Assembly (NCBI RefSeq): GCF_004118935.1
Contig: NZ_CP035375.1
Coordinates: 1,674,001-1,738,000 of the forward strand
Origin: Salinibacterium sp. UTAS2018
Lineage (GTDB): Bacteria; Actinomycetota; Actinomycetes; Actinomycetales; Microbacteriaceae
DNA length: 64,000 nt
Direction of reading: 5' to 3'
The translations under genes and the position numbers were made by a program. Each line of letters opens with the position of its first letter. Positions within the stretch are counted from its first letter, which is position 1. This document shows positions 1-64,000 of this stretch, piece by piece. The notes under the pieces are model-generated. The model saw only the letters and a list, made by a program, of their open reading frames with translations. It was not told the DNA's origin and did no database searches.

Positions 1-859
1 CACAGGTTCCGTCGCCGAGGGCGCGGGCCGGGTCACCGAACGGCGTGGAGTTGATCGACTTCACATCACCGAAGCCGGCATTCACGAAGTCGGGGTTGAG
101 AAGAATGTCTCCGACCGAATCAAAGGCCGAGACGATCGCGGGATCGCTGAACGGAATTTCATGCGAGACCCACTTGTCGTAGGTGTCAGCGCCAGCTTCG
201 CGCAGCACGAGGTCTTCGACCCAGTCAGTGCCGGGCCAGCCGGTAGCGGCATCCGAACCGAATCCAGCGCACCACGGTGCGGTTCCGGTTTCGTCGGCGA
301 TGGTCTGCGTGAGAGCCAGTAGGTCGTCCCAGGTTTCAGGAACGTCAACACCCCACTCGGCGAATTGCGATGGCGAATACCACACGAAGCCCTTAACGCT
401 GGCCATGAGGGGCGCACCGTAGAGGGTGTCTCCGGTGGTGCCGTACGCGGCCCAGTCTTCTGACCAGTACTCAGCGACATTGGCGGCGACACCCTCGGGT
501 GCTGGCTGGATGTAATCGCGCGAAGCGAGGTCGCCGAGAAGGCCGGGCTGCGGGAAGATCGCGATGTCAGGGGCATTGCCACCCTGAGCGCGGATGCTGA
601 TCTGCGCTTCGAACTCTTTGCTCGATTCGTACTGGATGTCGATGTCGTTCGCTTCTTCCCAGTCGGCCCAGGATTCTTCGAGAAGCTCAGCTTCAGTGTC
701 GGCGATGGTGCCGTAGATGGTGACTACGCCATCCGCTTCACCCGCATCGCCGGGGCCACCGGTGCCACTGGTTCCGGAGGCGCAGCCCGTGAGAACCATG
801 CTGGCCACGCCGAGAGTTGCGATGGGCACTAGGGCCCGCCGAAAGTTATGGGAAATCAT
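1..859 (-). CDS. Sugar ABC transporter substrate-binding lipoprotein (partial, C-terminus beyond window)
   Basis: This is an extracellular solute-binding protein of the family 1 type, which captures a sugar or oligosaccharide outside the cell for an ABC importer. The ATG at 859 follows a strong GAGGAGG ribosome site. The N-terminus is a lipoprotein signal: basic start, hydrophobic stretch, then lipobox LTGC near residue 26, followed by a Ser/Gly/Thr linker. The segments WCAGFGSDAATGWPGTDW and WYSPSQFAEWG resemble alpha-glucoside binders of the AglE/ThuE kind; that substrate is an inference. About 286 codons are present and the gene runs off the left edge with no stop. A palindromic LacI-type operator lies upstream, which fits sugar-controlled expression. 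Confidence 0.9.
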   Translation of the reverse strand, partial: MISHNFRRALVPIATLGVASMVLTGCASGTSGTGGPGDAGEADGVVTIYGTIADTEAELLEESWADWEEANDIDIQYESSKEFEAQISIRAQGGNAPDIAIFPQPGLLGDLASRDYIQPAPEGVAANVAEYWSEDWAAYGTTGDTLYGAPLMASVKGFVWYSPSQFAEWGVDVPETWDDLLALTQTIADETGTAPWCAGFGSDAATGWPGTDWVEDLVLREAGADTYDKWVSHEIPFSDPAIVSAFDSVGDILLNPDFVNAGFGDVKSINSTPFGDPARALGDGTC

Positions 860-993
860 ACAAATCCTCCTCGTCGAGGTTTGCCCGCAGACCGAGCAGC
901 GTGCGGGGGAACAACTGCAGCTCTGAACTCACCCGCTTGTGGAGATCAAGAGAGCGTGTTCATGACTCACGCTAGGTCACGCGCGCACCGTTA

Positions 994-1007
994 TGCAAGC
1001 GCTTGCG
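994..1007. promoter_or_regulatory. LacI-family operator palindrome
   Basis: The sequence TGCAAGCGCTTGCG contains the perfect 12-bp palindrome GCAAGCGCTTGC, with the central CG typical of LacI/GalR-family operators. It sits about 135 bp upstream of the start of the sugar-binding lipoprotein gene on the minus strand and about 115 bp upstream of the DUF981 gene on the plus strand. The sugar-binding gene is the more likely target. No LacI-family gene is visible in the window. Confidence 0.7.
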
Positions 1008-1121
1008 CTACAGAGTTGTCTACCGCAACCGGAATGAGACCTGAGGCCTGCGACCGCGTCGCACTTAACGGCAGAATGGGCAACTTTGACTAGTACCGAG
1101 GTGAGGTGTTAACTGGCGATT

Positions 1122-1835
1122 ATGGATCAAGGATTAGTAATCGACTGGACGCAAATGCCGACCTACAACACGATCATGGCGGTGGCTGCCGGTGCAGGCC
1201 TGCTCAGTCTCGTGTTGTTTGCTCGCAAACTCATGGCCGGAACCGACGTGGAGTTCCGAGGGTATGCCGTGAACTTCGGAGTCTTGGGCGTCATTCTCAC
1301 CGTGACTGGCGCACACATGACGTTGACGTGGCCCTTCGCGGCCTACTTCCCCTTCGACAACATCATCTTCGGCGAGCCCAGCCTCGCGTTCGGCGTGCTG
1401 CTTCTCGCCGCAAGCTTTGTACTCTGGCGTCGCGCATCCGTGCTCGAAGAATCCAAGGATGCCGCCCGCGCGATCGCTCGCACCGCTGAGCCTCTCGGCG
1501 TTCTTATCTTCGGTCTCGGCCTTGCCCTCGTAGCAATCGCGTTCGCCGGAGTGATCTTCCAACTCTTCGCCGCCCCGCCCGAGGAGCCCATTTCTGGTGC
1601 ATTCGCCGAGTGGCCCTGGGTTGAAGCGATCTTCATGTCGGGCCTCTTCGCGCTCGTCGGCCTCGGAGCACTGCTGTTCCCGTTTGCCACCCGCAGCTTC
1701 GCCGTCCGCAGCGCTCCCACCAAGGTTCAGTGGGTTACGGCTATCGCCCTTGCTCTCGGCGGAGTCGCATTCCTGCTGTTCGGCGCGCTCAACTTCTTCA
1801 CCCACATCGGCCTCATCGTTAACACGATGGGCTAA
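1122..1835 (+). CDS. DUF981-type integral membrane protein
   Basis: This 237-residue protein is strongly hydrophobic. About six or seven membrane segments can be seen (around residues 17-35, 50-68, 84-105, 128-148, 165-185, 198-220). The opening region, PTYNTIMAVAAGAGLL, and the overall length resemble the DUF981 family of uncharacterised membrane proteins; this was judged by eye. No catalytic motif is visible. It is a single gene between the divergent sugar-binding gene and the convergent ABC exporter, with only 20 bp to the stop of the next gene. The ATG at 1122 is preceded by a weak ribosome site. Function is unknown. Confidence 0.65.
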   Translation: MDQGLVIDWTQMPTYNTIMAVAAGAGLLSLVLFARKLMAGTDVEFRGYAVNFGVLGVILTVTGAHMTLTWPFAAYFPFDNIIFGEPSLAFGVLLLAASFVLWRRASVLEESKDAARAIARTAEPLGVLIFGLGLALVAIAFAGVIFQLFAAPPEEPISGAFAEWPWVEAIFMSGLFALVGLGALLFPFATRSFAVRSAPTKVQWVTAIALALGGVAFLLFGALNFFTHIGLIVNTMG

Positions 1836-1855
1836 CCCCGCGAGGGCCGCGTCGT

Positions 1856-2914
1856 CTAGGCGATGCGGCTACCGCGGCTCAGCTTTGCCGCCGGAGTCTT
1901 GGTACGAGCCCAGGCGCCGATCAGCAGCGCCCCAGCGAGCACGAGATGGGTTGCGAGCCCCACGGCCCAACTCGGAGTTGTGGACTCCATTACGCTACGT
2001 GCGGTCGGGGAATCGGGATACTGATCGAACTCTCCGACGACGCAGGTGTTGGCGTAACCGTAGTCCTGCGGAATTTGAGCCATGCGGGTGGTCAACTTGA
2101 AATAGCCGAAAAGGTCTGTCGGCTGATCGTTCGAGTCGAACGTGGTCGGCACGGCATCCGCCAAGATCACGTAGGGGTTTGCAGCGAGCGCACCCCAAAA
2201 CAGGTCGAACCGGGGCGTTTGGTAGTCATATTCTTCGGGCTCCGAACACGAAATTATCTTGCCGGAGCTGTCGTATTCCATGCCATAGCTCGCGGTCTGA
2301 GTCGCGGTAGTTTGCAGTGCCAGCCCGCCAAGGGTGAAGGCGATAATCGTGCCAACGCTCAGCGCCGCTACGACCAGATACGTCACAACGATGGAGAACA
2401 GCGGGCGCGACATAAGCCCCGAAAGCCCCACTCCGACCGCGGCAACGACGCCCAGTTCAACCGCGAGCACAACGATAGACACGAGGATGGTGCTCGCGCG
2501 AAGCTGGCCAGCAAGAGCTGCGTAGACGAGGAACGGGATGGCGGCCGCCAAAAACGCGAGCGCCGTGATCCAGGCTGAAAGAAACTTGCCCACGATCAGT
2601 TGGCCGGTGGTGATGAGCGTCACTTGAGTGGTGGCGAGAGTACCGGCATCCCGATCGCCATTAATCGCGTTGCCACTCAAGGCAGGTGCCACGAGCGTGC
2701 CCAACAGCAGAACGAAATAGATGACGGTGGAGTAGACCCCCGCGGCGCCGTTGTCTGCACTGCCGAATCCGTACAGAGCGAATGACAGCAGCACCGTCAC
2801 GATCAAGATGAGCGCGACGAAGACGGCAAGAAGGATGTACCAGCTCGTCGTGCGCACGCGCTGGCGCAGCTCGAGTGACAGAATCACTCCGACGCCGGAG
2901 ATGAAGGGGCTCAT
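1856..2914 (-). CDS. ABC-2 type transporter permease
   Basis: This is the 352-residue membrane half of an ABC exporter. One membrane segment lies near the N-terminus after the motif LELRQRVRTTSWY. A group of four follows between about residues 60 and 205, and a last one lies near residue 325. A large extracytoplasmic loop (about residues 205-310) contains two cysteines (ISCSEP and NTCVVG) that could form a disulfide. This layout is that of ABC-2 permeases partnered with NatA-like ATPases. Its start overlaps the stop of the ATPase gene by 4 bp (ATGA), so the two are translated together. The substrate is not evident. Confidence 0.85.
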   Translation of the reverse strand: MSPFISGVGVILSLELRQRVRTTSWYILLAVFVALILIVTVLLSFALYGFGSADNGAAGVYSTVIYFVLLLGTLVAPALSGNAINGDRDAGTLATTQVTLITTGQLIVGKFLSAWITALAFLAAAIPFLVYAALAGQLRASTILVSIVVLAVELGVVAAVGVGLSGLMSRPLFSIVVTYLVVAALSVGTIIAFTLGGLALQTTATQTASYGMEYDSSGKIISCSEPEEYDYQTPRFDLFWGALAANPYVILADAVPTTFDSNDQPTDLFGYFKLTTRMAQIPQDYGYANTCVVGEFDQYPDSPTARSVMESTTPSWAVGLATHLVLAGALLIGAWARTKTPAAKLSRGSRIA

Positions 2915-3879
2915 TTGCTCTCCTCCGAGCTCAAGTCGATAAAGGCATGTTCGAGATCGCCCACAGCTGGCGCAAACGTGCTGATCGCAACGCCTGCCCC
3001 GACCAGTCGAGCAAGAAGTTCGGATGCTGCCGCTTCGCCGTCGAGCGCCACGAGCAGTTCAGTGCGGTCGGTCGCAATCGCTTCCTCCGCGATGCCGTCC
3101 GCAATGAGTGCCGCCCGCAGTGCCGCCACGTCGCTCGAGCGGATGCGCCAGGGTCGAGCCGTGGCGCGACTGCGCGCCAACGCCTCCGCCGATGCTGTGA
3201 CGCCCTTCGAGAGGTAAACGGCGCCATCCGCCATTTCATCGAGTTCGGAAAGAACATGACTGGAGACGAGAAGGGTCTTGCCCTCGGAGGCAAGCCGACG
3301 AACGAGGGTGCGTAGGTGCGCGCGCGCCACGGGGTCTAAGCCCGAAGCAGGCTCATCGAGCAACAGCACTGCAGGGTCATGCACGAGTGCTCGGCCAAGA
3401 CTGAGCCGCTGCTTTTGCCCTCGCGAGAGAACGCGGGTCGGGCTGTCGGCGAGATCGCCCAGATCAACAAGCGTGAGAATTTCCGCTGCTCGAGCCGCCG
3501 CCGTGGCTTTGTCCATCGCGTACATGCGCGCCGCGTAAGTCAAGGTGTCGCGCACGCTAATCGTCGCCCACGATCCCAGCACGTCGGGCATCCACCCCAA
3601 CCGCGAACGGACCTCGGCCGTCTCACCGAAGGGGTCGTAACCGGCGATGCGGATGCTGCCGGCATCCGGCTTAAGCAACGATGCCAGCATGAGCATGAGC
3701 GTGGTCTTGCCCGAACCATTGGGACCGATGAGGCCAGTAACCGTTCCGGGCACGGCGACGAAACTTGCATCTCTAACCGCATGAACATCACCGAAGGAGC
3801 GAGCAACATTCGTGACGACGATGCCGCCAACGTCGGGATCAGCGGGCAGCAGCTCTGTAGTCACCATAACGCTGAGCAT
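2911..3879 (-). CDS. ABC transporter ATP-binding protein
   Basis: This 322-residue ATPase energises the ABC-2 permease encoded directly downstream. The Walker A motif GPNGSGKTT is at residues 52-60, the signature LSRGQ at 151-155, and Walker B with its glutamate (VLLLDEP) at 171-177. The switch histidine follows in VSSHVLSELDE. The C-terminal 90 residues form the variable regulatory extension common in NatA/CcmA-like exporters. Two starts are possible, ATG 3879 or the in-frame ATG 3867, and neither has a clear ribosome site. The gene forms a two-gene operon with the permease. Confidence 0.9.
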   Translation of the reverse strand: MLSVMVTTELLPADPDVGGIVVTNVARSFGDVHAVRDASFVAVPGTVTGLIGPNGSGKTTLMLMLASLLKPDAGSIRIAGYDPFGETAEVRSRLGWMPDVLGSWATISVRDTLTYAARMYAMDKATAAARAAEILTLVDLGDLADSPTRVLSRGQKQRLSLGRALVHDPAVLLLDEPASGLDPVARAHLRTLVRRLASEGKTLLVSSHVLSELDEMADGAVYLSKGVTASAEALARSRATARPWRIRSSDVAALRAALIADGIAEEAIATDRTELLVALDGEAAASELLARLVGAGVAISTFAPAVGDLEHAFIDLSSEESK

Positions 3880-3944
3880 AACTTACTGTTGCGCCAGATC
3901 GTGAGTACCTTGGTCGCCTCCGTCGATGACGGACTAGGGGGCTG

Positions 3945-4514
3945 CTAGATGTAGATCGCGGGGTCGGTGTAGCCGAAATCGTCGACGGGGGCCTTGGTTC
4001 CGCGCTTGGGGCGCGCGACGGCGGGGGCACCGACGAGGAGAGAGTCGGCGGGAGCATCCGCAACGACAACGGCGCCAGCACCCACGACGGACCCGGAACC
4101 GATCGTGATGTTGCCCAGGATCGCGGCACCCGCACCCACGACGATGTCATTGCCGAGCGTGGGGTGGCGCTTGCCGCCTTCGGCGCTCGTGCCGCCGAGA
4201 GTGACGCCGTGATAGATGAGAACGTCGTCGCCGACGATGGCCGTCTCACCGATTACGACACCGGAGCCGTGATCGATGATCACGCGGCGGCCGAGCTGGG
4301 CCGCGGGGTGAATCTCTACGCCCGTCAAGAAACGAACGTACTGGGAGACCACGCGGGCAAGGAAGAATGCCCGCGCAGTCCACAACCAGTGCGCAAACCG
4401 ATAACCCCACACGGCGTGCATTCCCGAATAGGTCAGCCAGATCTCGAAGGAGCCGCGGGCTGCCGGATCACGCCGGCGCACAGCAGCAATGTCTTCACGA
4501 GTTCGAGCAAACAA
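3945..4514 (-). CDS. cysE: Serine O-acetyltransferase
   Basis: The enzyme transfers an acetyl group from acetyl-CoA to L-serine, giving the O-acetylserine that cysteine synthase uses. The 189-residue protein has a short helical N-terminus followed by a left-handed beta-helix of hexapeptide repeats from about residue 70. It carries the typical [22 protein letters not shown] and YHGVTLGG regions, including the catalytic histidines. The length matches the short bacterial and actinobacterial CysE form. It lies 54 bp downstream of cysK on the same strand, so the two form a cysK-cysE operon for sulfide assimilation. Confidence 0.95.
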
Positions 4515-4568
4515 TAGGGAGATCCGTCGTTAGTGGTGGTTAGCGATCAGCGGTTGAGGCGAAACGTC

Positions 4569-5507
4569 TTAGTCGACGAGGTCTTCGTACAGAAGCGTCG
4601 AGAGGTAACGCTCACCGAAGCTCGCGATGATGACGACGATGGTCTTGCCGGCGTTCTCGGGGCGCTTGGCCAGTTCGAGAGCGGCGTGAACCGTGGCTCC
4701 CGAGGAGATACCGGCGAGGATGCCCTCTTCGGCAGCAAGGCGGCGGGCCATGGTGACGGACTGCGTGATGTTGACGTCGAGAACCTCGTCGTAGACATCG
4801 CGGTCAAGAATCTCGGGCACGAAGTTGGCGCCGATTCCCTGGATCTTGTGCGGGCCGGGGGCTCCTCCGTTGAGGATAGCGGACTCTTCAGGCTCAACCG
4901 CGACGACCTTGATCCCGGGGTTCTGCTCCTTGAGGAAGCTGCCCGCGCCCGTGATTGTTCCACCGGTTCCGATGCCGGCAACGAAGATGTCGACCGTTCC
5001 GTCGGTGTCGTTCCAGATTTCGGGGCCCGTGGTGGCGTGGTGAATGGCGGGGTTCGCAGCGTTGGCGAACTGCTGAGCCGCTACAGCGCCCTCCGTGTTG
5101 GCAACGATCTCGGCAGCCTTCTCAACTGCGCCGCGCATACCTTCGCCGGCGGGGGTCAGAACCAGCTCGGCACCGAAGGCGCGCAGCAACATGCGGCGTT
5201 CCTTGCTCATGCTCTCGGGCATCGTGAGTACAACGCGGTAACCGCGAGCAGCGCCGACCATGGCGAGCGCGATACCCGTGTTACCACTGGTGCCCTCAAC
5301 GATGGTGCCGCCGGGCTTCAACGCACCGGCCTTCTCGGCGGCGTCGATGATCGCAACACCGATGCGGTCCTTGACGCTGGCCGAAGGGTTCTGGAATTCA
5401 AGCTTCGCGAGAACCGTAGCGCCAGCACCATCCGTTACTGAGTTCAGCTGAACCAGAGGAGTGTTGCCGACAAGTTCGGTGACGTTCTTATAGATACGAC
5501 TAGCCAT
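4569..5507 (-). CDS. cysK: Cysteine synthase A (O-acetylserine sulfhydrylase)
   Basis: This PLP enzyme makes L-cysteine from O-acetylserine and sulfide. The PLP lysine is in [10 protein letters not shown] (Lys46), the substrate loop in [10 protein letters not shown] (71-80), and the phosphate-binding loop in [10 protein letters not shown] near residue 180. The 312-residue length is normal for CysK. It is the first gene of a two-gene operon with cysE. The 178 bp upstream hold its promoter region and the terminator of the neighbouring nuclease gene; I see no T-box or S-box leader there. Confidence 0.96.
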
Positions 5508-5625
5508 GATTCAGGGGTTCCTTCGCAGGTTGGAGATCGATGGGAGCTTGCTCACCATAGTTAGTAGCAATCAGCGGGCCAACTTTATTTCATCAATCTG
5601 GAAAATTCTGCAACAGGCGCAACGC

Positions 5626-5659
5626 GAAAGAGGGCCCCGCAGCGCGGGACCCTCTTCGC
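5626..5659 (-). terminator. Hairpin terminator of the nuclease/nucleotidase gene
   Basis: A GC-rich hairpin with arms GAAGAGGGTCCCGC and GGGGCCCTCTTTC (minus-strand reading) lies about 30 bp past the stop of the large secreted nuclease gene. There is only a short T run after the stem, so it is a probable rather than perfect intrinsic terminator. Confidence 0.65.
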
Positions 5660-5686
5660 ATTGTGTGGCTAGCTGCCGGGCGTTAT

Positions 5687-8600
5687 CTAGAAGACGAACA
5701 CCAGTCGCGGGAAGCTAGAGCTCGACTCCACCGTGTCGTTACCGGAGTATTCGACCGTAATGAAGTGGATGCCACGGCTGAGCTTCGGCAGCTTCAGCGA
5801 GGCATTGCCGCGCTTGTCTACCGTGCTCGTGCCGACGGCGGTGCGACCGTCGTAGAAGGTCACCTCGCCCGCGGTCGTGCCATCCTTGCCAACCTTGACG
5901 CTCGCATCCGCCGTGACGGAGCGGTTGCCCCAGACGAACCAGGAGGAGAGGCTCGAACGGACACTCGAGGAGATCTTCTCCACCGATTGTGCGTCGGACT
6001 CAGCTACGCCATCCGAGTAACCGTCCTTGCTGGCCGTGACCTGCACGCTCAGTTCGGTTCCGATGTCGTCGGTCGTGATGCGGTAACGGCTGTCGGTCGC
6101 GTCAGCGATCGGCTCACCATCGCGCAGCCACTGGTAGCTGTAGTCCGGTGACTTTACGCTCCAGTTGCCGTTCGTGGCCTTCACCGTCTTGCCCACCTGC
6201 ACGTTGCCCCGGATGCCCGGAGCCTTCGTGTTCTCGACGGCTTCAGCCGTGGTCGCAACCTCGATCGGAACCACGACAGCGGTATCCGTTCCCGGAACCG
6301 TGACGGTCAGCGCAAGCGTGCCCGAAGGTACGCCGGCGGGGATCGTAACGGTCACGCTAGCGCGGCCCTGCTCATCCGTGGTGTCGACGATGGTGCGGTC
6401 GATCGTTGCCGAACCGAGCACGTCGCCATCAACCGAAACCTCGACCGTGGTGGCGTCAGAGCCGCCGCGGCTGAAGGTGAGCGACGAGAGGTCGAGTGTG
6501 ACATCGTCTCCGGGGTTGTAGCCGTCAGCATCCGGAGCCGAAACAACAGCACCAATCGCGCGCTGTTCGAGCGGCGGGTCAGCAATTGTGTTCTCTTCGA
6601 ACCACTCGACCATGGACTGCAGGTCGACGCGGCCACTGTCGGCGCGATCCGTGCCCTCAGCGAGAGTGGCGAAGTTGTCACCACCGGCCGCGAGGAAGGA
6701 GTTAGCAACCACCGTGTAGCTGGCTGCAACATCCACTGCGACACCGTTGAGGTACATCGCGGTCACTCGCTCACCCTGCGCTGCGGCGGGGTTGTACGAA
6801 TACGTGAGCCCCTCCGAAACACCGAGCTTGAGGAACGGACGCTGGGCACCCTCGGGCTGCCACTGCTCTTCGAGCACCGACTTGATCTGAGCACCCGTCA
6901 GCGACATCGTCGTGAGCGTGTTGCCGAAGGGCTGCACATTCGCAGCCTCGCGGTACGTGACGTTGCCGTCGGGGTCATTCTCATTCGAGGACTCGTACAC
7001 GAGGTCGGTGCGCAAACCACCGGGGTTCATGAACGCGATCTCGGCACCTGAATCGGATGCTGCCCAGAGCTGAACGTCAGCAACAAAGTTGCCGATGGTC
7101 GACTCTCCACCGCGGTTCTCGGGGAACGGCGCTGCCTCCGTCGGAGTCTGCACCGCACGGTACATGCTGTCGGAGATTTCACCGACTGAAGCGTTGCCGA
7201 GTTCGGCAGCGGCGGCGGTTGCTTCGTCAACAATGGCCTGCACTGCAGCATCCGGCTCGAAGCCCTCAATCGGCAGAACCTCAGCGTCAAAGTCGATGAT
7301 CTCCTTCGTTGCCGGGTCGACGTTGAGGTCGAAGTGACCGTAGTACGAACCGTACTGGCCGGCAGAAATCACCAGACGTGGGTCGTCCATGCCATCGACC
7401 GCAATCTCGTGGTCGTAGGCGAGGTGGGTGTGGCCCGAAACGATGGCCTGAATCTCCGGGCTCACGTCGGTGACGATCTGACCAAATGCCGAGTCATCCA
7501 TCGAAGCGGCGATATCAGTGGATGCCGCACCTTCGTGAATCAGGAGAACGAGAACGTCGGCTTCACCGTTGGCGTCGTTTCCGTCGGTGAGGTAGTCCGC
7601 TACGCGGTCAACTTCTTCGACCACTCCGCGAACTTCGAGCGACGCGATTCCCTCGGGGCTAACCAATTCGTTGAGGTCTTCGGTGATAGCACCGATGAAG
7701 CCAACGGTGACGCCTTCAAACTCCTGCAGGAAGTACTCGTCGTACGCGGGAGCGTTGGTCTCGCGGTCGTAAATGTTCGCCGCAAGGTAAGGCCAGTCGG
7801 CGGCATCCAAGATGCGGTCGTCGACATCGGCACGGCCCTGGTCGAACTCGTGGTTACCGAACGAACTCGTGTCGAGCCCGATTTCGTTCAACACGTCGAT
7901 CGTGGGCTGGTCGTTCTGGATGAACGAGGTAAACGTCGTGGCTCCGACGAAGTCACCGGCACCGACGAACGTGGTGTTGGGGTTCTGTGATTCCCAAGAC
8001 CGAACCATTCCGGCGAGCATTGCTGCTCCCGGGATGCCGCGGTCAACTTCGATGCGACCGTGGAAGTCGTTCGTGGTGAGAATCTCGATCTCGACCGGCG
8101 CAGCCTCAGTGCTGAGGCCAATGCTGATCGGGTCGTGGTCGCTCGAACGGAAGACCGTTCCCGCTTCGGCCGCACCAAAGGCGTAGCCGCGGTCAGACCA
8201 CTCGGGCGAGTTGATGTTCCAGACAGCAGCATCGGTCACGTGCTCAGCGAGCGACGGCGAGACGATGATGTGGTCGAGTGACCCCAGTTCACCATCGAAG
8301 CTGTAGGTGTACTCGTTGTCGCCTTCAGCGGCGAGAGTGTCAACAAAGCCGGCCTCGGTGAAGACCTGGATAGGGTCTTCTTCGGAGTAAGCGTTGAAGT
8401 CACCGAGAAGAACGACATTCTCGCTCTTGGTCTCGTCTGCAGAGATCGAGTCAACGAGGTCCTTGACGGCATTCGCTTGTTCAACGCGTTCCACGTTGAA
8501 GTAGCCCTGGCCGTCGGTCGGCTCGGTTCCCGAGCCACCCTTTGACTTGAAGTGGTTAGCAATCACCGTGATGAGCTCGCCGTTCGACTCAAAGGTTTGA

Positions 8601-9946
8601 GCGATCGGCTCGCGCGCGATGTCCCAGACGGTCTCGTCAACCTGCGTGAAGCTGTCGCCCGCAGGGGTGACCGCAGCAGGCTTGAAGATGATCGCGTTCG
8701 TGATGAAGTCGGTGATCGCAGCATCGTTGAGCGCTGCAGGCGTGCGAACGTAGTCCCACGTTCCCGCCCCGGCAGCAGCATTGAGCGCACCGACGAGATC
8801 CCTGAGCGCTTCGTCGAGGTTTCCGCCCAGCTTGATGGAGTTTTCGATCTCCATCAGGCCGACGACATCCGCGTCGAGCGAGTTGATAGCCGCGACGATC
8901 TTCGACTGCTGGATAGCGAACTCTTCAGCAGTGGCAGCGCCACGAGCATCCGAATCTTCACTCTTCAGCGTGGTGAAGTAGTTGTAGACGTTGAAGGCCG
9001 AAACCTTGAAGTCTCCACCAACGACAGGGGCCGATTCTTCACGCGGGTTCGTGGACTCGAACGTGGGGCGGTATTCCGCCGGGCTCGCATCGTTGATCGC
9101 TACGGTCGGCTGCAAACGCCAGTCGTCGAAGCCGTAGCTCAGAACGTACGGGTTCGCCGGGAACGCAACGGTGTCACCGTTGCGCACGACAGTGTCGGCC
9201 GAGAAGTACGGCTGCTCACCGGGGTGCGAGCTAGACGAGATCTGGCTGCTGTAGCCGTCATCGAGGAAGATGCGGCTGGCACGGTTAGCGGCGGCGATCG
9301 CGGCGGCGTCGGCTCCGGCATCCGTAGTCTCGGTGCTCTTGACAGCGAGCTCTTCTGGGCTGAGCCAGAGGGTGCCGTAGTTGTACAGCTGGTGGCTGGA
9401 GCTCACGAGGTAGTCGCCGGTGGGAGTGACGAGCATCGACTCAAGGGACTCGCGGTCGGCGCCAACAACACTGGCGTCGAGGGCAGAGGCCTGAACGAGG
9501 TCTGCCGGGTCGAGGTCAGCCGCGGCCGTGACCAGTTCGACTGCAGAGACCGAACCGAGCTGAGTCAGCCCGAAGTACTCATCGACGGCACCGGTAACGG
9601 TGACCTTGTCTCCGAGAGAGACGGCGGGGTTGGCGCTGCCGAGATAGACAAAGATTCCATCGGAGGCGCCCGGCGTGGCATCGGTTTCGCCACCCGATCC
9701 CGGAGTCTGGATGACGATCCCGCGGTAGCCAGAAGCCCCACGGTAGTCAGCGGTGACAACGCCCTCGACGGTGACGGTGTTGCCGACCATGGTGCTCGCG
9801 GCAGAAGTGCCTTGAACGTCGGCGATAGTTGCTGTTACTTCGGCGGCTAGGGCGGCCGGAGCTGTGATTGTGGTCAATGCGATAGCGCACGACGTGGCAA
9901 GAGCCCCGATCGTGAATCGCAGTGGCCGGCTACTTCGTGGATGCAT
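5687..9946 (-). CDS. Secreted bifunctional nuclease / 5'-nucleotidase with C-terminal Ig-like domains
   Basis: This 1419-residue secreted protein appears to degrade extracellular nucleic acid down to nucleosides. A signal peptide ends near AALAAE (about residue 35). Residues 40-300 look like the OB-fold region of ExeM/NucH nucleases. Residues 312-610 form an endonuclease/exonuclease/phosphatase domain (MEIEN, NHFKSKGG, LGDFNAYSEED, SSDHDP). Residues 620-950 form a calcineurin-like 5'-nucleotidase domain (TNDFHGR, GNHEFDQG, SGHTHL), and about 950-1125 its C-terminal substrate-binding domain (GNFVAD, NPGGLRTD). The rest is Ig-like, including an Ig repeat near 1235-1310 and another near 1335-1419. 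No LPXTG or membrane anchor is present, so it is probably released. It is a single gene with its own terminator. Confidence 0.92.
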   Translation of the reverse strand: MHPRSSRPLRFTIGALATSCAIALTTITAPAALAAEVTATIADVQGTSAASTMVGNTVTVEGVVTADYRGASGYRGIVIQTPGSGGETDATPGASDGIFVYLGSANPAVSLGDKVTVTGAVDEYFGLTQLGSVSAVELVTAAADLDPADLVQASALDASVVGADRESLESMLVTPTGDYLVSSSHQLYNYGTLWLSPEELAVKSTETTDAGADAAAIAAANRASRIFLDDGYSSQISSSSHPGEQPYFSADTVVRNGDTVAFPANPYVLSYGFDDWRLQPTVAINDASPAEYRPTFESTNPREESAPVVGGDFKVSAFNVYNYFTTLKSEDSDARGAATAEEFAIQQSKIVAAINSLDADVVGLMEIENSIKLGGNLDEALRDLVGALNAAAGAGTWDYVRTPAALNDAAITDFITNAIIFKPAAVTPAGDSFTQVDETVWDIAREPIAQTFESNGELITVIANHFKSKGGSGTEPTDGQGYFNVERVEQANAVKDLVDSISADETKSENVVLLGDFNAYSEEDPIQVFTEAGFVDTLAAEGDNEYTYSFDGELGSLDHIIVSPSLAEHVTDAAVWNINSPEWSDRGYAFGAAEAGTVFRSSDHDPISIGLSTEAAPVEIEILTTNDFHGRIEVDRGIPGAAMLAGMVRSWESQNPNTTFVGAGDFVGATTFTSFIQNDQPTIDVLNEIGLDTSSFGNHEFDQGRADVDDRILDAADWPYLAANIYDRETNAPAYDEYFLQEFEGVTVGFIGAITEDLNELVSPEGIASLEVRGVVEEVDRVADYLTDGNDANGEADVLVLLIHEGAASTDIAASMDDSAFGQIVTDVSPEIQAIVSGHTHLAYDHEIAVDGMDDPRLVISAGQYGSYYGHFDLNVDPATKEIIDFDAEVLPIEGFEPDAAVQAIVDEATAAAAELGNASVGEISDSMYRAVQTPTEAAPFPENRGGESTIGNFVADVQLWAASDSGAEIAFMNPGGLRTDLVYESSNENDPDGNVTYREAANVQPFGNTLTTMSLTGAQIKSVLEEQWQPEGAQRPFLKLGVSEGLTYSYNPAAAQGERVTAMYLNGVAVDVAASYTVVANSFLAAGGDNFATLAEGTDRADSGRVDLQSMVEWFEENTIADPPLEQRAIGAVVSAPDADGYNPGDDVTLDLSSLTFSRGGSDATTVEVSVDGDVLGSATIDRTIVDTTDEQGRASVTVTIPAGVPSGTLALTVTVPGTDTAVVVPIEVATTAEAVENTKAPGIRGNVQVGKTVKATNGNWSVKSPDYSYQWLRDGEPIADATDSRYRITTDDIGTELSVQVTASKDGYSDGVAESDAQSVEKISSSVRSSLSSWFVWGNRSVTADASVKVGKDGTTAGEVTFYDGRTAVGTSTVDKRGNASLKLPKLSRGIHFITVEYSGNDTVESSSSFPRLVFVF

Positions 9947-10113
9947 AGCGGGCAGTCCCCTTATGAATTAGGAAATCGGCGGTCTACCCCATTACAGGGG
10001 TATTTGAGACGATAGCCCCGCCCACAGCTCATTCCAAGGTTTTAAACGGATTGCTCATGTGCGCGTAACCCATTGTTATTGTGCGCGGTTGAGATGGACT
10101 ACTGAATTGCCTG

Positions 10114-10158
10114 AGCAACCTTGGTTGACACCGCGACGATTAGCAACGTAGGTTGACA
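10114..10158 (+). promoter_or_regulatory. Pair of direct repeats, probable operator of the HTH/Clp-N gene pair
   Basis: Two copies of a 17-bp element, AGCAACCTTGGTTGACA (10114-10130) and AGCAACGTAGGTTGACA (10142-10158), match at 15 of 17 positions with a 28-bp period. The first contains the perfect palindrome CAACCTTGGTTG. The second copy ends 2 bp before the ATG at 10161 and overlaps its ribosome site. Binding by the HTH protein encoded immediately downstream is an inference. Confidence 0.6.
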
Positions 10159-10160
10159 GC

Positions 10161-10406
10161 ATGGAATCTTCCCAGATCGCAGCGGTTGCCTCCGACACCC
10201 GTGACCCCAGGTCGGGGCTTCGCGCAGTGGCCTCACTGCGCATGCTGGCTGACACCCTAGAACTGCGCCAGGTCGAGGCCGCACTGCGCTCCGGCATGAC
10301 GTGGCAGGACGTCGCTGACGCTCTTGGAGTATCCCGACAAGCCGCCCACAAGAAGCATGCCAAACGGGTCGACCCGACGATCCCGATGCCGAGGAAGAAC
10401 GCATGA
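10161..10406 (+). CDS. Small helix-turn-helix protein paired with a Clp-N protein
   Basis: This 81-residue protein is little more than a DNA-binding helix-turn-helix. The motif MTWQDVADALGVSRQAAHKK (about residues 46-65) is a classic recognition-helix pattern. The N-terminal half forms a helix around LRAVASLRMLADTLELRQVE. It is clearly related to the small protein encoded at 57086-57304: the GLRAV segment and the DALGV-RQ segment align. Its stop overlaps the start of the next gene by 4 bp (ATGA), so the two are co-translated. Repeats just upstream suggest that it controls its own operon. The family has no function that I recognise. Confidence 0.85.
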   Translation: MESSQIAAVASDTRDPRSGLRAVASLRMLADTLELRQVEAALRSGMTWQDVADALGVSRQAAHKKHAKRVDPTIPMPRKNA

Positions 10407-11401
10407 ACAAGTTCGTTCGCAGTGCCCAGACCTCTCAATCCCTCTCCCTTGTCGCCATGGAAGAAGCGTCCCGGCTGGGGCTTCGCCAAGCCGATCTCGA
10501 ACATCTGCTCCTCGCGCTCATCGTCAACGAACAGTCCGGCGGGCAGGCGCTGCGCAGCCTAGGCCTCACTATGGACGCCGCCCGCCGTGCAGTCGAAGAT
10601 CAGCATGAGACTCAGTTGGCCTCCCTCGGCATCGAGGCCGCGTTCCCCGAAGCGGGAAGGATCGTGTTCCACGAAACGAACGGGTATGAGTGGAGCACCC
10701 GCGCCACCGACCTCATTGCTCGCGCTAGCTCCCGAGGCAACAAGGGCGACGCCTCAGCGGTGCTCCGCGAGCTCGCAGCAGAGCCCAGTGGGCTGATCAC
10801 CAATATTCTTGATCGTCTTGGCACGACGGCCGATGCCGTGTTGGAACGTCTCGATCAGTACGACATGCCAGAGGCATCGACCACGCCCCCCGCGGCACCC
10901 ACGCCAGCGGTGAAGGGCCGTGTCTCTGGAACAAGACAGACATTCGTCCCGGCATCTCTCGACGCAGTGTGGGAGTTTCTTACAGACCCGACAAAGATCC
11001 CCGAGTGGGAGATGGGCGTCGGCTCCATTGATCACGACCAGCGGGAGCCAGAGATTGGCGATGTCTGGCAAGGCCAAACACCCACAAGGCGGCCGGACGG
11101 CAAGCCGCTCAAGACGAAGCCCCAGTTTCGTCGCCGCAGTATCGAATTCGTGGCAGCGGACCGCCCCGACTACAGCGCCTGGCGCTTCGCCTACCCCGAC
11201 TCTCCTCACAGCGTTTCTGTGCTGACAGAGTTCTCGCTGGAGCCCGCGGCCGGCGGCACCCAGATCACGATCACCACCTCGTGGACTCGCCACCCTGGAT
11301 GGCGCAGGCTCGTCGGATTACCGTTTCGCCCTGCCCAAAAGTTTCTGGTGTGGTTCACCCTCTTCCAGATGGGCAGCGCGATCAGCCGCGCATTCCGATG
11401 A
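10403..11401 (+). CDS. Clp N-terminal domain protein fused to an SRPBCC domain
   Basis: Residues 1-150 look like the double Clp N-terminal repeat (LEHLLLALIVNEQSGGQALRSLG and a weaker second copy around residues 85-140). This is the adaptor and substrate-binding module of ClpA/ClpC, but no AAA+ ATPase follows. After a Thr/Pro/Ala linker (about 155-172), residues 175-332 resemble an SRPBCC/polyketide-cyclase-like ligand-binding fold (SLDAVWEFLTDPTKIPEWEMG, and a C-terminal helix FRPAQKFLVWFTLFQMG). The gene is translationally coupled to the HTH gene upstream. The combination suggests a sensor or adaptor rather than an enzyme. The ligand and partner are unknown. Confidence 0.8.
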   Translation: MNKFVRSAQTSQSLSLVAMEEASRLGLRQADLEHLLLALIVNEQSGGQALRSLGLTMDAARRAVEDQHETQLASLGIEAAFPEAGRIVFHETNGYEWSTRATDLIARASSRGNKGDASAVLRELAAEPSGLITNILDRLGTTADAVLERLDQYDMPEASTTPPAAPTPAVKGRVSGTRQTFVPASLDAVWEFLTDPTKIPEWEMGVGSIDHDQREPEIGDVWQGQTPTRRPDGKPLKTKPQFRRRSIEFVAADRPDYSAWRFAYPDSPHSVSVLTEFSLEPAAGGTQITITTSWTRHPGWRRLVGLPFRPAQKFLVWFTLFQMGSAISRAFR

Positions 11402-11450
11402 CACAGGACTGCTCCGGCTCACGCCCTCTCCTCGCGGAGTGAATGCACCC

Positions 11451-12269
11451 TCAGCGTGCGCTGGAGCGGGCGAAAGCGTGGGCACGCGCCGCGAGCGAGC
11501 GCGAAAGGCGGCCGAAGAGATCGAGGCTCGCTTGCCCCGGCCAGTCCGCGGGCAGCGCCGAATTCGGCAGCCCGGGGTCGAGGTACGGGATGACCCTCCA
11601 CTGATCCAGCGCGTGGATGTAACACGCAAAGGCTTCGGCGTCGCTCGACGCGGGGCCGACTAGAGCGGAGTGCTGCGCGAGAAAGCGGTCGTGTAGTTCA
11701 CGCAAGCGGTCTAAGTCCCACCACTCGGCTGCGGCATCCGCAAACGAGCGATTTGCATCGGGGCGGCCGGCGATAAAGAGCGTCGCGCAGTCGCTGAGAT
11801 CAAGGTCGTTGAGGATGCCCAAGACCTCTGTTTTTAGGTGAACGGGGCAGATCCACAGCCCGGTCGCGACGGTGCCACAGCCGATCCAGCCGAGACGACG
11901 CCGCAACTGGTGGCGGGCATCCCGGCGCGACTCCGGGATGGAAAACGAGATGAGACACCATTGGTCAGCTTCGCGCTGCTGGCGAAAGTTGAAAATGCGG
12001 CGATCGCCACTCTCAAGCATCGGCACGGCTTCGAGGTTCACCCGATAGCCCTGCTGGCCGTGCGCCATTTCTGGCACAAGGAGCCCCTTGGATTTCACTC
12101 GTGCGATGGCGCTGCGAGCGCCATTGGCCGGTACTCCCAGCGCCTCGAGGATGCGCACGAGATGCGCCGACGAGATCCAGCCCCCGAGCTGACGCAGTTG
12201 CGAGCCCACAAAGGTGCGCAGTAGCGAGGTCGCACTCCCCGGGCGGGAGTCGAAGTCATCCAGAATCAC
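11451..12269 (-). CDS. PaaX-family transcriptional regulator
   Basis: This 272-residue protein has the PaaX layout. An N-terminal winged helix (about residues 20-80, WISSAHLVRILEALGVPANGARSAIARVK) is followed by a middle domain with the WCLISFSIPE-RRDARHQLRRRLGWIGCG pattern and a C-terminal PaaX domain ending in YLDPGLPNSALPADWPG. In enterobacteria PaaX is a repressor that responds to an aryl-CoA; the ligand here is unknown. The GTG start at 12269 lies 6 bp past the kynU stop, so the gene is the last of the tryptophan-degradation operon and probably regulates it. Confidence 0.88.
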   Translation of the reverse strand: MILDDFDSRPGSATSLLRTFVGSQLRQLGGWISSAHLVRILEALGVPANGARSAIARVKSKGLLVPEMAHGQQGYRVNLEAVPMLESGDRRIFNFRQQREADQWCLISFSIPESRRDARHQLRRRLGWIGCGTVATGLWICPVHLKTEVLGILNDLDLSDCATLFIAGRPDANRSFADAAAEWWDLDRLRELHDRFLAQHSALVGPASSDAEAFACYIHALDQWRVIPYLDPGLPNSALPADWPGQASLDLFGRLSRSLAARAHAFARSSAR

Positions 12270-12275
12270 GGGCGA

Positions 12276-13511
12276 TTACTGGGTGAGCTGCTCGTGAATG
12301 GCGGCGATGCCCAACTGAACTTCGGCGAAGGTTGTCGAGAGCGGCGATAATCCGAGACGGATGCCGTGGGGTCGACGGAAGTCAGGGATGATCCCCTGCT
12401 TCCAGAGTTCGGCGTTCACTGCGGCGAAGCTCTCGTGGTCGATCGTGACGTGGCTGCCGCGTTCGGCGGCATCCCGGGGCGAGCTGAGGGTAACGCCGAG
12501 CGGCACGAGCAGTTCGTCGATGAGCGCCAGCGCGTATTCGGTGAGGGCGATGGACTTGGCACGGATCGCGGGGATACCGGCCTCTTCGATGAGCCCGAGC
12601 ATGTCTTGCATCGCGAGCGAGCCGACGATCGAGGGCGTGCCACTGATGAAGCGACGAATGCCGTCGTGGGGCGCATAACCGGGGCCCATTTCGAAGGGGG
12701 TGTTGCTGCCCATCCACCCCTGGATCGGCTGGGTCATGGCCTCGATGTGCTCGGCACGTACGTAGCCGAAGGCTGGGGAGCCCGGGCCTCCGTTGAGGTA
12801 TTTGTACGTGCATCCGGCAGCAAGGTCGACGCCCCAGTCATCGAGCTGAGTCTCGACGACTCCGGCGGAGTGGCAGAGATCCCAGAGCACGAGAGCGCCC
12901 GCTTCGTGGACAAGCGCGGTGATGCCGGGCATGTCGGCGAGATGGCCCGAACGGTAGGCAACGTGGCTGATCACGACAAGCGCGGTGTTCTCGTTGAGGG
13001 CGGCCTTCATCTCGTCAGCGGTGACTCCCCCGTCGCTCGCGGGGTCGATCCAGCGCAAGGTCTTACCGAGTTCGGCCGCAATGCCCTCGACGAGGTAGCG
13101 GTCAGTCGGAAAGTTGCCGGTGTCGATGACGATTTCGCTGCGGTCGGGGCGAGCGCTGAGACCAGCGCGAATCAGCTTGTAGAGCACGACGGTCGTCGAG
13201 TCGCCGATGAAGGTTTGGCCGGGAGCTGCGCCGAGCGTTGCAGCACCGAGGCGGTCGCCGAGGGTCAAGGGCAGTTCGTACCAGGACTCGTCCCAGCCGC
13301 GGATGAGGCGGCCGCCCCACTGCTCGTCAACGAACTCCGCCAGGCGGGCGGCACTCGCAGTGGTGGGTCGCCCGAGCGAGTTGCCGTCGAGGTACGCCTG
13401 CACTTCGGCGGAGCGCACGAACTTGGCCGGGTACTGCTTGAGCGGATCGGCGGCATCGAAGGCTGCCGCCGCTTCGGCGCTTGTGTCAAAAGGTGCGGTC
13501 GTGTCGGTCAT
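12276..13511 (-). CDS. kynU: Kynureninase
   Basis: This PLP enzyme cleaves kynurenine to anthranilate and alanine in tryptophan degradation. The 411-residue length is typical. The PLP lysine lies in GCTYKYLNGGPGSPAFGYV, with the conserved DLCHSAG upstream; RPHGIRLGLSPL near the C-terminus is also typical. The ATG at 13511 ([11 protein letters not shown]) overlaps the stop of the amidohydrolase gene by 4 bp. An upstream extension to 13664 is open but has no conserved sequence and lies inside the previous gene, so it is not used here. Confidence 0.95.
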   Translation of the reverse strand: MTDTTAPFDTSAEAAAAFDAADPLKQYPAKFVRSAEVQAYLDGNSLGRPTTASAARLAEFVDEQWGGRLIRGWDESWYELPLTLGDRLGAATLGAAPGQTFIGDSTTVVLYKLIRAGLSARPDRSEIVIDTGNFPTDRYLVEGIAAELGKTLRWIDPASDGGVTADEMKAALNENTALVVISHVAYRSGHLADMPGITALVHEAGALVLWDLCHSAGVVETQLDDWGVDLAAGCTYKYLNGGPGSPAFGYVRAEHIEAMTQPIQGWMGSNTPFEMGPGYAPHDGIRRFISGTPSIVGSLAMQDMLGLIEEAGIPAIRAKSIALTEYALALIDELLVPLGVTLSSPRDAAERGSHVTIDHESFAAVNAELWKQGIIPDFRRPHGIRLGLSPLSTTFAEVQLGIAAIHEQLTQ

Positions 13512-14656
13512 AGGTCGATCCTCCAGGCGGTCGGGATGGGAGTTGTGGCGGCAGAAACGGCCTCGTCGCCGCCGTAGTTCGTGGCGGCCACCCGTGCTGC
13601 GCTGGCAGCAAACTCGGGGTGCAGCAATTCGCGCGCGGTCACGACGGTGGCGGTCATCAGCCACGACGCGAGATTCGCATCCGCCCGCGGCACGGTTGGC
13701 AGGTAGCTCACGGTGCTGCCGAATCCGGGCAAGCAGAGAGCCCGCAAGAGAGCGTCGTAGCGCACGCCCGCATCCTGCAGCGCGGTCAGCTCGCGCTCGT
13801 TGAGCCCCGGAGGAAGGTCACCGTTGCCGAGATCAGTACCGTAGCGAACGGCGCCGCCGGCGGTATGGAAGCGGCTCAGGTTGTCGCTCGCCCGAGCAAA
13901 ATCGCGACCACGCTGCCCATAGCCGTGGATGTCGAGGGTGCTGATCCACGAGTGGCGGCCAGCAAGAAAACGGGAATTCGGTTGCACCATCTCGGCGATC
14001 AGAGCGTCGCTAAGCTTCTCGGTCCACGGCGTATGGGCGAGGCGATCCGCTCCGGCGACAAATGCACGCTGCGCCTGGCCGACACCCTGCACGTGGGCCA
14101 CCACTTCGGCGCCGCGGCTGTGCGCGTGCTCAACGAGAGCGCTCAGGGTGTCATCGTCGATGACCGGGCCATCGTCAGAATTGAGGGCGACCTTGATGAA
14201 TGTGGCTCCGGCAGCAAGCTGCTCCGCGACCGCCGCCATTGCCTGCTCGCCGGTTTCGACCTCAGCCACCGCGAGCGTCGTCGCCCAGGCCCGATTGCTC
14301 GGATACCCGCCCGGCGCGGTGATGAACGCCGCGGCGTAGCGCACGGCCGGCACCGCATCATCGCCAGCCCACTCTCGAAGGCGATCCGGGTGCCCACCCA
14401 AGTCGTCGACGGCGGCGAGACCGCCAGCCACGAGAGCGCGCGGCTCCGTCAGCCCGAGGTGCACGTGCGCGTCGCGAAAGCCCGGAAGTAGCACTCCCGG
14501 GAGACGCACTGCGGTGGGGGTGGCGGCATCCGAAATCGGTCGGATGCCGTGAGGGCTCACCCGCACCGTGGCGGGGCCATGCCACTCCCGCAGCCAGTAG
14601 CCGTCGACGGCGTAGTCGACGCTGAGGGCAGGTTCGGAGGCTGGGTCGGCGCTCAC
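13508..14656 (-). CDS. Amidohydrolase of the imidazolonepropionase-like family, in the kyn operon
   Basis: This metal-dependent hydrolase has 382 residues, starting at the GTG that overlaps the kynA stop by 4 bp (GTGA). Metal ligands expected for the amidohydrolase fold are visible: HVH at residues 64-66, the lysine in FIKVALN, histidines in VVAHVQG and RLAHTPW, and the aspartate in RYGTDLGNG. Its place between tryptophan dioxygenase and kynureninase is where an N-formylkynurenine formamidase is needed, and no KynB-type gene is present. Acting as the formamidase is therefore a reasonable inference. Another hydrolytic step on a tryptophan derivative is possible. Confidence 0.8.
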
Positions 14657-15510
14657 GAGCGGCCAATCTCGGTGCGCACGGAGAACAGCTCGGGGAAGAA
14701 GGTGAGGTCGAGCGCTTTCTGCAGAAAGCCGACGCCGCTGGAGCCGCCGGTGCCGCGCTTCATGCCGATGATGCGCATGACGGTTTTCATGTGTCGGAAC
14801 CGCCAGAGTTGGAAGTTGTCTTCGAGGTCGACGAACTCTTCGCACGCTTCGTAGGCGAGCCAGTGTTCGCTTTCGTTGTCGTAAATGTGGCGGAAGGTCT
14901 CGATGAGGTCGTCGTTTTGCTCGTAGCCTCGCGTGACATCGCGAGTGAGCACGGCCTCAGGCACTTCGTAGCCGTGGCGGCTGAGGTAGCGCAAGAACTC
15001 GTCGTAAACGCTCGGCTCGGCCAACAGCTTGCTCAACAGGGCGTGAGCTTCGGGATGCGCTTCGAAGACCTTGAGCATCCCCGCGTTCTTATTGCCGAGC
15101 AGAAACTCGACCGCGCGGTATTGGTACGACTGGAATCCGGATGAACTACCGAGGTAGTCGCGAAACTGCGAATACTCACTCGGCGTCAGCGTCGCGAGCA
15201 CCGACCACTGCTCGGTGAGGGTGCGCTGGATGTGCTTGACGCGGGCGATGTGCTTGAGCGCCATCGACAGGTTGTCGGTCGCGATCAGTTCGCGGGCCGA
15301 CAGAAGTTCGTGAATCACGAGCTTGAGCCACAACTCCGTGGTCTGATGCTGGATGATGAACAACATCTCATCGTGATGCTCGGGCTTGCTTTGCGGAGTC
15401 TGCGCGCTCAGCAACGTGTCGAGTTCTAGATACGAGCCGTACGACATCCGCTTACTGAAGTCGGTAACGATGTCATCTTCGAGGGCACGTTCGTTGTGAG
15501 TATCCGACAT
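14653..15510 (-). CDS. kynA: Tryptophan 2,3-dioxygenase
   Basis: This haem dioxygenase opens the indole ring of L-tryptophan to give N-formylkynurenine. The 285-residue length and conserved blocks fit the family: [34 protein letters not shown] with the haem-pocket histidine, SGFQSYQYR, and [22 protein letters not shown] near the C-terminus. It is the first gene of the operon kynA - amidohydrolase - kynU - paaX-like, all linked by short overlaps or a 6-bp gap. Two TATTGC repeats (15521-15526 and 15529-15534) lie 10-25 bp upstream of the ATG and may be regulatory. Confidence 0.96.
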
Positions 15511-15646
15511 GCCGATACCCTATTGCACTATTGCGACGACCGCCACATTTCTGTTCAATTAGAGACGCGCTAGCATCTCTCCCGCGCACACGGGCATGCG
15601 CGAACGGTCACATGAGCAACGCGCACCTGACCGCTATACGCGGGCT

Positions 15647-15871
15647 CTACTCACCGTCTGCGCTTTCTGCGGTCCGATCTTCGCCGACCGCACGAACGCT
15701 GCGCACACTGTCTTCAAGCGCGGCATCTTCGAGAGCGCTATCTTCGAGCGCGCCGTTCCGCACTGCATCAGACTCCATCTGGTCTTTCTTGCCCTGCTGC
15801 TTGTCGCTCGCGGAAGCTTCGGTAGCACCATCCATCATCGGCTGGTCTTGAGTTTCATCATGAGAAGTCAT
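15647..15871 (-). CDS. Small acidic protein with ALED(S/A) repeats, hypothetical
   Basis: A 74-residue open frame starts at ATG 15871 with no recognisable domain. It is rich in Asp, Glu, Ser and Gln. The centre has three tandem five-residue units (ALEDS, ALEDA, ALEDS), encoded by a 15-bp DNA repeat around 15717-15760. It is probably disordered and soluble. The start sits 88 bp from the divergent Nudix gene, which leaves room for a promoter. I cannot exclude that it is a chance frame, because this stretch otherwise has no gene. Confidence 0.45.
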   Translation of the reverse strand: MTSHDETQDQPMMDGATEASASDKQQGKKDQMESDAVRNGALEDSALEDAALEDSVRSVRAVGEDRTAESADGE

Positions 15872-15958
15872 GCTTGAACAGTACGGTCGTACCCTGACAA
15901 AACTCCGCGACGCAGTACTGGCAAAGAGGCCCCCGGGGTGACGACGGATAATGGCTGA

Positions 15959-16489
15959 GTGATCGCCGATGACTTCCTGACCAGCCTTGCGGCCCTTCCT
16001 GCGTCTCCCGTCCGCGAGCGCTACCTCGCTTTCGTCGCTGCCGGAGGAGCGGATGCCCTCAAGCGAGACGGCGGTCCCGAACACGTCACCGCCTCCTGCT
16101 TCGTGTTCTCCCCCGACTATGAGAACGTGCTGTTGTGCTTTCACCGCAAGGGGCAGTTCTGGGTGCAGTTCGGCGGCCACCTCGAACCCCAGGATGCGTC
16201 AGTCGCGGATGCCGCCCTGCGTGAAGCACGGGAGGAGTCCGGCATCGCCGACCTCACCCTGCGCTCGGACGCCATCGTCGATCTCGACCGCCACGAGTTG
16301 CACGGCGGCTTCGCGTGCGCCGCCCACTGGGATGTCGGTTTCGTCGCCCTTGCCGCCCCGGATGTTGCTGTCGCGGTCAGCGACGAGAGCGAAGACGTGC
16401 GCTGGTTCCCCACCAATGCGCTGCCCGCCGCGGTACCCGACAACTTTCCAGCGCGGATGGCCGCTGTGCTCGGTGCGATTGCACGCTGA
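15959..16489 (+). CDS. Nudix hydrolase
   Basis: This 176-residue protein carries a Nudix box, GGHLEP-(12 residues)-REAREESGI (about residues 63-88), with the REXXEEXG core intact. The first glutamate of the classic signature is not in its usual place, but the GGHxEPxD variant occurs widely in the family. It would hydrolyse a nucleoside diphosphate linked to another group; the substrate cannot be told. The GTG start at 15959 is the best-fitting start. The gene is monocistronic and is followed by a CAG-repeat tract. Confidence 0.85.
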   Translation: MIADDFLTSLAALPASPVRERYLAFVAAGGADALKRDGGPEHVTASCFVFSPDYENVLLCFHRKGQFWVQFGGHLEPQDASVADAALREAREESGIADLTLRSDAIVDLDRHELHGGFACAAHWDVGFVALAAPDVAVAVSDESEDVRWFPTNALPAAVPDNFPARMAAVLGAIAR

Positions 16490-16543
16490 GTCTGCGCCGG
16501 TCCCACTGGAGTAGCGAGCGGGCAACAGTGCGCCGGCAGCCGC

Positions 16544-16594
<51 letters not shown>

Positions 16595-16608
16595 GAGTCG
16601 TGCAACTT

Positions 16609-17874
16609 TTACGCCACGAGCAACCCCTGCAGCACATCGGCGAGCTTCTCGGCGCCCAGTTGAGCGTCGAGGTCGGTGGTGTATTCCTCTGGGGAGTGAG
16701 AGATGCCGGTGGGATTGCGCACGAAAAGCATCGCCGTCGGGATGAGAGAAGCGAGAACTCCTGCGTCATGACCCGCACCGGTGTCGAGCACCGGCGCATC
16801 CGGGAGCAACGATTCGAGCGTGCCGCGCAGCGCGGTATCGAAGTGAGTGGTCGCACTGAAGGACTCCTCGGTGAGTTCTGCCTCGCATCCTTCTTCCGCC
16901 GCGATCAGCGCTAGAGCATTCCGAATCGACTCCACGAGCGCAGCGGTGACCCCATCATCCGGATGGCGAACATCGATCCAGAAGTCGACCCGCGACGCAA
17001 TCACATTCGTGCCGCCCGGCACCGGTTGCAGCCGACCAACGGTAGCGCGTGCATCCGGTGTCGTTCGCGCAGCATCCCGAATGGTCTGGATAGCGCGCGC
17101 GGCAGCAACCATGGGGTCTCGCCGATCGCTCATCAGCGTGGTTCCCGCGTGGTTGCCTTCACCACGGATGCTGGCACGCCACCGACCGTGGCCCAGAATG
17201 CTGGAGCCGATTGCGACAGCCGCATCATGATCAACCAGCGCCCGCCCCTGCTCGACGTGGAGTTCAACGAAAGAGTCGAAGGCACGCACGCCGTCGACAT
17301 CGGGGCCGACGAATTCGGGGCTGAACCCGTTGCGGGTGAGCACCTCAGCGAAGGTATCGCCGTCATTATCGCGAAGAGCGAGCGCGCGCTCCGGAGTGAT
17401 GGCCCCGGTCAGCAGCCGTGAGCCTAAGCACGCGACGCCGAACCGGGAACCCTCCTCTTCAGGGAAGGCCGCAACGACCAGAGGCTTCTCAGGAACGAAA
17501 CCGCGAGCGCGGAGAAGATCGACCGCGACCAGTGCCGACGCGATTCCGAGCGGACCGTCGAAGGCTCCACCGCCGGGAACGGAATCGAGATGACTGCCGG
17601 TCAGCACAGCACCCGTCGTCGACCGAGAGGGCGTATGCCACCAGGCGCGAATGGTACCGACCTGATCGATCTCGACGTCGAGGCCACGCTTGGTAGCGTG
17701 CGCGATAAACCACTCACGCAGCTCAAGTTCCGCTGCCGAAAAGACGGGACGCGAATAACCGCCGCGCAGACGATCGGCTCCGATTGCTTCAATCTCAGCG
17801 AGGAGGCTGGGAACCGTGTCGGCTCGTGCTGCGTGCGGTGCGGCGACGTGGGAAACTGCGTCGATATCATTCAT
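16609..17874 (-). CDS. M20-family amidohydrolase (allantoate / N-carbamoyl-amino acid hydrolase type)
   Basis: This 421-residue zinc hydrolase belongs to the hydantoinase/carbamoylase branch of M20. The metal-binding set is complete: GSHLDSVPGGGAFDGPLG (His, Asp), PEEEGSRFG (Glu pair), LHVEQG (His), and GISHSPEE near the C-terminus. GEGNHAGTT marks the dimerisation/substrate domain. Such enzymes release ammonia and CO2 from N-carbamoyl compounds or allantoate. It is the last gene of a five-gene run with a flavin amine oxidase, HutD, Amt and an ornithine-cyclodeaminase-like protein, which supports a role in freeing nitrogen. The exact substrate is open. Confidence 0.85.
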   Translation of the reverse strand: MNDIDAVSHVAAPHAARADTVPSLLAEIEAIGADRLRGGYSRPVFSAAELELREWFIAHATKRGLDVEIDQVGTIRAWWHTPSRSTTGAVLTGSHLDSVPGGGAFDGPLGIASALVAVDLLRARGFVPEKPLVVAAFPEEEGSRFGVACLGSRLLTGAITPERALALRDNDGDTFAEVLTRNGFSPEFVGPDVDGVRAFDSFVELHVEQGRALVDHDAAVAIGSSILGHGRWRASIRGEGNHAGTTLMSDRRDPMVAAARAIQTIRDAARTTPDARATVGRLQPVPGGTNVIASRVDFWIDVRHPDDGVTAALVESIRNALALIAAEEGCEAELTEESFSATTHFDTALRGTLESLLPDAPVLDTGAGHDAGVLASLIPTAMLFVRNPTGISHSPEEYTTDLDAQLGAEKLADVLQGLLVA

Positions 17875-17889
17875 AAAAATCTCGCTTTG

Positions 17890-19008
17890 TTAGATTGCGG
17901 CACGGAGGCCGGGGCGAAAACGGTCAGGCACGGACTCCCCCGCGACGAGCGCGGCCGCGAGTTCACCGATCAGCGGGGCGAACTTGGCGCCATGGCCGGA
18001 GCACGGCGAGAGGATCGTGATGCCGTCGACCCGATCGATGACAAAGTCCTCGTTGGGGGTGTTCGTGAACAGGCACGTCGTTTCGGCATACGGTTCGGGC
18101 ACGAGCCCGGGAAGGTACCGCTCGACGTACTCAACCACTCGCCGACGATTCGCCGGATCCACCTGTCGATCGTGCTGAGCTGCCGAGCGGATGCTCTTGC
18201 CCCCGTTGTACTCGGCAACCTTCTGACCGCGGAAGTCGGCGTCACGCCCGCCCGGTAGCCCGTAGACCTGGATCTCATCCGTCTTGTGAATGAAGGTCGG
18301 CCATTCGACTTCGCGGTCTCGGTACTCAAAGTGGAAGGCCTGCTCTTGGCGCACTTCGAGCGCGGGGAACGCCTGCAGAAAGCTGCTGGGCAGCGCAAGA
18401 TCGCCCAGCAGATCAGGCAGCCAGCCGCCGGCGGCGATCACTACCTGTTCGGCCTCGAAGAACTCCCCCGTCGCCGTGGCGACCCGGTAGCCAGAGTTGG
18501 TAGCGAGAACCTGGGTGACCGTGGTGTCACCGCGCACTTCAGCCCCCAGCATTTGCGCCTGAGCGAGCATCGCCTCCACGGACTGTTCCGCATCGATCAC
18601 GCCGGCGCCGGGCTGCCACAGCACTGCGGTGTCGAACGCGAAGTTCCAGCGTTGACGGGCCTCGCTCGCTGTGAGCAGCTCATGGCTGACTCCTGACGCT
18701 GCCAGAATCTCGGCAAGCTTTTCAGGATTGCGGCTGCTGCCGTAGTCGACCGCGCCCGTACTCGTGATGAGCGGGGAGCCATGCGCGGCTTCCAACTCGC
18801 TCCACCCACTCGCCGACTTCACCACTAGCTCGGTGTAGAAACGCTCGGGGTAGGCGAAACGGAAGATCCGCGCCGATCCGTGGGAGCTGCCGTATTCGTT
18901 GGCGGGAGACGTGCGCTCGAGAACGGTGACGTCGTGACCGCCCTGAGCGAGTCGCCAGGCCGCAGCCGACCCGGCAAGGCCGGCGCCGACGACAATAATC
19001 CGAGTCAT
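17890..19008 (-). CDS. FAD-dependent amine oxidase, sarcosine / N-methyltryptophan oxidase type
   Basis: This 372-residue flavoprotein has the dinucleotide motif GAGLAG at residues 8-13. A cysteine at residue 312 (TTCLFTNTPNEDF) lies where monomeric sarcosine oxidase binds FAD covalently, and GHGAKFAP follows near the end. It would oxidise a secondary amine or N-methyl amino acid, giving formaldehyde or an imine plus hydrogen peroxide. The start ATG 19008 is chosen because the Rossmann motif begins there; it also overlaps the hutD stop by 4 bp. The substrate cannot be read from the sequence. Confidence 0.87.
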   Translation of the reverse strand: MTRIIVVGAGLAGSAAAWRLAQGGHDVTVLERTSPANEYGSSHGSARIFRFAYPERFYTELVVKSASGWSELEAAHGSPLITSTGAVDYGSSRNPEKLAEILAASGVSHELLTASEARQRWNFAFDTAVLWQPGAGVIDAEQSVEAMLAQAQMLGAEVRGDTTVTQVLATNSGYRVATATGEFFEAEQVVIAAGGWLPDLLGDLALPSSFLQAFPALEVRQEQAFHFEYRDREVEWPTFIHKTDEIQVYGLPGGRDADFRGQKVAEYNGGKSIRSAAQHDRQVDPANRRRVVEYVERYLPGLVPEPYAETTCLFTNTPNEDFVIDRVDGITILSPCSGHGAKFAPLIGELAAALVAGESVPDRFRPGLRAAI

Positions 19009-19583
19009 GAGAGGTGCCCCTGTCTGTAGGAAGAGTCTGTGGTAGTCGAACAAATGTGGATCTCCAGAAACCGTGCTCGAGTGCACTGCACGAAACTGCC
19101 GGGCTCGATCACTGCCGGCGCTGAGACCTTTACGCCGTCCAAGGTCGCGACAGCGCCGCCAGCAAGAATCACCGCACGAATACTGGGGTCATCGTTGACG
19201 AAGTCACCGGTGACGGTGCGCCAGCGCGAACACTCGTGAAGGCCCGTGCGAGCCATCACATTCACCGCCAGCGACGCCCCTCCGCGAACCCGCGCGGAGA
19301 TGGCGACGCCTCCGTCGAAGCGCACAGCGCCGTCGGCATCCGGTGATAGCTCAACGCCGCCCTGCAGCAAGGAGATTCGACCGGCGGCGAGCGGCGTGAA
19401 TGCTCTGCCGTAACCGGAGAAGGTGGAGAACGCGGTGCCGTCAGTGACCGTCGCGATACTGATGCGCCAGTCGGGTTGTTCGCTGCCAGACGAGGAGGCC
19501 ACCTGTCGGGTCATCCCGAGCCCGTTCCGCCAGCGCGTCGCCGGCAGCTCTCTGACGGGGCGAATTGCGGCACCGCGTTCCAT
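19005..19583 (-). CDS. HutD/Ves family protein
   Basis: This 192-residue cupin-like protein belongs to the HutD/Ves family. The recognisable stretch is the N-terminus, RPVRELPATRWRNGLGMTRQVA, followed by DWRISIATVTDGTAFSTFSGYGRAF. HutD is found in histidine-utilisation operons, where it is proposed to limit flux, but its biochemical role is unsettled. No hut enzymes are present in this window, so here it serves another nitrogen pathway. It overlaps the flavin oxidase gene by 4 bp and starts 2 bp after the Amt stop, placing it firmly in the operon. Confidence 0.82.
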   Translation of the reverse strand: MERGAAIRPVRELPATRWRNGLGMTRQVASSSGSEQPDWRISIATVTDGTAFSTFSGYGRAFTPLAAGRISLLQGGVELSPDADGAVRFDGGVAISARVRGGASLAVNVMARTGLHECSRWRTVTGDFVNDDPSIRAVILAGGAVATLDGVKVSAPAVIEPGSFVQCTRARFLEIHICSTTTDSSYRQGHLS

Positions 19584-19585
19584 GG

Positions 19586-20854
19586 TCAGACGGTCCGAGC
19601 TGAGGTAACAACCTCATCATCGTCGTAGGCCCGCTCGGCGTGGTGGTGCTCATCGATGCCGGTGATTTCGTGCTCTTCAGAAATGCGCAGTCCGATCGTT
19701 TTCTGGATCAGTTTCGCAATTAGCCAGGTCACAGCGAAGGAGTAGACCAGCACGGCTATGGTAGCCACGCTCTGCACTCCCAGGAGTTCGAAGCCGCCGC
19801 CATAGAAGAGTCCAGCGCGACCGTTCGGCGCTGCTGAAGTTGCGAAGAAACCGATGAGAAGGGTTCCGATGATGCCGCCCACGAGGTGAACTCCGACGAC
19901 GTCAAGCGAATCGTCGAACCCGAGACGGAACTTCCACTCGATAGCTAAGCAGCAGACCACACCAGCGATCGCACCGATCGCGATCGCACCGAGCGGTGAC
20001 ACCGCGCCACAGGCCGGGGTGATCGCGACGAGAGCCGCAATCAGTCCAGACGCGCTACCGAGGCTGGTTACTGCTCCATGACGAAGACGGTCAACAGCGG
20101 CCCAGCCGAGCAGACCGGCACAGGCAGCAACCGTTGTGTTGAGGAAGACGACACTGGCGGCGTTACCGGCAGCAAGGGCGGATCCGGCGTTGAAGCCGTA
20201 CCAGCCGATCCACAGCAGACCCGCTCCAATGAGAACGAGCGGCCGGTTATGCGGTCGAACCGGGCTGCCCCAGTCCTTGCTCTTTCCCAAGACGATCGCC
20301 AGCGCCAGCGCTGCAACACCGGCGTTCATGTGTACGGCCGTGCCACCAGCGAAGTCGACGGCACCGAGAGCGTTGGCAATCCAGCCGCCCAGCGCAGTAT
20401 CGCTATCGAAAGCGAAAACCCAGTGCGCGATCGGAAAGTACACAAAGGTTGCCCAGAGGCCGGCGAAGAGGAGCCAGGCTCCGTACTTCATCCGGCCTGC
20501 TGCAGCGCCCGCCACGAGCGCCGTCGTCACCCCAGCGAACAGCAGCTGGAATGCAGCGAAGAGGGCGAGCGGGATGCCGGCATCCGGATCATCAGTAAGG
20601 GCTGCGTCGAGTCCGGCGAACTCGAGCGGATCACCGAGCAGACCAAGGCCACCGAGGGAGTCCCCGAAGACTGCGGAGTACCCAAACGCGACCCACAGCA
20701 CGGCGACGAGCGCTGCACCGCCGAAACACATCATCATCATGTTGAGAATGCGACGGGAGGAGACCATCCCGCCATAGAACAGGGCTAGGCCCGGGATCAT
20801 CAGCGCAACGAGTGCTGCACTGGTCAATATCCAGGCGACGTTTCCAGAATCCAC
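19586..20854 (-). CDS. amt: Ammonium transporter
   Basis: This 422-residue Amt/MEP/Rh channel conducts ammonium across the membrane. Eleven membrane segments can be traced. The pore histidines are in TAVHMNAGVAAL and VGVHLVGGIIGTLL. The N-terminus NVAWILTSAALVALMIPGLALFYGGM is diagnostic. No glnK or glnB follows, unlike the usual amtB-glnK order. It lies inside an operon with catabolic enzymes that release ammonia, so it probably recaptures leaked ammonium. A 9-bp repeat array fills the 200 bp upstream. Confidence 0.95.
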   Translation of the reverse strand: MDSGNVAWILTSAALVALMIPGLALFYGGMVSSRRILNMMMMCFGGAALVAVLWVAFGYSAVFGDSLGGLGLLGDPLEFAGLDAALTDDPDAGIPLALFAAFQLLFAGVTTALVAGAAAGRMKYGAWLLFAGLWATFVYFPIAHWVFAFDSDTALGGWIANALGAVDFAGGTAVHMNAGVAALALAIVLGKSKDWGSPVRPHNRPLVLIGAGLLWIGWYGFNAGSALAAGNAASVVFLNTTVAACAGLLGWAAVDRLRHGAVTSLGSASGLIAALVAITPACGAVSPLGAIAIGAIAGVVCCLAIEWKFRLGFDDSLDVVGVHLVGGIIGTLLIGFFATSAAPNGRAGLFYGGGFELLGVQSVATIAVLVYSFAVTWLIAKLIQKTIGLRISEEHEITGIDEHHHAERAYDDDEVVTSARTV

Positions 20855-20908
20855 TTTTCACTCCACAGGGTTGGGGCGCACCAGGACGGTGGGCCATAGA
20901 GGGGTGGT

Positions 20909-20950
20909 GCAGGTGATGCAGGTGATGCAGGTGATGCAGGTCATGCAGGT
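20909..20950. repeat. Tandem 9-bp repeat (GCAGGTGAT) between OCD-like gene and amt
   Basis: Four to five copies of GCAGGTGAT or close variants run from 20909 to 20950. They decay into GTCGTGCGG-like units up to about 21000. The array occupies the gap between the stop of the ornithine-cyclodeaminase-like gene (21055) and the amt start (20854). It is too irregular for a CRISPR array and does not code for a plausible protein. Confidence 0.75.
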
Positions 20951-21054
20951 GTCACGGGCCTTACGGGTGACGCAGGTCGTGCGGGTCGTGCGGGTGATAC
21001 GGCCGTGGTGCTGACGAGGCAGAGCGAGAGACGCCGCGCTCTGCCGTTTCGTGG

Positions 21055-22221
21055 CTACGAAAGGTTGGGCGAATCCCAGAGGTTGAGCTTCGTACCGATG
21101 CCAAGCTCGAGCGCGTTCTCGTAGACGGTCTTTGCCCACGCGACGTCTTCGACGCCCATCCCGCCGACGCTGAACAGCACCGGCTGTTCGTCGAATTCGC
21201 GACCCGCAACACTGTCGTCAAAGACATCGCCGATGTTCACGACTCGAGATTCGTCAAGGTCGCCGGCGTCGATGAGGTCTTGCCAGTAGAGCCCGATCAT
21301 GCCAAACGCCGTCTCATGAGACGGGGCCGGATATTCCTCTGCCCACGCCTCGTAGATCGGCTTTGCGTCAGCGATGAGGCGAGCTTTGCCGGAGAGGGTG
21401 TATTCCTTGTCCATCTTGAGGTTCGCGGGCAGGCTCAGAAATGCTCCGGGCTTGATCCAGTCGCCGTCGATGTAGGGGTAGTTTTCCGAACCGACGAGAC
21501 CGGTAACAGCCTCTGAGACGATGTCGGAATCCCGAACGGCAGCCTCGATCGTTTCGGCGATCTCGATGGTGGTGAACTGCGGGTAGTTCTGCGAAACGTA
21601 GGCCGCGAAAGCTTCCGAAGTCGAACGTCGACGACCATTGATACGGATCGTGTCGAGCGTCGGACGCGCGGTGGTCATCGCGTGCAGCGCACTCTTGTTC
21701 ATGGCGCCAGGACCGATGATGCCGAGCGACTTCGCGTTGACCGGGGCCAGCTTCTTCGCCGCTGCTCCGGGCACGGCCGCCGTGCGGTAGGCACTCTCAA
21801 GGTTGCCAGACATGATCGCGAACGGCGCCCCCGTCACCTTGTCGTTCAAAACAATGAGGTGAATGGATCGGGGCAGCCCCTGCTCCCGGTTCTCGATGTT
21901 CGAGCCGTACCACTTGACTCCGGCGGTATCGAAGCGGCCACCCAGATAGGCCGGCATGGCCATGAAGCGGCGGTCGGCCGCATCCAACGGCATCCCGGGG
22001 AAGGGTGAGGATTCGGGGAAGCTGATCTGGGCACCGTGGGAGTTCGCTGAGCTGCCGGCCATTCGGTAGTCACCCTTAGCGACCAAGACGAGCACTTCTT
22101 CCATCACTTCCATGCAGCGCGCCATGTCTTTGACTCCAGCGGCAATCACTTCTGGCTCGCTCAGGTACAACATGTCGATTCGCGTGCTGGGTACGGTCTC
22201 GGTCGGCTCGGAAGATGTCAC
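21055..22221 (-). CDS. Ornithine cyclodeaminase / mu-crystallin family protein
   Basis: This 388-residue protein has the ornithine cyclodeaminase fold. A substrate region is seen around YLGGRFDTAGVKWYGSN, with MSGNLESAYRTAA, then a Rossmann half (SLGIIGPGAMNKSALHAM) for NAD(P). Relatives include cyclodeaminases, imino-acid reductases and the protein annotated as tyramine oxidase subunit B in Arthrobacter. The GTG at 22221 follows AAAGGA with good spacing; ATG 22263 (14 codons longer, with GGAGG further away) is the alternative. It is the first gene of the nitrogen operon and lies divergent to a LysR regulator gene. Confidence 0.83.
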   Translation of the reverse strand: MTSSEPTETVPSTRIDMLYLSEPEVIAAGVKDMARCMEVMEEVLVLVAKGDYRMAGSSANSHGAQISFPESSPFPGMPLDAADRRFMAMPAYLGGRFDTAGVKWYGSNIENREQGLPRSIHLIVLNDKVTGAPFAIMSGNLESAYRTAAVPGAAAKKLAPVNAKSLGIIGPGAMNKSALHAMTTARPTLDTIRINGRRRSTSEAFAAYVSQNYPQFTTIEIAETIEAAVRDSDIVSEAVTGLVGSENYPYIDGDWIKPGAFLSLPANLKMDKEYTLSGKARLIADAKPIYEAWAEEYPAPSHETAFGMIGLYWQDLIDAGDLDESRVVNIGDVFDDSVAGREFDEQPVLFSVGGMGVEDVAWAKTVYENALELGIGTKLNLWDSPNLS

Positions 22222-22322
22222 GGAATGTCCTTTGGATCGGGGTGCGTTAGGGAAAGTATCCATAGATATTGCGTGCACCTCCAATACCGTTTTTGACCCG
22301 GATTGATAGCGAAACGCTCGTA

Positions 22323-22337
22323 ATATTGCCGAAATAT
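22323..22337. promoter_or_regulatory. Candidate LysR-type operator
   Basis: A perfect inverted repeat, ATATT-GCCGA-AATAT, lies between the divergent nitrogen operon and the lysR gene, 32 bp before the LysR start codon. The size and AT-rich arms fit the T-N11-A type of LysR box. Binding is an inference from position. Confidence 0.5.
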
Positions 22338-22368
22338 GCCGGTAATACTGTCCGCCTATTATTCGGAG

Positions 22369-23277
22369 ATGGAACTTCGTCAGCTGCGCTATTTCCTCGC
22401 CGTAGCCGACGAGCTCCACTTCGGACGAGCGGCCGAACGACTGCACATGTCGCAGCCTCCGCTGAGCGTTCAAGTGAGTCGCCTCGAAGAAGAACTCGGC
22501 ACAACGCTGTTCGAGCGCAGCACTCGATCGGTGAGGCTCACCCCGGCCGGTGTTCATCTGCAAGCGAGCGCGCGGTCGATTATGAGCAGCGTGAACACGG
22601 TTCAGGATGAGATGCGGGAGTATGCAGAAGGGCTATCCGGCAGAGTCACCGTCGGATTCGTCAGCTCCGCAAACTACACCGTGCTGCCCGGGGTGGTTCA
22701 GCTGTTTCGCGCCCGTCGCCCCCACGTCACCCTTGATCTTCGGCCGCTCACCTCGGGGGAACAGATCGCGGGCCTCCTCGCGGGAACGCTCGACGTCGCC
22801 ATCGTTCGCGATGAGCTACCTACCAGCACTGACCCGTCGACCGAGTTGATCGCCGAAGTCGTCTTCGAGGAACTCTTAGTAGCCTGCCTCCCGGCCGATC
22901 ATCCGCTCTCGCATCGCAGCGAAGTGTCCGCCGACGAGATTGTCGAAATTCCGATGGTCACGTATCCGCGAGCGCTGATGCCGGGCTACGTCGACCGGGT
23001 TTCTGCCGTATTCAATGCCACCGCCGGCGTTATCAACGTCGTCGAAGAGGTCGTGCATCAGGAGACGGCACTAGGTTTCGTGGCGGCGGGAGTCGGCACG
23101 AGCATCCTGCCAGAATCGGTGCGCCATCTGCTGCCGCCGTCGATTGTGGCGATTCCGCTCACCGGATCACCGACATCTCGCCTTATCGCGGTTCGCGCCG
23201 CCCGTCATGACGACAGAGTCACAGGCGCCTTTGTCGAATGCCTGCATGATGCGGCTCAGGCCTTGGCCCGGCGATGA
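22369..23277 (+). CDS. LysR-family transcriptional regulator (nitrogen operon)
   Basis: This 302-residue LysR regulator has the N-terminal winged helix in MELRQLRYFLAVADELHFGRAAERL and SQPPLSVQVSRLEEELG. A periplasmic-binding-like effector domain follows (about residues 90-295). The start at 22369 is chosen because the family begins with this motif; an ATG at 22336 is in frame. It is divergent from the ornithine-cyclodeaminase-like gene, the standard arrangement for a LysR controlling its neighbour. The inducer would be a substrate of that operon. Confidence 0.92.
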   Translation: MELRQLRYFLAVADELHFGRAAERLHMSQPPLSVQVSRLEEELGTTLFERSTRSVRLTPAGVHLQASARSIMSSVNTVQDEMREYAEGLSGRVTVGFVSSANYTVLPGVVQLFRARRPHVTLDLRPLTSGEQIAGLLAGTLDVAIVRDELPTSTDPSTELIAEVVFEELLVACLPADHPLSHRSEVSADEIVEIPMVTYPRALMPGYVDRVSAVFNATAGVINVVEEVVHQETALGFVAAGVGTSILPESVRHLLPPSIVAIPLTGSPTSRLIAVRAARHDDRVTGAFVECLHDAAQALARR

Positions 23278-23281
23278 CGCC

Positions 23282-23746
23282 TTAGGCGTCGGCCCGGTGA
23301 GTGGCTGCGGCTTCAGCCTCAGCTGCCCCTGCCTCTGCCCCGGCCTCCGCCTCGGCGGCGGCATCGGCGGCGGCATCGGCGGCGGCATCGGCGGCGGCAT
23401 CGGCGGCGGCTCGCCGAGCCGCTCGTCGCTTGCGCTTCTCATTCGCTGCGACAAGCGCCTTGCGGGCGACAGCATTTGCTTTGGCGCTGGCCTTCTTCGC
23501 TGGCTCAAATTCGGTACCGAGAAGCGCCAACCCGCCAATGGCCACAAGGGAACCGGGGCCAGGTAGTGGAATGAGCACCACACCGAGCGCAACGGTCGTT
23601 CCGCCCACGACACCGACGGTGGTGCGATAAACGCGGTTCGCCTTGGGGTTCTTACGGATCGCTTCGCGCGTTCCGTGCGCTGCGGAGCTAGTGGCGTGCC
23701 CCAGCGCTGAACCCGCACGTGCTGCCAGTGATGGCTTCTCGTTCAT
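23282..23746 (-). CDS. PGPGW-type membrane protein with Ala/Asp-rich tail
   Basis: This 154-residue protein has a membrane region around residues 42-80 containing LIPLPGPGSLVAIGGLALLG, the hallmark of the PGPGW putative transmembrane family. The C-terminal third is a basic stretch (KRKRRAARR) followed by tandem AADA units and an Ala/Glu-rich end, encoded by a 12-bp DNA repeat. The tail is presumably cytoplasmic and flexible and may vary in length. The function is unknown. It ends 4 bp from the convergent lysR gene. Confidence 0.75.
   Translation of the reverse strand: MNEKPSLAARAGSALGHATSSAAHGTREAIRKNPKANRVYRTTVGVVGGTTVALGVVLIPLPGPGSLVAIGGLALLGTEFEPAKKASAKANAVARKALVAANEKRKRRAARRAAADAAADAAADAAADAAAEAEAGAEAGAAEAEAAATHRADA
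23353..23409. repeat. Tandem 12-bp repeat (GGCGGCGGCATC) inside the PGPGW gene
   Basis: Four complete copies and a partial one of a 12-bp unit encode AADA repeats in the protein tail. The unit keeps the reading frame, so copy-number changes would lengthen or shorten the tail by four residues at a time. Confidence 0.85.
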
Positions 23747-23817
23747 GCTGCGATTCTACGAGACAGCGGTGGCTCACGAAATGAGACGGCTCGCAGCAAG
23801 GCGATTGAGTGAGACGC

Positions 23818-23865
23818 AGAAAGCCCCGGCTGCCGACCACGCGAGTGGGGCATCCGGGGCTTTCT
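23818..23865 (-). terminator. Terminator downstream of the DEAD-box helicase gene
   Basis: Perfect 12-bp arms AGAAAGCCCCGG and CCGGGGCTTTCT enclose a 24-base loop, about 25 bp beyond the helicase stop on the minus strand. The AGAAAG/CTTTCT ends give the U-rich tail. Confidence 0.8.
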
Positions 23866-23890
23866 TGTGCTCGAGTGAGCGGGGTGCTTG

Positions 23891-26275
23891 TTACAGCGCA
23901 GCCAGCGTGTCGATGAACTTGTCACCGGGCGCTACGTCGACCGACTCTGCATCGATCTCGGCGCGGCCGAGGAGTTCTTCCATCTTGCGACGACGGTTGC
24001 GCGGGATGAGGGTGACAACGGTTCCGACCTTGCCGGCACGACCGGTACGGCCGGCGCGGTGCAGGTACGTCTTGTACTCCTCGGGAGCGTCAGCCTGAAT
24101 AACGAGGCTGATGTCATCCACGTGGATGCCGCGGGCTGCAACGTCGGTCGCGACGAGCACGTTGACCTTGCCGCTCGTGAGCATCTGCAGGTTGCGGGTA
24201 CGACGCGCCTGGTTGAGGTCACCGTGAAGGCTCGTGGCGGGGGTGCCGCCCATGCTCAAGAACTCAGCCATTTCTTCAGCGAACGCACGCGTGCGGGTGA
24301 AGACGAGGGTCTTGCCCGTGCCTGCAGAGAGCTGCTTGATGATGGCGCGCTTGTCGCGCTGTTCGATGAGCAGAACCTTGTGGTCGATCGTGGAAGAAGC
24401 CTGGTCTTCACCAGCAACCTCGTGCACGGCCGGGTCAACAAGGAACTCCTTGACGAGCGTGGCAACACCCTTGTCGAGAGTTGCGGAGAACAGCAGCTTT
24501 TGTCCGCCCTCGCTGGTCTCGCGCAGGATGCGCTGAACGGGCTCGAGGAACCCGAGGTCGCACATGTGGTCAGCTTCGTCGAGAACAGTGACCTTCACGT
24601 GGCTGAGGTCGAGACGACCCTGCTCAACGAGGTCTTCCACACGGCCGGGGGTCGCGATGATGACATCGACACCACGGGTGAGCGCAGCAACCTGCTTGTA
24701 CTGGGGAACGCCGCCGACGATGGTCGTCGTGAACAGACCAACGCTACGAGCGATGGGCTGAATGGTGCGGTCGATTTGCTGAGCAAGCTCGCGGGTCGGA
24801 GCCAGGATGAGGGCGCGCGGCTTGCGGCCCATCTGACGGTCCTTGCCACCATTGTTTTCCATGAGGCGCTCAACGAGGGGCGCACCGAAGGCAATGGTCT
24901 TGCCCGATCCGGTCTTTCCGCGACCAAGAACATCCTTGCCGGCGAGAACGTCGGGGATGGTTGCTGCCTGAATGGGGAACGGCGACTCTGCACCCATGGA
25001 TGCGAGCTGACGCGAAATGTTCGAACCGATACCCAAGTCGAGGAAGGACTTGCCTTCAACATCGCTGGCAGTAACAGCCTTCGCTACGAGACGATCAAGA
25101 ACAACATCTTCTTGCATTCCGTGCGCCGACTTCTCGTCACGGTTGGGGTAGTACGAGCTTTCGCGACGCTCGCTGTGCTGCGGGCGATCGTTGCGGTCGC
25201 TGTATGACGGACGGCTGCCACGGTCGGGGCGGTCGCCGTACGCGGGACGCTCAGTGCGCTGCGCACGGTCGTTGTAGGCAGGGCGTTCCGTGCGCTGGGC
25301 ACGGTCGTTGTAGGCGGGACGTTCCGTGCGCTGGGCGCGATCGTTGTACGACGGACGCTCGGTGCGACCAGCGGATGCTCCGCGGTCACCGTACGAGGGA
25401 CGCTCGGTGCGCTGAGCACGATCGTTGTACGAGGGGCGCTCTGAACGCTCGGGGCGCGAGCCACGGTCGTTGCGGTCGCTGTACGAGGGACGCTCGGTGC
25501 GCTGCGGGCGCTCGTTCCGGTCTGCGTACGAGGGACGGCCACCACGGTCAGGGCGGTCACCGTACGAGGGACGCTCGCTACGACCAGCCGAAGCACCACG
25601 ATCGTTGCGGTCATTACGGTCGTTGTACGACGGACGCTCTGAACGACCGGCGTAACCACCACGCTCGGGACGGCCACCACGGTCAGGACGATCTCCGTAC
25701 GAGGGTCGCTCGCCGCGACCAGCGGATGCACCACGGTCGTTGCGATCGTTGCGGTCGTTGTACGACGGACGCTCTGAACGACCGGCGTAACCACCACGCT
25801 CGGGACGGCCACCACGGTCAGGACGATCTCCGTACGAGGGACGCTCGCCGCGACCAGCGGATGCACCGCGGTCGTTGCGGTCGGGACGGTCGCCATAGGA
25901 GGGACGGCCGCCACGCTCGGGGCGCGAGTCGCGCTGCGGGCGGTCGCCGTAGGCACCGCGTTCGTTGCGCTGGGGACGGTCGCCATACGAAGGGCGGTCG
26001 TTGCGGTCGCCGTGCTCGGGGCGTGCACCACGGGCAGGCTTTTCGCGAGGAGTCCAGTCGGGACGGCTGTCGCCACGGCCGCCACGAGCGGCGCCGGAGC
26101 GGTTGTCGCCGGTACGAGCGGCACGGTCATCCGCGCTCCACCGGCGCTTGGGGGCTTCGCCCTGGTCAGGGCGGAATCCGCGGTGACCTTCGCTGCGTGA
26201 ACCGCCGCGCTTGGGAGCACCAGAGTTGAAGTCGCTATTGCCACGTCCGGTGGCAGGCTTATTGAATTTAGGCAT
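23891..26275 (-). CDS. DEAD-box RNA helicase with long Arg/Gly-rich repetitive N-terminal extension
   Basis: This 794-residue protein is an ATP-dependent RNA helicase. The two-domain core occupies about residues 395-790: Walker A GRGKTGSGKT, DEAD in LDEADHMCDLGF, SAT in LFSATLDKG, then VATDVAARGI and HRAGRTGRAG. The first 390 residues are almost only Arg, Asp, Gly, Pro, Ser and Tyr in tandem repeats such as ERPSYGDRPDRGGRP. They are probably disordered, RNA-binding and prone to condense. Most family members carry such tails at the C-terminus. The start ATG 26275 (MPKFNKPATGRG) follows GGAAAG. It is a single gene with its own terminator and a long leader. Confidence 0.93.
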   Translation of the reverse strand: MPKFNKPATGRGNSDFNSGAPKRGGSRSEGHRGFRPDQGEAPKRRWSADDRAARTGDNRSGAARGGRGDSRPDWTPREKPARGARPEHGDRNDRPSYGDRPQRNERGAYGDRPQRDSRPERGGRPSYGDRPDRNDRGASAGRGERPSYGDRPDRGGRPERGGYAGRSERPSYNDRNDRNDRGASAGRGERPSYGDRPDRGGRPERGGYAGRSERPSYNDRNDRNDRGASAGRSERPSYGDRPDRGGRPSYADRNERPQRTERPSYSDRNDRGSRPERSERPSYNDRAQRTERPSYGDRGASAGRTERPSYNDRAQRTERPAYNDRAQRTERPAYNDRAQRTERPAYGDRPDRGSRPSYSDRNDRPQHSERRESSYYPNRDEKSAHGMQEDVVLDRLVAKAVTASDVEGKSFLDLGIGSNISRQLASMGAESPFPIQAATIPDVLAGKDVLGRGKTGSGKTIAFGAPLVERLMENNGGKDRQMGRKPRALILAPTRELAQQIDRTIQPIARSVGLFTTTIVGGVPQYKQVAALTRGVDVIIATPGRVEDLVEQGRLDLSHVKVTVLDEADHMCDLGFLEPVQRILRETSEGGQKLLFSATLDKGVATLVKEFLVDPAVHEVAGEDQASSTIDHKVLLIEQRDKRAIIKQLSAGTGKTLVFTRTRAFAEEMAEFLSMGGTPATSLHGDLNQARRTRNLQMLTSGKVNVLVATDVAARGIHVDDISLVIQADAPEEYKTYLHRAGRTGRAGKVGTVVTLIPRNRRRKMEELLGRAEIDAESVDVAPGDKFIDTLAAL
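25604..25873. repeat. Two 135-bp near-identical tandem repeats in the helicase N-terminus
   Basis: A 135-bp unit (45 codons, RSERPSYNDRNDRNDRGAS and flanks) is present twice with very few differences. A second array of 36-bp units encoding RPAYNDRAQRTE lies at about 25235-25345. Both keep the reading frame. They are coding repeats and not spacers of a CRISPR array. Confidence 0.85.
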
Positions 26276-26599
26276 TGTTCTTTCCGGGTTGTTCTTAGAT
26301 GGAACACATCTAGTGCGTGGAGCACGCGCGCACGCCAACACTCGCCGATGTAATTAGCTAAAGGTTGACTAGCTAGCCATCAATTGATTTGAGTGTTCGT
26401 ACGCTGCACTACTGAACCCGGGCAGTCTTTGACCGAGGCCGTCACATACATTCGTGTGATTGTCACCAGTTGGATGGACTGGCAAACCGGCCCGCAAGAC
26501 TTACAAACCCATACGCGAGATTTCGCGCTGTCTTGAGCCGACTCAGCCACTTTAGTGCATGAGCCGCTAGATAGCGAGAGCGCTCCGGATGCCCGCGCT
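26276..26599. other. 324-bp stretch without a gene: helicase leader and upstream region
   Basis: The stretch between the helicase start and the stop of the next minus-strand gene contains no convincing frame. Its composition around 26340-26560 is more AT-rich than its surroundings. It must hold the helicase promoter and a 5' leader. Short GCTAGC palindromes occur at 26370-26376 and a CAATTG at 26380-26385. I see no known riboswitch or tRNA. Confidence 0.5.
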
Positions 26600-27748
26600 C
26601 TACTTGAGGCGGGAGTTGACCGCGAACTGCAGCGCGAAGACATCAAGCTGCTCTCCAACGGGAGCAAGCCACTCGCCCACTTCGCGCAGCAGCTCCTCGG
26701 GCGTGACAAGCCGCACGGCATTGTTGGGCTCGCACGCAATCGTGAGCGGAGCATCCGCCAGCCGGTGCACGACAGCCCACGACTTGGTCACCAATTGAGG
26801 CCGATCGGCCGCAAGACGCTGTTCAGCGATCGCGGTAGTGACATTAATGTGTTCGTCGATCTTGCCGTCGCGCACCACGCGGCCCCAGGCATCCAACACG
26901 TAGTCCCCCGGCGCCCACAGCAGGGAATCGATGAACGCGATCTGGTTGCCGGCCACGACAGCATGCCCGACGTGTGCCGTGCGCGACCCCGGCACTTCGA
27001 GGCCCTGAACGACCGTCACGGCCGGCATGCGGATGAGGTGCTCGAGCAGTGGCGCCGTGAGCCGCTCAGCGACAGCGAGGCGGCGTTCGAGCTCCCCCGA
27101 GTTCGCGTCGACCATGACGGGCGCGCTGGCAAAGTGGCGCTCGCGTTGCCCGTGAGGAAAAACGGCTCCCATCGCAGTAAGTACGGTCGAACGCCAGCGA
27201 GTGAAGCTGCTGACCTGGCTGGTTATTTTTACCCAGACCACGATCGAGAGCGCGACGAAAACTGCGGCGACGACGAGGGATGGCAGGTTGGCTAGCTGCG
27301 GAATTGTCGAGAAAGCGAAGGCCAACTCGGGATCGAACAGGATAGCGAGCACCGAAGTGATTGCCGCTAACACTGCAGAAACGACAAAGAAGAGGAAGAA
27401 CAAGCGTGCAGCACCCACGGCGAGATTGAAGCGAGCCATCGTTACTGCCGCGACAGCGATCACGAGTTGAGCGGCAATCACGCCAACAACGAGCTGACGA
27501 TTCAACTCGGTAGCGCTCGTCGCCAAGTACTCGAAGAAGTACGTGGTGGCACCCACCAGCGCCACCGCTAGGAACAGCGCAAAAAGCACGTGCGTGGCGA
27601 CCGTCAAGGGCGCGACTTTCGGGGGAATTGTCGGCCAGATAGTGGAGCTTGATGCCCACGATTTCTGCGCCCAACTGAGCGTTTCTGTGCGTACCATCGG
27701 CACCGGAATCTGCTGTCCCAGTGCGCTGCTTCCCCCAGCATCGATCAT
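26600..27748 (-). CDS. Membrane protein with C-terminal NERD-like cytoplasmic domain, hypothetical
   Basis: This 382-residue protein begins at ATG 27748 after a GGGGA ribosome site. Four membrane segments lie between about residues 48 and 180 (LTVATHVLFALFLAVAL, LVVGVIAAQLVIAVAAV, LFFLFFVVSAVLAAITSVL, LPSLVVAAVFVALSIVVW). The C-terminal 190 residues are soluble. Within them, TAHVGHAVVAGNQIAFIDSLLW recalls the nuclease-related NERD pattern of a histidine and a hydrophobic strand ending in IDS, but this is weak. No certain function. It overlaps nothing, and the ASCH gene starts 90 bp away in the opposite direction. Confidence 0.65.
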   Translation of the reverse strand: MIDAGGSSALGQQIPVPMVRTETLSWAQKSWASSSTIWPTIPPKVAPLTVATHVLFALFLAVALVGATTYFFEYLATSATELNRQLVVGVIAAQLVIAVAAVTMARFNLAVGAARLFFLFFVVSAVLAAITSVLAILFDPELAFAFSTIPQLANLPSLVVAAVFVALSIVVWVKITSQVSSFTRWRSTVLTAMGAVFPHGQRERHFASAPVMVDANSGELERRLAVAERLTAPLLEHLIRMPAVTVVQGLEVPGSRTAHVGHAVVAGNQIAFIDSLLWAPGDYVLDAWGRVVRDGKIDEHINVTTAIAEQRLAADRPQLVTKSWAVVHRLADAPLTIACEPNNAVRLVTPEELLREVGEWLAPVGEQLDVFALQFAVNSRLK

Positions 27749-27837
27749 GAAGTAATCCCCATTTCCCCCAGACCAGACTAGAACATACGACGAGCAGGGC
27801 GGGGCGGGGACGATCGGCACCGATTCAAGATGAGCAG

Positions 27838-28311
27838 ATGGGCACACCCCTTCTAGTCGAAGATTTCTGGCGCGAATGCCGCTTGGCGCTTCACGGCCTC
27901 CCCGAGGCGGTCCCGGAAGCGTGGGCGTTTGGAGCGACGCCTGCCCACGCAGATGGACTTCTCAGCCTGGTACTTAAAGGCACGAAGACCGCAACCGCAT
28001 CCTCCCTCTGGGACCATGAACATACTGGCGAACCCGTGCCTGAGGCGGGCTGGCTGAACATCATTCTCGACGGGCGCGGAAGCCCCCGCGCCCTGTTGGA
28101 AACCACCGCGATCGTTGTCGTTCCGTTCGATGAGGTTCCCGAGTCTCACGCGTTTGCCGAGGGTGAAGGAGACCAAAGTCTTAAGCATTGGCGTGAAGTC
28201 CACGAACGATACTGGCGTGAACACTCGGAGAGTCCCCGCGGCTTCGAACCGCACATGCCCGTTGTGTGCGAACAACTTCGGCTGCTCTACGTTGGATCAC
28301 GCTCGGCCTAG
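27838..28311 (+). CDS. ASCH domain protein
   Basis: This 157-residue protein fits the ASCH family, a small beta-barrel related to PUA domains and thought to bind RNA or modified nucleosides. Recognisable parts are AWAFGATPAHADGLLSLVLKGTKTATASSLWDHEHTGEPVPEAG and GEGDQSLKHWREVHERYW, where Glu/Asp and Lys residues line the proposed ligand pocket. It is a single gene on the plus strand, divergent from the membrane protein and convergent with the RND pump gene, separated from the latter by a shared terminator. Confidence 0.85.
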   Translation: MGTPLLVEDFWRECRLALHGLPEAVPEAWAFGATPAHADGLLSLVLKGTKTATASSLWDHEHTGEPVPEAGWLNIILDGRGSPRALLETTAIVVVPFDEVPESHAFAEGEGDQSLKHWREVHERYWREHSESPRGFEPHMPVVCEQLRLLYVGSRSA

Positions 28312-28338
28312 AGCTTTACCCGACTGGTTCAGAAAGTC

Positions 28339-28376
28339 TGAATCCCGGCAACGATCAACGTCGGAGCCGGGATTCA
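28339..28376. terminator. Bidirectional hairpin terminator between ASCH and RND genes
   Basis: Perfect 11-bp arms TGAATCCCGGC and GCCGGGATTCA with a 16-base loop sit midway between the two convergent stop codons at 28311 and 28392. Confidence 0.75.
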
Positions 28377-28391
28377 CCATCACAGAGGGGG

Positions 28392-31300
28392 TTACTCGGC
28401 GGGAGCCGCTACCGAAGTCTCGCGACCGGCCTTCTTGGCGGCACGCCGGCTCTTGCGATCCGTTCCCGCTGCCCTCTTGTCTTCGCGACGCTCCTTGGCG
28501 CCTTCGACGACGTAGTAAAGAACCGGAAGCACCACGAGCGTAAGTACGGTCGAGGAGAGCAGTCCGCCGATCACGATGATGGCGAGCGGCTGCGAAATGA
28601 AGCCGCCCTGGCCGGTGACACCGATACCGAGCGGAAGAAGCGCGAAGATGGTGGCTGCAGCCGTCATCAGAATCGGGCGGAGTCGACGTGACGCGCCCTC
28701 AATGATGGCGTCGTGCGCGCGCATTCCCTTAACCCGGTACTGATTGATCAAGTCGACAAGCACGATCGCGTTCGTGACGACGATACCGATCAGCATCAGC
28801 ACACCGATGAGCGACGCAACACCGAGCGGGATGCCCGAGATCACCTGAAGCGCAATAGCTCCCGTGGCCGCGAACGGAACCGATACGAGCAAGAGCAGCG
28901 GCTGGCGCAGGCTCTTGAAGGTCGCGACCATTACGACGTAGACGATGAGGATTGCGACGAGAAGAGCAAGACCGAGCTGTTGGAACGCATCCGTCTGCTC
29001 GGTGGCAACACCACCGAGTTCAGCCGATGCACCGGCGGGCAGTTCTGCTTCGTCAACAGCGGTAGCGACCAGGGCGGATGCCGTACCCACGTCATCGCTA
29101 CTTGGCGTCACGCTCAGGGTTGCGCTGCGCACGCCCTTCACCGAGGTGATGCTCGCGGGGCCGTCTTGGACGGAGACCGTTGCGACGTCCGTCAGTGGCA
29201 CGAGTCCCGTGGCACCGGGGATCTCGAAGTCTTGTAACTCCTCGATCGTGGTGGGGGCGAGGTCGTTGAGAATGTAAATCGAGAGCGTCGATTCGTCGAT
29301 GACGGCGCTACCGACCGCGTTCGGGTTCATCGCGCCCGTGACAATGCCGCCCACCGCGATCTCGCTGAGGCCGAGCTTTGCGGCCTTGTCGCGATCGACA
29401 ACGATCGAGATAAAGGGCTGCTGCTCTGAGAGGTTGCTGGTGGCCTCGGCGACGACATCGAGGTCGCGCACCTGCTCGAGCAGGGCATCCGATGCTTCAC
29501 GCAGTTCAGAGTCACTGGTGGCGGTGACGTTGATCTCAATGTCGCTCGAAGCGAAACCACTGGATGCTGCCGCAAGGGTGATCTCGCCGGCATCGTCGAT
29601 GCCAGCGACGGCCTCGCGCACATCTTCTTGCAGCTGAGTTTGATCGAGATCGGGGTCTGTCGTGAGCGAGAACGCGTTGGCTCCGCTGCCCGAGAATGCG
29701 GCCCGGAGCGAGCCGCCGCTTGAGCCGATGGAGAGCTGCACGGTTTCGATGCCGTCGAGGTCCATCAGAACCTCTTCGACCTTCATAGCGGCTTCGTCAC
29801 GCGCTTCGAGGCTGGCGCCGAGCGGCAAGGCTTGGTTGACGGTCAACGTGTTCTGGCCGCTGTCGCCGATGAAGTTCGTCTTCATGAACGGGATGAGAGC
29901 GACGGTTCCGCCGAGCAGCAGAACGGCAGCGAGCAGCGTAGCCAGCGGGCGCTTGAGCGTCCACTTGATCACGGGCAGGTAGCCGCGCTGCAAGGCGTTG
30001 GTCTTCTCTTCCTGCGGCAGGCCGGCAGCGTGGGCGTGCTCGACGGCAGCCTCTGTGTGACGCGGCGCGACCTTGTTGCCGAGGAACCAGTAGGCCAGTA
30101 CCGGAACGATTGTGAGGGATACGAAGAGCGACGCGGCAAGCGCGATGGCGGTCGTCAGCGCGAACGGGCGGAACAGCTCTCCGGTGATGTCGCCGACAAG
30201 GGCGAGGGGCAGGAACACCGCAATGGTCGTCACGGTGGATGCCGTGATGGCTCCCGCAACTTCCTTCACCGCGTTCTGAATGGCCTGCAGCTTCGGCTCT
30301 CCCATGGAGACGTGGCGCTTGATGTTCTCGATAACAACAATCGAGTCATCCACCACTCGACCAATCGAGATCGTGAGTGCTCCGAGGGTGATGATGTTGA
30401 GCGTGTAACCCGAGACCTGCATACCGATGAAGGTGATGAGCACGGATGCCGGAATCGAGATCGCCGTGACGAGCGTCGAACGAATCGACAGCAAGAACAC
30501 CAGAATCACGATCACGGCGAAGACGAGGCCGAGCAGACCTTCGGTCGTGAGGCTATCGATGGACTCTTGGATGAAGGGCGCTTGGTCGAACACGACGGTG
30601 AACTGAGTGTTGCTGCCGAGGGCGTCTTCGAGCTCGGGGATCGCTTCGAGAACGGCTTCGGAGACAGAAACTGTATTGCCGGCGGGGCTCTTGGTAATCG
30701 CGATTGTCAGTGCGGGTTCGCCGTTGACGCGCGAGATGCCGGTCGCGGGGTCGTCGATGACCTCGACGGTAGCGACGTCAGAGATCGTGACGACATCGGT
30801 GTTCGAGCCACCGAGCAGCGGCAGTTCGGCAACGCCGTCCGCTGTCGTGATGCGCTGGCCGGCCTGCACCGTGAGGGTCTGACCGTCTTCGGTAATTTCA
30901 CCAGCGGGCAGCAGCACGCCATTGTCATCGAGAGCCGAGAGGATGTCTTGGTTGCTCAGACCGTTGATGAAGAGTTCGTCTTGGTCGGGAGTGATAACCA
31001 GGCGCTGAGTGGCGGTTCCGAGCAGGCTAGCGTCGCTGACGCCATCCAACTTATTGAGCTCAACAAGGGTGGAGGCTTCGAGCTTGTTCGAGAGTTCGAG
31101 AGGGTCGAGGTCGCTCGATACGGCGATCTGCACGACCGGCAGGTCGGTGAAGTTGAAAGTGAAGACTTGGGTATCTGCCGAATCGGGCAGCTGGCCCGAG
31201 ATGCGGTTGATGGCGAGCTGAATCTTTTGCTCGGCGGTGGCAATGTTGGTGCCGTACTCGAACGAAGCCGAGATGTTGGCGAAGTTCGAGTTTGAGGTTG

Positions 31301-31547
31301 CGGTCGTGGACTCGAGCCCTTCGACGCCCTGAATGGCGGCTTCGAGCGGCCCCGCGAGGTCCTTATCGACCACCTCGGGTGATGCGCCCGGGTAGGTCGA
31401 GACGATGAAGATTTGCGGCAACGACAGCGACGGGATCAGTTCCTGCTTGAGCGACGTGAGAGCCACGCCACCAAAAATTCCGATGACGATCGTGACGAGC
31501 GCGATCAGAGCGCGGTTACGCAAGGAGAAAACGGAGAGCAGATGCAC
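28392..31547 (-). CDS. RND-type efflux pump permease (AcrB/SwrC-like)
   Basis: This 1051-residue inner-membrane pump uses the proton gradient to export hydrophobic compounds. It has 12 membrane segments and two large extracytoplasmic loops. The proton-relay region is in LNIITLGALTISIGRVVDDSIVVIENI. A second-half equivalent, GVASLIGVLMLIGIVVTNAIVLVDLIN, is also visible. The C-terminus is a basic tail (KAAGTDRKSRRAAKKAG). No periplasmic adaptor or outer-membrane channel gene is nearby, as expected for a Gram-positive, where SwrC-like pumps act alone. An 18-bp palindrome lies 90 bp before the ATG at 31547 and may be a regulator site. Confidence 0.93.
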   Translation of the reverse strand: MHLLSVFSLRNRALIALVTIVIGIFGGVALTSLKQELIPSLSLPQIFIVSTYPGASPEVVDKDLAGPLEAAIQGVEGLESTTATSNSNFANISASFEYGTNIATAEQKIQLAINRISGQLPDSADTQVFTFNFTDLPVVQIAVSSDLDPLELSNKLEASTLVELNKLDGVSDASLLGTATQRLVITPDQDELFINGLSNQDILSALDDNGVLLPAGEITEDGQTLTVQAGQRITTADGVAELPLLGGSNTDVVTISDVATVEVIDDPATGISRVNGEPALTIAITKSPAGNTVSVSEAVLEAIPELEDALGSNTQFTVVFDQAPFIQESIDSLTTEGLLGLVFAVIVILVFLLSIRSTLVTAISIPASVLITFIGMQVSGYTLNIITLGALTISIGRVVDDSIVVIENIKRHVSMGEPKLQAIQNAVKEVAGAITASTVTTIAVFLPLALVGDITGELFRPFALTTAIALAASLFVSLTIVPVLAYWFLGNKVAPRHTEAAVEHAHAAGLPQEEKTNALQRGYLPVIKWTLKRPLATLLAAVLLLGGTVALIPFMKTNFIGDSGQNTLTVNQALPLGASLEARDEAAMKVEEVLMDLDGIETVQLSIGSSGGSLRAAFSGSGANAFSLTTDPDLDQTQLQEDVREAVAGIDDAGEITLAAASSGFASSDIEINVTATSDSELREASDALLEQVRDLDVVAEATSNLSEQQPFISIVVDRDKAAKLGLSEIAVGGIVTGAMNPNAVGSAVIDESTLSIYILNDLAPTTIEELQDFEIPGATGLVPLTDVATVSVQDGPASITSVKGVRSATLSVTPSSDDVGTASALVATAVDEAELPAGASAELGGVATEQTDAFQQLGLALLVAILIVYVVMVATFKSLRQPLLLLVSVPFAATGAIALQVISGIPLGVASLIGVLMLIGIVVTNAIVLVDLINQYRVKGMRAHDAIIEGASRRLRPILMTAAATIFALLPLGIGVTGQGGFISQPLAIIVIGGLLSSTVLTLVVLPVLYYVVEGAKERREDKRAAGTDRKSRRAAKKAGRETSVAAPAE

Positions 31548-31636
31548 GAGAGGACTTTCGTTGCTGTTAAACGCGGGCGCGGTCGTAAAACCACTTCTTG
31601 GTTAAATCAATTCTCTCAGCACGCTCAGTATTCCGC

Positions 31637-31654
31637 GTACTCTCGCGAGATTAC
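31637..31654. promoter_or_regulatory. 18-bp palindrome upstream of the RND pump gene
   Basis: GTACTCTCGCGAGATTAC is an inverted repeat that pairs at every position except one, with the perfect core TCTCGCGAGA (31641-31650). It lies about 90 bp upstream of the pump start codon and 70 bp beyond the stop of the MocR gene. It looks like the binding site of a dimeric repressor, but no TetR or MarR gene is adjacent. Confidence 0.6.
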
Positions 31655-31726
31655 ATCTGCGTAAAACCTGCCGGAGGTTGACGGCCTCGCAGGCCGGCGA
31701 ATGCCCGCCCTCTGGTTCGCTGAGCG

Positions 31727-33148
31727 TTAGACGACGTTCGCGAACTCGCTGCTGGCCGGCGAGAACGGATGCCGCATCACGGTCGACCAGGCTGCGGCGA
31801 GCGCCGAGACGCCCTGTTCCAATTCGGCGGACCCCATGCTGAACGGAATGCGCAGGAATCGCTCGAACGCGCCATCCATCCCGAAGCGCGGACCGGCAGC
31901 GATCACGAGTCCTTCATTGCGTGCAGCAAGTACGAGTTGTGAACTCACGGGTTGGCCGAGGTTGATCCACGCGGTCATTCCGCCCGGCGTGTGGGGCACT
32001 TGCCAGGACGGCAGTTGCTCGGCGAGGAGGGAGGAGAGGTGCTCGCGGCCGGCCCGGAGTGACGTGCGCCGAGCATCCAGAATCGCCGGATAGCTCTCGA
32101 GAATGTTGGTGACGACGAGTTGTTCGAGCAGCGGAGTACCGAGGTCACCGGCAGAGCGGGCGCGCACGAGTTGGCGAATCGTGGCGTGGTCGGCGCGAAT
32201 CCAGCCGGTGCGCAGTCCACCCCAGATTGTCTTGCCGACCGAGCCCACCGAGATGGCATTGCCGTGCGCGGCGAAGGGTAAACGGCTACCGGAGCCATCA
32301 AGGTCGAGTTCAGCCATCGTCTCGTCTGCGATGACCGCAGTGCCGTGCCGGGCAGCGAGCGACAGCACCTTTTCGCGCAGCTCATCGGGCATCGATTGGC
32401 CCGTCGGGTTGTGAAAGTCGGGCATGAGATAGGCGAGCGAAGGGCTCGTGCGCTGGATGGCCTGCTCGACGGCGATGGCATCCCAGCCGGTCTCGGTCGA
32501 GACTCCGACGGGAACGAGGCGAGCGCCAGCGGCACGCAGCGCATCGAGGGCGTGCGGGTAACTCGGGTTCTCCATGAGGGCACGGTCGCCACGCGACATC
32601 AGCGTGCGAGAGATGAGCGCGATGGCGTGCTGGGCGCCGAGCGTCACCATGATCTGGTCGGGGCTCGTGGGCAGACCGCGGTCGGCATACCGCTGGGCAA
32701 TCGCCTCGCGCAGCACCGGGATACCCACCGGATCGAAGCCCGACTCCCCCAGATACGCCGGCAGTTGTTCGGCTGCTCGGCGAGAGGCCTCGATTACTTC
32801 GGGAGCCGCCGCGATCGTCGACTTACTGAAGTCGAGCATCTGTGGGGCTGCGGGGTCGGGAATCAGGCTGGCGCGATGAGGCAACTGGGCAACACTGCCC
32901 GAGCCGCGCGTACTCTCGACATACCCGCCCTCGCGGAGAGCCGAATACGCGGCTGTCACCGTGGTGCGGCTCACGCCGAGAGCGAGCGCCAACTCCCGTT
33001 CGGCCGGCAGGCGCGTTGAGGTCAGGATGCGGCCATCCATGATGAGAAGTCGGATGCGGTCGGAGACGGCCAGATAGGCAGCATTGGCTCCGGCGGCACG
33101 CCACTCGCCCATCATGACGACCAATGCACGGGCCGAAAGGCTATTCAT
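31727..33148 (-). CDS. MocR/GabR-type regulator (GntR HTH plus aminotransferase domain)
   Basis: This 473-residue regulator combines an N-terminal GntR winged helix (about residues 25-95, LPAERELALALGVSRTTVTAAYSALREGGY) with a fold-I aminotransferase domain. The PLP lysine is in GSVGKTIWGGLRTGW (about residue 305). Such proteins sense PLP or amino acids. It is divergent from a YczE-like membrane protein gene with 60 bp between starts. In Bacillus and actinobacteria the MocR protein YczR is genetically linked to yczE in the same way, so control of that neighbour is expected. Confidence 0.92.
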   Translation of the reverse strand: MNSLSARALVVMMGEWRAAGANAAYLAVSDRIRLLIMDGRILTSTRLPAERELALALGVSRTTVTAAYSALREGGYVESTRGSGSVAQLPHRASLIPDPAAPQMLDFSKSTIAAAPEVIEASRRAAEQLPAYLGESGFDPVGIPVLREAIAQRYADRGLPTSPDQIMVTLGAQHAIALISRTLMSRGDRALMENPSYPHALDALRAAGARLVPVGVSTETGWDAIAVEQAIQRTSPSLAYLMPDFHNPTGQSMPDELREKVLSLAARHGTAVIADETMAELDLDGSGSRLPFAAHGNAISVGSVGKTIWGGLRTGWIRADHATIRQLVRARSAGDLGTPLLEQLVVTNILESYPAILDARRTSLRAGREHLSSLLAEQLPSWQVPHTPGGMTAWINLGQPVSSQLVLAARNEGLVIAAGPRFGMDGAFERFLRIPFSMGSAELEQGVSALAAAWSTVMRHPFSPASSEFANVV

Positions 33149-33185
33149 GAGGCCACACTAGCCCGATTGGCCTCTTGCTCCGAGT

Positions 33186-33201
33186 CCAATTTCGTAATTG
33201 G
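33186..33201. promoter_or_regulatory. Dyad CCAATT-TCGT-AATTGG in the MocR/YczE intergenic region
   Basis: A perfect inverted repeat with 6-bp arms lies 8 bp before the YczE start. An extra ATTGG half-site sits at 33166-33170, 31 bp (about three helix turns) upstream of the matching half. MocR regulators often bind such repeats; the assignment is by position. Confidence 0.55.
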
Positions 33202-33209
33202 ATGCTTTT

Positions 33210-33857
33210 ATGACTCCCCGCCTCACCATGACGCGACGCATCGCGCAGCTCGGCTTCGGCCTGTTCTTCTACGGCTTCGCCATTGCGCTCATGATTCGTG
33301 CGGAAATCGGAGTGGCCCCCTGGGATGTTCTTGGCCAGGGCGTCTCGCTCAGCACGGGCATCCCCTTTGGCTTCGTCACCAACATCATTGGCTTGATCGT
33401 GCTGCTGCTGTGGATCCCGATCCGCCAGAAGCCCGGCATCGGCACCGTGTTCAACGTCGCCCTCGTCGGGCCCAGCGCCCAGCTCGGGTTGTGGATGCTC
33501 CCCGAAATCGAAGGACTCGCCCTGCGCATCCTCGTCTTCGTCGCTGGCCTACTGCTCCTCGGCATCGCCACGGGGCTCTACCTCGGCGCGCGCTTCGGGC
33601 CAGGCCCCCGCGATGGCCTCATGACGGGCATCCACCACCGCTACGGCGGCAAAATCTGGATCGTGCGCAGCAGCATCGAACTCGTCGTACTGACCATCGG
33701 CGCAATCCTCGGCGGAAACCTCGGCTGGGGCACCCTCGCGTTCGCACTGCTCATCGGCCCGATCGTGCACTTCACGATTCCGCGCCTCATGGTGCCCGCT
33801 GCCGTCTCGACCGAGACAGCAGTTCCGGAGCAAACCCCCGACGTCGCCGTCAGCTAG
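33210..33857 (+). CDS. YczE/YyaS/YitT-family membrane protein
   Basis: This 215-residue protein has five or six membrane segments. The opening LGFGLFFYGFAIALMIRAEIGVAPWDVLGQGVSLSTGIPFG and the later GLYLGARFGPGPRDGLMTGI are typical of the YczE/YitT family, whose transport role is undefined. ATG 33210 is preferred; TTG 33198 and ATG 33228 are also in frame. It is divergent from, and presumably controlled by, the MocR regulator. A tandem 13-bp repeat begins at its stop codon. Confidence 0.87.
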   Translation: MTPRLTMTRRIAQLGFGLFFYGFAIALMIRAEIGVAPWDVLGQGVSLSTGIPFGFVTNIIGLIVLLLWIPIRQKPGIGTVFNVALVGPSAQLGLWMLPEIEGLALRILVFVAGLLLLGIATGLYLGARFGPGPRDGLMTGIHHRYGGKIWIVRSSIELVVLTIGAILGGNLGWGTLAFALLIGPIVHFTIPRLMVPAAVSTETAVPEQTPDVAVS

Positions 33858-33896
33858 CCACTCTTGCTAGCCACTCTTGCTAGCCGCTGTCGCTAG
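33854..33896. repeat. Tandem 13-bp repeat (CTAGCCACTCTTG) at the yczE stop codon
   Basis: Two exact copies and one diverged copy of the unit begin at the stop codon of the YczE gene. The unit contains CTAG, a tetramer that is usually scarce in genomes of this kind. Confidence 0.8.
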
Positions 33897-33957
33897 CTCC
33901 GAGCGCTCTCACCGGCGCAGCAGGTTGTGCCGCAACGTTATTCGACGCAGCAGCGCT

Positions 33958-34599
33958 TTACTCGGTGAACTTCACCGGAACGTAGACATCCTGAACACGG
34001 TCATTGAGCGCCGTGTGGTCGTTGCGCGTGAAGATGCCGCACTCGTTGGTGATGCAGTCGGCGTCTTCGCCGAGCGGGTCTCCCAGTTCGAGATAGGCGG
34101 TGAAGGTGCCCGTAGCAGCGTCGTCGTAACTGCGAGCGCCGAAGAGTCGCCACGCCCAGTCAGCGTTGATCCAGTTACTGGGAGCCCACTGCACCGTGCC
34201 CTCCGCAACGTTCTCTTGCTGCTGGCTCGGTACGCCGCCGATGCAGGGCCCCGGCTTGTCAGCAGGCGTTTCGGGGATGACGCACACGGCAACGTAGACA
34301 CCTTGAGTGCCGTCGTACCCGGTTCCGGTCACGACCACCCGCTCATCGCGAACGAGCGCCTCGGTGTCGATCGGTTCGCCATTTTCTCCAGCAAGAGTCA
34401 ACGTGCGGGTACGACCGTCATCGCCCTCGGCAGTGACCGACAGCGGCCATTCTCCGTCGACGAGCTGCTGGCTCGATTGACCCGCGCTCTCGTGCGTCAG
34501 AATCGGCACGACGATGATCGCAATGGGCACGAGGAGCGCCACGACAACAGCAAGCACAATCCACGGCCAACGACGGCGGCGCGCAGCAGTTCGGGTCAT
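33958..34599 (-). CDS. Membrane-anchored extracytoplasmic protein, hypothetical
   Basis: This 213-residue protein has a basic start (RTAARRRRWPW), one membrane segment (about residues 12-33) and an exported beta-rich domain. Within this domain, VVTGTGYDGTQGVYVAVCVIPE and the cysteine-containing ending DCITNECGIFTRNDHTALNDRVQD recall exported actinobacterial proteins with an Ig-like or neocarzinostatin-like fold. Four cysteines (VAVC, GPCIGG, DCI, ECG) could form two disulfides. The specific function is unknown. It stands alone between the yczE gene and the divergent crcB pair. Confidence 0.7.
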   Translation of the reverse strand: MTRTAARRRRWPWIVLAVVVALLVPIAIIVVPILTHESAGQSSQQLVDGEWPLSVTAEGDDGRTRTLTLAGENGEPIDTEALVRDERVVVTGTGYDGTQGVYVAVCVIPETPADKPGPCIGGVPSQQQENVAEGTVQWAPSNWINADWAWRLFGARSYDDAATGTFTAYLELGDPLGEDADCITNECGIFTRNDHTALNDRVQDVYVPVKFTE

Positions 34600-34724
34600 G
34601 GCTTCAGTCTAGGACTGTGCGGGGCATCGCCGAGCGGGATGGATGACGCGGAGCATCCGCCAATTGCCCTAAGGTGATCGTGTAGACAGCACCCGCTTGA
34701 GTATTGGCACACGAAAGGCAGCCC

Positions 34725-35120
34725 ATGATTCGTGAAATAGCTGCTGTCGCGGTCGGCGGTGCACTCGGCACTGGGTTGCGCTTCTCCCTTGACTTGGCGT
34801 TCGCCACGAACGACGGGCTCTTCCCTGTCTCCACCCTGATCGCCAACATTCTGGGCAGTTTCGTTCTCGCCCTTGTCGTGGCCGAACTCTGGGCGCCGTC
34901 GCCGGCCTGGGCTCGTGCCGGTCTGGGGGCTGGGCTCCTCGGCTCGTTCACCACATTCTCGGCTCTCGCTGTGGCGGCCGTTCACCTCATCGGTGCAGAT
35001 CAGTGGCTACCCGCGCTCATCTACGTCGCCGCCACTCTCGTTCTTGGTCTCGCCGCTGCTGCTTTCGGACTCTATCTGGGACGCGCTCGACAGAGCCGCC
35101 CCGACCTGGTGAACGAATGA
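34725..35120 (+). CDS. crcB: Fluoride channel subunit CrcB/Fluc (first copy)
   Basis: This 131-residue protein has four membrane helices and is one half of a double-barrelled fluoride channel. The family signatures are present: GGALGTGLRFSLD at the N-terminus, TLIANILGSFVLA with the conserved asparagine, and GLLGSFTTFSALA with the phenylalanine/threonine filter. ATG 34725 follows an AAAGG ribosome site. It overlaps the second crcB gene by 4 bp (ATGA), and the pair probably makes a heterodimer. No fluoride riboswitch is visible in the 125 bp upstream. Confidence 0.93.
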   Translation: MIREIAAVAVGGALGTGLRFSLDLAFATNDGLFPVSTLIANILGSFVLALVVAELWAPSPAWARAGLGAGLLGSFTTFSALAVAAVHLIGADQWLPALIYVAATLVLGLAAAAFGLYLGRARQSRPDLVNE

Positions 35121-35494
35121 CGGCCGGCGTGGTTTTTGCGATCCTCGGTGCGGGTGCCATCGGGGCAGTGCTGCGCTATCTGACGGCGCGCGCGTTCGCG
35201 TCGCACAAGAGATTTCCCTGGGCCGTTCTTGTCGTGAACGTTGTCGGTTCAGCGCTCGGGGGCACCCTCGCCGGGCTGGCGCACCTCGGCACTATCGACG
35301 CGAACCTCGAAATCATTCTGCTCACCGGGCTGTGTGGTGGTCTTACGACCTTCAGCACGCTCAGCGTAGAGACGATGCAAAACGTGTCGCTGAAGCGGAT
35401 GCGGGTGGCCGTGATCAGCGTGCTCGCGAATCTGGTCGGCGGCATTGGCGTCGCGGCCGCAACCTACTTCGGGTTGATCGCGCTCGCTTCCTAA
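35117..35494 (+). CDS. crcB: Fluoride channel subunit CrcB/Fluc (second copy)
   Basis: This 125-residue protein is the second Fluc subunit. It has the same four-helix layout: GAIGAVLRYLTARAF at the N-terminus, VVNVVGSALGGTLAG, and GLCGGLTTFSTLSVE with the filter residues. Paired crcB genes occur in many Gram-positive genomes, and their products assemble antiparallel to expel fluoride passively. The start ATG 35117 overlaps the upstream stop. The convergent trpF gene ends 43 bp downstream. Confidence 0.93.
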   Translation: MTAGVVFAILGAGAIGAVLRYLTARAFASHKRFPWAVLVVNVVGSALGGTLAGLAHLGTIDANLEIILLTGLCGGLTTFSTLSVETMQNVSLKRMRVAVISVLANLVGGIGVAAATYFGLIALAS

Positions 35495-35536
35495 GCCGAG
35501 CGGCTAGCGCCGTTGATCCCCCGCACCGAGCGGTCG

Positions 35537-36154
35537 CTAAGCCGAACGAGCAGCAGCAACAAAGTCGCGGATGCGCGCCACATCTTTCACACCGCGACTC
35601 GCCTCGACGCCGCTGGAGACATCCACCCCACCGGGCTGCAGCGTGCGCACGAGTTCGGCGACGTTGTCGGGCGTGAGCCCACCGGCGAGAATCCAGGACT
35701 CCGGCAGAGCAGTGCCCTCGAGAAGCGCGGGATCGAAGGTTGCCCCGGCACCGGGTTCGACGGCGTCGATGAGGAGCCGGTCATCCGCTCGCAACTCCCC
35801 GGCGAGACTGCGGCGGCGATAGTCCTCTACTGAGATAGCCCGAATAGTGCCGAAGCCCTCGGCGCGCAGCCGGTCGAAGTCAGCATCGCTTTCATCGCCA
35901 TGCAATTGCACCGTCGCGACGCCGGCACGGCGAGCGGTAGCGAGCACCTCGTCAATCGGCTGGTTGCGAAAAACGCCGACGGTCTCGATCCGCGACGGCA
36001 ACCCCTGCGTGAGCGCGAGCGCCTGTTCGTGAGTCACGAGACGCGGGCTGCCGGGAGCGAAGACAAACCCGATCGCATCGGCGCCCGCCTCGGCTACCGC
36101 CAGGGCGGCATCCGGCGTACTGATGCCACAGATTTTCACAAAGAGAGAAGTCAT
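35537..36154 (-). CDS. trpF: Phosphoribosylanthranilate isomerase
   Basis: This 205-residue TIM-barrel enzyme isomerises phosphoribosylanthranilate in tryptophan synthesis. The catalytic base Cys9 (KICGI) and acid Asp130 (LLIDAVEPGAG) are present, with the phosphate loops GGLTPDNV and VDVSSGVE. The gene is complete and looks functional. It is isolated from other trp genes and shares one base with the stop of the psuK-like gene, so it is read as the last gene of the psuG-psuK unit. Most actinobacteria lack trpF and use the bifunctional PriA instead, so a separate copy is notable. Confidence 0.92.
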   Translation of the reverse strand: MTSLFVKICGISTPDAALAVAEAGADAIGFVFAPGSPRLVTHEQALALTQGLPSRIETVGVFRNQPIDEVLATARRAGVATVQLHGDESDADFDRLRAEGFGTIRAISVEDYRRRSLAGELRADDRLLIDAVEPGAGATFDPALLEGTALPESWILAGGLTPDNVAELVRTLQPGGVDVSSGVEASRGVKDVARIRDFVAAARSA

Positions 36155-37047
36155 TACTCGTCGATTTTAGACGCTGCTCCGGATGACGCTCCCGGCGAGG
36201 CCAACACGAGGGCTGCGGAAGCGTGACCGCCCACGCACGCCTTCTGCAGGTCTCGGCTGGCCAAATACGAGGTCAAGAACCCGGCGGCGAAGGCATCGCC
36301 AGCGCCCGTGAGATCACGCACTTCAGGAACCGGCGGCACGGCTACCTCCATCACCGTCTGCCCCGGCTCATGCACGATCGTGGGCGCCGCTCCCGCTTTG
36401 GTGACGATGATCGTGTTCGCTAGGCGCGCGGCCACAGCTCCGGTGTGACCATCGACAACCATGCCGAGGCAGGCCATCTCGCTTTCGTTGCCGATCAAGA
36501 AGTCGGGATTGAGATCGACCATGAGATCAAGAAAACGGTCGACACCAAACTGCGCCAGCATGCCAGTCGAGGAAACATCGATCGACACCAGAATCCCCCG
36601 CTGCTTTGCACGCCGAATTACATCGATCACGGTTTCACCGACAGGCGCTCCGTTGAAGGAGTACGCCGAAACGTGCAGCAGCTCGAGGCCGTCGAGCCAC
36701 TCATCCGGAACCTCGTCGAGCATGGTCGACGCAGCACGATTCGGAATCATGCTCCGTTCACCATCGTGATCGATCAGGATGATGACGGTGCCGGTGACGT
36801 GTTTGCGCTGTACCCGAACATCAACGCCCTGAGCCTCGAGCCCTTTCACGAGCGAGGTGCCGAGGTTATCGTCTCCCACACAGCCGATGAATCTCGTCGG
36901 GCCAAGACCGCCCGCGAAACTTGCGACGTTCGCGCCGCTACCGCCGCGGGTGTGAAAAATTTCGGCCGCCGTATCGGTGCCATGCCTCAGCGGTTCCGCC
37001 AGCCAGACGACAACGTCTTCAACGAGGTCGCCGATGATTCCGAGCAC
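36154..37047 (-). CDS. psuK: PfkB-family sugar kinase, probable pseudouridine kinase
   Basis: This 297-residue kinase has both PfkB signatures: RGGSGANVASFAGGLG near the N-terminus and DLTGAGDAFAAGFL with the catalytic aspartate near residue 255. Lying directly downstream of psuG it would phosphorylate pseudouridine to pseudouridine 5'-phosphate, the PsuG substrate; the assignment rests on this neighbour. No ATG fits the start, so GTG 37047, 14 bp after the psuG stop, is chosen; the true start could be slightly upstream. Its stop overlaps the trpF start. Confidence 0.82.
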   Translation of the reverse strand: MLGIIGDLVEDVVVWLAEPLRHGTDTAAEIFHTRGGSGANVASFAGGLGPTRFIGCVGDDNLGTSLVKGLEAQGVDVRVQRKHVTGTVIILIDHDGERSMIPNRAASTMLDEVPDEWLDGLELLHVSAYSFNGAPVGETVIDVIRRAKQRGILVSIDVSSTGMLAQFGVDRFLDLMVDLNPDFLIGNESEMACLGMVVDGHTGAVAARLANTIIVTKAGAAPTIVHEPGQTVMEVAVPPVPEVRDLTGAGDAFAAGFLTSYLASRDLQKACVGGHASAALVLASPGASSGAASKIDE

Positions 37048-37060
37048 GAGGGGATCGCCG

Positions 37061-37972
37061 CTAGCGGGTGAGCGCCGTGGCGATGAGTCCGCCGAGAGCA
37101 ACGTTGCCGCGGTAGACCTCAACGTTGACGTCGAGGCTGACACCCTTGGTGTCTTTCTGGATGAAGTCGAGAAGGAACGGCGTCGCAGCGTTTCCGCTGA
37201 CTCCCTGCTTGTCGGCTTCGGCCCAGGCACGGGCGAGGATGTCGTCGAGCTGATCCGGCGGCAGCTGCTTGTCGGCGGCAACCGGGTTGGCCAGCAATAC
37301 CGACTGCGGCAGACCGAGCTCGTCGCGGGCATTCACGACCGCGGCTACTTCTTCGGGGGTGTCTACCGAGTAGCCGATGCTAAATCCCGAGTCAGTGACG
37401 TAGAAGCCCGGGTACTGGGTGGTGCCATAACCAATGACGGGAATGTTGAGGGTTTCGAAGCGCTCGAGAGTGGCGGGGATGTCGAGAATCGACTTCACCC
37501 CGGCGCTGATGACGAGGATCGGGATCTGCGCGAGCGTGGTCATGTCGGCCGACTCGTCAAAGGTTTCGGAGGCTCCGTGGTGCACGCCGCCAAGGCCGCC
37601 GGTCGAGAAGACCTTCACCCCAGCGTGGTGGGCGAGGAAGGCGGTGGCAGCAACTGTGGTGCCACCGTGGATGCCGAGCGCCCGAACGACGGGAAGGTCG
37701 CGCAGGCTGGCCTTGGCGATCTTGTCGGTGTTCGAGAGTTCCGTGATTTGTTCGGTGCTGAGACCGACCGTCGCTACGCCATTGAAGACACCGACGGTGG
37801 CGGGTGTCACGCCTCGGGCGCGCAGCCCGGCTTCTGCTTCGAGAGCAACATCGAGGTTGCGCGGGCGAGGGAGACCGTGCGTGAAGATGGTCGATTCGAG
37901 GGCGACCACGGGGCGGTTCTCGCGAACCGCATCCTGAACTTCCTGGGAAACGTGAATGACGGGAGTAGACAT
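37061..37972 (-). CDS. psuG: Pseudouridine-5'-phosphate glycosidase
   Basis: This 303-residue enzyme splits the C-C glycosidic bond of pseudouridine 5'-phosphate to uracil and ribose 5-phosphate. The family signatures are clear: VALESTIFTHGLPRPRN near the N-terminus, VFNGVATVGLS, GIHGGTTVAATAFLAHHAGVKVFSTGGLGGVH, and SVDTPEEVAAVV. The start ATG 37972 is preferred because the conserved region begins close to it. It is first in the psuG-psuK-trpF unit and divergent from a LysR gene, a likely local regulator. Confidence 0.95.
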   Translation of the reverse strand: MSTPVIHVSQEVQDAVRENRPVVALESTIFTHGLPRPRNLDVALEAEAGLRARGVTPATVGVFNGVATVGLSTEQITELSNTDKIAKASLRDLPVVRALGIHGGTTVAATAFLAHHAGVKVFSTGGLGGVHHGASETFDESADMTTLAQIPILVISAGVKSILDIPATLERFETLNIPVIGYGTTQYPGFYVTDSGFSIGYSVDTPEEVAAVVNARDELGLPQSVLLANPVAADKQLPPDQLDDILARAWAEADKQGVSGNAATPFLLDFIQKDTKGVSLDVNVEVYRGNVALGGLIATALTR

Positions 37973-38097
37973 AGTCCATCGCTTTCTTCGCAGTGCACTT
38001 CGCTGTGCGTCGCCTATGGCGTGCGGTTGCCTCCACCGTAGCGACTGCATTCGAAAGAATCCAGAAAGAGTGGAGGCGGTTTAGATAGCCTTAGCCT

Positions 38098-38991
38098 ATG
38101 AAACTCACGTTGCGTCAGGTGGAGATTTTCGTTGCCGTGGCCGACGCCGGGCACTTCGGGCGGGCCGCGGATGCACTGGAGATCTCGCAGCCGACCGTGA
38201 GTCAAGAAGTGAGTCGCCTCGAACGCGCTCTCGGGGTTGCTCTCCTCGACCGCTCGGGCCGCTCTGCCACCCTCACTGACGCCGGTGAAGCAATGGCGAC
38301 CGAGGGCCGCCAGCTGCTCACGCACGCGAATCACGTTGTTCGCACCGTGCAGTTATACGAACCCAGCCGCGTTCGCACAGCCCGTATCGTCGCGTCGCCG
38401 AGCGTGGTTAACCGCCTCCTCCCCGCCGTGATCAGTCGGGCCGAGCAGAGTCTTTCTTCTGTGCGCATCGAAGACGTTCTCGTCGACACGGGCGGCGTCT
38501 CCACCCGCCTCGAGAGCGAACACGCCGACATCGGCCTCGGTCGTTTTCTGGATGCCACCGAGGGCTACGAGACCGAGGTGATTGTGCGCGAACAGGTCTT
38601 CGTCGCTCTCAGCCGCAAGCACCCACTAGCGGATTCCGCCCAGCTTGAGCTCCCCGAACTCGGTGATCTGCCCCTGCTGCTGTGGCCGCGCGAGCAGAAC
38701 CCCGCCTACTTCGACTACTTGCTCGAGATCTGCACCTCGCGAGGGCTTACTCCACTGCTTCTCGTGAGCCCGCCCCGCATCGTCGGATCGCGACTGTACC
38801 TTCTGTCAGAAGCCCGCGCCTTCTCGCTCGTCTCCGCTGCGCTCGTTGGCCATTTGCCCGAAGACCTTGTCGCAATTCCACTCGCGCAGCCGGCAACACT
38901 GGCACTCGAAATGCAGTGGCGCGCGAGCGACAACCGGCCCCAACTCAGCGAGCTGCGCGACCTCATTCGCGAGGTGGCATCCGCGGGCTAG
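38098..38991 (+). CDS. LysR-family transcriptional regulator (next to psuG)
   Basis: This 297-residue LysR regulator has the winged helix in LRQVEIFVAVADAGHFGRAADALEISQPTVSQEVSRLERALG, then an effector-binding domain with the motif RSATLTDAGEAM in the linker region. It is divergent from psuG with 125 bp between starts, which suggests control of pseudouridine breakdown. Its TAG stop abuts the stop of the convergent monooxygenase gene directly (TAGCTA), with no bases between. Confidence 0.9.
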   Translation: MKLTLRQVEIFVAVADAGHFGRAADALEISQPTVSQEVSRLERALGVALLDRSGRSATLTDAGEAMATEGRQLLTHANHVVRTVQLYEPSRVRTARIVASPSVVNRLLPAVISRAEQSLSSVRIEDVLVDTGGVSTRLESEHADIGLGRFLDATEGYETEVIVREQVFVALSRKHPLADSAQLELPELGDLPLLLWPREQNPAYFDYLLEICTSRGLTPLLLVSPPRIVGSRLYLLSEARAFSLVSAALVGHLPEDLVAIPLAQPATLALEMQWRASDNRPQLSELRDLIREVASAG

Positions 38992-40113
38992 CTAACGCCC
39001 GTTCTTCATGGCTTGAATCTTGCTGAGCGTGGCAATGGCCTGACGGGCGATCATCCGCCCCGCTCGGTTGGCACCGATGGTGGATGCCTGCGGACCGTAC
39101 CCGGCGAAGAAGACGCGCGGGTCCTTCCACGCAACACCCTGACCGACAGCAATGCCGCCCTCTTTTTCGCGCAGCTTCAGAGGAGCAAGGTGGCGCAACT
39201 CTGGCCGGAAGCCGGTCGACCAGATGATGGCATCTGCCTGCTGGAAGGCGCCGTCTTTCCAACGCACTCCGCTCGGCTCGATACTCGAGAACATGGGGCG
39301 CGGCGTGAGAACGCCACGTTCAATGCCGGCTTGGATACGGCGGGTGCGCGGAACACCCGTGCCGCTGACGATGCTGGGCAGCACACGCCCGGCCCGCGCT
39401 GCTTCATCCTGCACGAGCACCGCTTCTTTGCGCGCTTCAAGATTGAGGGGGCCGTCTTCGAGGAAGTCGATCGGGCGACGACTGACCCAGGTGAGGTTCG
39501 AGGCAAGGTTCTCGAGTTCGAGCAAGAAGCCGATCGCCGATGTTCCGCCGCCCACGACGACCACACTCTGATCGGTGAATTCGCGAGCGCTGCGGTATTC
39601 ACTCGTGTGAAGGTGACGGCCGTCGAACGATTTGAGGCCGGGGTACCAGGGAATGAACGGAGCACCCCACGTGCCGGTCGCATTGATGACGAGCATCGTG
39701 CTGACCGTTTTGGTCTCTTCGCCGTCGAGCGAGAACGTGACGTTCAGGTGCTCGCCGAAGTTATCGACGGCAAGGACATCCGCATTACGAACGACCTGCA
39801 GCCCGTAGTGATCTTCGTAGGCCCGGTAGTAGTCGGCAACAACTTTTTTGGCGGGCATGTGACGGTCTGCGGTTTCAAAGCTCAACCCGAGCTCGTCAAG
39901 GCCCGGCAGATCATTGATGCGATGGGCCGAGCCAATGCGCAAAGCTTCCCAGCGATGCTGCCACGCTCCACCCGCTCCAGGACCGCGGTCGAGCAGCACA
40001 AAGTCGTTGCCGGGGTCGAGACCGAGTCGCCGTAAGTAGAAGGCAACAGAGAGGCCCGCTTGGCCAGCACCGATCACGACAACGGAGGTGTCAGTTTCAG
40101 TGGTGGATGTCAC
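38992..40113 (-). CDS. Flavin-dependent monooxygenase-like oxidoreductase
   Basis: This 373-residue protein of the CzcO/flavin monooxygenase type has an FAD site GAGQAG (about residues 16-21) and a second dinucleotide motif VVVGGGTSAIGF (about 185-196) for NAD(P)H. Between them lie GGAWQHRWEALR and ATGTWGAPFIPWYPG; FFAGYGPQASTIGANRAGR closes the FAD domain. It could oxygenate a small organic substrate or act as an NAD(P)H oxidase. The GTG start 40113 is used. It is a single gene; the neighbours do not suggest a substrate. Confidence 0.87.
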   Translation of the reverse strand: MTSTTETDTSVVVIGAGQAGLSVAFYLRRLGLDPGNDFVLLDRGPGAGGAWQHRWEALRIGSAHRINDLPGLDELGLSFETADRHMPAKKVVADYYRAYEDHYGLQVVRNADVLAVDNFGEHLNVTFSLDGEETKTVSTMLVINATGTWGAPFIPWYPGLKSFDGRHLHTSEYRSAREFTDQSVVVVGGGTSAIGFLLELENLASNLTWVSRRPIDFLEDGPLNLEARKEAVLVQDEAARAGRVLPSIVSGTGVPRTRRIQAGIERGVLTPRPMFSSIEPSGVRWKDGAFQQADAIIWSTGFRPELRHLAPLKLREKEGGIAVGQGVAWKDPRVFFAGYGPQASTIGANRAGRMIARQAIATLSKIQAMKNGR

Positions 40114-40268
40114 GCGCTAACGTTACCCGCCCAAACGCTCCGTGTGCACCGTGAACCCAGACCTTTCTTTCTTGCGTGCTAAACTTCAGGTTAGTTTTCA
40201 TCCATCCCTGTTCGCTCGTTCGCTGGCCACCGTCAGCGCACCGGGACAGACGTATGAGGGGGTCTCGC

Positions 40269-40499
40269 ATGGGACGCGGCCGTCAAAAGGCAAAGCACAC
40301 CAAGGTTGCTCGGGATTTGAAGTACTTCAGCCCTGACACCAACTACGGCGCGCTCGCTCGAGAGTTGGGCGGTTCAGAAAGCACTGTCCCGGTTTCCGAA
40401 GACAGTGAGAAATGGCCGGAGTACTCCGCTGGTGATTCGTACAGCGATAAGTACGACACCGAAGACGATGAAGACGACGACGAAAGCCGTAGCGCCTAA
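40269..40499 (+). CDS. DUF3073 family protein
   Basis: This 76-residue protein is of a family found throughout actinobacteria. It begins with MGRGRQKAKHTKVARDLKYFSP, a strongly basic and conserved stretch, and ends in an acidic tail (YDTEDDEDDDESRSA). The charge split suggests a nucleic-acid or protein partner, but no function is known. ATG 40269 follows the strong site GAGGGGG. A strong terminator lies 30 bp downstream, so it is monocistronic and probably well expressed. Confidence 0.92.
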   Translation: MGRGRQKAKHTKVARDLKYFSPDTNYGALARELGGSESTVPVSEDSEKWPEYSAGDSYSDKYDTEDDEDDDESRSA

Positions 40500-40529
40500 T
40501 AGGCCATCTTCACCGCAACGTTTTATAGC

Positions 40530-40571
40530 AAAGGCGAGCATCTACCCCCTCGGGGCCGGATGCTCGCCTTT
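40530..40571 (+). terminator. Intrinsic terminator after the DUF3073 gene
   Basis: Perfect 13-bp arms AAAGGCGAGCATC and GATGCTCGCCTTT enclose a 16-base loop, with TTT within the right arm and GTCGTT following. It lies 30 bp past the stop codon and could also serve the convergent aminotransferase gene. Confidence 0.85.
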
Positions 40572-40617
40572 GTCGTTAAGGCCTGATCGTGAGAAGCACT
40601 GAGCGTGCTTCGCGCCG

Positions 40618-42012
40618 CTAGCTCTCGCGACTCCAGCTCACCAAAGCCGGAACAGCATCTTCCGCAAATCGTTCGTAGTCATCTGCCGTGTTGTAGGCGT
40701 GAGCGGAGAGACGAAGGTAACCGGTGTCACGGAACGACGTGATTTGGGTTTCGAATCCCAGCTCGTCGGTGATGCGTTGACGAAGGTTCAGTGCATCTGC
40801 ATGGTTGGTCGCCATGGTGCCGGGCAGCCGCAACAGGCGCATTCCGGGCGCTGGCGCTCCAACATCGACGCACGACTCTTCGCCTGACGCGGCGTCGAGC
40901 GCATCGGCAACGACATCGGTCGAGTATTCGAGAAGCGACTCGATGTACGTGCGGATGGCATCCCAGCCGATGCGAGCTTCGAGACCCGTGATCGCGTCCA
41001 CACTTGCGAGGTAGGGCGTGTAATCGAGCGTGCCTTGGCGGTCGAAGCGTGCGGGGAACGGCTCATCCATGCCCCACGAGTCGATAACCGGATACAGCTC
41101 TTTCGCGAACTTCTTCTCGGCGACGAGCACGGCAGCGCCACGAAAACCACACGCAAACTTATGCAGGTTTCCGACCCACGCGGATGCCGTGACGCCTTCT
41201 GCAGGCCGGCTCTGTACGCCCGGCGCATGGGCTGCATCCACGAGCAGGGGAACTCCGTGCTTCTTGGCCAGCTCCGCGAGCGCCGCGACCGGAAACTCGC
41301 GCGCCGTAGCGGAGGTGGAAGCGTCGATGATGAGGCCGGCAGGCTTTTTGGCGAGCGCCTTGCCGAGCACGGTCACGATCTGCTCCGGCGAAGCATCCAA
41401 CTCGATGGGCACCGTGCGCACCTTGGCCCCACGCTGGCGGGCTTCACGCTTGGCCGAGAATGCGACCGCTCCGTAGGCGTGGTCGGTGATGACAACCTCG
41501 TCGCCCGGCTGCAGCTGCAGTGCGCGAATGGATGCCGTCATGCCGGCACTGGCGTTGGGCACGAAAGCGAAGCGGTCGGCCTCCACTCCGATGAAATCGG
41601 CGAGGGCGGCCCGGGCATTCGCCACTCGTTCGGGCGCAGCGCCGAACCAGCGTTGGGGTGCGGCCTCAGTTTCTTGCAGGTACGCAAGACGACGTAATTG
41701 AGCGAAGACGGGGACGGCGCCGTAGGAGCCGTGGTTGATGTGACGCCAGCGCGAGTTGAGGCTCCAGAGCGCGGCGGCAGGTGAGCCGTCTCGCGTGAGG
41801 AGGGGGTCCGGGCGCGAGTTGTCGCCCTCGGCTTCGGTGCCCTCGGCGGCATCCTCGGAGTCACTCTCGTGCACAGCGTCTTCGGCTGCGGAGTGATCCT
41901 GCTGGTCATCTCCCGCAGGATGCTGCTCGTCGAGTTCTACGGGGTGCACGTCGGCAGCATTGTGGGCGTCGCGTGCGTTGTCAGCCGAGGGTTCGGGCTT
42001 CTGAGTTGCCAT
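40618..42012 (-). CDS. Aminotransferase class V protein with acidic N-terminal extension
   Basis: This 464-residue protein has a class V (cysteine desulfurase / isopenicillin-N-epimerase type) PLP domain from about residue 80. It begins with LWSLNSRWRHINHGSYGAVP; the PLP lysine is in VGNLHKFACGFRGAAV (about residue 284), with VDAAHAPG before it. The first 70 residues are an extension made mostly of Asp, Glu, Ala and His, without homology that I recognise. ATG 42012 or 42021 could start it. The substrate is unknown; relatives include epimerases and ergothioneine-type lyases. Confidence 0.85.
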   Translation of the reverse strand: MATQKPEPSADNARDAHNAADVHPVELDEQHPAGDDQQDHSAAEDAVHESDSEDAAEGTEAEGDNSRPDPLLTRDGSPAAALWSLNSRWRHINHGSYGAVPVFAQLRRLAYLQETEAAPQRWFGAAPERVANARAALADFIGVEADRFAFVPNASAGMTASIRALQLQPGDEVVITDHAYGAVAFSAKREARQRGAKVRTVPIELDASPEQIVTVLGKALAKKPAGLIIDASTSATAREFPVAALAELAKKHGVPLLVDAAHAPGVQSRPAEGVTASAWVGNLHKFACGFRGAAVLVAEKKFAKELYPVIDSWGMDEPFPARFDRQGTLDYTPYLASVDAITGLEARIGWDAIRTYIESLLEYSTDVVADALDAASGEESCVDVGAPAPGMRLLRLPGTMATNHADALNLRQRITDELGFETQITSFRDTGYLRLSAHAYNTADDYERFAEDAVPALVSWSRES

Positions 42013-42083
42013 AGCGCCCATTCAAGCGCACGGCACCGCCATTCGCCTTCGTGGCACCCGGGGACTCGCGAAATGCGGCCTCG

Positions 42084-42992
42084 CTACGGCGATTGTTGGC
42101 GGCGTTTTCGCAGGCTTCGACCGAGCACGCCCGTGGTGATAGCGACACCCAGAAGCAGCATCACTCCGCCGATTACTTCGATCACCGTCGGAACCTCACC
42201 GAGCGCCAACCACGCGGTCGTCATGCCAATCGGCGGAACGAGCATCGTGAACGGCACGACGGCGGATGCTGCGTGCCGGGCGAGCAACGTGTTCCAGATG
42301 CCGTACCCGACCAGGCTGGCGAGCCACGCGGTGTAGGCAGTGGAGAGCAGCTGCGGAACGGTGAGGTGAGTGAGGGCGAAGCCGACGGCATCCGCCCCGT
42401 TGATAACGAAAGCGAGCGCAAGCATCGGAATGGGCACGACGAGGGCCGACCAGACCGTGAGCGAGAGCCCAGCCAGTGGCGAGGACGTCGCGCCGCTTCG
42501 CCCGACCCGACGCGCAATCACGTTGCCGATCGCCCAGGACGCTGCGGCGGCCACGGTCACGAAGAAGGCGAGAACGGGTGTCTCGACGCCGCGACCGCTC
42601 CCCACAACAACAAGGCCGGCTGCCCCGAGGGCGACGCCAACGAGTTGACTGCGCGTGGGAGTTTCTCGCAGGGCGAGGGCTGCGAAGACAACGGTGAGGA
42701 CGACCTGCGCTTGCAACACGAGCGAGGCGAGGCCCGCCGGCATCCCGATCGCGAGCGCCGTGTAGAGCAGACCGAACTGCCCCAAACTCATGAATGACCC
42801 GATGAGCACGACATCGCGAAAGCGAGACTTGGGGCGCGGCACGAAGAAGATCGTGGGAACGATTACGACCAGGAAGCGCAGGGCCAGAAACAGCGTCGGC
42901 GGCATGCCTTCGAGGCCGACGTCGATGACGACGAAGTTGAGCCCCCAAATGATGGCGACGAGCACTGCGGCGAGGATAGAACGAAGGGGCAT
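42084..42992 (-). CDS. EamA-family (DMT superfamily) transporter
   Basis: This 302-residue membrane protein has ten helices arranged as two EamA repeats. The N-terminus LAAVLVAIIWGLNFVVIDVGLEGMPPTLFLALRFLVV and the second-repeat pattern VVPFTMLVPPIGMTTAWLALGEVPTVIEVIGGVMLLLGV are typical. Members export amino acids or other metabolites, e.g. YdcZ/RhaT-like proteins. The specific substrate is not evident. It is a single gene in the gap between the class V aminotransferase gene and purM, and both neighbours are on the same strand. Confidence 0.9.
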   Translation of the reverse strand: MPLRSILAAVLVAIIWGLNFVVIDVGLEGMPPTLFLALRFLVVIVPTIFFVPRPKSRFRDVVLIGSFMSLGQFGLLYTALAIGMPAGLASLVLQAQVVLTVVFAALALRETPTRSQLVGVALGAAGLVVVGSGRGVETPVLAFFVTVAAAASWAIGNVIARRVGRSGATSSPLAGLSLTVWSALVVPIPMLALAFVINGADAVGFALTHLTVPQLLSTAYTAWLASLVGYGIWNTLLARHAASAVVPFTMLVPPIGMTTAWLALGEVPTVIEVIGGVMLLLGVAITTGVLGRSLRKRRQQSP

Positions 42993-43061
42993 GGCTTCAA
43001 CGCCTCAGAACAACGTCGGGATCATCAGTAGCGGGCGCCGCGGCACCCACCGAAGGTAGCG

Positions 43062-44168
43062 CTAGTTCGCGTACGAACCACTCAAGCGCACAGCGCCGCC
43101 GTTGACACCCTTGGCGCCCTGTTCGAAGCCGGTGAAATCGCGAGCAGCCATTGAGACGCGACCGACTTCCCACGAGGGGATGCCGTCGGCCGTGAGGGCG
43201 GCGATGGTTGCGTCGGCAGCATCCGCGGCCACAATCGCGATCATGCCGATGCCGAGGTTCCAGGTTCCTTCGGCGCTTTCGAGGCTGGAACCAGCCAGGT
43301 CAGAGAGCACGCGGAATACGGTTGGCGGCGACCAGGTCGCCCGCTCAACTTCAACCCACGAACCGACAGGCAACACGCGCGCAAGGTTCGCGGCGATACC
43401 GCCACCGGTGACGTGGCTAAGCGAGTGCACGGCGCCGGGCTGCGCATCGAGAAGGTTCAGCAGTGGCGTCGTGTAGAGACGTGTCGGCTCGAGGAGCACT
43501 TCGCCGACGACTCCACCGAGTTCGTTGAGGTGGTCGCTGTAACCCACCTTGTTGTTGGCCAGAATGTGGCGAACAAGCGAGAAACCGTTCGAGTGGATGC
43601 CCGAGGATTCCATCGCGATCACCACATCGCCATCGGCCACGAGGTGCGGGCCGAGCTGAGATCCGGCTTCAACCACGCCGGTTGCCGCACCGGCAACGTC
43701 GTAGTCGTCGGGACCGAGAAGACCGGGGTGTTCTGCCGTTTCGCCGCCGACCAGCGCAGTGCCGGTAGCCGAGCATCCACGAGCAATACCGGCAACGATG
43801 TCGGCGATACGCGAGGGAACGACTTTGCCGCACGCGATGTAGTCGGTCATGAAGAGGGGCTTGGCGCCCACGACGATGATGTCGTCAACAACCATGCCGA
43901 CGAGGTCTTGACCGATGGTGTCGTGCTTGTCGAGAGCCTGAGCGATCGCGACCTTCGTGCCCACGCCATCCGTCGATGTAGCCATGAGCGGGTGCGTGTA
44001 GTCCTTGAGGAACGAGGCGTCATAGAGGCCAGCGAAGCCGCCGAACCCTCCCACAACGTTGGGCCCATGAGTGGCACTGACGGCCGCCTTCATGAGTTCG
44101 ACGGCACGGTCGCCAGCGGCGGTGTCAACACCGGCTGCGGCATAGCTGGAAGAAGAGTTCTCGGTCAC
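43062..44168 (-). CDS. purM: Phosphoribosylformylglycinamidine cyclo-ligase
   Basis: This 368-residue enzyme closes the imidazole ring to form AIR in purine synthesis, using ATP. The signature GTKVAIAQALDKHDTIGQDLVGMVVDDI and the GGETAEHPGLL region are intact. GTG 44168 (MTENSSSSYAAAGVD) is the start because conserved sequence begins there. It is divergent from purF with 198 bp between, so the two purine genes share one intergenic control region. No PurR or PurA-type riboswitch is visible in it. Confidence 0.94.
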   Translation of the reverse strand: MTENSSSSYAAAGVDTAAGDRAVELMKAAVSATHGPNVVGGFGGFAGLYDASFLKDYTHPLMATSTDGVGTKVAIAQALDKHDTIGQDLVGMVVDDIIVVGAKPLFMTDYIACGKVVPSRIADIVAGIARGCSATGTALVGGETAEHPGLLGPDDYDVAGAATGVVEAGSQLGPHLVADGDVVIAMESSGIHSNGFSLVRHILANNKVGYSDHLNELGGVVGEVLLEPTRLYTTPLLNLLDAQPGAVHSLSHVTGGGIAANLARVLPVGSWVEVERATWSPPTVFRVLSDLAGSSLESAEGTWNLGIGMIAIVAADAADATIAALTADGIPSWEVGRVSMAARDFTGFEQGAKGVNGGAVRLSGSYAN

Positions 44169-44366
44169 GGCTCCAGCGTACCGGTCTGCGCGTTGCCGCA
44201 CGCAGCCGGGGCGGATGCCGCAGGCCGCTGCCCGAGCCGTTGCCGCACCCCATCCGCGACGCATCCGCAGCCCTCACAGCGCAGCAGCAGAACGGCCGGA
44301 TGTGAGAAGCTAGACCGTACTCACACCGGGTACGCGCTCTACGACCTCAGGGAGCCACGCGAAAGC

Positions 44367-45824
44367 ATGTGCGGCATTGTCGGTATCGTCTCTTCTCAGC
44401 CCGTCAACCAGCAGGTTTATGACGCTCTGCTGCTTCTGCAGCACCGCGGTCAAGACTCCACGGGTATCGCCACTTCCGACGGCAGCACCCTGCACTTGCA
44501 GAAGGCCAACGGCCAAGTCCGTGAGGCATACCGCACGCGCGATATGCGCAACCTCGTCGGCACCTCGGGCCTCGGCCACGTGCGTTACGCCACCAAGGGC
44601 AACGCCTTCAACGAGAACGAAGCGCAGCCGTTCTATGTGAACGCGCCCTACGGCATCATCCTGGTTCACAACGGCAACCTCACGAACACGCAGCAGCTCA
44701 CCGACGAACTGTTCCGCATCGACCGCCGTCACCTCAACACCACGAGCGACACCGAACTGCTCGTCAACGTGTTGGCCAACGAACTCCAAGAGCAGGTCTC
44801 GGGTCTCGACCTCGACCCCGAGCAGGTCTTCACCGCGATCTCGCGCGTGCACGACCGCGTTGAGGGCTCCTACGCCGCGATCGCGCTGATTGCTGGGCAC
44901 GGTCTGCTTGCCTTCCGCGACCCCTACGGCATCCGCCCGCTCGTATTGGGCCGCCGCCAGACTGGTCTCGTCGGCAACGAATGGATCGTGGCATCCGAAT
45001 CTCTCGTACTCGAAAGTGCCGGCTACGAACTGGTGCGGGATGTTGAGCCCGGCGAAGCAATCTTCATTACGCCCGATGGTGAGATGTTTTCCAAGCAGTG
45101 CGCCAAGGCACCGGTGCTGATTCCGTGCTCGTTCGAATACGTGTACTTGGCTCGCCCGGACTCGATCATGAACGGCATCTCCGTTTACGAAGCTCGCCTG
45201 CGTTTGGGCGACAAGCTCGCCGACACCATCTCGAAGTACACCCCGATGGGCGACATCGACGTGGTCATGCCTATCCCCGACTCCGCCCGCCCCGCTGCCA
45301 TGCAGGTCGCGCAGAAGCTCGGCGTTGAATACCGCGAAGGGTTCTACAAGAACCGCTACGTGGGCCGAACGTTCATCATGCCCGGCCAGGCCGAGCGCAA
45401 GAAGAGCGTGAAGCAGAAGCTGAACGCGATGGGTAGCGAGTTCAAGGGCAAGAACATCCTGATTGTGGATGACTCGATCGTGCGCGGAACGACCTCGAAA
45501 GAAATCGTTCAGATGGCGCGCGAAGCCGGCGCCAACAAGGTCACCTTCACCTCAGCCGCACCGCCCGTGCGGTACCCGCACGTGTATGGCATTAACATGC
45601 CCACCCGCGCGGAGCTCATCGGTCACGGTCGCAAGATCCCCGAAATCGCCATGGAGCTCGGCGCCGACGCCCTCATCTATCAAGAGGTCGCCGACATGCA
45701 AGCCGCGATCGTGGAGGGCTCGAACGTTTCCGAGCTCGAGATGAGTTGCTTCACAGGCGAGTACGTCTCCGGCAGTATCACGCCCGACTACCTCGACTGC
45801 CTCGAAAAGACGCAACTGAGCTAG
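44367..45824 (+). CDS. purF: Amidophosphoribosyltransferase
   Basis: This 485-residue enzyme makes phosphoribosylamine from PRPP and glutamine, the first committed step of purine synthesis. Cys2 of MCGIVGIV becomes the N-terminal nucleophile once Met is removed, so no longer propeptide is needed. The glutaminase pocket (LLLQHRGQDSTGI, HVRYATKG, VHNGNLTN) and the PRPP motif ILIVDDSIVRGTTSKEIV are intact. A longer in-frame extension to 43413 is an artefact that lies antisense to purM. It is divergent from purM. Confidence 0.95.
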   Translation: MCGIVGIVSSQPVNQQVYDALLLLQHRGQDSTGIATSDGSTLHLQKANGQVREAYRTRDMRNLVGTSGLGHVRYATKGNAFNENEAQPFYVNAPYGIILVHNGNLTNTQQLTDELFRIDRRHLNTTSDTELLVNVLANELQEQVSGLDLDPEQVFTAISRVHDRVEGSYAAIALIAGHGLLAFRDPYGIRPLVLGRRQTGLVGNEWIVASESLVLESAGYELVRDVEPGEAIFITPDGEMFSKQCAKAPVLIPCSFEYVYLARPDSIMNGISVYEARLRLGDKLADTISKYTPMGDIDVVMPIPDSARPAAMQVAQKLGVEYREGFYKNRYVGRTFIMPGQAERKKSVKQKLNAMGSEFKGKNILIVDDSIVRGTTSKEIVQMAREAGANKVTFTSAAPPVRYPHVYGINMPTRAELIGHGRKIPEIAMELGADALIYQEVADMQAAIVEGSNVSELEMSCFTGEYVSGSITPDYLDCLEKTQLS

Positions 45825-45898
45825 CGGTCGCGCTAGCACCGGCGTCGGCTTTCGTCGCCAGCAGCAGTTATCGCAGTAGTGGGCTGAGCTAGCGCTCG

Positions 45899-46261
45899 CT
45901 ATTCGAGCGTGCCCTCGTACGCTTCGGGCTCTGAGATCTCGTGCTCGGCAGTTCCGGCCGTGGCGCGACGACGCGAAGAACGGTCGGCGATCAGCGCGAC
46001 GAGAGCGCCGACGGCAACACCGGCCGGAATGCCAAAGAGACTCAAGTAGCCAAAGAGAGCACCGAATCCGACGGACGGATCAACGGGAAACGCCATCGTG
46101 AGAATGAACGCGGCGATGGCGCCGAGGCCGCCACCGACGATCATGAACGCGCCATATTTGGGCGCACGACGAATGCTGACGCCCATCGATTCGACCGTGG
46201 TCTTCATCGCAGGCTGCTGCGGGGCGGATGCCGCGGGCTCGTTCTCTGGCGTAATACTCAC
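45899..46261 (-). CDS. Small two-helix membrane protein, hypothetical
   Basis: This 120-residue protein starts at GTG 46261 (MSITPENEP). It has a hydrophilic N-terminus of about 40 residues, two membrane helices (FMIVGGGLGAIAAFILTMAF and YLSLFGIPAGVAVGALVALIA), and an acidic tail. It is found beside purine genes, 15 bp downstream of the sterol-carrier-like gene on the same strand, and convergent with purF. No conserved motif points to a function. Confidence 0.75.
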   Translation of the reverse strand: MSITPENEPAASAPQQPAMKTTVESMGVSIRRAPKYGAFMIVGGGLGAIAAFILTMAFPVDPSVGFGALFGYLSLFGIPAGVAVGALVALIADRSSRRRATAGTAEHEISEPEAYEGTLE

Positions 46262-46275
46262 GGCACTATTCTCTC

Positions 46276-46629
46276 TCACACAACTGGCAAGTAGCCGCTG
46301 AGGTCGGCACGCGACCCCGAGGCACTGATGTCGCCGGAGTCGAGGGCCTCGGCCCACTCTCGCGTTCCCGTGGCGAGCGCAATCCAGGTGGCGGCATCCA
46401 TCTCGACCACATTGGGCGGGGTACCGCGGGTGTGGTTGGGGCCTTCGATGGCTTGAACGGCGCCGAAGGGTGGCACGCGAACCTCGACCGAATTGCCTTC
46501 GGCGTTCGTCGCCAACACCTGCAAGAGGTAGCGAACCGCTGTGGCTGTAGCGTCGCGATCGGCACGACCATCACGCACCAGCCGGATGCTCGCCTCGCCT
46601 GCGATGGGGGCTATTTTCAGCTTTGCCAT
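46276..46629 (-). CDS. Sterol carrier family (SCP2-like) protein
   Basis: This 117-residue protein resembles the SCP2-type sterol carrier family found in actinobacteria. The recognisable regions are SVEVRVPPFGAVQAIEGPNHTRGTPPNVVEMDAATWIALATG and DISASGSRADLSGYLPV. Such domains bind lipids or other hydrophobic ligands, and a specific substrate is not known in bacteria. It lies between purF and purD but on the opposite strand, forming a two-gene unit with the small membrane protein downstream. Confidence 0.82.
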   Translation of the reverse strand: MAKLKIAPIAGEASIRLVRDGRADRDATATAVRYLLQVLATNAEGNSVEVRVPPFGAVQAIEGPNHTRGTPPNVVEMDAATWIALATGTREWAEALDSGDISASGSRADLSGYLPVV

Positions 46630-46696
46630 GCCTGAACGCTAGCAAGTTGGGCTGAACGCTAACAACTGTGGCGGTGGGCTTCGTTAGGCTGGGGTC

Positions 46697-47947
46697 GTGC
46701 GAATTCTTGTTCTTGGATCCGGTGCCCGCGAGCACGCCGTTGTCACGTCACTTCTCAGTGAGGAGGAGACGCACGAAATCACGGCTGCCCCCGGTAATGC
46801 CGGTATCGCGTCGGTCGTAGAAACGGTCGCGCTCGACCCCACGCGTGGTGATGTCGTCACGGCGTACGCGCTCGACAACAACATCGAGTTGGTCATCATT
46901 GGGCCAGAAGCCCCCTTGGTTGCTGGCGTCGCCGACGATCTGCGCCGCCGCGGCATCGCCGTTTTCGGCCCGGGCAAGGCTGCCGCCGCGCTCGAAGGCA
47001 GCAAGACTTTCGCCAAACGCATCATGGACGCCGCGAACGTACCCACCGGGCGCGCCCACCGCGCTGGCTCGCTCGAAGAAGCGCTGGAGGCACTCGACGA
47101 GTTCGGCGCCCCCTATGTCGTGAAGGCTGACGGCCTCGCTGCTGGCAAGGGCGTTCTCGTGACGGGCGACCGCAACGCCGCCGTCGATCACGCCACGTTC
47201 TGGCTCGGCCAGGGCAGCGTGCTCATCGAGGAGTACCTTGCGGGCGAAGAGGTCTCCCTCTTCTTGCTCAGCGACGGCCATAACGTTGTTCCGCTCTCGC
47301 CCGCCCAGGACTACAAACTCGCCTACGACGGCGATAACGGCCCGAACACCGGCGGCATGGGTGCCTACTCGCCCCTCAATTGGTTGCCCGCCAACTTCGT
47401 GGAAGAAGTGATCGACACGATCGCGATCCCCACGATCCGTCAGCTCGCCGACGAGCAGACACCGTTTATCGGTCTGCTCTACTGTGGCCTCATTGTCACA
47501 AAGGACGGCATCCGCGTTATCGAGTTCAACGCCCGTTTCGGTGACCCCGAGACGCAGGTTGTGCTCCCCCGTTTGGTTACACCGCTGAGCTCGCTGCTTT
47601 ATGCCGCGGCCACCGGCGGTCTGCCCGACCATGCGACTCCCGTCTTCACCGACGACGTGACCGTCACGGTCGTGCTCGCCAGCGAGGGCTACCCCGAGAA
47701 CCCCAAGATCGGTCGCCCGATTACGGGGTTGGATGCGGCACTCGCCGTTCCCGGAATCACCATCGCCCATGCGGCAACCGCCAAAAAGGGTGACGAGTAT
47801 CTCGCCACCGGCGGACGCGTGCTGAGCGTCGTCGCGACTGGAGCTACGTTTGCGGTCGCCCGCGAGCGCGCCTACGAAGCGCTCGGCCACATCCACCTTG
47901 AAGGTGCGCACTTCCGCACCGATATCGCGTTGCGCGTCGCCCAGTGA
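46697..47947 (+). CDS. purD: Phosphoribosylamine-glycine ligase
   Basis: This 416-residue ATP-grasp enzyme joins glycine to phosphoribosylamine, the product of PurF. The motifs [12 protein letters not shown] (N-terminus), [26 protein letters not shown] and [16 protein letters not shown] are intact. GTG 46697 starts the gene. Its stop overlaps the start of purC by 4 bp (GTGA), so purD and purC form a translationally coupled pair. Confidence 0.95.
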
Positions 47948-48819
47948 GTGACGCTGTGAACGATGCTGCGGCGAGCGCCTGGACGCTGACGTATTCCGGC
48001 AAGGTTCGTGACCTGTATGTGCGCGCCGACGAGCCACAGCTTGTGCTCATGGTTGCCAGTGATCGGGTGAGTGCGTTCGACCATGTGCTCGAGCCGGGCA
48101 TCCCGAGCAAAGGTGCCCTGCTGACGCAACTGAGCAAGTGGTGGTTCGCGCAGTTGCCTGACGTTCCGAATCATTTGGCGGATGCCGCTGGTGTCGACGC
48201 GCCCCCAGAGCTGGCGGACCGATCGATGGTCGTGAAGCGGCTGGACATGTATCCGGTGGAGTGTGTCGTTCGCGGCTACCTGTCGGGCAGCGGTTGGCTC
48301 GAATATCAGGAATCGCAGAGCGTGTGCGGCATTGCGCTGCCCGCCGGTTTGAGCGACGGCGACCGACTGCCCGAACCGATTTACACGCCGGCGTGGAAAG
48401 CCCCATTGGGTGAGCACGACGAGAACATCAGCTTTGAGCGCACCGTCGAACTCGTCGGCGCTGAGGTTGCAACTGCGCTTCGGGATGCTTCGCTCGACAT
48501 CTTCGCGCGGGCCTCGGCCATCGCGGAAACCCGTGGCGTGATTCTCGCGGACACCAAGTTCGAGTTCGGCGCCGACCCCGAGACCGGCGCTCTTGTGCTG
48601 GCCGACGAAGTTCTGACGAGCGACTCGAGCCGCTACTGGGATGCCGAACTCTACGCCGCCGGCGGCCCCGGCCGCCTCGCCAGCTTCGACAAGCAGATCG
48701 TGCGCAACTGGCTCTCCGCCAACTGGGACAAGCAGGGCGTTCCGCCCGAGCTTCCCGCCGACATCGTGGAGCAGACCGCGGCGCGGTATCGCGAGCTGAT
48801 CGAGCGGCTTACGGCGTAG
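47944..48819 (+). CDS. purC: Phosphoribosylaminoimidazole-succinocarboxamide synthase
   Basis: This 291-residue enzyme condenses CAIR with aspartate to give SAICAR in purine synthesis. The signatures are SGKVRDLYV (N-terminus), YPVECVVRGYLSGSGW, ILADTKFEFG and LADEVLTSDSSRYW. GTG 47944 overlaps the purD stop. It ends 25 bp before a strong terminator. Together with purM, purF and purD, most of the early purine pathway is grouped here. Confidence 0.95.
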   Translation: MSDAVNDAAASAWTLTYSGKVRDLYVRADEPQLVLMVASDRVSAFDHVLEPGIPSKGALLTQLSKWWFAQLPDVPNHLADAAGVDAPPELADRSMVVKRLDMYPVECVVRGYLSGSGWLEYQESQSVCGIALPAGLSDGDRLPEPIYTPAWKAPLGEHDENISFERTVELVGAEVATALRDASLDIFARASAIAETRGVILADTKFEFGADPETGALVLADEVLTSDSSRYWDAELYAAGGPGRLASFDKQIVRNWLSANWDKQGVPPELPADIVEQTAARYRELIERLTA

Positions 48820-48845
48820 TTGAGTGTTAGCTTGAATGAATCACG

Positions 48846-48877
48846 ATCAGCCCGCTCGCCTCACGGCTCGGGCTGAT
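48846..48877 (+). terminator. Intrinsic terminator after purC
   Basis: Arms ATCAGCCCG and CGGGCTGAT with a 14-base loop are followed at once by TTTCTTT. It lies 27 bp after the purC stop and immediately before the stop of the convergent acetyltransferase gene. Confidence 0.88.
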
Positions 48878-48882
48878 TTTCT

Positions 48883-49395
48883 TTAAGGCTGCGACTTCGT
48901 CGACGCCGTTCGCGGCAATCGCAGCAATCGCAGCAGCATCGTGTCGGAGTCGCCCGAGCGGCCGACCACCTGAGACCCGAGCCGCAAGTACAGCGAGCGG
49001 GCGTGGTTGCCATCTTCCACGCTCAGGCTGATGCCTGGTACGCCTCTCGCTGCCGCTTCCGCGAGGAGTTGCTCAAGAAGCGCCGAGCCGACGCCTTGGC
49101 CGCGAAAACCATCGAACGTCGTGATGCTCAACTCGGGGAAGGCCTCGTCGACGAAACCGTAGCCGGGGTGCTCTGCGGAAAAGAAAACCAGCCAGGCGAC
49201 TGCGCGGGCAACACCGTCAGCTTCGTCCAGTATCCCGAAGTCGCTTCCGCTCGGGAAGCCGGAATAGTAATGCGCGAGTTCTGCTGACTGGTCGAGGTCG
49301 TCGAAGCTGAAACGCGGCCCGCACCAGTTCATGTTCGCCAGCGTTGCCTCTCTCAGAAGCGACCGGTCAGCTTCAGTCAGGAGTCGGGTCGGCAT
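48883..49395 (-). CDS. GNAT-family N-acetyltransferase
   Basis: This 170-residue protein has the acetyl-CoA-binding pattern GFRGQGVGSALLEQLLAEA (about residues 95-113) of GNAT enzymes and the ISLSVEDGNHARSLYLRLG ending typical of the fold. The acceptor is unknown. It is a single gene convergent with purC, separated from it by the terminator. Confidence 0.85.
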   Translation of the reverse strand: MPTRLLTEADRSLLREATLANMNWCGPRFSFDDLDQSAELAHYYSGFPSGSDFGILDEADGVARAVAWLVFFSAEHPGYGFVDEAFPELSITTFDGFRGQGVGSALLEQLLAEAAARGVPGISLSVEDGNHARSLYLRLGSQVVGRSGDSDTMLLRLLRLPRTASTKSQP

Positions 49396-49453
49396 TCGCC
49401 CAGTGTAGAGCGAAGGCTAGACACAGCGGACGACACAAGAACCCGCAGAGCAC

Positions 49454-50284
49454 CTACGGAGCAGTGACGTTGAGGATGCCCGCCTGCGAGCAGGTCTGCG
49501 GCAAGTCCTTCTGCAGGCCCGCCACATCACCGAAACTCAACGGTTCGAGAACGCTCGTCGCCCAGCCGCCATCGAGGTCTGCGACGAAACCGTAGCTCGG
49601 CCACTGCGTGAGCATGGTCTCGGCAGCGACTTGGCGTTCGGCATCGTCAGCGGCGGCGGCGTTCAAGTATTCGGCTTCCCACGCGCACAACCAGCTGAAG
49701 TGGGCGACGGTTGCGCCCGCACCAGACTGCAGCAGTCCGTCATCCGTTTGTCCGGAATCCAAACCCGCTGGCACCCCAGTGGGGTAGGCCGCACCGGCGG
49801 GCAGCGGCTCGGGCATGGCTTCGATGGCGGCGAGATATTCGAAATAGGCGGTGCCCTCGGTGACTCGCTCGGGCCCCGTCGGGTTTTCGTTTACGACCGA
49901 GGCAGGCCCGGCCGCAGGTTGGGTGGGTTCACCGTCTGGACCTTCGCCGAGCAGCGCCGACGGCGAGAGGAACATCCAGGCCGCGAGCCCGGCGGCCACG
50001 ATGACGAGCGCACCAAGAACGAGTGCTGTGCGGCGTGGGGGCGTTTGAGGTTCGCCGGCGCGTTCCGTGACGCCCTCCTGCCCCAGAATCTCGGCAGGCG
50101 AGCCGAAGGCGGCGATCGAATGCATAGCCTCGAGATCAGATGACTCCGGCGGAACCGTCTCGCGCAGATGGTTCGCAATTTCTTCGCGAAGCTCGAGACG
50201 ACGAGGTGCAGGCAGGGGCGCGGAGGAGACATCGAACTCGCGAAGGTAGGCCGTGACCAGCGGGTGCTCGGCTGCAGAATTCAT
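49454..50284 (-). CDS. Membrane-anchored protein with N-terminal HAAS-like prefix domain
   Basis: This 276-residue protein begins with a cytoplasmic helical domain, LVTAYLREFDVSSAPLPAPRRLELREEIANHLRE, like the prefix found in proteins co-encoded with PadR regulators. One membrane helix follows (about residues 88-108), then an exported C-terminus rich in Pro, Ala and Glu. No enzyme motif is seen. It lies 2 bp downstream of the PadR gene, so the pair forms one operon and the protein is probably both regulated by PadR and membrane-localised. Confidence 0.72.
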   Translation of the reverse strand: MNSAAEHPLVTAYLREFDVSSAPLPAPRRLELREEIANHLRETVPPESSDLEAMHSIAAFGSPAEILGQEGVTERAGEPQTPPRRTALVLGALVIVAAGLAAWMFLSPSALLGEGPDGEPTQPAAGPASVVNENPTGPERVTEGTAYFEYLAAIEAMPEPLPAGAAYPTGVPAGLDSGQTDDGLLQSGAGATVAHFSWLCAWEAEYLNAAAADDAERQVAAETMLTQWPSYGFVADLDGGWATSVLEPLSFGDVAGLQKDLPQTCSQAGILNVTAP

Positions 50285-50286
50285 AA

Positions 50287-50655
50287 CTACTCGCTTTCAG
50301 TGGATGCGGAAGGGATGGTCTGCAGAAGCGTTCCGACAGAGCCCGAAAATTGGCGCCAATCTTCACGGAAGAGTTCGAGGTCGCGACGGCCGACATCCGT
50401 AAGGCTGTAATAGCGGCGCGGTCGCTCGCTGTCACTCACTTCCCAGTGGCTGCTCACCTGCCCGGCCTCTTGCAACCGGCTGAGCAGCGGGTAGACGGTG
50501 CCCTGACTGGTGAGCAACTGACCGACGTCGTTCAGTTCGCGAACGATTTGGAGCCCGAAGCGTGGGCCCGTCGAGAGCAGGGCGAGAATGCAGGGGCCAA
50601 CGACTCCGCGTCGGAGTTGCGTGCTTGCTGCGCTTTCAACCATGCGGTTGAACAT
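50287..50655 (-). CDS. PadR-family transcriptional regulator
   Basis: This 122-residue protein has the PadR winged helix: LRRGVVGPCILALLSTGPRFGLQIVRELNDVG, then TVYPLLSRLQEAGQVSSHWE and the wing RPRRYYSLTDVGRRDLE. PadR proteins repress neighbouring genes and respond to small compounds. ATG 50655 is used; ATG 50643 is in frame and also possible, as the ribosome site AAGGT fits neither very well. It forms an operon with the HAAS-like membrane protein gene downstream. Confidence 0.85.
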   Translation of the reverse strand: MFNRMVESAASTQLRRGVVGPCILALLSTGPRFGLQIVRELNDVGQLLTSQGTVYPLLSRLQEAGQVSSHWEVSDSERPRRYYSLTDVGRRDLELFREDWRQFSGSVGTLLQTIPSASTESE

Positions 50656-50762
50656 ACCTTGTGTCACAAGAGTTAAACAAGAGAAAGCGTCGAATTGTCC
50701 GGCAGCATGCGGGCGCCGTTGGGCAACCACACCCGCACGCACACCGCATCGCGTCGCGTCGC

Positions 50763-51236
50763 TCAGCGCAGAGCAGTGATCCCGAACGTCGCGAGCACGC
50801 CGAAGGCGACACCCCAGATGATGATCGAGATGATTTGCCACTGGATCACGGCGTTGCGCGACGCACCGAACGACACCATCGCGGCCGAGGTGATCTGGCT
50901 GGGTAGCAGGGTCTGGCCGAGAAGGCTGACTCCGACAACCCCGTAGCGGTCGAAGCGTTCGCGCAGCTTCTGGCGACGCGGCGTTTCTGGCTTAGGCTCC
51001 CGACCCGCCGCTACTTTGGCGCGAACCCCGTGGGCGGCGAACACGAAGATCAGCATCGAGATCACGTTTCCGACGATCGCAGCGATGATCGCCACGACGG
51101 GATTTACGCCGGCGACAATCCCGATCACCGAACCGCCATACGACTCCACGTACGGGATCGCCGCGATCACCATCACGCCCACCCACTGCAGCAGTTCGGG
51201 GAGTCCAGAAGTGAAAGAGGTGAAAGCGTCGTACAT
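50763..51236 (-). CDS. Small multidrug export protein family (COG2426-like) membrane protein
   Basis: This 157-residue protein has four membrane segments and the family pattern MVIAAIPYVESYGGSVIGIVAGVNPVVAIIAAIVGN and LGQTLLPSQITSAAMVSFGA. A basic cytoplasmic loop (REPKPETPRRQKLRERFDRYG) lies between. The family is annotated as small multidrug exporters, though the evidence for that is thin. ATG 51236 follows AAAGG. It is divergent from the two-component sensor gene; the 177 bp between hold a palindrome. Confidence 0.83.
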   Translation of the reverse strand: MYDAFTSFTSGLPELLQWVGVMVIAAIPYVESYGGSVIGIVAGVNPVVAIIAAIVGNVISMLIFVFAAHGVRAKVAAGREPKPETPRRQKLRERFDRYGVVGVSLLGQTLLPSQITSAAMVSFGASRNAVIQWQIISIIIWGVAFGVLATFGITALR

Positions 51237-51381
51237 GGGGTGCCTTTCATGAGGTGATGACAGAAATCGCCCGGCTCGTCATCGGCTGGGGTGCCGGGGA
51301 TGATTCAATCCTCGCCGCGGATGACGCGGCCCGGCAGTGCCGCCGTGTCACGGCATCCGCAGCACTTTCGCACCCGCGACC

Positions 51382-51395
51382 GTGACAAATGTCAC
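51382..51395. promoter_or_regulatory. Palindrome GTGACAAATGTCAC before the sensor kinase gene
   Basis: Perfect 6-bp arms GTGACA and TGTCAC are separated by AA. The element ends 18 bp before the sensor kinase ATG at 51414, where a repressing or autoregulating protein would block transcription or translation. The response regulator of the same operon is the likely binder; this is inference. Confidence 0.55.
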
Positions 51396-51413
51396 TGCTC
51401 TACGCTGGAGGCC

Positions 51414-52652
51414 ATGCCCGCCTCGACTGCCCTTTCTGCCGCGTCAGCCCACGACGGCGAACACGCCCGTGGTGTGCGCGGCGTGCGCGTCACGTGGAAC
51501 TACACCCTCGGCTCCATCGTGTTTTTCTACATCGTGCTGAACGCGGTCGTGATCCTCAATATGTTGGCGATCTTCGGCGCATCCCGCTCGCCCGTCGATG
51601 CGCTGCTCGTCGCGCTGAGCCTTATTGCGGCGGCGGCTCAGATACGCGGATGCTGGTTCCTGCGCACCGAGCGTGGGCGTGGCATCCCGAGCACTCTGTG
51701 GGTGATCGCGCTTGTAGCGCCGGCCGCTGCGGTCTGGGTGATCGGCCTCTTCCGACCCGAGGTCGGTTTCTTGGCCGCGGTTCCGCTCTGGATGGCTGTC
51801 TGCGTTGCCGCACCCCTCTTTTCGCGCCGCCGACTCTGGAGCCTGCTCGCGGGCGGACTGGCAATCTCGATCGCGCAGCCCTTCATAGCAGCAATAATTT
51901 TGGGGAGTCCGGTCAGCGCCGGGGTGACCGGCGACTTCTGGCTCGTGATTTTCTACAGCCTCCTCCTGCCGCTCATGGTGCTTTCGGGCCTCTGGTGGTG
52001 GGATGTCGTTGTCACCCTCGACCGCTTGCGCACGAGTGCCGCCGCCCTTGCGGTCGCCGAAGAACGCCTGCGTTTCGCCTCTGACCTGCACGACATTCAG
52101 GGTCATCATTTGCAAGTGATTGCCCTCAAATCTGAGCTGGCCGAACGGATGCTCGCCATCGACCCCGAAGCCGCCCGCGAACACATTCATGAGACGCGGA
52201 TGATCGCCAAACAAGCCATGGAAGAAACTCGGTCACTCGTGGCCGGGTATCGAGAAGTCGAGCTCGGCGACGAGCTGGAGAACGCGCGCGAAGTGCTGAC
52301 GGCGGCCGGCGCCGCGTGTGAGCTCGTTGTCGGCACGATGCCGGCGCAGGCCGACGCTCGCCGCGTGCTCGGGCTCGTCGTGCGAGAAGCAACCACGAAC
52401 ATCCTCCGTCACAGCGAAGCCACTCAGGTGTCGATTCACCTCAACGCCACTGACGCCGAAAACACTCTCGTGATCAGCAACGACGCCGTGCAGACCGGTG
52501 TCTCGTCGAGTGGCACTCCCGGGAGCGGGCTCGCCGGCTTGCGGGATCGGGTCGCCGCGCTTGAGGGCGAACTTGTGGCTGCGGTTGACCCCAGCGGGGA
52601 GCGCTTCGAGTTGAGCGTGCGGATTCCGGTCCGGGCGGGAGCCAAGGCATGA
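51414..52652 (+). CDS. Sensor histidine kinase (DesK/NarX type)
   Basis: This 412-residue kinase has five or six membrane segments between residues 30 and 205, forming the sensing part. A coiled region follows, then the phosphoacceptor His226 in ASDLHDIQGHHLQ (HisKA_3). The ATP-binding domain has VREATTNILRHSEA and GSGLAGLRDRV. ATG 51414 follows GGAGGCC. It overlaps the response regulator start by 4 bp (ATGA). DesK-like kinases often sense membrane state, which fits the membrane-embedded sensor here. The stimulus is unknown. Confidence 0.92.
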   Translation: MPASTALSAASAHDGEHARGVRGVRVTWNYTLGSIVFFYIVLNAVVILNMLAIFGASRSPVDALLVALSLIAAAAQIRGCWFLRTERGRGIPSTLWVIALVAPAAAVWVIGLFRPEVGFLAAVPLWMAVCVAAPLFSRRRLWSLLAGGLAISIAQPFIAAIILGSPVSAGVTGDFWLVIFYSLLLPLMVLSGLWWWDVVVTLDRLRTSAAALAVAEERLRFASDLHDIQGHHLQVIALKSELAERMLAIDPEAAREHIHETRMIAKQAMEETRSLVAGYREVELGDELENAREVLTAAGAACELVVGTMPAQADARRVLGLVVREATTNILRHSEATQVSIHLNATDAENTLVISNDAVQTGVSSSGTPGSGLAGLRDRVAALEGELVAAVDPSGERFELSVRIPVRAGAKA

Positions 52653-53308
52653 GCGAGACTGGCGTGCACGAGACTGGCGTGACTACACCTGCGGCACCGG
52701 CCCGCGTCATCCGCTTACTCATCGCCGACGACGAACATTTCATTCGCGGCGCCCTCAGCGCGCTGCTGAATCTCGAGCCCGACATCGAGGTCGTCGCGAG
52801 CGTCGACAACGGTGTTGCGGCGGCCGAGCAAGCGCTCGTGCTTCAACCGGATGTCTGCCTGCTCGATCTCGAAATGCCCCAGGCCGACGGGATCGAGGCG
52901 GCCACGCGCATCCTCTCGACCGTCGCGACAAAGGTCGTGATCGTGACACGCCACGCGCGGCCCGGAGTGCTGCGTCGCGCTCTCGCCGCCCGCGTCTCGG
53001 GCTTCGTTCCCAAGTCGACGCCCGCCGAAGATTTGGCCACCGTGATCCGGGATGTCGTGGCCGGCAAACGCTACATCGATGCCGAAATTGCGGCGACGGC
53101 CCTCACTGCCGAACGCTGCCCCCTCACCGACCGCGAGTTGGACGCGCTGCGGTTCAGCCGCTCCACGATGAGCGTGCAAGAAATCGCCGACGCTCTGCAC
53201 CTGGCAGCAGGGACTGTGCGCAACTACCTGTCCTCGGCGATGACGAAGCTCGACGCGCAGTCGCGGCACGACGCCGCCGACAAGGCCTGGCAGCAGGGGT
53301 GGATTTAG
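52649..53308 (+). CDS. Response regulator (NarL/LuxR type)
   Basis: This 219-residue partner of the upstream kinase has a receiver domain with Asp73 (VCLLDLEMPQADG) and acidic pair in IADDEHFIRG, and a C-terminal LuxR-type HTH (about 155-215, LTDRELDALRFSRSTMSVQEIADALHLAAGTVRNYLSSAMTKL). An extra N-terminal 20 residues precede the receiver. It is translationally coupled to the kinase gene. A hairpin terminator lies 110 bp downstream. Confidence 0.93.
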   Translation: MSETGVHETGVTTPAAPARVIRLLIADDEHFIRGALSALLNLEPDIEVVASVDNGVAAAEQALVLQPDVCLLDLEMPQADGIEAATRILSTVATKVVIVTRHARPGVLRRALAARVSGFVPKSTPAEDLATVIRDVVAGKRYIDAEIAATALTAERCPLTDRELDALRFSRSTMSVQEIADALHLAAGTVRNYLSSAMTKLDAQSRHDAADKAWQQGWI

Positions 53309-53420
53309 CGGAGCTCTATCCGCTCCCTACCCGGCCGCGGAAACTTATTTCACGACGTGATGCAGCTACGTGAACAACCCTGGTGCCCTCGGCGAGATCT
53401 GCTAAATTTGTGCCAACACG

Positions 53421-53458
53421 ACCGGTTCCGCCCCTTGGGGTCCAGGGCCGGTCTTTAC
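53421..53458 (+). terminator. Hairpin after the two-component operon
   Basis: Outer arms GACCGG and CCGGTC and an inner CCCC/GGGG pair form a GC-rich stem, followed by TTTACTTT. It lies 110 bp past the response regulator stop and just before the end of the broken HAD gene on the other strand. Confidence 0.65.
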
Positions 53459-53494
53459 TTTGTCCAGACAGGTCTCCGAGGAGTCGCAGAATAC

Positions 53495-54133
53495 TCAGCG
53501 GCCGAGATGAATCTCTTCCAAGACTCGCACGGTGGTGGGCTGAATGATCGTCGGCGAGTCCGTACCTTCCCACGATTTTTCGTGACTCACCCAGCCTGTC
53601 GAGAGGCCGAGCTTCTGAGCACCGCGGATGTCGGCGTCGGCATTGGCGCCGACCATCCAGACCGTAGAATTGTCTGCTCTGTACTCGAGCGCTTGCCGAA
53701 AGATCTCGGGCTCAGGCTTCTTGGCACCGGCAGATTCCGAGATCACGATGCCATCGACGAGATTATCTAACCCCGTGAATCGCATCTTCCGCGACTGTTG
53801 CGCGCGAGTGCCGTTGGTAACCACAACCAGGCGATCCCCTGCAGCTCACTGCCGCACGAGACCGTCTTTGATTCCCGAATAGCACGCTATCGACTCGACA
53901 TGATCGAACAATAGCCGGTGAACGAGGTCGGGAATCGACGTGCCCAGCGCGAATCGTTCCTGGATACCAGCCGCCAGTTTCTCCCGCGAAGCGTACCCAT
54001 TTGCGTCAGCGGCCATAAGCCATTCTCGATCAGCGCTGTTTCCTCCGAGGTCTGCCACAAAGCCCGAGACCCACTCTCTGAAAGCGAGGTCACGGTCGAC
54101 AAGAGTGTTGTCAAGATCGAGCAATAGGAGCAT
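53495..54133 (-). pseudogene. HAD-family hydrolase, interrupted by an in-frame stop
   Basis: Two parts of one HAD phosphatase gene lie in the same frame on the minus strand. The first, 54133-53846, has the nucleophile motif LLLDLDNTLVDRD and a cap region. It ends in a TGA at 53846-53848. Reading through it gives RQ-stop-AAGDRLVVVTNGTRAQQ, i.e. motif II (TNG) continues without a frameshift; 53824-53495 carries the rest, with GAKKPEPEIF (motif III lysine). Motif IV reads VGANADADI where the family has VGD, so a second key acid is lost. Two defects argue for a decaying gene rather than recoding. Confidence 0.8.
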
Positions 54134-54169
54134 GGCGCGAGTATAGAGGGCGCTGTTTCGGGCCTCCGA

Positions 54170-54496
54170 CTAAGCGGACTCTGCTCGCGCGAACGTGAGC
54201 GCCCACGACTGCTCGCCCTTCGCGGTCTCGACCCAGCCATCCTCTTCGATCTCGTGGCGAAGCTTGGCCAAGGTCTCGGCCATGCGGGGCGCGTAAGCCT
54301 CATCCGGGTTCATCGGATCGAACATGTGGCTCGACGAGAAGGAGCCGCTTTTGAAGCGGGTTTCGCCGCCCACGCGACCGACGAAGCGCAGCGTTTGATT
54401 CAAAATACCCGTATTGAGCATGTTGAGCATCCGCACTACACCGGAGATCTCGACTTCTTCGATTTCGACCTGAAGCAACTCGCGCTGTGGGCTCAT
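54170..54496 (-). CDS. Conserved-looking small protein, hypothetical
   Basis: This 108-residue protein has no domain that I recognise. It is a soluble mix of strands and helices: ELLQVEIEEVEISGVVRMLNMLNTG, then QTLRFVGRVGGETRFKSG and a helical end LAKLRHEIEEDGWVETAKGEQ. ATG 54496 (MSPQRELLQ) is chosen; ATG 54505 and 54523 are in frame. It lies between the broken HAD gene and the DUF4166 gene, on the same strand as both, with no clear operon link. Confidence 0.6.
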   Translation of the reverse strand: MSPQRELLQVEIEEVEISGVVRMLNMLNTGILNQTLRFVGRVGGETRFKSGSFSSSHMFDPMNPDEAYAPRMAETLAKLRHEIEEDGWVETAKGEQSWALTFARAESA

Positions 54497-54562
54497 GCGT
54501 CCCATAGTGCGCCTGAAGCGCACCTTTGTAAACGGGCGTTGCGGGGACCCCCCGCAACCGAT

Positions 54563-55177
54563 CTACTGGTAGCCGTAGGTAAAGTGCCCGCTGTAGCGGA
54601 ACCAATCACCGAGCAGCGGTGTGGCGAGCCGAACATCCACGTGCTGCTGGCCGTCTGCCCATGATTCGTCGACCGTGACGGTGGCGAGAGCGGGGATGCG
54701 GAGTCGCCGGCCAGCGAGGTGCAGCCACTGGCGGCCGGAGCGCAACTGCATGCGGCCATCCGTGACGGTGAGCACCATGCGCACTTCGAACCCACCTTGC
54801 CGACCAAGAAAGTCGTGCAGGTGACCGTCAACGACGCGCATTTCGTCCTGGAGAACACGGTCACGACCCGCAAAGTGGAAGGTGCGCACGGCGCCAAGGG
54901 CGCCATCCGCAGTAGGCGAATTGACGACGTCGAAGGGTACATCGCGGGCATATTCCGGAAATAGGATGCGTTGCCACGCCATGAGCACCAGCACGGGTTT
55001 CAGGATGCGCAGCGGTGAGCCGGCAACCTCAAATACTCCGCTGCCGACGCCCACGCGCTGGCCGCCATCGAAGTAGGGGCGAAGCTCCGGCGCTAGCTCG
55101 TCGAGTTCGGCACCGAGCACGCGCCGGTAGACCGAGGCACTCACTTCAGAATCACCTGACGACTCGGGTTCGATCAC
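54563..55177 (-). CDS. DUF4166 family protein
   Basis: This 204-residue protein resembles DUF4166, which often occurs at the C-terminus of larger saccharopine-dehydrogenase-like proteins. The recognisable parts are SVYRRVLGAELDELAPELRPYF at the N-terminus and QWLHLAGRRLRIPALATVTVDE, WFRYSGHFTYGY at the end. The function is unknown. The GTG 55177 start is the only one close to conserved sequence. The molybdoenzyme gene lies 40 bp upstream on the same strand, so they may be cotranscribed. Confidence 0.75.
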   Translation of the reverse strand: MIEPESSGDSEVSASVYRRVLGAELDELAPELRPYFDGGQRVGVGSGVFEVAGSPLRILKPVLVLMAWQRILFPEYARDVPFDVVNSPTADGALGAVRTFHFAGRDRVLQDEMRVVDGHLHDFLGRQGGFEVRMVLTVTDGRMQLRSGRQWLHLAGRRLRIPALATVTVDESWADGQQHVDVRLATPLLGDWFRYSGHFTYGYQ

Positions 55178-55217
55178 CCGTCCATCCTGACATGGGAGAA
55201 CGGATTCAGCGCCACCG

Positions 55218-56870
55218 TTACGAGACCTGCACCCCAACGCGGTGCCAACCCTCGGCACCGTCGGGCACGACGGGAACGGGGTCTCCCGATTGGGTGGTGC
55301 CGCCGGCATCCGTCGCGCGTGATTCGATGATGTGGTTGCCGCTAGTGGCTTCCCACGGGTACACCCACTGCACCCAGGTGTCGGCGGAGATCGCGGTTGC
55401 CAGTTCGGCGGCCTGCCACTCGCCGCCGTCGATGCGAACTTCGACGCCGGTGATTCCCGTGTGCGGAGCCCAGGCGACACCCGCGACAGCGACGGTGCCT
55501 GCCGTGACCGTGGCGCTCGCGCTCGGCACATCGATGCGTGACTGAGTCTTGACGGGGCCCTTGGCCGACCATCCGCGATCGGTCCAGTACGCGGTCGCGT
55601 CAGCAAAGCGCGTGACTTGCATTTCGACAACCCACTTGGTCGCCGACACGTAGCCATAGAGGCCGGGGACGACCATCCGCACCGGAAAGCCGTGCTGTTG
55701 CGGAAGTGGTTCGCCGTTCATCCCGACCGCCAAAATGCTCTCGCGGTTCTCGTCTTGCAGCGCTTCGAGCGGCGTGCTCGCGGTGAACCCGTCGATGCTG
55801 CGGGAGAGCACCATGTCGGCGCCAGCCAGCGGCTTCGCCTTCGCCAGCAGATCCCGGATGGGGTAGCCGAGCCACATAGCGTTGCCCACGAGGTTGCCGC
55901 CGACCACATTCGATACGCACGAAAGCGTTGCGGCGGTCTCGACGAGGGGAAGCTCGAGCAGTTCAGCGAACGAAATTTCGATCTCGTTCTCGACCATTCC
56001 CGTGATGCGCAGGCGCCACTCATCCGCATCGACGTTAGGAACGACGAGGGCGGTATCGATGCGGTAGAAGTTGGAGTTCGGGGTGATGAGCGACGAGATG
56101 CCGGGCACGTCGAGACTCGCGCTGGCCGGGATAGCGGGGGCCGCAACCGCGGGGGCCGGCAGCTTGAGAGCAGTGCGCACGGCATCCACGACGGTGGCAC
56201 TGGCGTTGACGACGCGGGCGCCGACTCCCACGAGCACCGCGCCAACGGAGGCGACGCCGACGATGCGCAGAAAGTCACGTCGTGAGGCGGCCGGCACACG
56301 AGTAGGAGTGGCAGATGACCGTTGAGCGCTGGCGGCACGCGCGGCCGCTGCGGTACCGGCGGGCGTCGTGGCCGGAGCGACCGGGGCAGAACTCACCCAG
56401 CGGCGCAACCGAATCATCGTGATGCGCAACACGAGCACTCCAGCAACCACTCCGAGAACGGTGGGCATCGGCCAGCTTGCGGACGCTTGGGCGCGGGTCG
56501 TGACCGCGATCGTCGCGACGACGCCGATGAAGACGAGCAGAATGACGCCCCAGCTGGGCCGCGCATACTCCACGAGGCCAACCGCCACAGCGAGAATGAG
56601 CACCAAGAGCCCCACGCAGAGCAGCAGCACGATCTTGTCGTTGGTGCCGAACAGCGCGATGGTGAGATCTTTCAACCACGACGGCGCGAGGTCGATCACG
56701 AGCGAGCCGACGGCGAGCACCGGGCTGCTGGCGGGCGAGATAAAGACGGCGAAGAACTCGGCAACGGCGAGCACGACGGCGGCGCTGAGCACGCCCAAAA
56801 GCGCCGACCAGCTGCGGATGCGTTTCACGCTGAGAGCGGCGGGCGGGGCGGTCTTCGTCGCGGAGGTCAC
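55218..56870 (-). CDS. Membrane molybdopterin oxidoreductase with internal twin-arginine motif
   Basis: This 550-residue protein is a sulfite-oxidase-family enzyme. Four membrane helices (about residues 22-45, 78-101, 107-125, 136-152) are followed by an Ala/Thr linker and then RRDFLR at 197-202 with a fifth helix (203-221). The catalytic domain follows, with the molybdenum-ligand cysteine Cys318 (TLSCVSNVVGG), VRMVVPGLYGYVSATKWV, and a C-terminal dimerisation/Ig-like domain. The internal RR motif suggests that the last helix and the cofactor-loaded domain use the Tat path while the first four use Sec. The substrate is unknown. It may form an operon with the DUF4166 gene downstream. Confidence 0.88.
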   Translation of the reverse strand: MTSATKTAPPAALSVKRIRSWSALLGVLSAAVVLAVAEFFAVFISPASSPVLAVGSLVIDLAPSWLKDLTIALFGTNDKIVLLLCVGLLVLILAVAVGLVEYARPSWGVILLVFIGVVATIAVTTRAQASASWPMPTVLGVVAGVLVLRITMIRLRRWVSSAPVAPATTPAGTAAAARAASAQRSSATPTRVPAASRRDFLRIVGVASVGAVLVGVGARVVNASATVVDAVRTALKLPAPAVAAPAIPASASLDVPGISSLITPNSNFYRIDTALVVPNVDADEWRLRITGMVENEIEISFAELLELPLVETAATLSCVSNVVGGNLVGNAMWLGYPIRDLLAKAKPLAGADMVLSRSIDGFTASTPLEALQDENRESILAVGMNGEPLPQQHGFPVRMVVPGLYGYVSATKWVVEMQVTRFADATAYWTDRGWSAKGPVKTQSRIDVPSASATVTAGTVAVAGVAWAPHTGITGVEVRIDGGEWQAAELATAISADTWVQWVYPWEATSGNHIIESRATDAGGTTQSGDPVPVVPDGAEGWHRVGVQVS

Positions 56871-57039
56871 AGGCGAATCGCTTCTTCCTTAGTAAGACGA
56901 GAGACCGTAGGTCTAGACGCCGGGCTGGAGTTCACCCCTCCACTTTCAGAACGGTGCAAGCGGGAGGTCTAACCCAGAGTAGACGCGGCTCCTGTGCGCA
57001 CGGCGGCGGGGCTTGAAATGAGTCAAACACGTAAGGTTT

Positions 57040-57082
57040 GTCAGTTTTACTTGACAACATCGCATCGTCAAGTGAAACTGAC
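57040..57082. promoter_or_regulatory. Long inverted repeat before the second HTH/Clp-N pair
   Basis: Arms GTCAGTTTTACTTGAC (57040-57055) and GTCAAGTGAAACTGAC (57067-57082) are reverse complements at 15 of 16 positions, with an 11-bp spacer. The right arm ends 3 bp before the HTH start codon at 57086. It is a strong candidate operator. Like the 10.1 kb repeats it contains TTGACA. Confidence 0.72.
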
Positions 57083-57085
57083 ACT

Positions 57086-57304
57086 ATGGATTCAGTGAAC
57101 TTGGGCGAACAGCTCCGCACCGCCACCCCCGCAACCGGGTTGCGTGCGGTCGGGGCACTACACCGCCTCGCGGAGCACGTCGAAGCGACCCATGTTGCGC
57201 AGGCTCGCCGCGATGGCTGGTCGTGGGAGCAGATCGGCGACGCGCTGGGTGTCACACGACAGTCCGTTCACCTCAAATATGGAAAGCAGGGAAATGATGT
57301 TTGA
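57086..57304 (+). CDS. Small helix-turn-helix protein paired with a Clp-N protein (second pair)
   Basis: This 72-residue protein is a stand-alone DNA-binding helix-turn-helix (WSWEQIGDALGVTRQSVHLKY, about residues 45-65), preceded by helices around ATGLRAVGALHRLAEHVEATH. It is the paralogue of the protein encoded at 10161: GLRAV, then DALGV-RQ, align in both. ATG 57086 is chosen over 57038 because the 57038 frame would run through the operator-like repeat. Its stop overlaps the start of the Clp-N gene by 11 bp. Autoregulation at the adjacent repeat is an inference. Confidence 0.85.
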   Translation: MDSVNLGEQLRTATPATGLRAVGALHRLAEHVEATHVAQARRDGWSWEQIGDALGVTRQSVHLKYGKQGNDV

Positions 57305-57758
57305 GACGTTGACACAATCTGCGAGAACCACCGTCGAGGATGCCCGGCACGAGGCAGCGCGGCGGGGCGACCGGCGCCTCGGCACCGACCACCTTCTGCT
57401 GGCTCTGCTGCACGAAGAGGAGCTCGCTCGAGCCGTTGGAGTCGACGCTACGAGTGCCGCGGAAGCCGCCGACCAACTCGACCGAGATGCCTTGACGGCG
57501 ATCGGGCTCGATGTCGGCACGTTCTGCCCAACCGCCCACGCCGCCGCCTCGAAACGAGTTCCCCTGACGGCCGGCGCCAAGGCCGCTCTTCAACAGACTC
57601 TGGTCAGCGCTGCCGCCGAAAAGGCGCGAACAGTGACGTCGCGCCACATCTTGCTCGCGCTCCTCGACCGCCGCGAGCCCGACTCAGCCGCAACCCTCCT
57701 CACCGCGCTTGCAGTTGACCGGCACGCAGCGCGCGACCGGCTGATCGCCCTCGCTTAG
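57294..57758 (+). CDS. Clp N-terminal-domain-only protein
   Basis: This 154-residue protein consists of two Clp N-terminal repeats and nothing more: LGTDHLLLALLHEEELARAVGV (about 28-50) and VTSRHILLALLDRREPDSAATLL (about 115-138). It lacks the AAA+ module and lacks the SRPBCC domain present in its relative at 10403. It would bind peptides or a partner without unfolding them, or compete with ClpC. ATG 57294 or 57297 starts it. It is co-translated with the HTH gene. No function is established for such stand-alone proteins that I know. Confidence 0.85.
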   Translation: MMFETLTQSARTTVEDARHEAARRGDRRLGTDHLLLALLHEEELARAVGVDATSAAEAADQLDRDALTAIGLDVGTFCPTAHAAASKRVPLTAGAKAALQQTLVSAAAEKARTVTSRHILLALLDRREPDSAATLLTALAVDRHAARDRLIALA

Positions 57759-57883
57759 AATCGGTGCTCAGATTGTTCTCGAAGAAACGACCCGTGCGCT
57801 GCGCGCGATCCAGGCACCTAACCGCAGCGACAACCAGACAATGAACGAGCGACAAGTTCGACAAGTTGAGCTACATTCGATTT

Positions 57884-58300
57884 ATGAATGTCGCGCAGCG
57901 TTCTCGTTTATCCGCAGCTTTCGTGACCTTGAGCATGGCTTCGCTCGCGCTTTCTGCGTGCAGCGCCGCTGAACCGGATGTCGCACTCAACGCTGTACCC
58001 CCATCCCGCTCTCCGACAAACGAATTCGACTGGCAGCAGCAGCAACTGCAGGATAAGGCGGATGAGCTGTGGAATGCGGTCGAACGACAGTTTCCGGACG
58101 CCGTGAGGCCCGAAGCGAAGTTCGTAGAGTGGAGCACCGCTCCAGCGCTCGGCGGCTCTGAACAGTTACGCGACTGCCTCAACGAGACCTCATCTTCGGA
58201 GTTCTCCACCGAGGAGCGCGAGGTAGGGCACTACGTATGCTTCGTGCAGTATCCCGTGGAGCCGGAGGATTCGACGGAAGATGCTGACACCACGCCGTGA
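57884..58300 (+). CDS. Small lipoprotein, hypothetical
   Basis: This 138-residue protein has a lipoprotein signal: RSRLSAAFVTLSMASLALSAC, with the lipobox LSAC. The mature part is hydrophilic with a helical stretch (DWQQQQLQDKADELWNAVERQF) and two further cysteines (RDC, VCF), which may form a disulfide. No domain is recognised. Its stop overlaps the start of the next gene by 4 bp, so the two are co-translated. ATG 57884 is preferred; TTG 57866 is in frame. Confidence 0.75.
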   Translation: MNVAQRSRLSAAFVTLSMASLALSACSAAEPDVALNAVPPSRSPTNEFDWQQQQLQDKADELWNAVERQFPDAVRPEAKFVEWSTAPALGGSEQLRDCLNETSSSEFSTEEREVGHYVCFVQYPVEPEDSTEDADTTP

Positions 58301-58872
58301 CCGACCACGCTGAACACGTCCCTCACCTGACACCACTGCGGAGAGTCGCGGTGATTTGGGTTGCGCTTCTCTCCTGCGTGGCGCTCAGCCTGGGCTCGAG
58401 CATCGCCATGTTTCCCGCCGTCGACCGCTGGAATGATTGCGGGCGCGTCGCCTCTGAACTCGATCTTGCCGCCGTGGCCTCTCCGTTGCTCGCCGCCGCC
58501 GCTATCGGTGCGTGGTTTTGGCTGCGACGCCTTATTCACGCGGCACGCCCCGAGCTGTTGCCCTTGACCACCGCCGCTATCGTCGCGCTGCTTCTCATCG
58601 CGGTCGTTCCGCTTCAATTCCTCGGCGCAGGCTCGTGGGACGAGTCCGCGCAGACTTTTCGCGTCGCGTGTGGCCTTAGCGAGTGGATCGCTCTTGCCCG
58701 GGGGATGTCGCTGCACCTTCCCGCAGTATCGGTCATCATTCTTGCGACCGCCAACCCTCGCGCCCGGCCCCTGACCACGCCGCGAGTGATCACGAGCATC
58801 GCAATCATCACCGCGCTGTGGGTCACCTACATAGTGGCTGCGTCGCCGTTTGCGACCTCCACCCCGGCCTAA
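58297..58872 (+). CDS. Four-helix membrane protein, hypothetical
   Basis: This 191-residue protein starts at a GTG overlapping the lipoprotein stop. It has four or five membrane segments (VAVIWVALLSCVALSLGSSIAM, LAAVASPLLAAAAIGAWFWL, TTAAIVALLLIAVVPLQFLG, SLHLPAVSVIILATA and ITSIAIITALWVTYIVA). Cysteines in WNDCG and VACGL lie in outer loops. The co-translated lipoprotein suggests a joint membrane role. No family is recognised. Confidence 0.7.
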   Translation: MTDHAEHVPHLTPLRRVAVIWVALLSCVALSLGSSIAMFPAVDRWNDCGRVASELDLAAVASPLLAAAAIGAWFWLRRLIHAARPELLPLTTAAIVALLLIAVVPLQFLGAGSWDESAQTFRVACGLSEWIALARGMSLHLPAVSVIILATANPRARPLTTPRVITSIAIITALWVTYIVAASPFATSTPA

Positions 58873-58920
58873 GCCCGCGCGATCGGCGCGAAGTAGGTCT
58901 CCTGCTGCAAGGATTGCTTT

Positions 58921-59409
58921 ATGACCACAGTGACCGTCCGCCCCATGACCACCAGTGAGTTCGATGCGTGGCAGCGCGCCACGACGGCGGAGTTCGCCGC
59001 CGAGCAAGTCGCGATCGGGCGCTGGCCACTCGAGGGCTCGGTTGAGCGGGCTGTCTCCGACAACGCCTCCCTGCTGCCGCACGGCATCGACACTCCCCGC
59101 ATGCTGCTCCTGCAGGGAACGGATGCCGCCGGCGCGACCGTCGGGCACGCGTGGGTCAGCCTCGACCACCCGCAGGGGTCACCCGACCTCGCCTATCTGT
59201 TCGACATCCAAGTGGTCGAAGAGCGCAGAGGTAGCGGACTCGGTCGCGCGCTTCTCGCAGCAGTCGAAGCTGCGGTGCTGGATGCCGGCGTGCCAGCCCT
59301 CGAGCTGAACGTGTTCGGGCACAACACTCCCGCCGTCTCGCTCTACGGCTCCTCGGGCTACACCGTCACGACTCAGCAGATGCGCAAAACTCTCAGCCCG
59401 GACTCCTAG
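58921..59409 (+). CDS. GNAT-family N-acetyltransferase
   Basis: This 162-residue GNAT enzyme has the acetyl-CoA loop VEERRGSGLGRALLAAVEAA (about residues 100-119) and the C-terminal pattern LELNVFGHNTPAVSLYGSSGY. ATG 58921 follows AAGGA. The acceptor substrate cannot be determined. It is monocistronic, 48 bp after the membrane protein gene, and 78 bp before the alkene reductase gene. Confidence 0.88.
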   Translation: MTTVTVRPMTTSEFDAWQRATTAEFAAEQVAIGRWPLEGSVERAVSDNASLLPHGIDTPRMLLLQGTDAAGATVGHAWVSLDHPQGSPDLAYLFDIQVVEERRGSGLGRALLAAVEAAVLDAGVPALELNVFGHNTPAVSLYGSSGYTVTTQQMRKTLSPDS

Positions 59410-59487
59410 TCGGAGCAACTTCTCAGGGAGGAATAGTGCGGGCCGGTCAATGTTGAATTTGATACGACCGACAGAAAGAGAACCGCT

Positions 59488-60564
59488 GTGAACTTGTTTT
59501 CCCCCACGACCTTCGGCGAGCTGAACCTGACCAACCGCTTGGTGATGGCACCGCTTACTCGCACCCGTTCAGGCAAAGACGGCATTCCCGGTCCGATGGT
59601 CGCCGAGCACTACGCGCAGCGCGCCTCGCTCGGTCTGATTGTGTCCGAGGGCACCTACCCGAGCCATGCTGGGCGGGGTTTCCCGGGCCAGCCCGGATTG
59701 GTCGAGCCCGAGCAGCTCGAAGGCTGGAAGAACGTGACTGACGCAGTGCACGCGGCGGGCGGGCAGATCGTTGCGCAGGTCATGCATGCCGGGCGCGTGA
59801 GCCACGAAGCGACCAACGGCGGACACACTCCGGTCGCCCCCAGCGCGATCGCGATCGACGGCGAAACTCGAACCTACGAGGGCAAGAAGCCCTTCCAAGT
59901 TCCCCATGCACTCACCGACGGCGAGCTCGTCGGCGTGATTGATGAGTTTGTCACGGCCTCGCGCAACGCTGTTGCGGCAGGATTCGACGGCGTCGAACTG
60001 CACTCCGCCAACGGCTACCTGCTGCACGAGTTTCTCTCCCCCGCCTCCAACCAGCGCGAGGGCCAGTACGGCGGCTCCCCCGAAAACCGTGCGCGCTTCG
60101 TGATCGAAGTTGCGACCGCAGTCGCTGAGGCGATTGGCGCTGGCCGCGTGGGGCTCCGCATTTCACCAGCACACAACATCCAGGGTGCGCTAGAGACAGA
60201 CAGCGCCGACGTACTCGCGACCTACGGCGCTCTCGTCGACGGTCTCGCCCCGCTCGGCCTCGCCTACCTCAGCATTCTGCACGCCGAACCCGCCGGCGCC
60301 TTCGTGCAAGAACTGCGCACTCGCTTCGGCGGACCAGTGCTGCTTAACAGTGGCTTCGCGCGGATCACGACTCGGGATGAGGCTCTTAGCCTGGTGAGTG
60401 ACGGTTACGCCGAGGGTGTTGTTGTGGGCCGTCCGGCCATCGCAAACCCCGACCTCGTGTATCGCTGGCAAGAAAACCTGCCGCTGAACACCCCCGACGC
60501 CGCCACCTTCTACGGAGACGGCCCCGAGGGCTACACCGACTACCCCACCTTCGAGCCGAGCTAG
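59488..60564 (+). CDS. Old yellow enzyme family alkene reductase
   Basis: This 358-residue FMN enzyme reduces activated C=C bonds with NAD(P)H. It has the family pattern MAPLTRTRSG at the FMN site, HAGRVSH (substrate-binding), GVELHSANGYLLHEFLSPASNQREGQYGGSPENRARF, and EGVVVGRPAIANPDLVYRW near the end. The GTG start 59488 precedes the N-terminal LFSPTTFGELNLTNR. Its closest relatives would be NemA-type N-ethylmaleimide reductases. The single gene has no close operon partner. Confidence 0.93.
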   Translation: MNLFSPTTFGELNLTNRLVMAPLTRTRSGKDGIPGPMVAEHYAQRASLGLIVSEGTYPSHAGRGFPGQPGLVEPEQLEGWKNVTDAVHAAGGQIVAQVMHAGRVSHEATNGGHTPVAPSAIAIDGETRTYEGKKPFQVPHALTDGELVGVIDEFVTASRNAVAAGFDGVELHSANGYLLHEFLSPASNQREGQYGGSPENRARFVIEVATAVAEAIGAGRVGLRISPAHNIQGALETDSADVLATYGALVDGLAPLGLAYLSILHAEPAGAFVQELRTRFGGPVLLNSGFARITTRDEALSLVSDGYAEGVVVGRPAIANPDLVYRWQENLPLNTPDAATFYGDGPEGYTDYPTFEPS

Positions 60565-60599
60565 CGCGTCGCGAGGGTGACCGGCTCGTTGCCACTGGC

Positions 60600-61583
60600 T
60601 CAGCTAGTGAACGGATCCAAGCCGGTCGCCTTCACCGCGACAGCCCACAGCTTTTCAGCAGCTTCGGGGTCGATCGCCCACTCTTTAGCGCCACCGGAAG
60701 TCATGTCGGCGAAGTCGGCCGCAACGACGCCCTTAATGGAGCAGTCTTCGCAGTACGCCCCGCCGCGCTCAGCCAGCTCGGGAGCGGTCGCTGCCCAGAG
60801 GCCTGTTGACGCACCTTCGGCGGGAGTCTTGAACAGCGGATTCGGGTTGCCGTCTTCGTCGATCCACTGCCGGGCAAGAAGTTCTTCGCGCGGCATGTTG
60901 CGCTGCAGGTCGGTCATGATTCCGCCGGGGTGCACCGAGAACGCGTGGATGCCGCGGCCGGCCAGGCGAGCATCCAGAGCAACAGCGAACAGGGCATCCG
61001 CCGTCTTCGACTGGCCGTAGGCAACCCAGGGCTCGTAGTCGGTGGTATCGAAGTTGATGTCGTCGAAGTTTACGGGCGAACGCCAGTGGCCAACGGACGA
61101 GTACGACACGATTCGCGCGCCATCCTGCAGCAGAGTTTCGAGGCCCGCGACGAGCGCGAAGTGGCCGAGAAGGTTGGTGCCGAACTGCATTTCCCAGCCC
61201 TGGGGTGTGCGCTGTTCGGGGGTCGCCATGACCCCGGCGGCGTTGATCATGAGATCGACAGGGGTGCCGGCTTCGCGCATCCCCGCGGTGAACGCAGCGA
61301 CAGAGTCGAGGTCGCCGAGATCCATCTTCTCGACGCGAACGTTCGCCAGACCTTCGAGCGCTTCGGTCGCCTTCTCCGGTCGACGGGCAGGAACGATCAC
61401 GGTAACGCGCGCTTCAGCGAGCGCCTTCACCGTTTCGAAGCCAAGGCCCGAGTAGCCGCCGGTGACGACGGCGGTCTTGCCGGCGAGGTCGAAGCCGGCG
61501 ATCACTTCGGATGCCGTACTGCGGTAGCCGAACCTCGATTCGAGGGGTTGTTGGCGGGCTGTCATTTCTGCGGAGGAGATCAT
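60600..61583 (-). CDS. Short-chain dehydrogenase/reductase
   Basis: This 327-residue SDR has the NAD(P) motif TGGYSGLGFETVKAL (about residues 40-54), INAAGVMATP, the catalytic Ser in VSYSSVGHW and the YGQSKTADALFA Tyr/Lys pair. The layout matches retinol-dehydrogenase-like SDRs of bacteria. ATG 61583 is used; ATG 61565 (MTARQQPLES) is in frame and closer to the conserved start. It is convergent with the old-yellow-enzyme gene, with 35 bp between stops. Confidence 0.9.
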   Translation of the reverse strand: MISSAEMTARQQPLESRFGYRSTASEVIAGFDLAGKTAVVTGGYSGLGFETVKALAEARVTVIVPARRPEKATEALEGLANVRVEKMDLGDLDSVAAFTAGMREAGTPVDLMINAAGVMATPEQRTPQGWEMQFGTNLLGHFALVAGLETLLQDGARIVSYSSVGHWRSPVNFDDINFDTTDYEPWVAYGQSKTADALFAVALDARLAGRGIHAFSVHPGGIMTDLQRNMPREELLARQWIDEDGNPNPLFKTPAEGASTGLWAATAPELAERGGAYCEDCSIKGVVAADFADMTSGGAKEWAIDPEAAEKLWAVAVKATGLDPFTS

Positions 61584-61704
61584 GCTTGTGACTCTAAGAG
61601 TTGGAGTGCACTCTAGGTCAAGCCCGCCAGCACACTCCCAGCAACAGCGTCATCCCGGCAGCCCCGCTCAGTGCAGCGCCGCGCACCGCATCCGCACACC
61701 AGAA

Positions 61705-61734
61705 AGCCCGAGCCGACCGAAGTCGACCCGGGCT
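61705..61734 (-). terminator. Hairpin after the oligopeptide-binding protein gene
   Basis: AGCCCGAGCCGACC and the facing GTCGACCCGGGCT form an imperfect GC-rich stem with a G-U pair, about 30 bp beyond the stop on the minus strand; TTTCT follows in that direction. Confidence 0.65.
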
Positions 61735-61764
61735 CGATCCCTGGTTTAGTTCACGCGAGGGCTA

Positions 61765-63375
61765 TTAGCCCTTGGTGACCTCGTAGTACAGCGGAACAGA
61801 GTCCCAACCGAACTCAACGTTGTCGACGGTGTCTGCCGATACGCCAGTGGCGTTCGAGTACCACAGCGGGATGCTGGGGAGATCCTTCAGCAGAACTTCC
61901 TGAGCGTCCTGGTAGAGCGCGGTCGCGTCATCAACGGTCTGAGCTGCGGCACCCTCCTTCAGGAGTCCATCGAACTCAGCGCTGGTGTAGCCCTCATAGT
62001 TCGAGCCAGCACCGGTCTGGTACAGCGGTGCGAGGAAGTTGTAGAGCGACGGGTAGTCGGCCTGCCATCCAGCGCGGGTTGCACCGGTCAGCGTGCCAGC
62101 AACACGGTCTTCGAGCGACGACTTGAAGTCGGGGTACGACTTGCCGATCGCTTCAATGCCGAGCGTGTTCTTGATGCTGTTCGCTACGGCATCAACCCAG
62201 CCTTGGTGGCCACCGTCTGCGTTGTAGGCGATGTCGAACGTGCTGTCACCGAAGGGTGAAATCGCGTCGGCTTCAGCCCAGAGCTTCTGAGCTTCTTCCG
62301 GGTTGAAGTCGAGAACTTCAGCACCGGCAAGATCGCTCGAGTAACCGTCGACTACGGGCGACGTGAAGTCGGTTGCCGGCGTGCGGGTTCCCTGGAAGAT
62401 TACGTCGGTGATCTCAGTACGGTCGATCGACATGGAGATAGCAGCACGACGCAGCTTTCCTTCCTCGCCACTGAAGTGATCGAGGTAGTAAGGAATGTTG
62501 AAGGCCTGGAAGATGGCTGCCGGCTGGTTGATAGCGCGGTCGCCGAACTCGTCCTCGAAAATGCCGAAGGCACTGTCGGGAACAGCATCGAGAACGTCAA
62601 GGTTTCCCCCCAGAACATCGGCGTAAGCCGCATCCTGCGAAGTGTAGAACTTGAAGGTCACGCCGCCGTTAGCGGGTGTGCGCGTTCCGTCGTAGTCAGG
62701 ATTGGTGACGAGCGCAATCTGCACATCGTGCTCCCACGCGTCGTCGCCATCCATCATGTACGGACCGTTGCCGACGGGGTTCTCGCCGTACGCTTCCATG
62801 TCCTCGAAAGCGATCGTCGGCAGGGGCATGAATGCCGTGTAGCCAAGTCGCAGAGGCCAGTCGGCCTCGGGGGCGACGAGAGTCACGTCGAACGTGAGGT
62901 CGTCGACCACCGAGAGTCCGGTGAGTTCGGAGTCTTCTTCGTAGCTGAAGCCTTCGATGTCATCGAAGAAGTACGACGACGACTGAGCGTTGCTGAAGGT
63001 TGCGCCGAAGCTCCAGGCGTCGACGAACGACTGAGCGGTGACCGCTTCACCGTTGGTGAAGGTCCAGCCGTCTTTGAGTGTGACGGTCCAGTTCTGGCCA
63101 TCTTCGGACTCGATCGAGTCAGCGACGTCGTTCTGGATGCTGCCGTCGGCTGCGTACGAAACCAACCCCGCGTAGATGGAGGTCAGAATCTTGCCGCCAC
63201 CCACTTCAGTGGTTCCGGTGGTGATGAGCGGGCCCAGGGGCTCGCTTCCGTTGGTGGTGATGGTCTGGTTGACGTCACCCGAATCTCCACCGTCGCTGCT
63301 AGCGCAGCCGGCGAGAGTGAGCGAGACCGCCGAGGCGAGCGCAACAGCGCCCAGCCCGAAACGTGATGCCTTCAT
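61765..63375 (-). CDS. Oligopeptide ABC transporter substrate-binding lipoprotein
   Basis: This 536-residue family 5 binding protein captures peptides or similar compounds. It has a lipoprotein signal with lipobox LAGC at about residues 21-24, then a Ser/Asp/Gly linker. Family blocks include LKDGWTFTNGEAVTAQSFVDAW and DYPSLYNFLAPLYQTGAGSN. The start ATG 63375 follows a strong AGGAGG site. No permease or ATPase genes are adjacent within this window, so the importer partners are elsewhere. A terminator follows. Confidence 0.93.
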   Translation of the reverse strand: MKASRFGLGAVALASAVSLTLAGCASSDGGDSGDVNQTITTNGSEPLGPLITTGTTEVGGGKILTSIYAGLVSYAADGSIQNDVADSIESEDGQNWTVTLKDGWTFTNGEAVTAQSFVDAWSFGATFSNAQSSSYFFDDIEGFSYEEDSELTGLSVVDDLTFDVTLVAPEADWPLRLGYTAFMPLPTIAFEDMEAYGENPVGNGPYMMDGDDAWEHDVQIALVTNPDYDGTRTPANGGVTFKFYTSQDAAYADVLGGNLDVLDAVPDSAFGIFEDEFGDRAINQPAAIFQAFNIPYYLDHFSGEEGKLRRAAISMSIDRTEITDVIFQGTRTPATDFTSPVVDGYSSDLAGAEVLDFNPEEAQKLWAEADAISPFGDSTFDIAYNADGGHQGWVDAVANSIKNTLGIEAIGKSYPDFKSSLEDRVAGTLTGATRAGWQADYPSLYNFLAPLYQTGAGSNYEGYTSAEFDGLLKEGAAAQTVDDATALYQDAQEVLLKDLPSIPLWYSNATGVSADTVDNVEFGWDSVPLYYEVTKG

Positions 63376-63628
63376 GCTTCCTCCTGTGCAATGAGCGCCT
63401 ACGGTGCGAGCTGTGGGCCGCGCCGGGCGTTGGACTTACTTTAGGCCTCGAAATCCGCGACCTAAAGCGAAGTGTCACAATGTTACCTCGTTGTTAGGTT
63501 GAGGCGCGCTCAAGCCTTACAAAAGTTTACAAAACGGACACATGACCTATCATTGGGTTTACAGGGATGCCGTAAGGTTTCGCCATGACGGCATTCAGCC
63601 GCACTGAGCAACTAAGAAAGTAGAGACG

Positions 63629-64000
63629 ATGACGAGCGCACCAGTCCTCATGTTTTCGAGCACGATGTCCGCAGACATGCGACACGTAATCACCCACGAG
63701 GTCCACGACCCGTTCCTCTACATCGAGGTCGACGGCAAGCGGTATACCGCCATCAAGTCGCTCGAAGCAGCTCGGATGCGCGACGTCGAGAACATGACCG
63801 TGTTCCCGCTTGAGGAACTCGGCTTCGACGACTTCCGCGCCTCCGGCCAGGGCCCCGACCTCGCCGAGCTCAACTGCTTGGTCGAGGCGTGCCTCCGCAC
63901 CGGAGTGAAGAGCGCCAGCGTTCCTTCCACCTTCCCCCTCGGCGTTGCCGACCACCTGCGCGAAGCCGGCATCGAACTCAACGTCGACAACGAGCTCTTC
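63629..64000 (+). CDS. M24-family Xaa-Pro aminopeptidase-like protein (partial, continues beyond window)
   Basis: The first 124 residues of a protein whose N-terminal domain resembles the creatinase/prolidase non-catalytic domain: PFLYIEVDGKRYTAIKSLEAARM, then LVEACLRTGVKSASVPSTFPLGVADHLREAGIELNV. Its metal-binding peptidase half would lie past the right edge. ATG 63629 is preceded by GAAAGTAGAGACG, a weak site. The 250 bp upstream carry two TTACAAAA direct repeats (63517-63535), perhaps part of a promoter. Confidence 0.8.
   Translation, partial: MTSAPVLMFSSTMSADMRHVITHEVHDPFLYIEVDGKRYTAIKSLEAARMRDVENMTVFPLEELGFDDFRASGQGPDLAELNCLVEACLRTGVKSASVPSTFPLGVADHLREAGIELNVDNELF

Follow-up and report, generated by a model that had tools for sequence, protein, structure and literature searches.

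An HTH gene and an overlapping gene for an ATPase-less Clp_N protein extended by an SRPBCC domain constitute a split, SRPBCC-extended variant of the known ClpC2 system, and we consider it probable that they work as a ClpC2-type autorepressor and sponge system. The pair lies in a 64,000-nt stretch of the Salinibacterium sp. UTAS2018 genome (NZ_CP035375.1, positions 1,674,001–1,738,000; hereafter the window). ClpC2 is a mycobacterial protein that joins an HTH to an ATPase-less Clp_N and acts as an autorepressor and cyclomarin sponge (PMC10030653). The initial annotation knew of no described function for the combination. For an HTH with an ATPase-less Clp_N this does not hold, since that is the make-up of ClpC2; for the split form with SRPBCC it does within open-licence PubMed Central, where we found no paper on Clp_N with SRPBCC or on a split HTH/Clp_N pair.

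Gene pair and domain make-up

The 81-aa HTH ORF shares 4 bp (ATGA) with the 332-aa ORF that follows, and two operator-like sites precede the HTH start codon:

10114..10129, + strand: distal operator-like site, AGCAAC-CTTG-GTTGAC (sequence)
10142..10157, + strand: proximal operator-like site, AGCAAC-GTAG-GTTGAC (sequence; locus comparison)
10161..10406, + strand: HTH gene, 81 aa; recognition helix at about residues 58–68, placed by eye
10403..11401, + strand: gene for the Clp_N-SRPBCC protein, 332 aa, without AAA+ domain (Pfam, homologues)
10454..10600, + strand: first Clp_N repeat, residues 18–66 (Pfam)
10763..10861, + strand: degenerate second Clp_N repeat (E 0.012, below cut-off; alignment)
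10931..11317, + strand: SRPBCC domain, residues 177–305 (Pfam; weak match to a solved chain)

The 332-aa protein matches Pfam Clp_N over residues 18–66 (E 8.5e-12; 45.5 bits, cut-off 20.7), with a second, weak stretch, and two SRPBCC-type families over residues ~177–305, Polyketide_cyc2 (33.2 bits, cut-off 27.4) and AHSA1 (30.5 bits, cut-off 22.1). No AAA+ domain matches at E ≤ 1. These results bear out the overlapping HTH and ATPase-less Clp_N/SRPBCC genes described in the initial annotation, including the SRPBCC match in the C-terminal half on which that description hinged. The SRPBCC part also matches weakly (E 0.0015) the solved chain 2leq, which we take to have an SRPBCC fold; as a member of this type it would form a helix-grip fold with a ligand cavity. 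The C-terminal ISRAFR of the protein (window 11381–11398) is conserved in relatives; S328, R329, F331 and the terminal R332 do not vary among 58 aligned sequences, but they are not shared by all 19 members of the clade described below.

The HTH protein stays under the Pfam cut-offs, the best match being HTH_23 (21.1 vs 24.6 bits). A profile of the family matches RelI (9sdc) at E 5.3e-7 and the ClpC2 N-domain chain 8ada at E 5.6e-4; a designed repeat protein, 8vd6, scores E 4.3e-4. Six fused ClpC2-type HTH-Clp_N proteins match the profile at E 4.7e-10 to 1.1e-8.

Scoring only the 8000 candidates that shared most words with the 332-aa protein, we found 320 homologues at E ≤ 1e-3, and the best 120 of the 320 cover 95–100% of the query. 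The Clp_N/SRPBCC layout is thus not due to chance. The source names are Clp protease N-terminal or SRPBCC proteins, from Microbacterium, Cryobacterium, Glutamicibacter, Rathayibacter and others.

Conserved gene order and tandem operator-like sites

Full-length matches to the 332-aa protein occur in 10 of 120 family-level genomes, our own included. All ten have the HTH gene, the 4-bp overlap and two operator copies, the proximal one being degenerate in L013. The remaining family-level matches mostly align the first 60-odd residues with long open frames, presumably ClpC, and the one listed genome of the same genus (G082) has only such a short, ~60-residue match; a single-protein scan of genome contigs returned one relative. 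At class level the HTH profile matches 270 of 394 genomes (E ≤ 0.001). A separate Clp_N frame lies directly downstream of the HTH in 60/60 Actinomycetes loci, which we picked by hand among the higher-ranking matches so as to cover different families, a non-random set biased to strong HTH matches. The weaker HTH matches comprise 29 loci in 16 re-searched genomes: six are fused HTH-Clp_N loci (L135–L138, L146, L147), two have a separate Clp_N and 21 have none detected, so the HTH family is wider than the HTH-Clp_N pair. A phylum-level search gave matches in 38 of 198 genomes at E ≤ 1e-12; four of the ten loci returned from it belong to other classes, and all four have the pair and operator-like sites. 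The genome survey proposed in the initial annotation thus finds the adjacency conserved at family and class level. Together with the tandem operator-like site at the HTH start codon, this makes its reading of the pair as a regulatory module well supported. Some Clp_N frames are longer (562 aa in L091, 243 in L103, 328 in L123) and may be reading-frame artefacts.

AGCAAC-N4-GTTGAC occurs twice, 28 bp apart, and the proximal copy stops 3 nt before the HTH ATG; the exact tandem pattern is found once in the genome, at this operon. We compared 71 loci (10 family-level, 60 class-level and the second pair in the window) with random segments of the same loci. Two operator-like sites with at least 8 of 12 half-site bases are present in 67/71 loci vs 44/1293 control segments, the four loci without them being L073, L076, L080 and L090; at a stricter 9 of 12 bases the counts are 62/71 and 2/1293. 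Where two sites are present, their centres lie 27–29 bp apart in 62/67 loci and the gap between proximal site and start codon is 3 or 4 nt in 58/67.

Starting from the operator gave a similar association. The exact tandem pattern occurs in 47 of 296 genomes, and a reversed control pattern in none of the listed genomes. Of 48 distinct tandem places, 41 precede an HTH of the ClpC2-related family (E ≤ 2e-8), one precedes a weak HTH (L209) and six precede none. Clp_N follows in 32 of the 41; among the other nine, the L193 stretch ends 302 bases on. Single sites with at most one mismatch numbered 71 and 91 in our own genome vs 98 and 91 for the controls, and with counts at control level we claim no wider regulon there. 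The N5 pattern, allowing two mismatches, occurs at 194 places vs 97 for its reversed control.

In ClpC2 the operator is CGTCAAC-n5-GTTGACG; it lies 1–2 nt before a leaderless ORF, is often repeated, and overlaps the −35 and −10 boxes (PMC10030653). By analogy, TTGACA (10125–10130) in the distal site would be a −35 box and TAGGTT (10149–10154) in the proximal site the −10 box of a leaderless transcript. A consensus scan for a sigma-70 promoter called none in the region 10114–10157. The likeness to ClpC2 (Rv2667 family) covers an HTH-related N-domain, an ATPase-less Clp_N, start-codon sites close to the GTCAAC/GTTGAC type and an apparent leaderless promoter (PMC10030653). The differences are that ClpC2 is one polypeptide whereas here two genes overlap, that the spacer is N4 instead of N5, with the right six-base half identical and the left differing at two of six bases, and that here SRPBCC is added, the second Clp_N repeat is degenerate and the cyclomarin-contact residues are mostly replaced. 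Fused HTH-Clp_N loci have the same half-sites as split loci, with N5 in 5/6 (assigned by eye; the L147 stretch begins inside the site). The spacer of five bases in the fused systems (L135–L138, L146) vs four in split ones suggests a different dimer geometry.

A second HTH/Clp_N pair (57086–57758) lies in the window:

57040..57055, + strand: distal operator-like site, GTCAGTTTTACTTGAC (sequence)
57067..57082, + strand: proximal operator-like site, GTCAAGTGAAACTGAC, 3 nt before the start codon (sequence)
57086..57304, + strand: second HTH gene, 72 aa, recognition helix RQSVH
57297..57758, + strand: second Clp_N gene, 153 aa, without SRPBCC

Its genes overlap by 8 bp, and its layout is that of the first pair minus SRPBCC. 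Because it has another recognition helix (RQSVH) and the half-site CTGAC, it is probably not cross-regulated with the first. Stand-alone Clp_N and HTH pairs of Actinomycetota, of which this is an example, share with the first pair the gene order, the overlap or near-overlap and the tandem operator-like sites; they differ in being without SRPBCC, and many keep the cyclomarin-site residues.

Reading of the operator and the SRPBCC clade

For ClpC2, Taylor et al. (2023) assigned dimerisation to the N-domain and contact with DNA to R185 and R189 in the Clp_N half, where R185A/R189A mutations reduce DNA binding (PMC10030653). Their N-domain crystal (8ADA) goes no further than residue 72 (PMC10030653), which corresponds to position 57 of our profile alignment and immediately precedes the recognition helix. 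The RelI paper had already pointed to an HTH region in ClpC2 (PMC13284704).

Three observations favour the HTH as the reader of the operator. First, an operator of this kind is also present at HTHs that have no Clp_N (L129–L132, L134, L196–L198). Second, an operator-like site was found for 135 of 143 distinct HTHs, and with 20 HTHs that have other half-sites set aside, residue 61 is A in 92/93 HTHs whose right half is TTGAC, and S or T in 18/22 and A in 4 of those with CTGAC. Third, in 104 HTH-Clp_N pairs (66 HTH and 166 Clp_N columns compared), recognition-helix residues 61 and 64 have the top mutual information with the TTGAC/CTGAC operator base, at 0.67 and 0.68 vs 0.59 for the best Clp_N column, or 0.65 and 0.61 vs 0.47 after subtraction of shuffled values. 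Most HTHs of the CTGAC class resemble one another and form a single group, so shared descent inflates all columns; the Clp_N columns have the same descent and serve as control, but the lead over the best of them is moderate. From these three observations we conclude that DNA reading is probably the task of the HTH, in contrast to its published placement on the Clp_N half. The R185A/R189A data stand against a reading by the HTH only and may reflect a supporting contact. Comparison of split with fused systems suggests which part of ClpC2 reads DNA.

SRPBCC is present in 19 of the 71 loci, and these form one clade (support 0.99 in a joint tree of 69 loci, 0.98 with Clp_N, 0.62 with the HTH alone). 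Within it, the genes overlap by 4 bp in 18/19 loci and by 1 bp in L074, and 18/19 have two operator-like sites. In L083 the HTH frame is without its N-terminal part and the start codon is not clearly placed. At the cyclomarin site (ClpC1 numbering; the alignment is uncertain in the degenerate second Clp_N repeat), F is found at position 2 in 12 of the 19 proteins and at position 80 in two, with W in 15. E is not among the four commonest residues at position 89 (A in 10/19). At positions 85 and 93, K and R either are missing from the commonest residues or share that place with others. For the 50 split Clp_N proteins outside the clade (L091 and L125 set aside), F2 is kept in 35, F80 in 32, E89 in 31, K85 in 40 and R93, which equals ClpC2 R185 by an offset of 92, in 37. 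Thus, the drug groove of ClpC2 is not preserved in the SRPBCC clade, but the HTH and operator are. With the cyclomarin-type site mostly replaced, the clade probably takes up a ligand other than cyclomarin, for which SRPBCC may be the receptor.

Proposed mechanism and alternatives

The most economical course of events would follow ClpC2, except that the parts sit on two polypeptides. The HTH protein would bind the two promoter-overlaying palindromes, probably in dimeric form, and, as in ClpC2, keep the leaderless operon low. The Clp_N-SRPBCC protein would mimic the substrate- and drug-docking N-domain of ClpC without its ATPase and bear a ligand-binding SRPBCC fold. Its ligand would probably be either an exposed client or a natural product of hydrophobic character. 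On ligand uptake, the HTH would let go through a putative contact between the two proteins, and more sponge would be made. The leaderless start, ligand release and sponge function are carried over from ClpC2, which is protective (PMC10030653), is induced by a cyclomarin and not by ecumicin or ilamycin compounds (PMC12913811), and blunts one of the several peptide antibiotics that target ClpC (PMC10030653, PMC12913811). Several results count against the autorepressor-sponge reading: the profile scores 8vd6 at least as well as 8ada, no sigma-70 promoter was called, the R185A/R189A mutations in the Clp_N half of ClpC2 weaken DNA binding (PMC10030653), and HTH residue 42 is L in 19/19 members of the SRPBCC clade, R42 mapping by profile to R57 of the published ClpC2 dimer bridge (PMC10030653). 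HTHs without Clp_N also keep the same operator, so that Clp_N cannot be the only signal sensor and may be a mere output.

The last point leads to an alternative, which we regard as unlikely, in which the HTH needs no partner to repress and to sense, or else is under proteolytic control, and the Clp_N-SRPBCC protein is only an output (decoy or holdase) without feedback on the HTH. It draws on loci in which family HTHs with the same operator precede genes other than Clp_N: ABC exporters in L130 (by Pfam), L131, L132 and L134 (by eye), a GrpB-family protein in L129, and, after a tandem operator, beta-lactamase-fold proteins in L196 (PF00144), L197 and L198 (by eye). The sites lie further from the start codon in L129 and L130. 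Four genomes of one family (G174, G268, G331, G375) appear to use the operator in trans, with a tandem operator before an ABC exporter and no adjacent HTH (L213–L216; exporter by Pfam in L213 and by eye in the others, exact start codons uncertain). Against this alternative, a ligand on the Clp_N of ClpC2 lowers DNA binding (PMC10030653), the fusion of HTH and Clp_N in ClpC2-type proteins favours direct coupling, and an HTH of ~80 aa would have little room for a ligand site.

The same four genomes each hold an HTH-Clp_N pair with operator-like sites elsewhere (L231–L234), which ties Clp_N to efflux and hence to small-molecule defence. Judged from the common tandem operator, HTH-linked and operator-only ABC exporters likely form a shared defence regulon. 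A broader synthesis is conceivable, though we hold it only tentatively. A large actinobacterial family of HTH repressors would recognise tandem GTCAAC/GTTGAC operators with the recognition helix that each repressor carries, and ClpC2 would be a single, fused branch of this family. The outputs would serve defence in different ways, as Clp_N decoys, Clp_N-SRPBCC decoys, ABC exporters or beta-lactamase-fold hydrolases. In the SRPBCC clade, ligand sensing would have shifted away from the Clp_N groove and onto SRPBCC, and DNA recognition by the Clp_N half, as published, would be wrong or secondary. Split pairs separate DNA reading from ligand binding and so can show what is hidden in fused ClpC2, namely the half responsible for reading the operator, the other genes under operator control and a possible exchange of the sensor part. 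If this is right, the operator offers a way to find, across Actinomycetota, defence genes and Clp-directed natural products that are still unknown.

Action of Clp_N on ClpC, or delivery of the HTH to ClpC, was a further suggestion of the initial annotation; no result supports it, and it ranks low. In its adaptor form, which we consider improbable, the Clp_N-SRPBCC protein would bind ClpC, or partners of ClpC, and thereby govern how the HTH repressor is degraded. The Clp_N repeat and the close coupling of the genes agree with such a role, but neither a degron nor an interaction speaks for it, and the second Clp_N repeat is degenerate in the SRPBCC clade. Clp_N, moreover, normally receives adaptors rather than being one.

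Still less credible is a toxin-antitoxin-like pair, with the HTH as antitoxin and autorepressor and the Clp_N-SRPBCC protein acting on ClpC. The short overlapping genes, the operator-like site at the start and the relation of the HTH to the antitoxin RelI, itself linked to the ClpC2 HTH by HHpred (PMC13284704), would fit it. However, RelI partners a Rel-family toxin whose gene comes first, and its authors report no inverted repeats upstream (PMC13284704); the partner here is a Clp_N-SRPBCC protein. The pair has no match in a plasmid collection (E 1e-20) or a phage collection (E 1e-8), the SRPBCC part scores only 13.6 bits against the NCBIfam Rv0910-toxin model, whose cut-off is 100, and ClpC2 protects. 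That the genes are chance neighbours without a common role can be practically dismissed: the neighbouring nuclease and PaaX genes had no match (E 1e-3) in 18 related loci within the flanks available (~1.5 kb on each side, or 0.4 kb before and 2 kb after the pair), which would fit chance, but the pair itself, in all the chosen class-level loci, with its conserved overlap and operator, contradicts this explanation.

On the minus strand, window 11451–15510 holds a PaaX-type regulator (Pfam) beside kynureninase- and tryptophan 2,3-dioxygenase-like genes (by eye), an apparent kynurenine pathway cluster.
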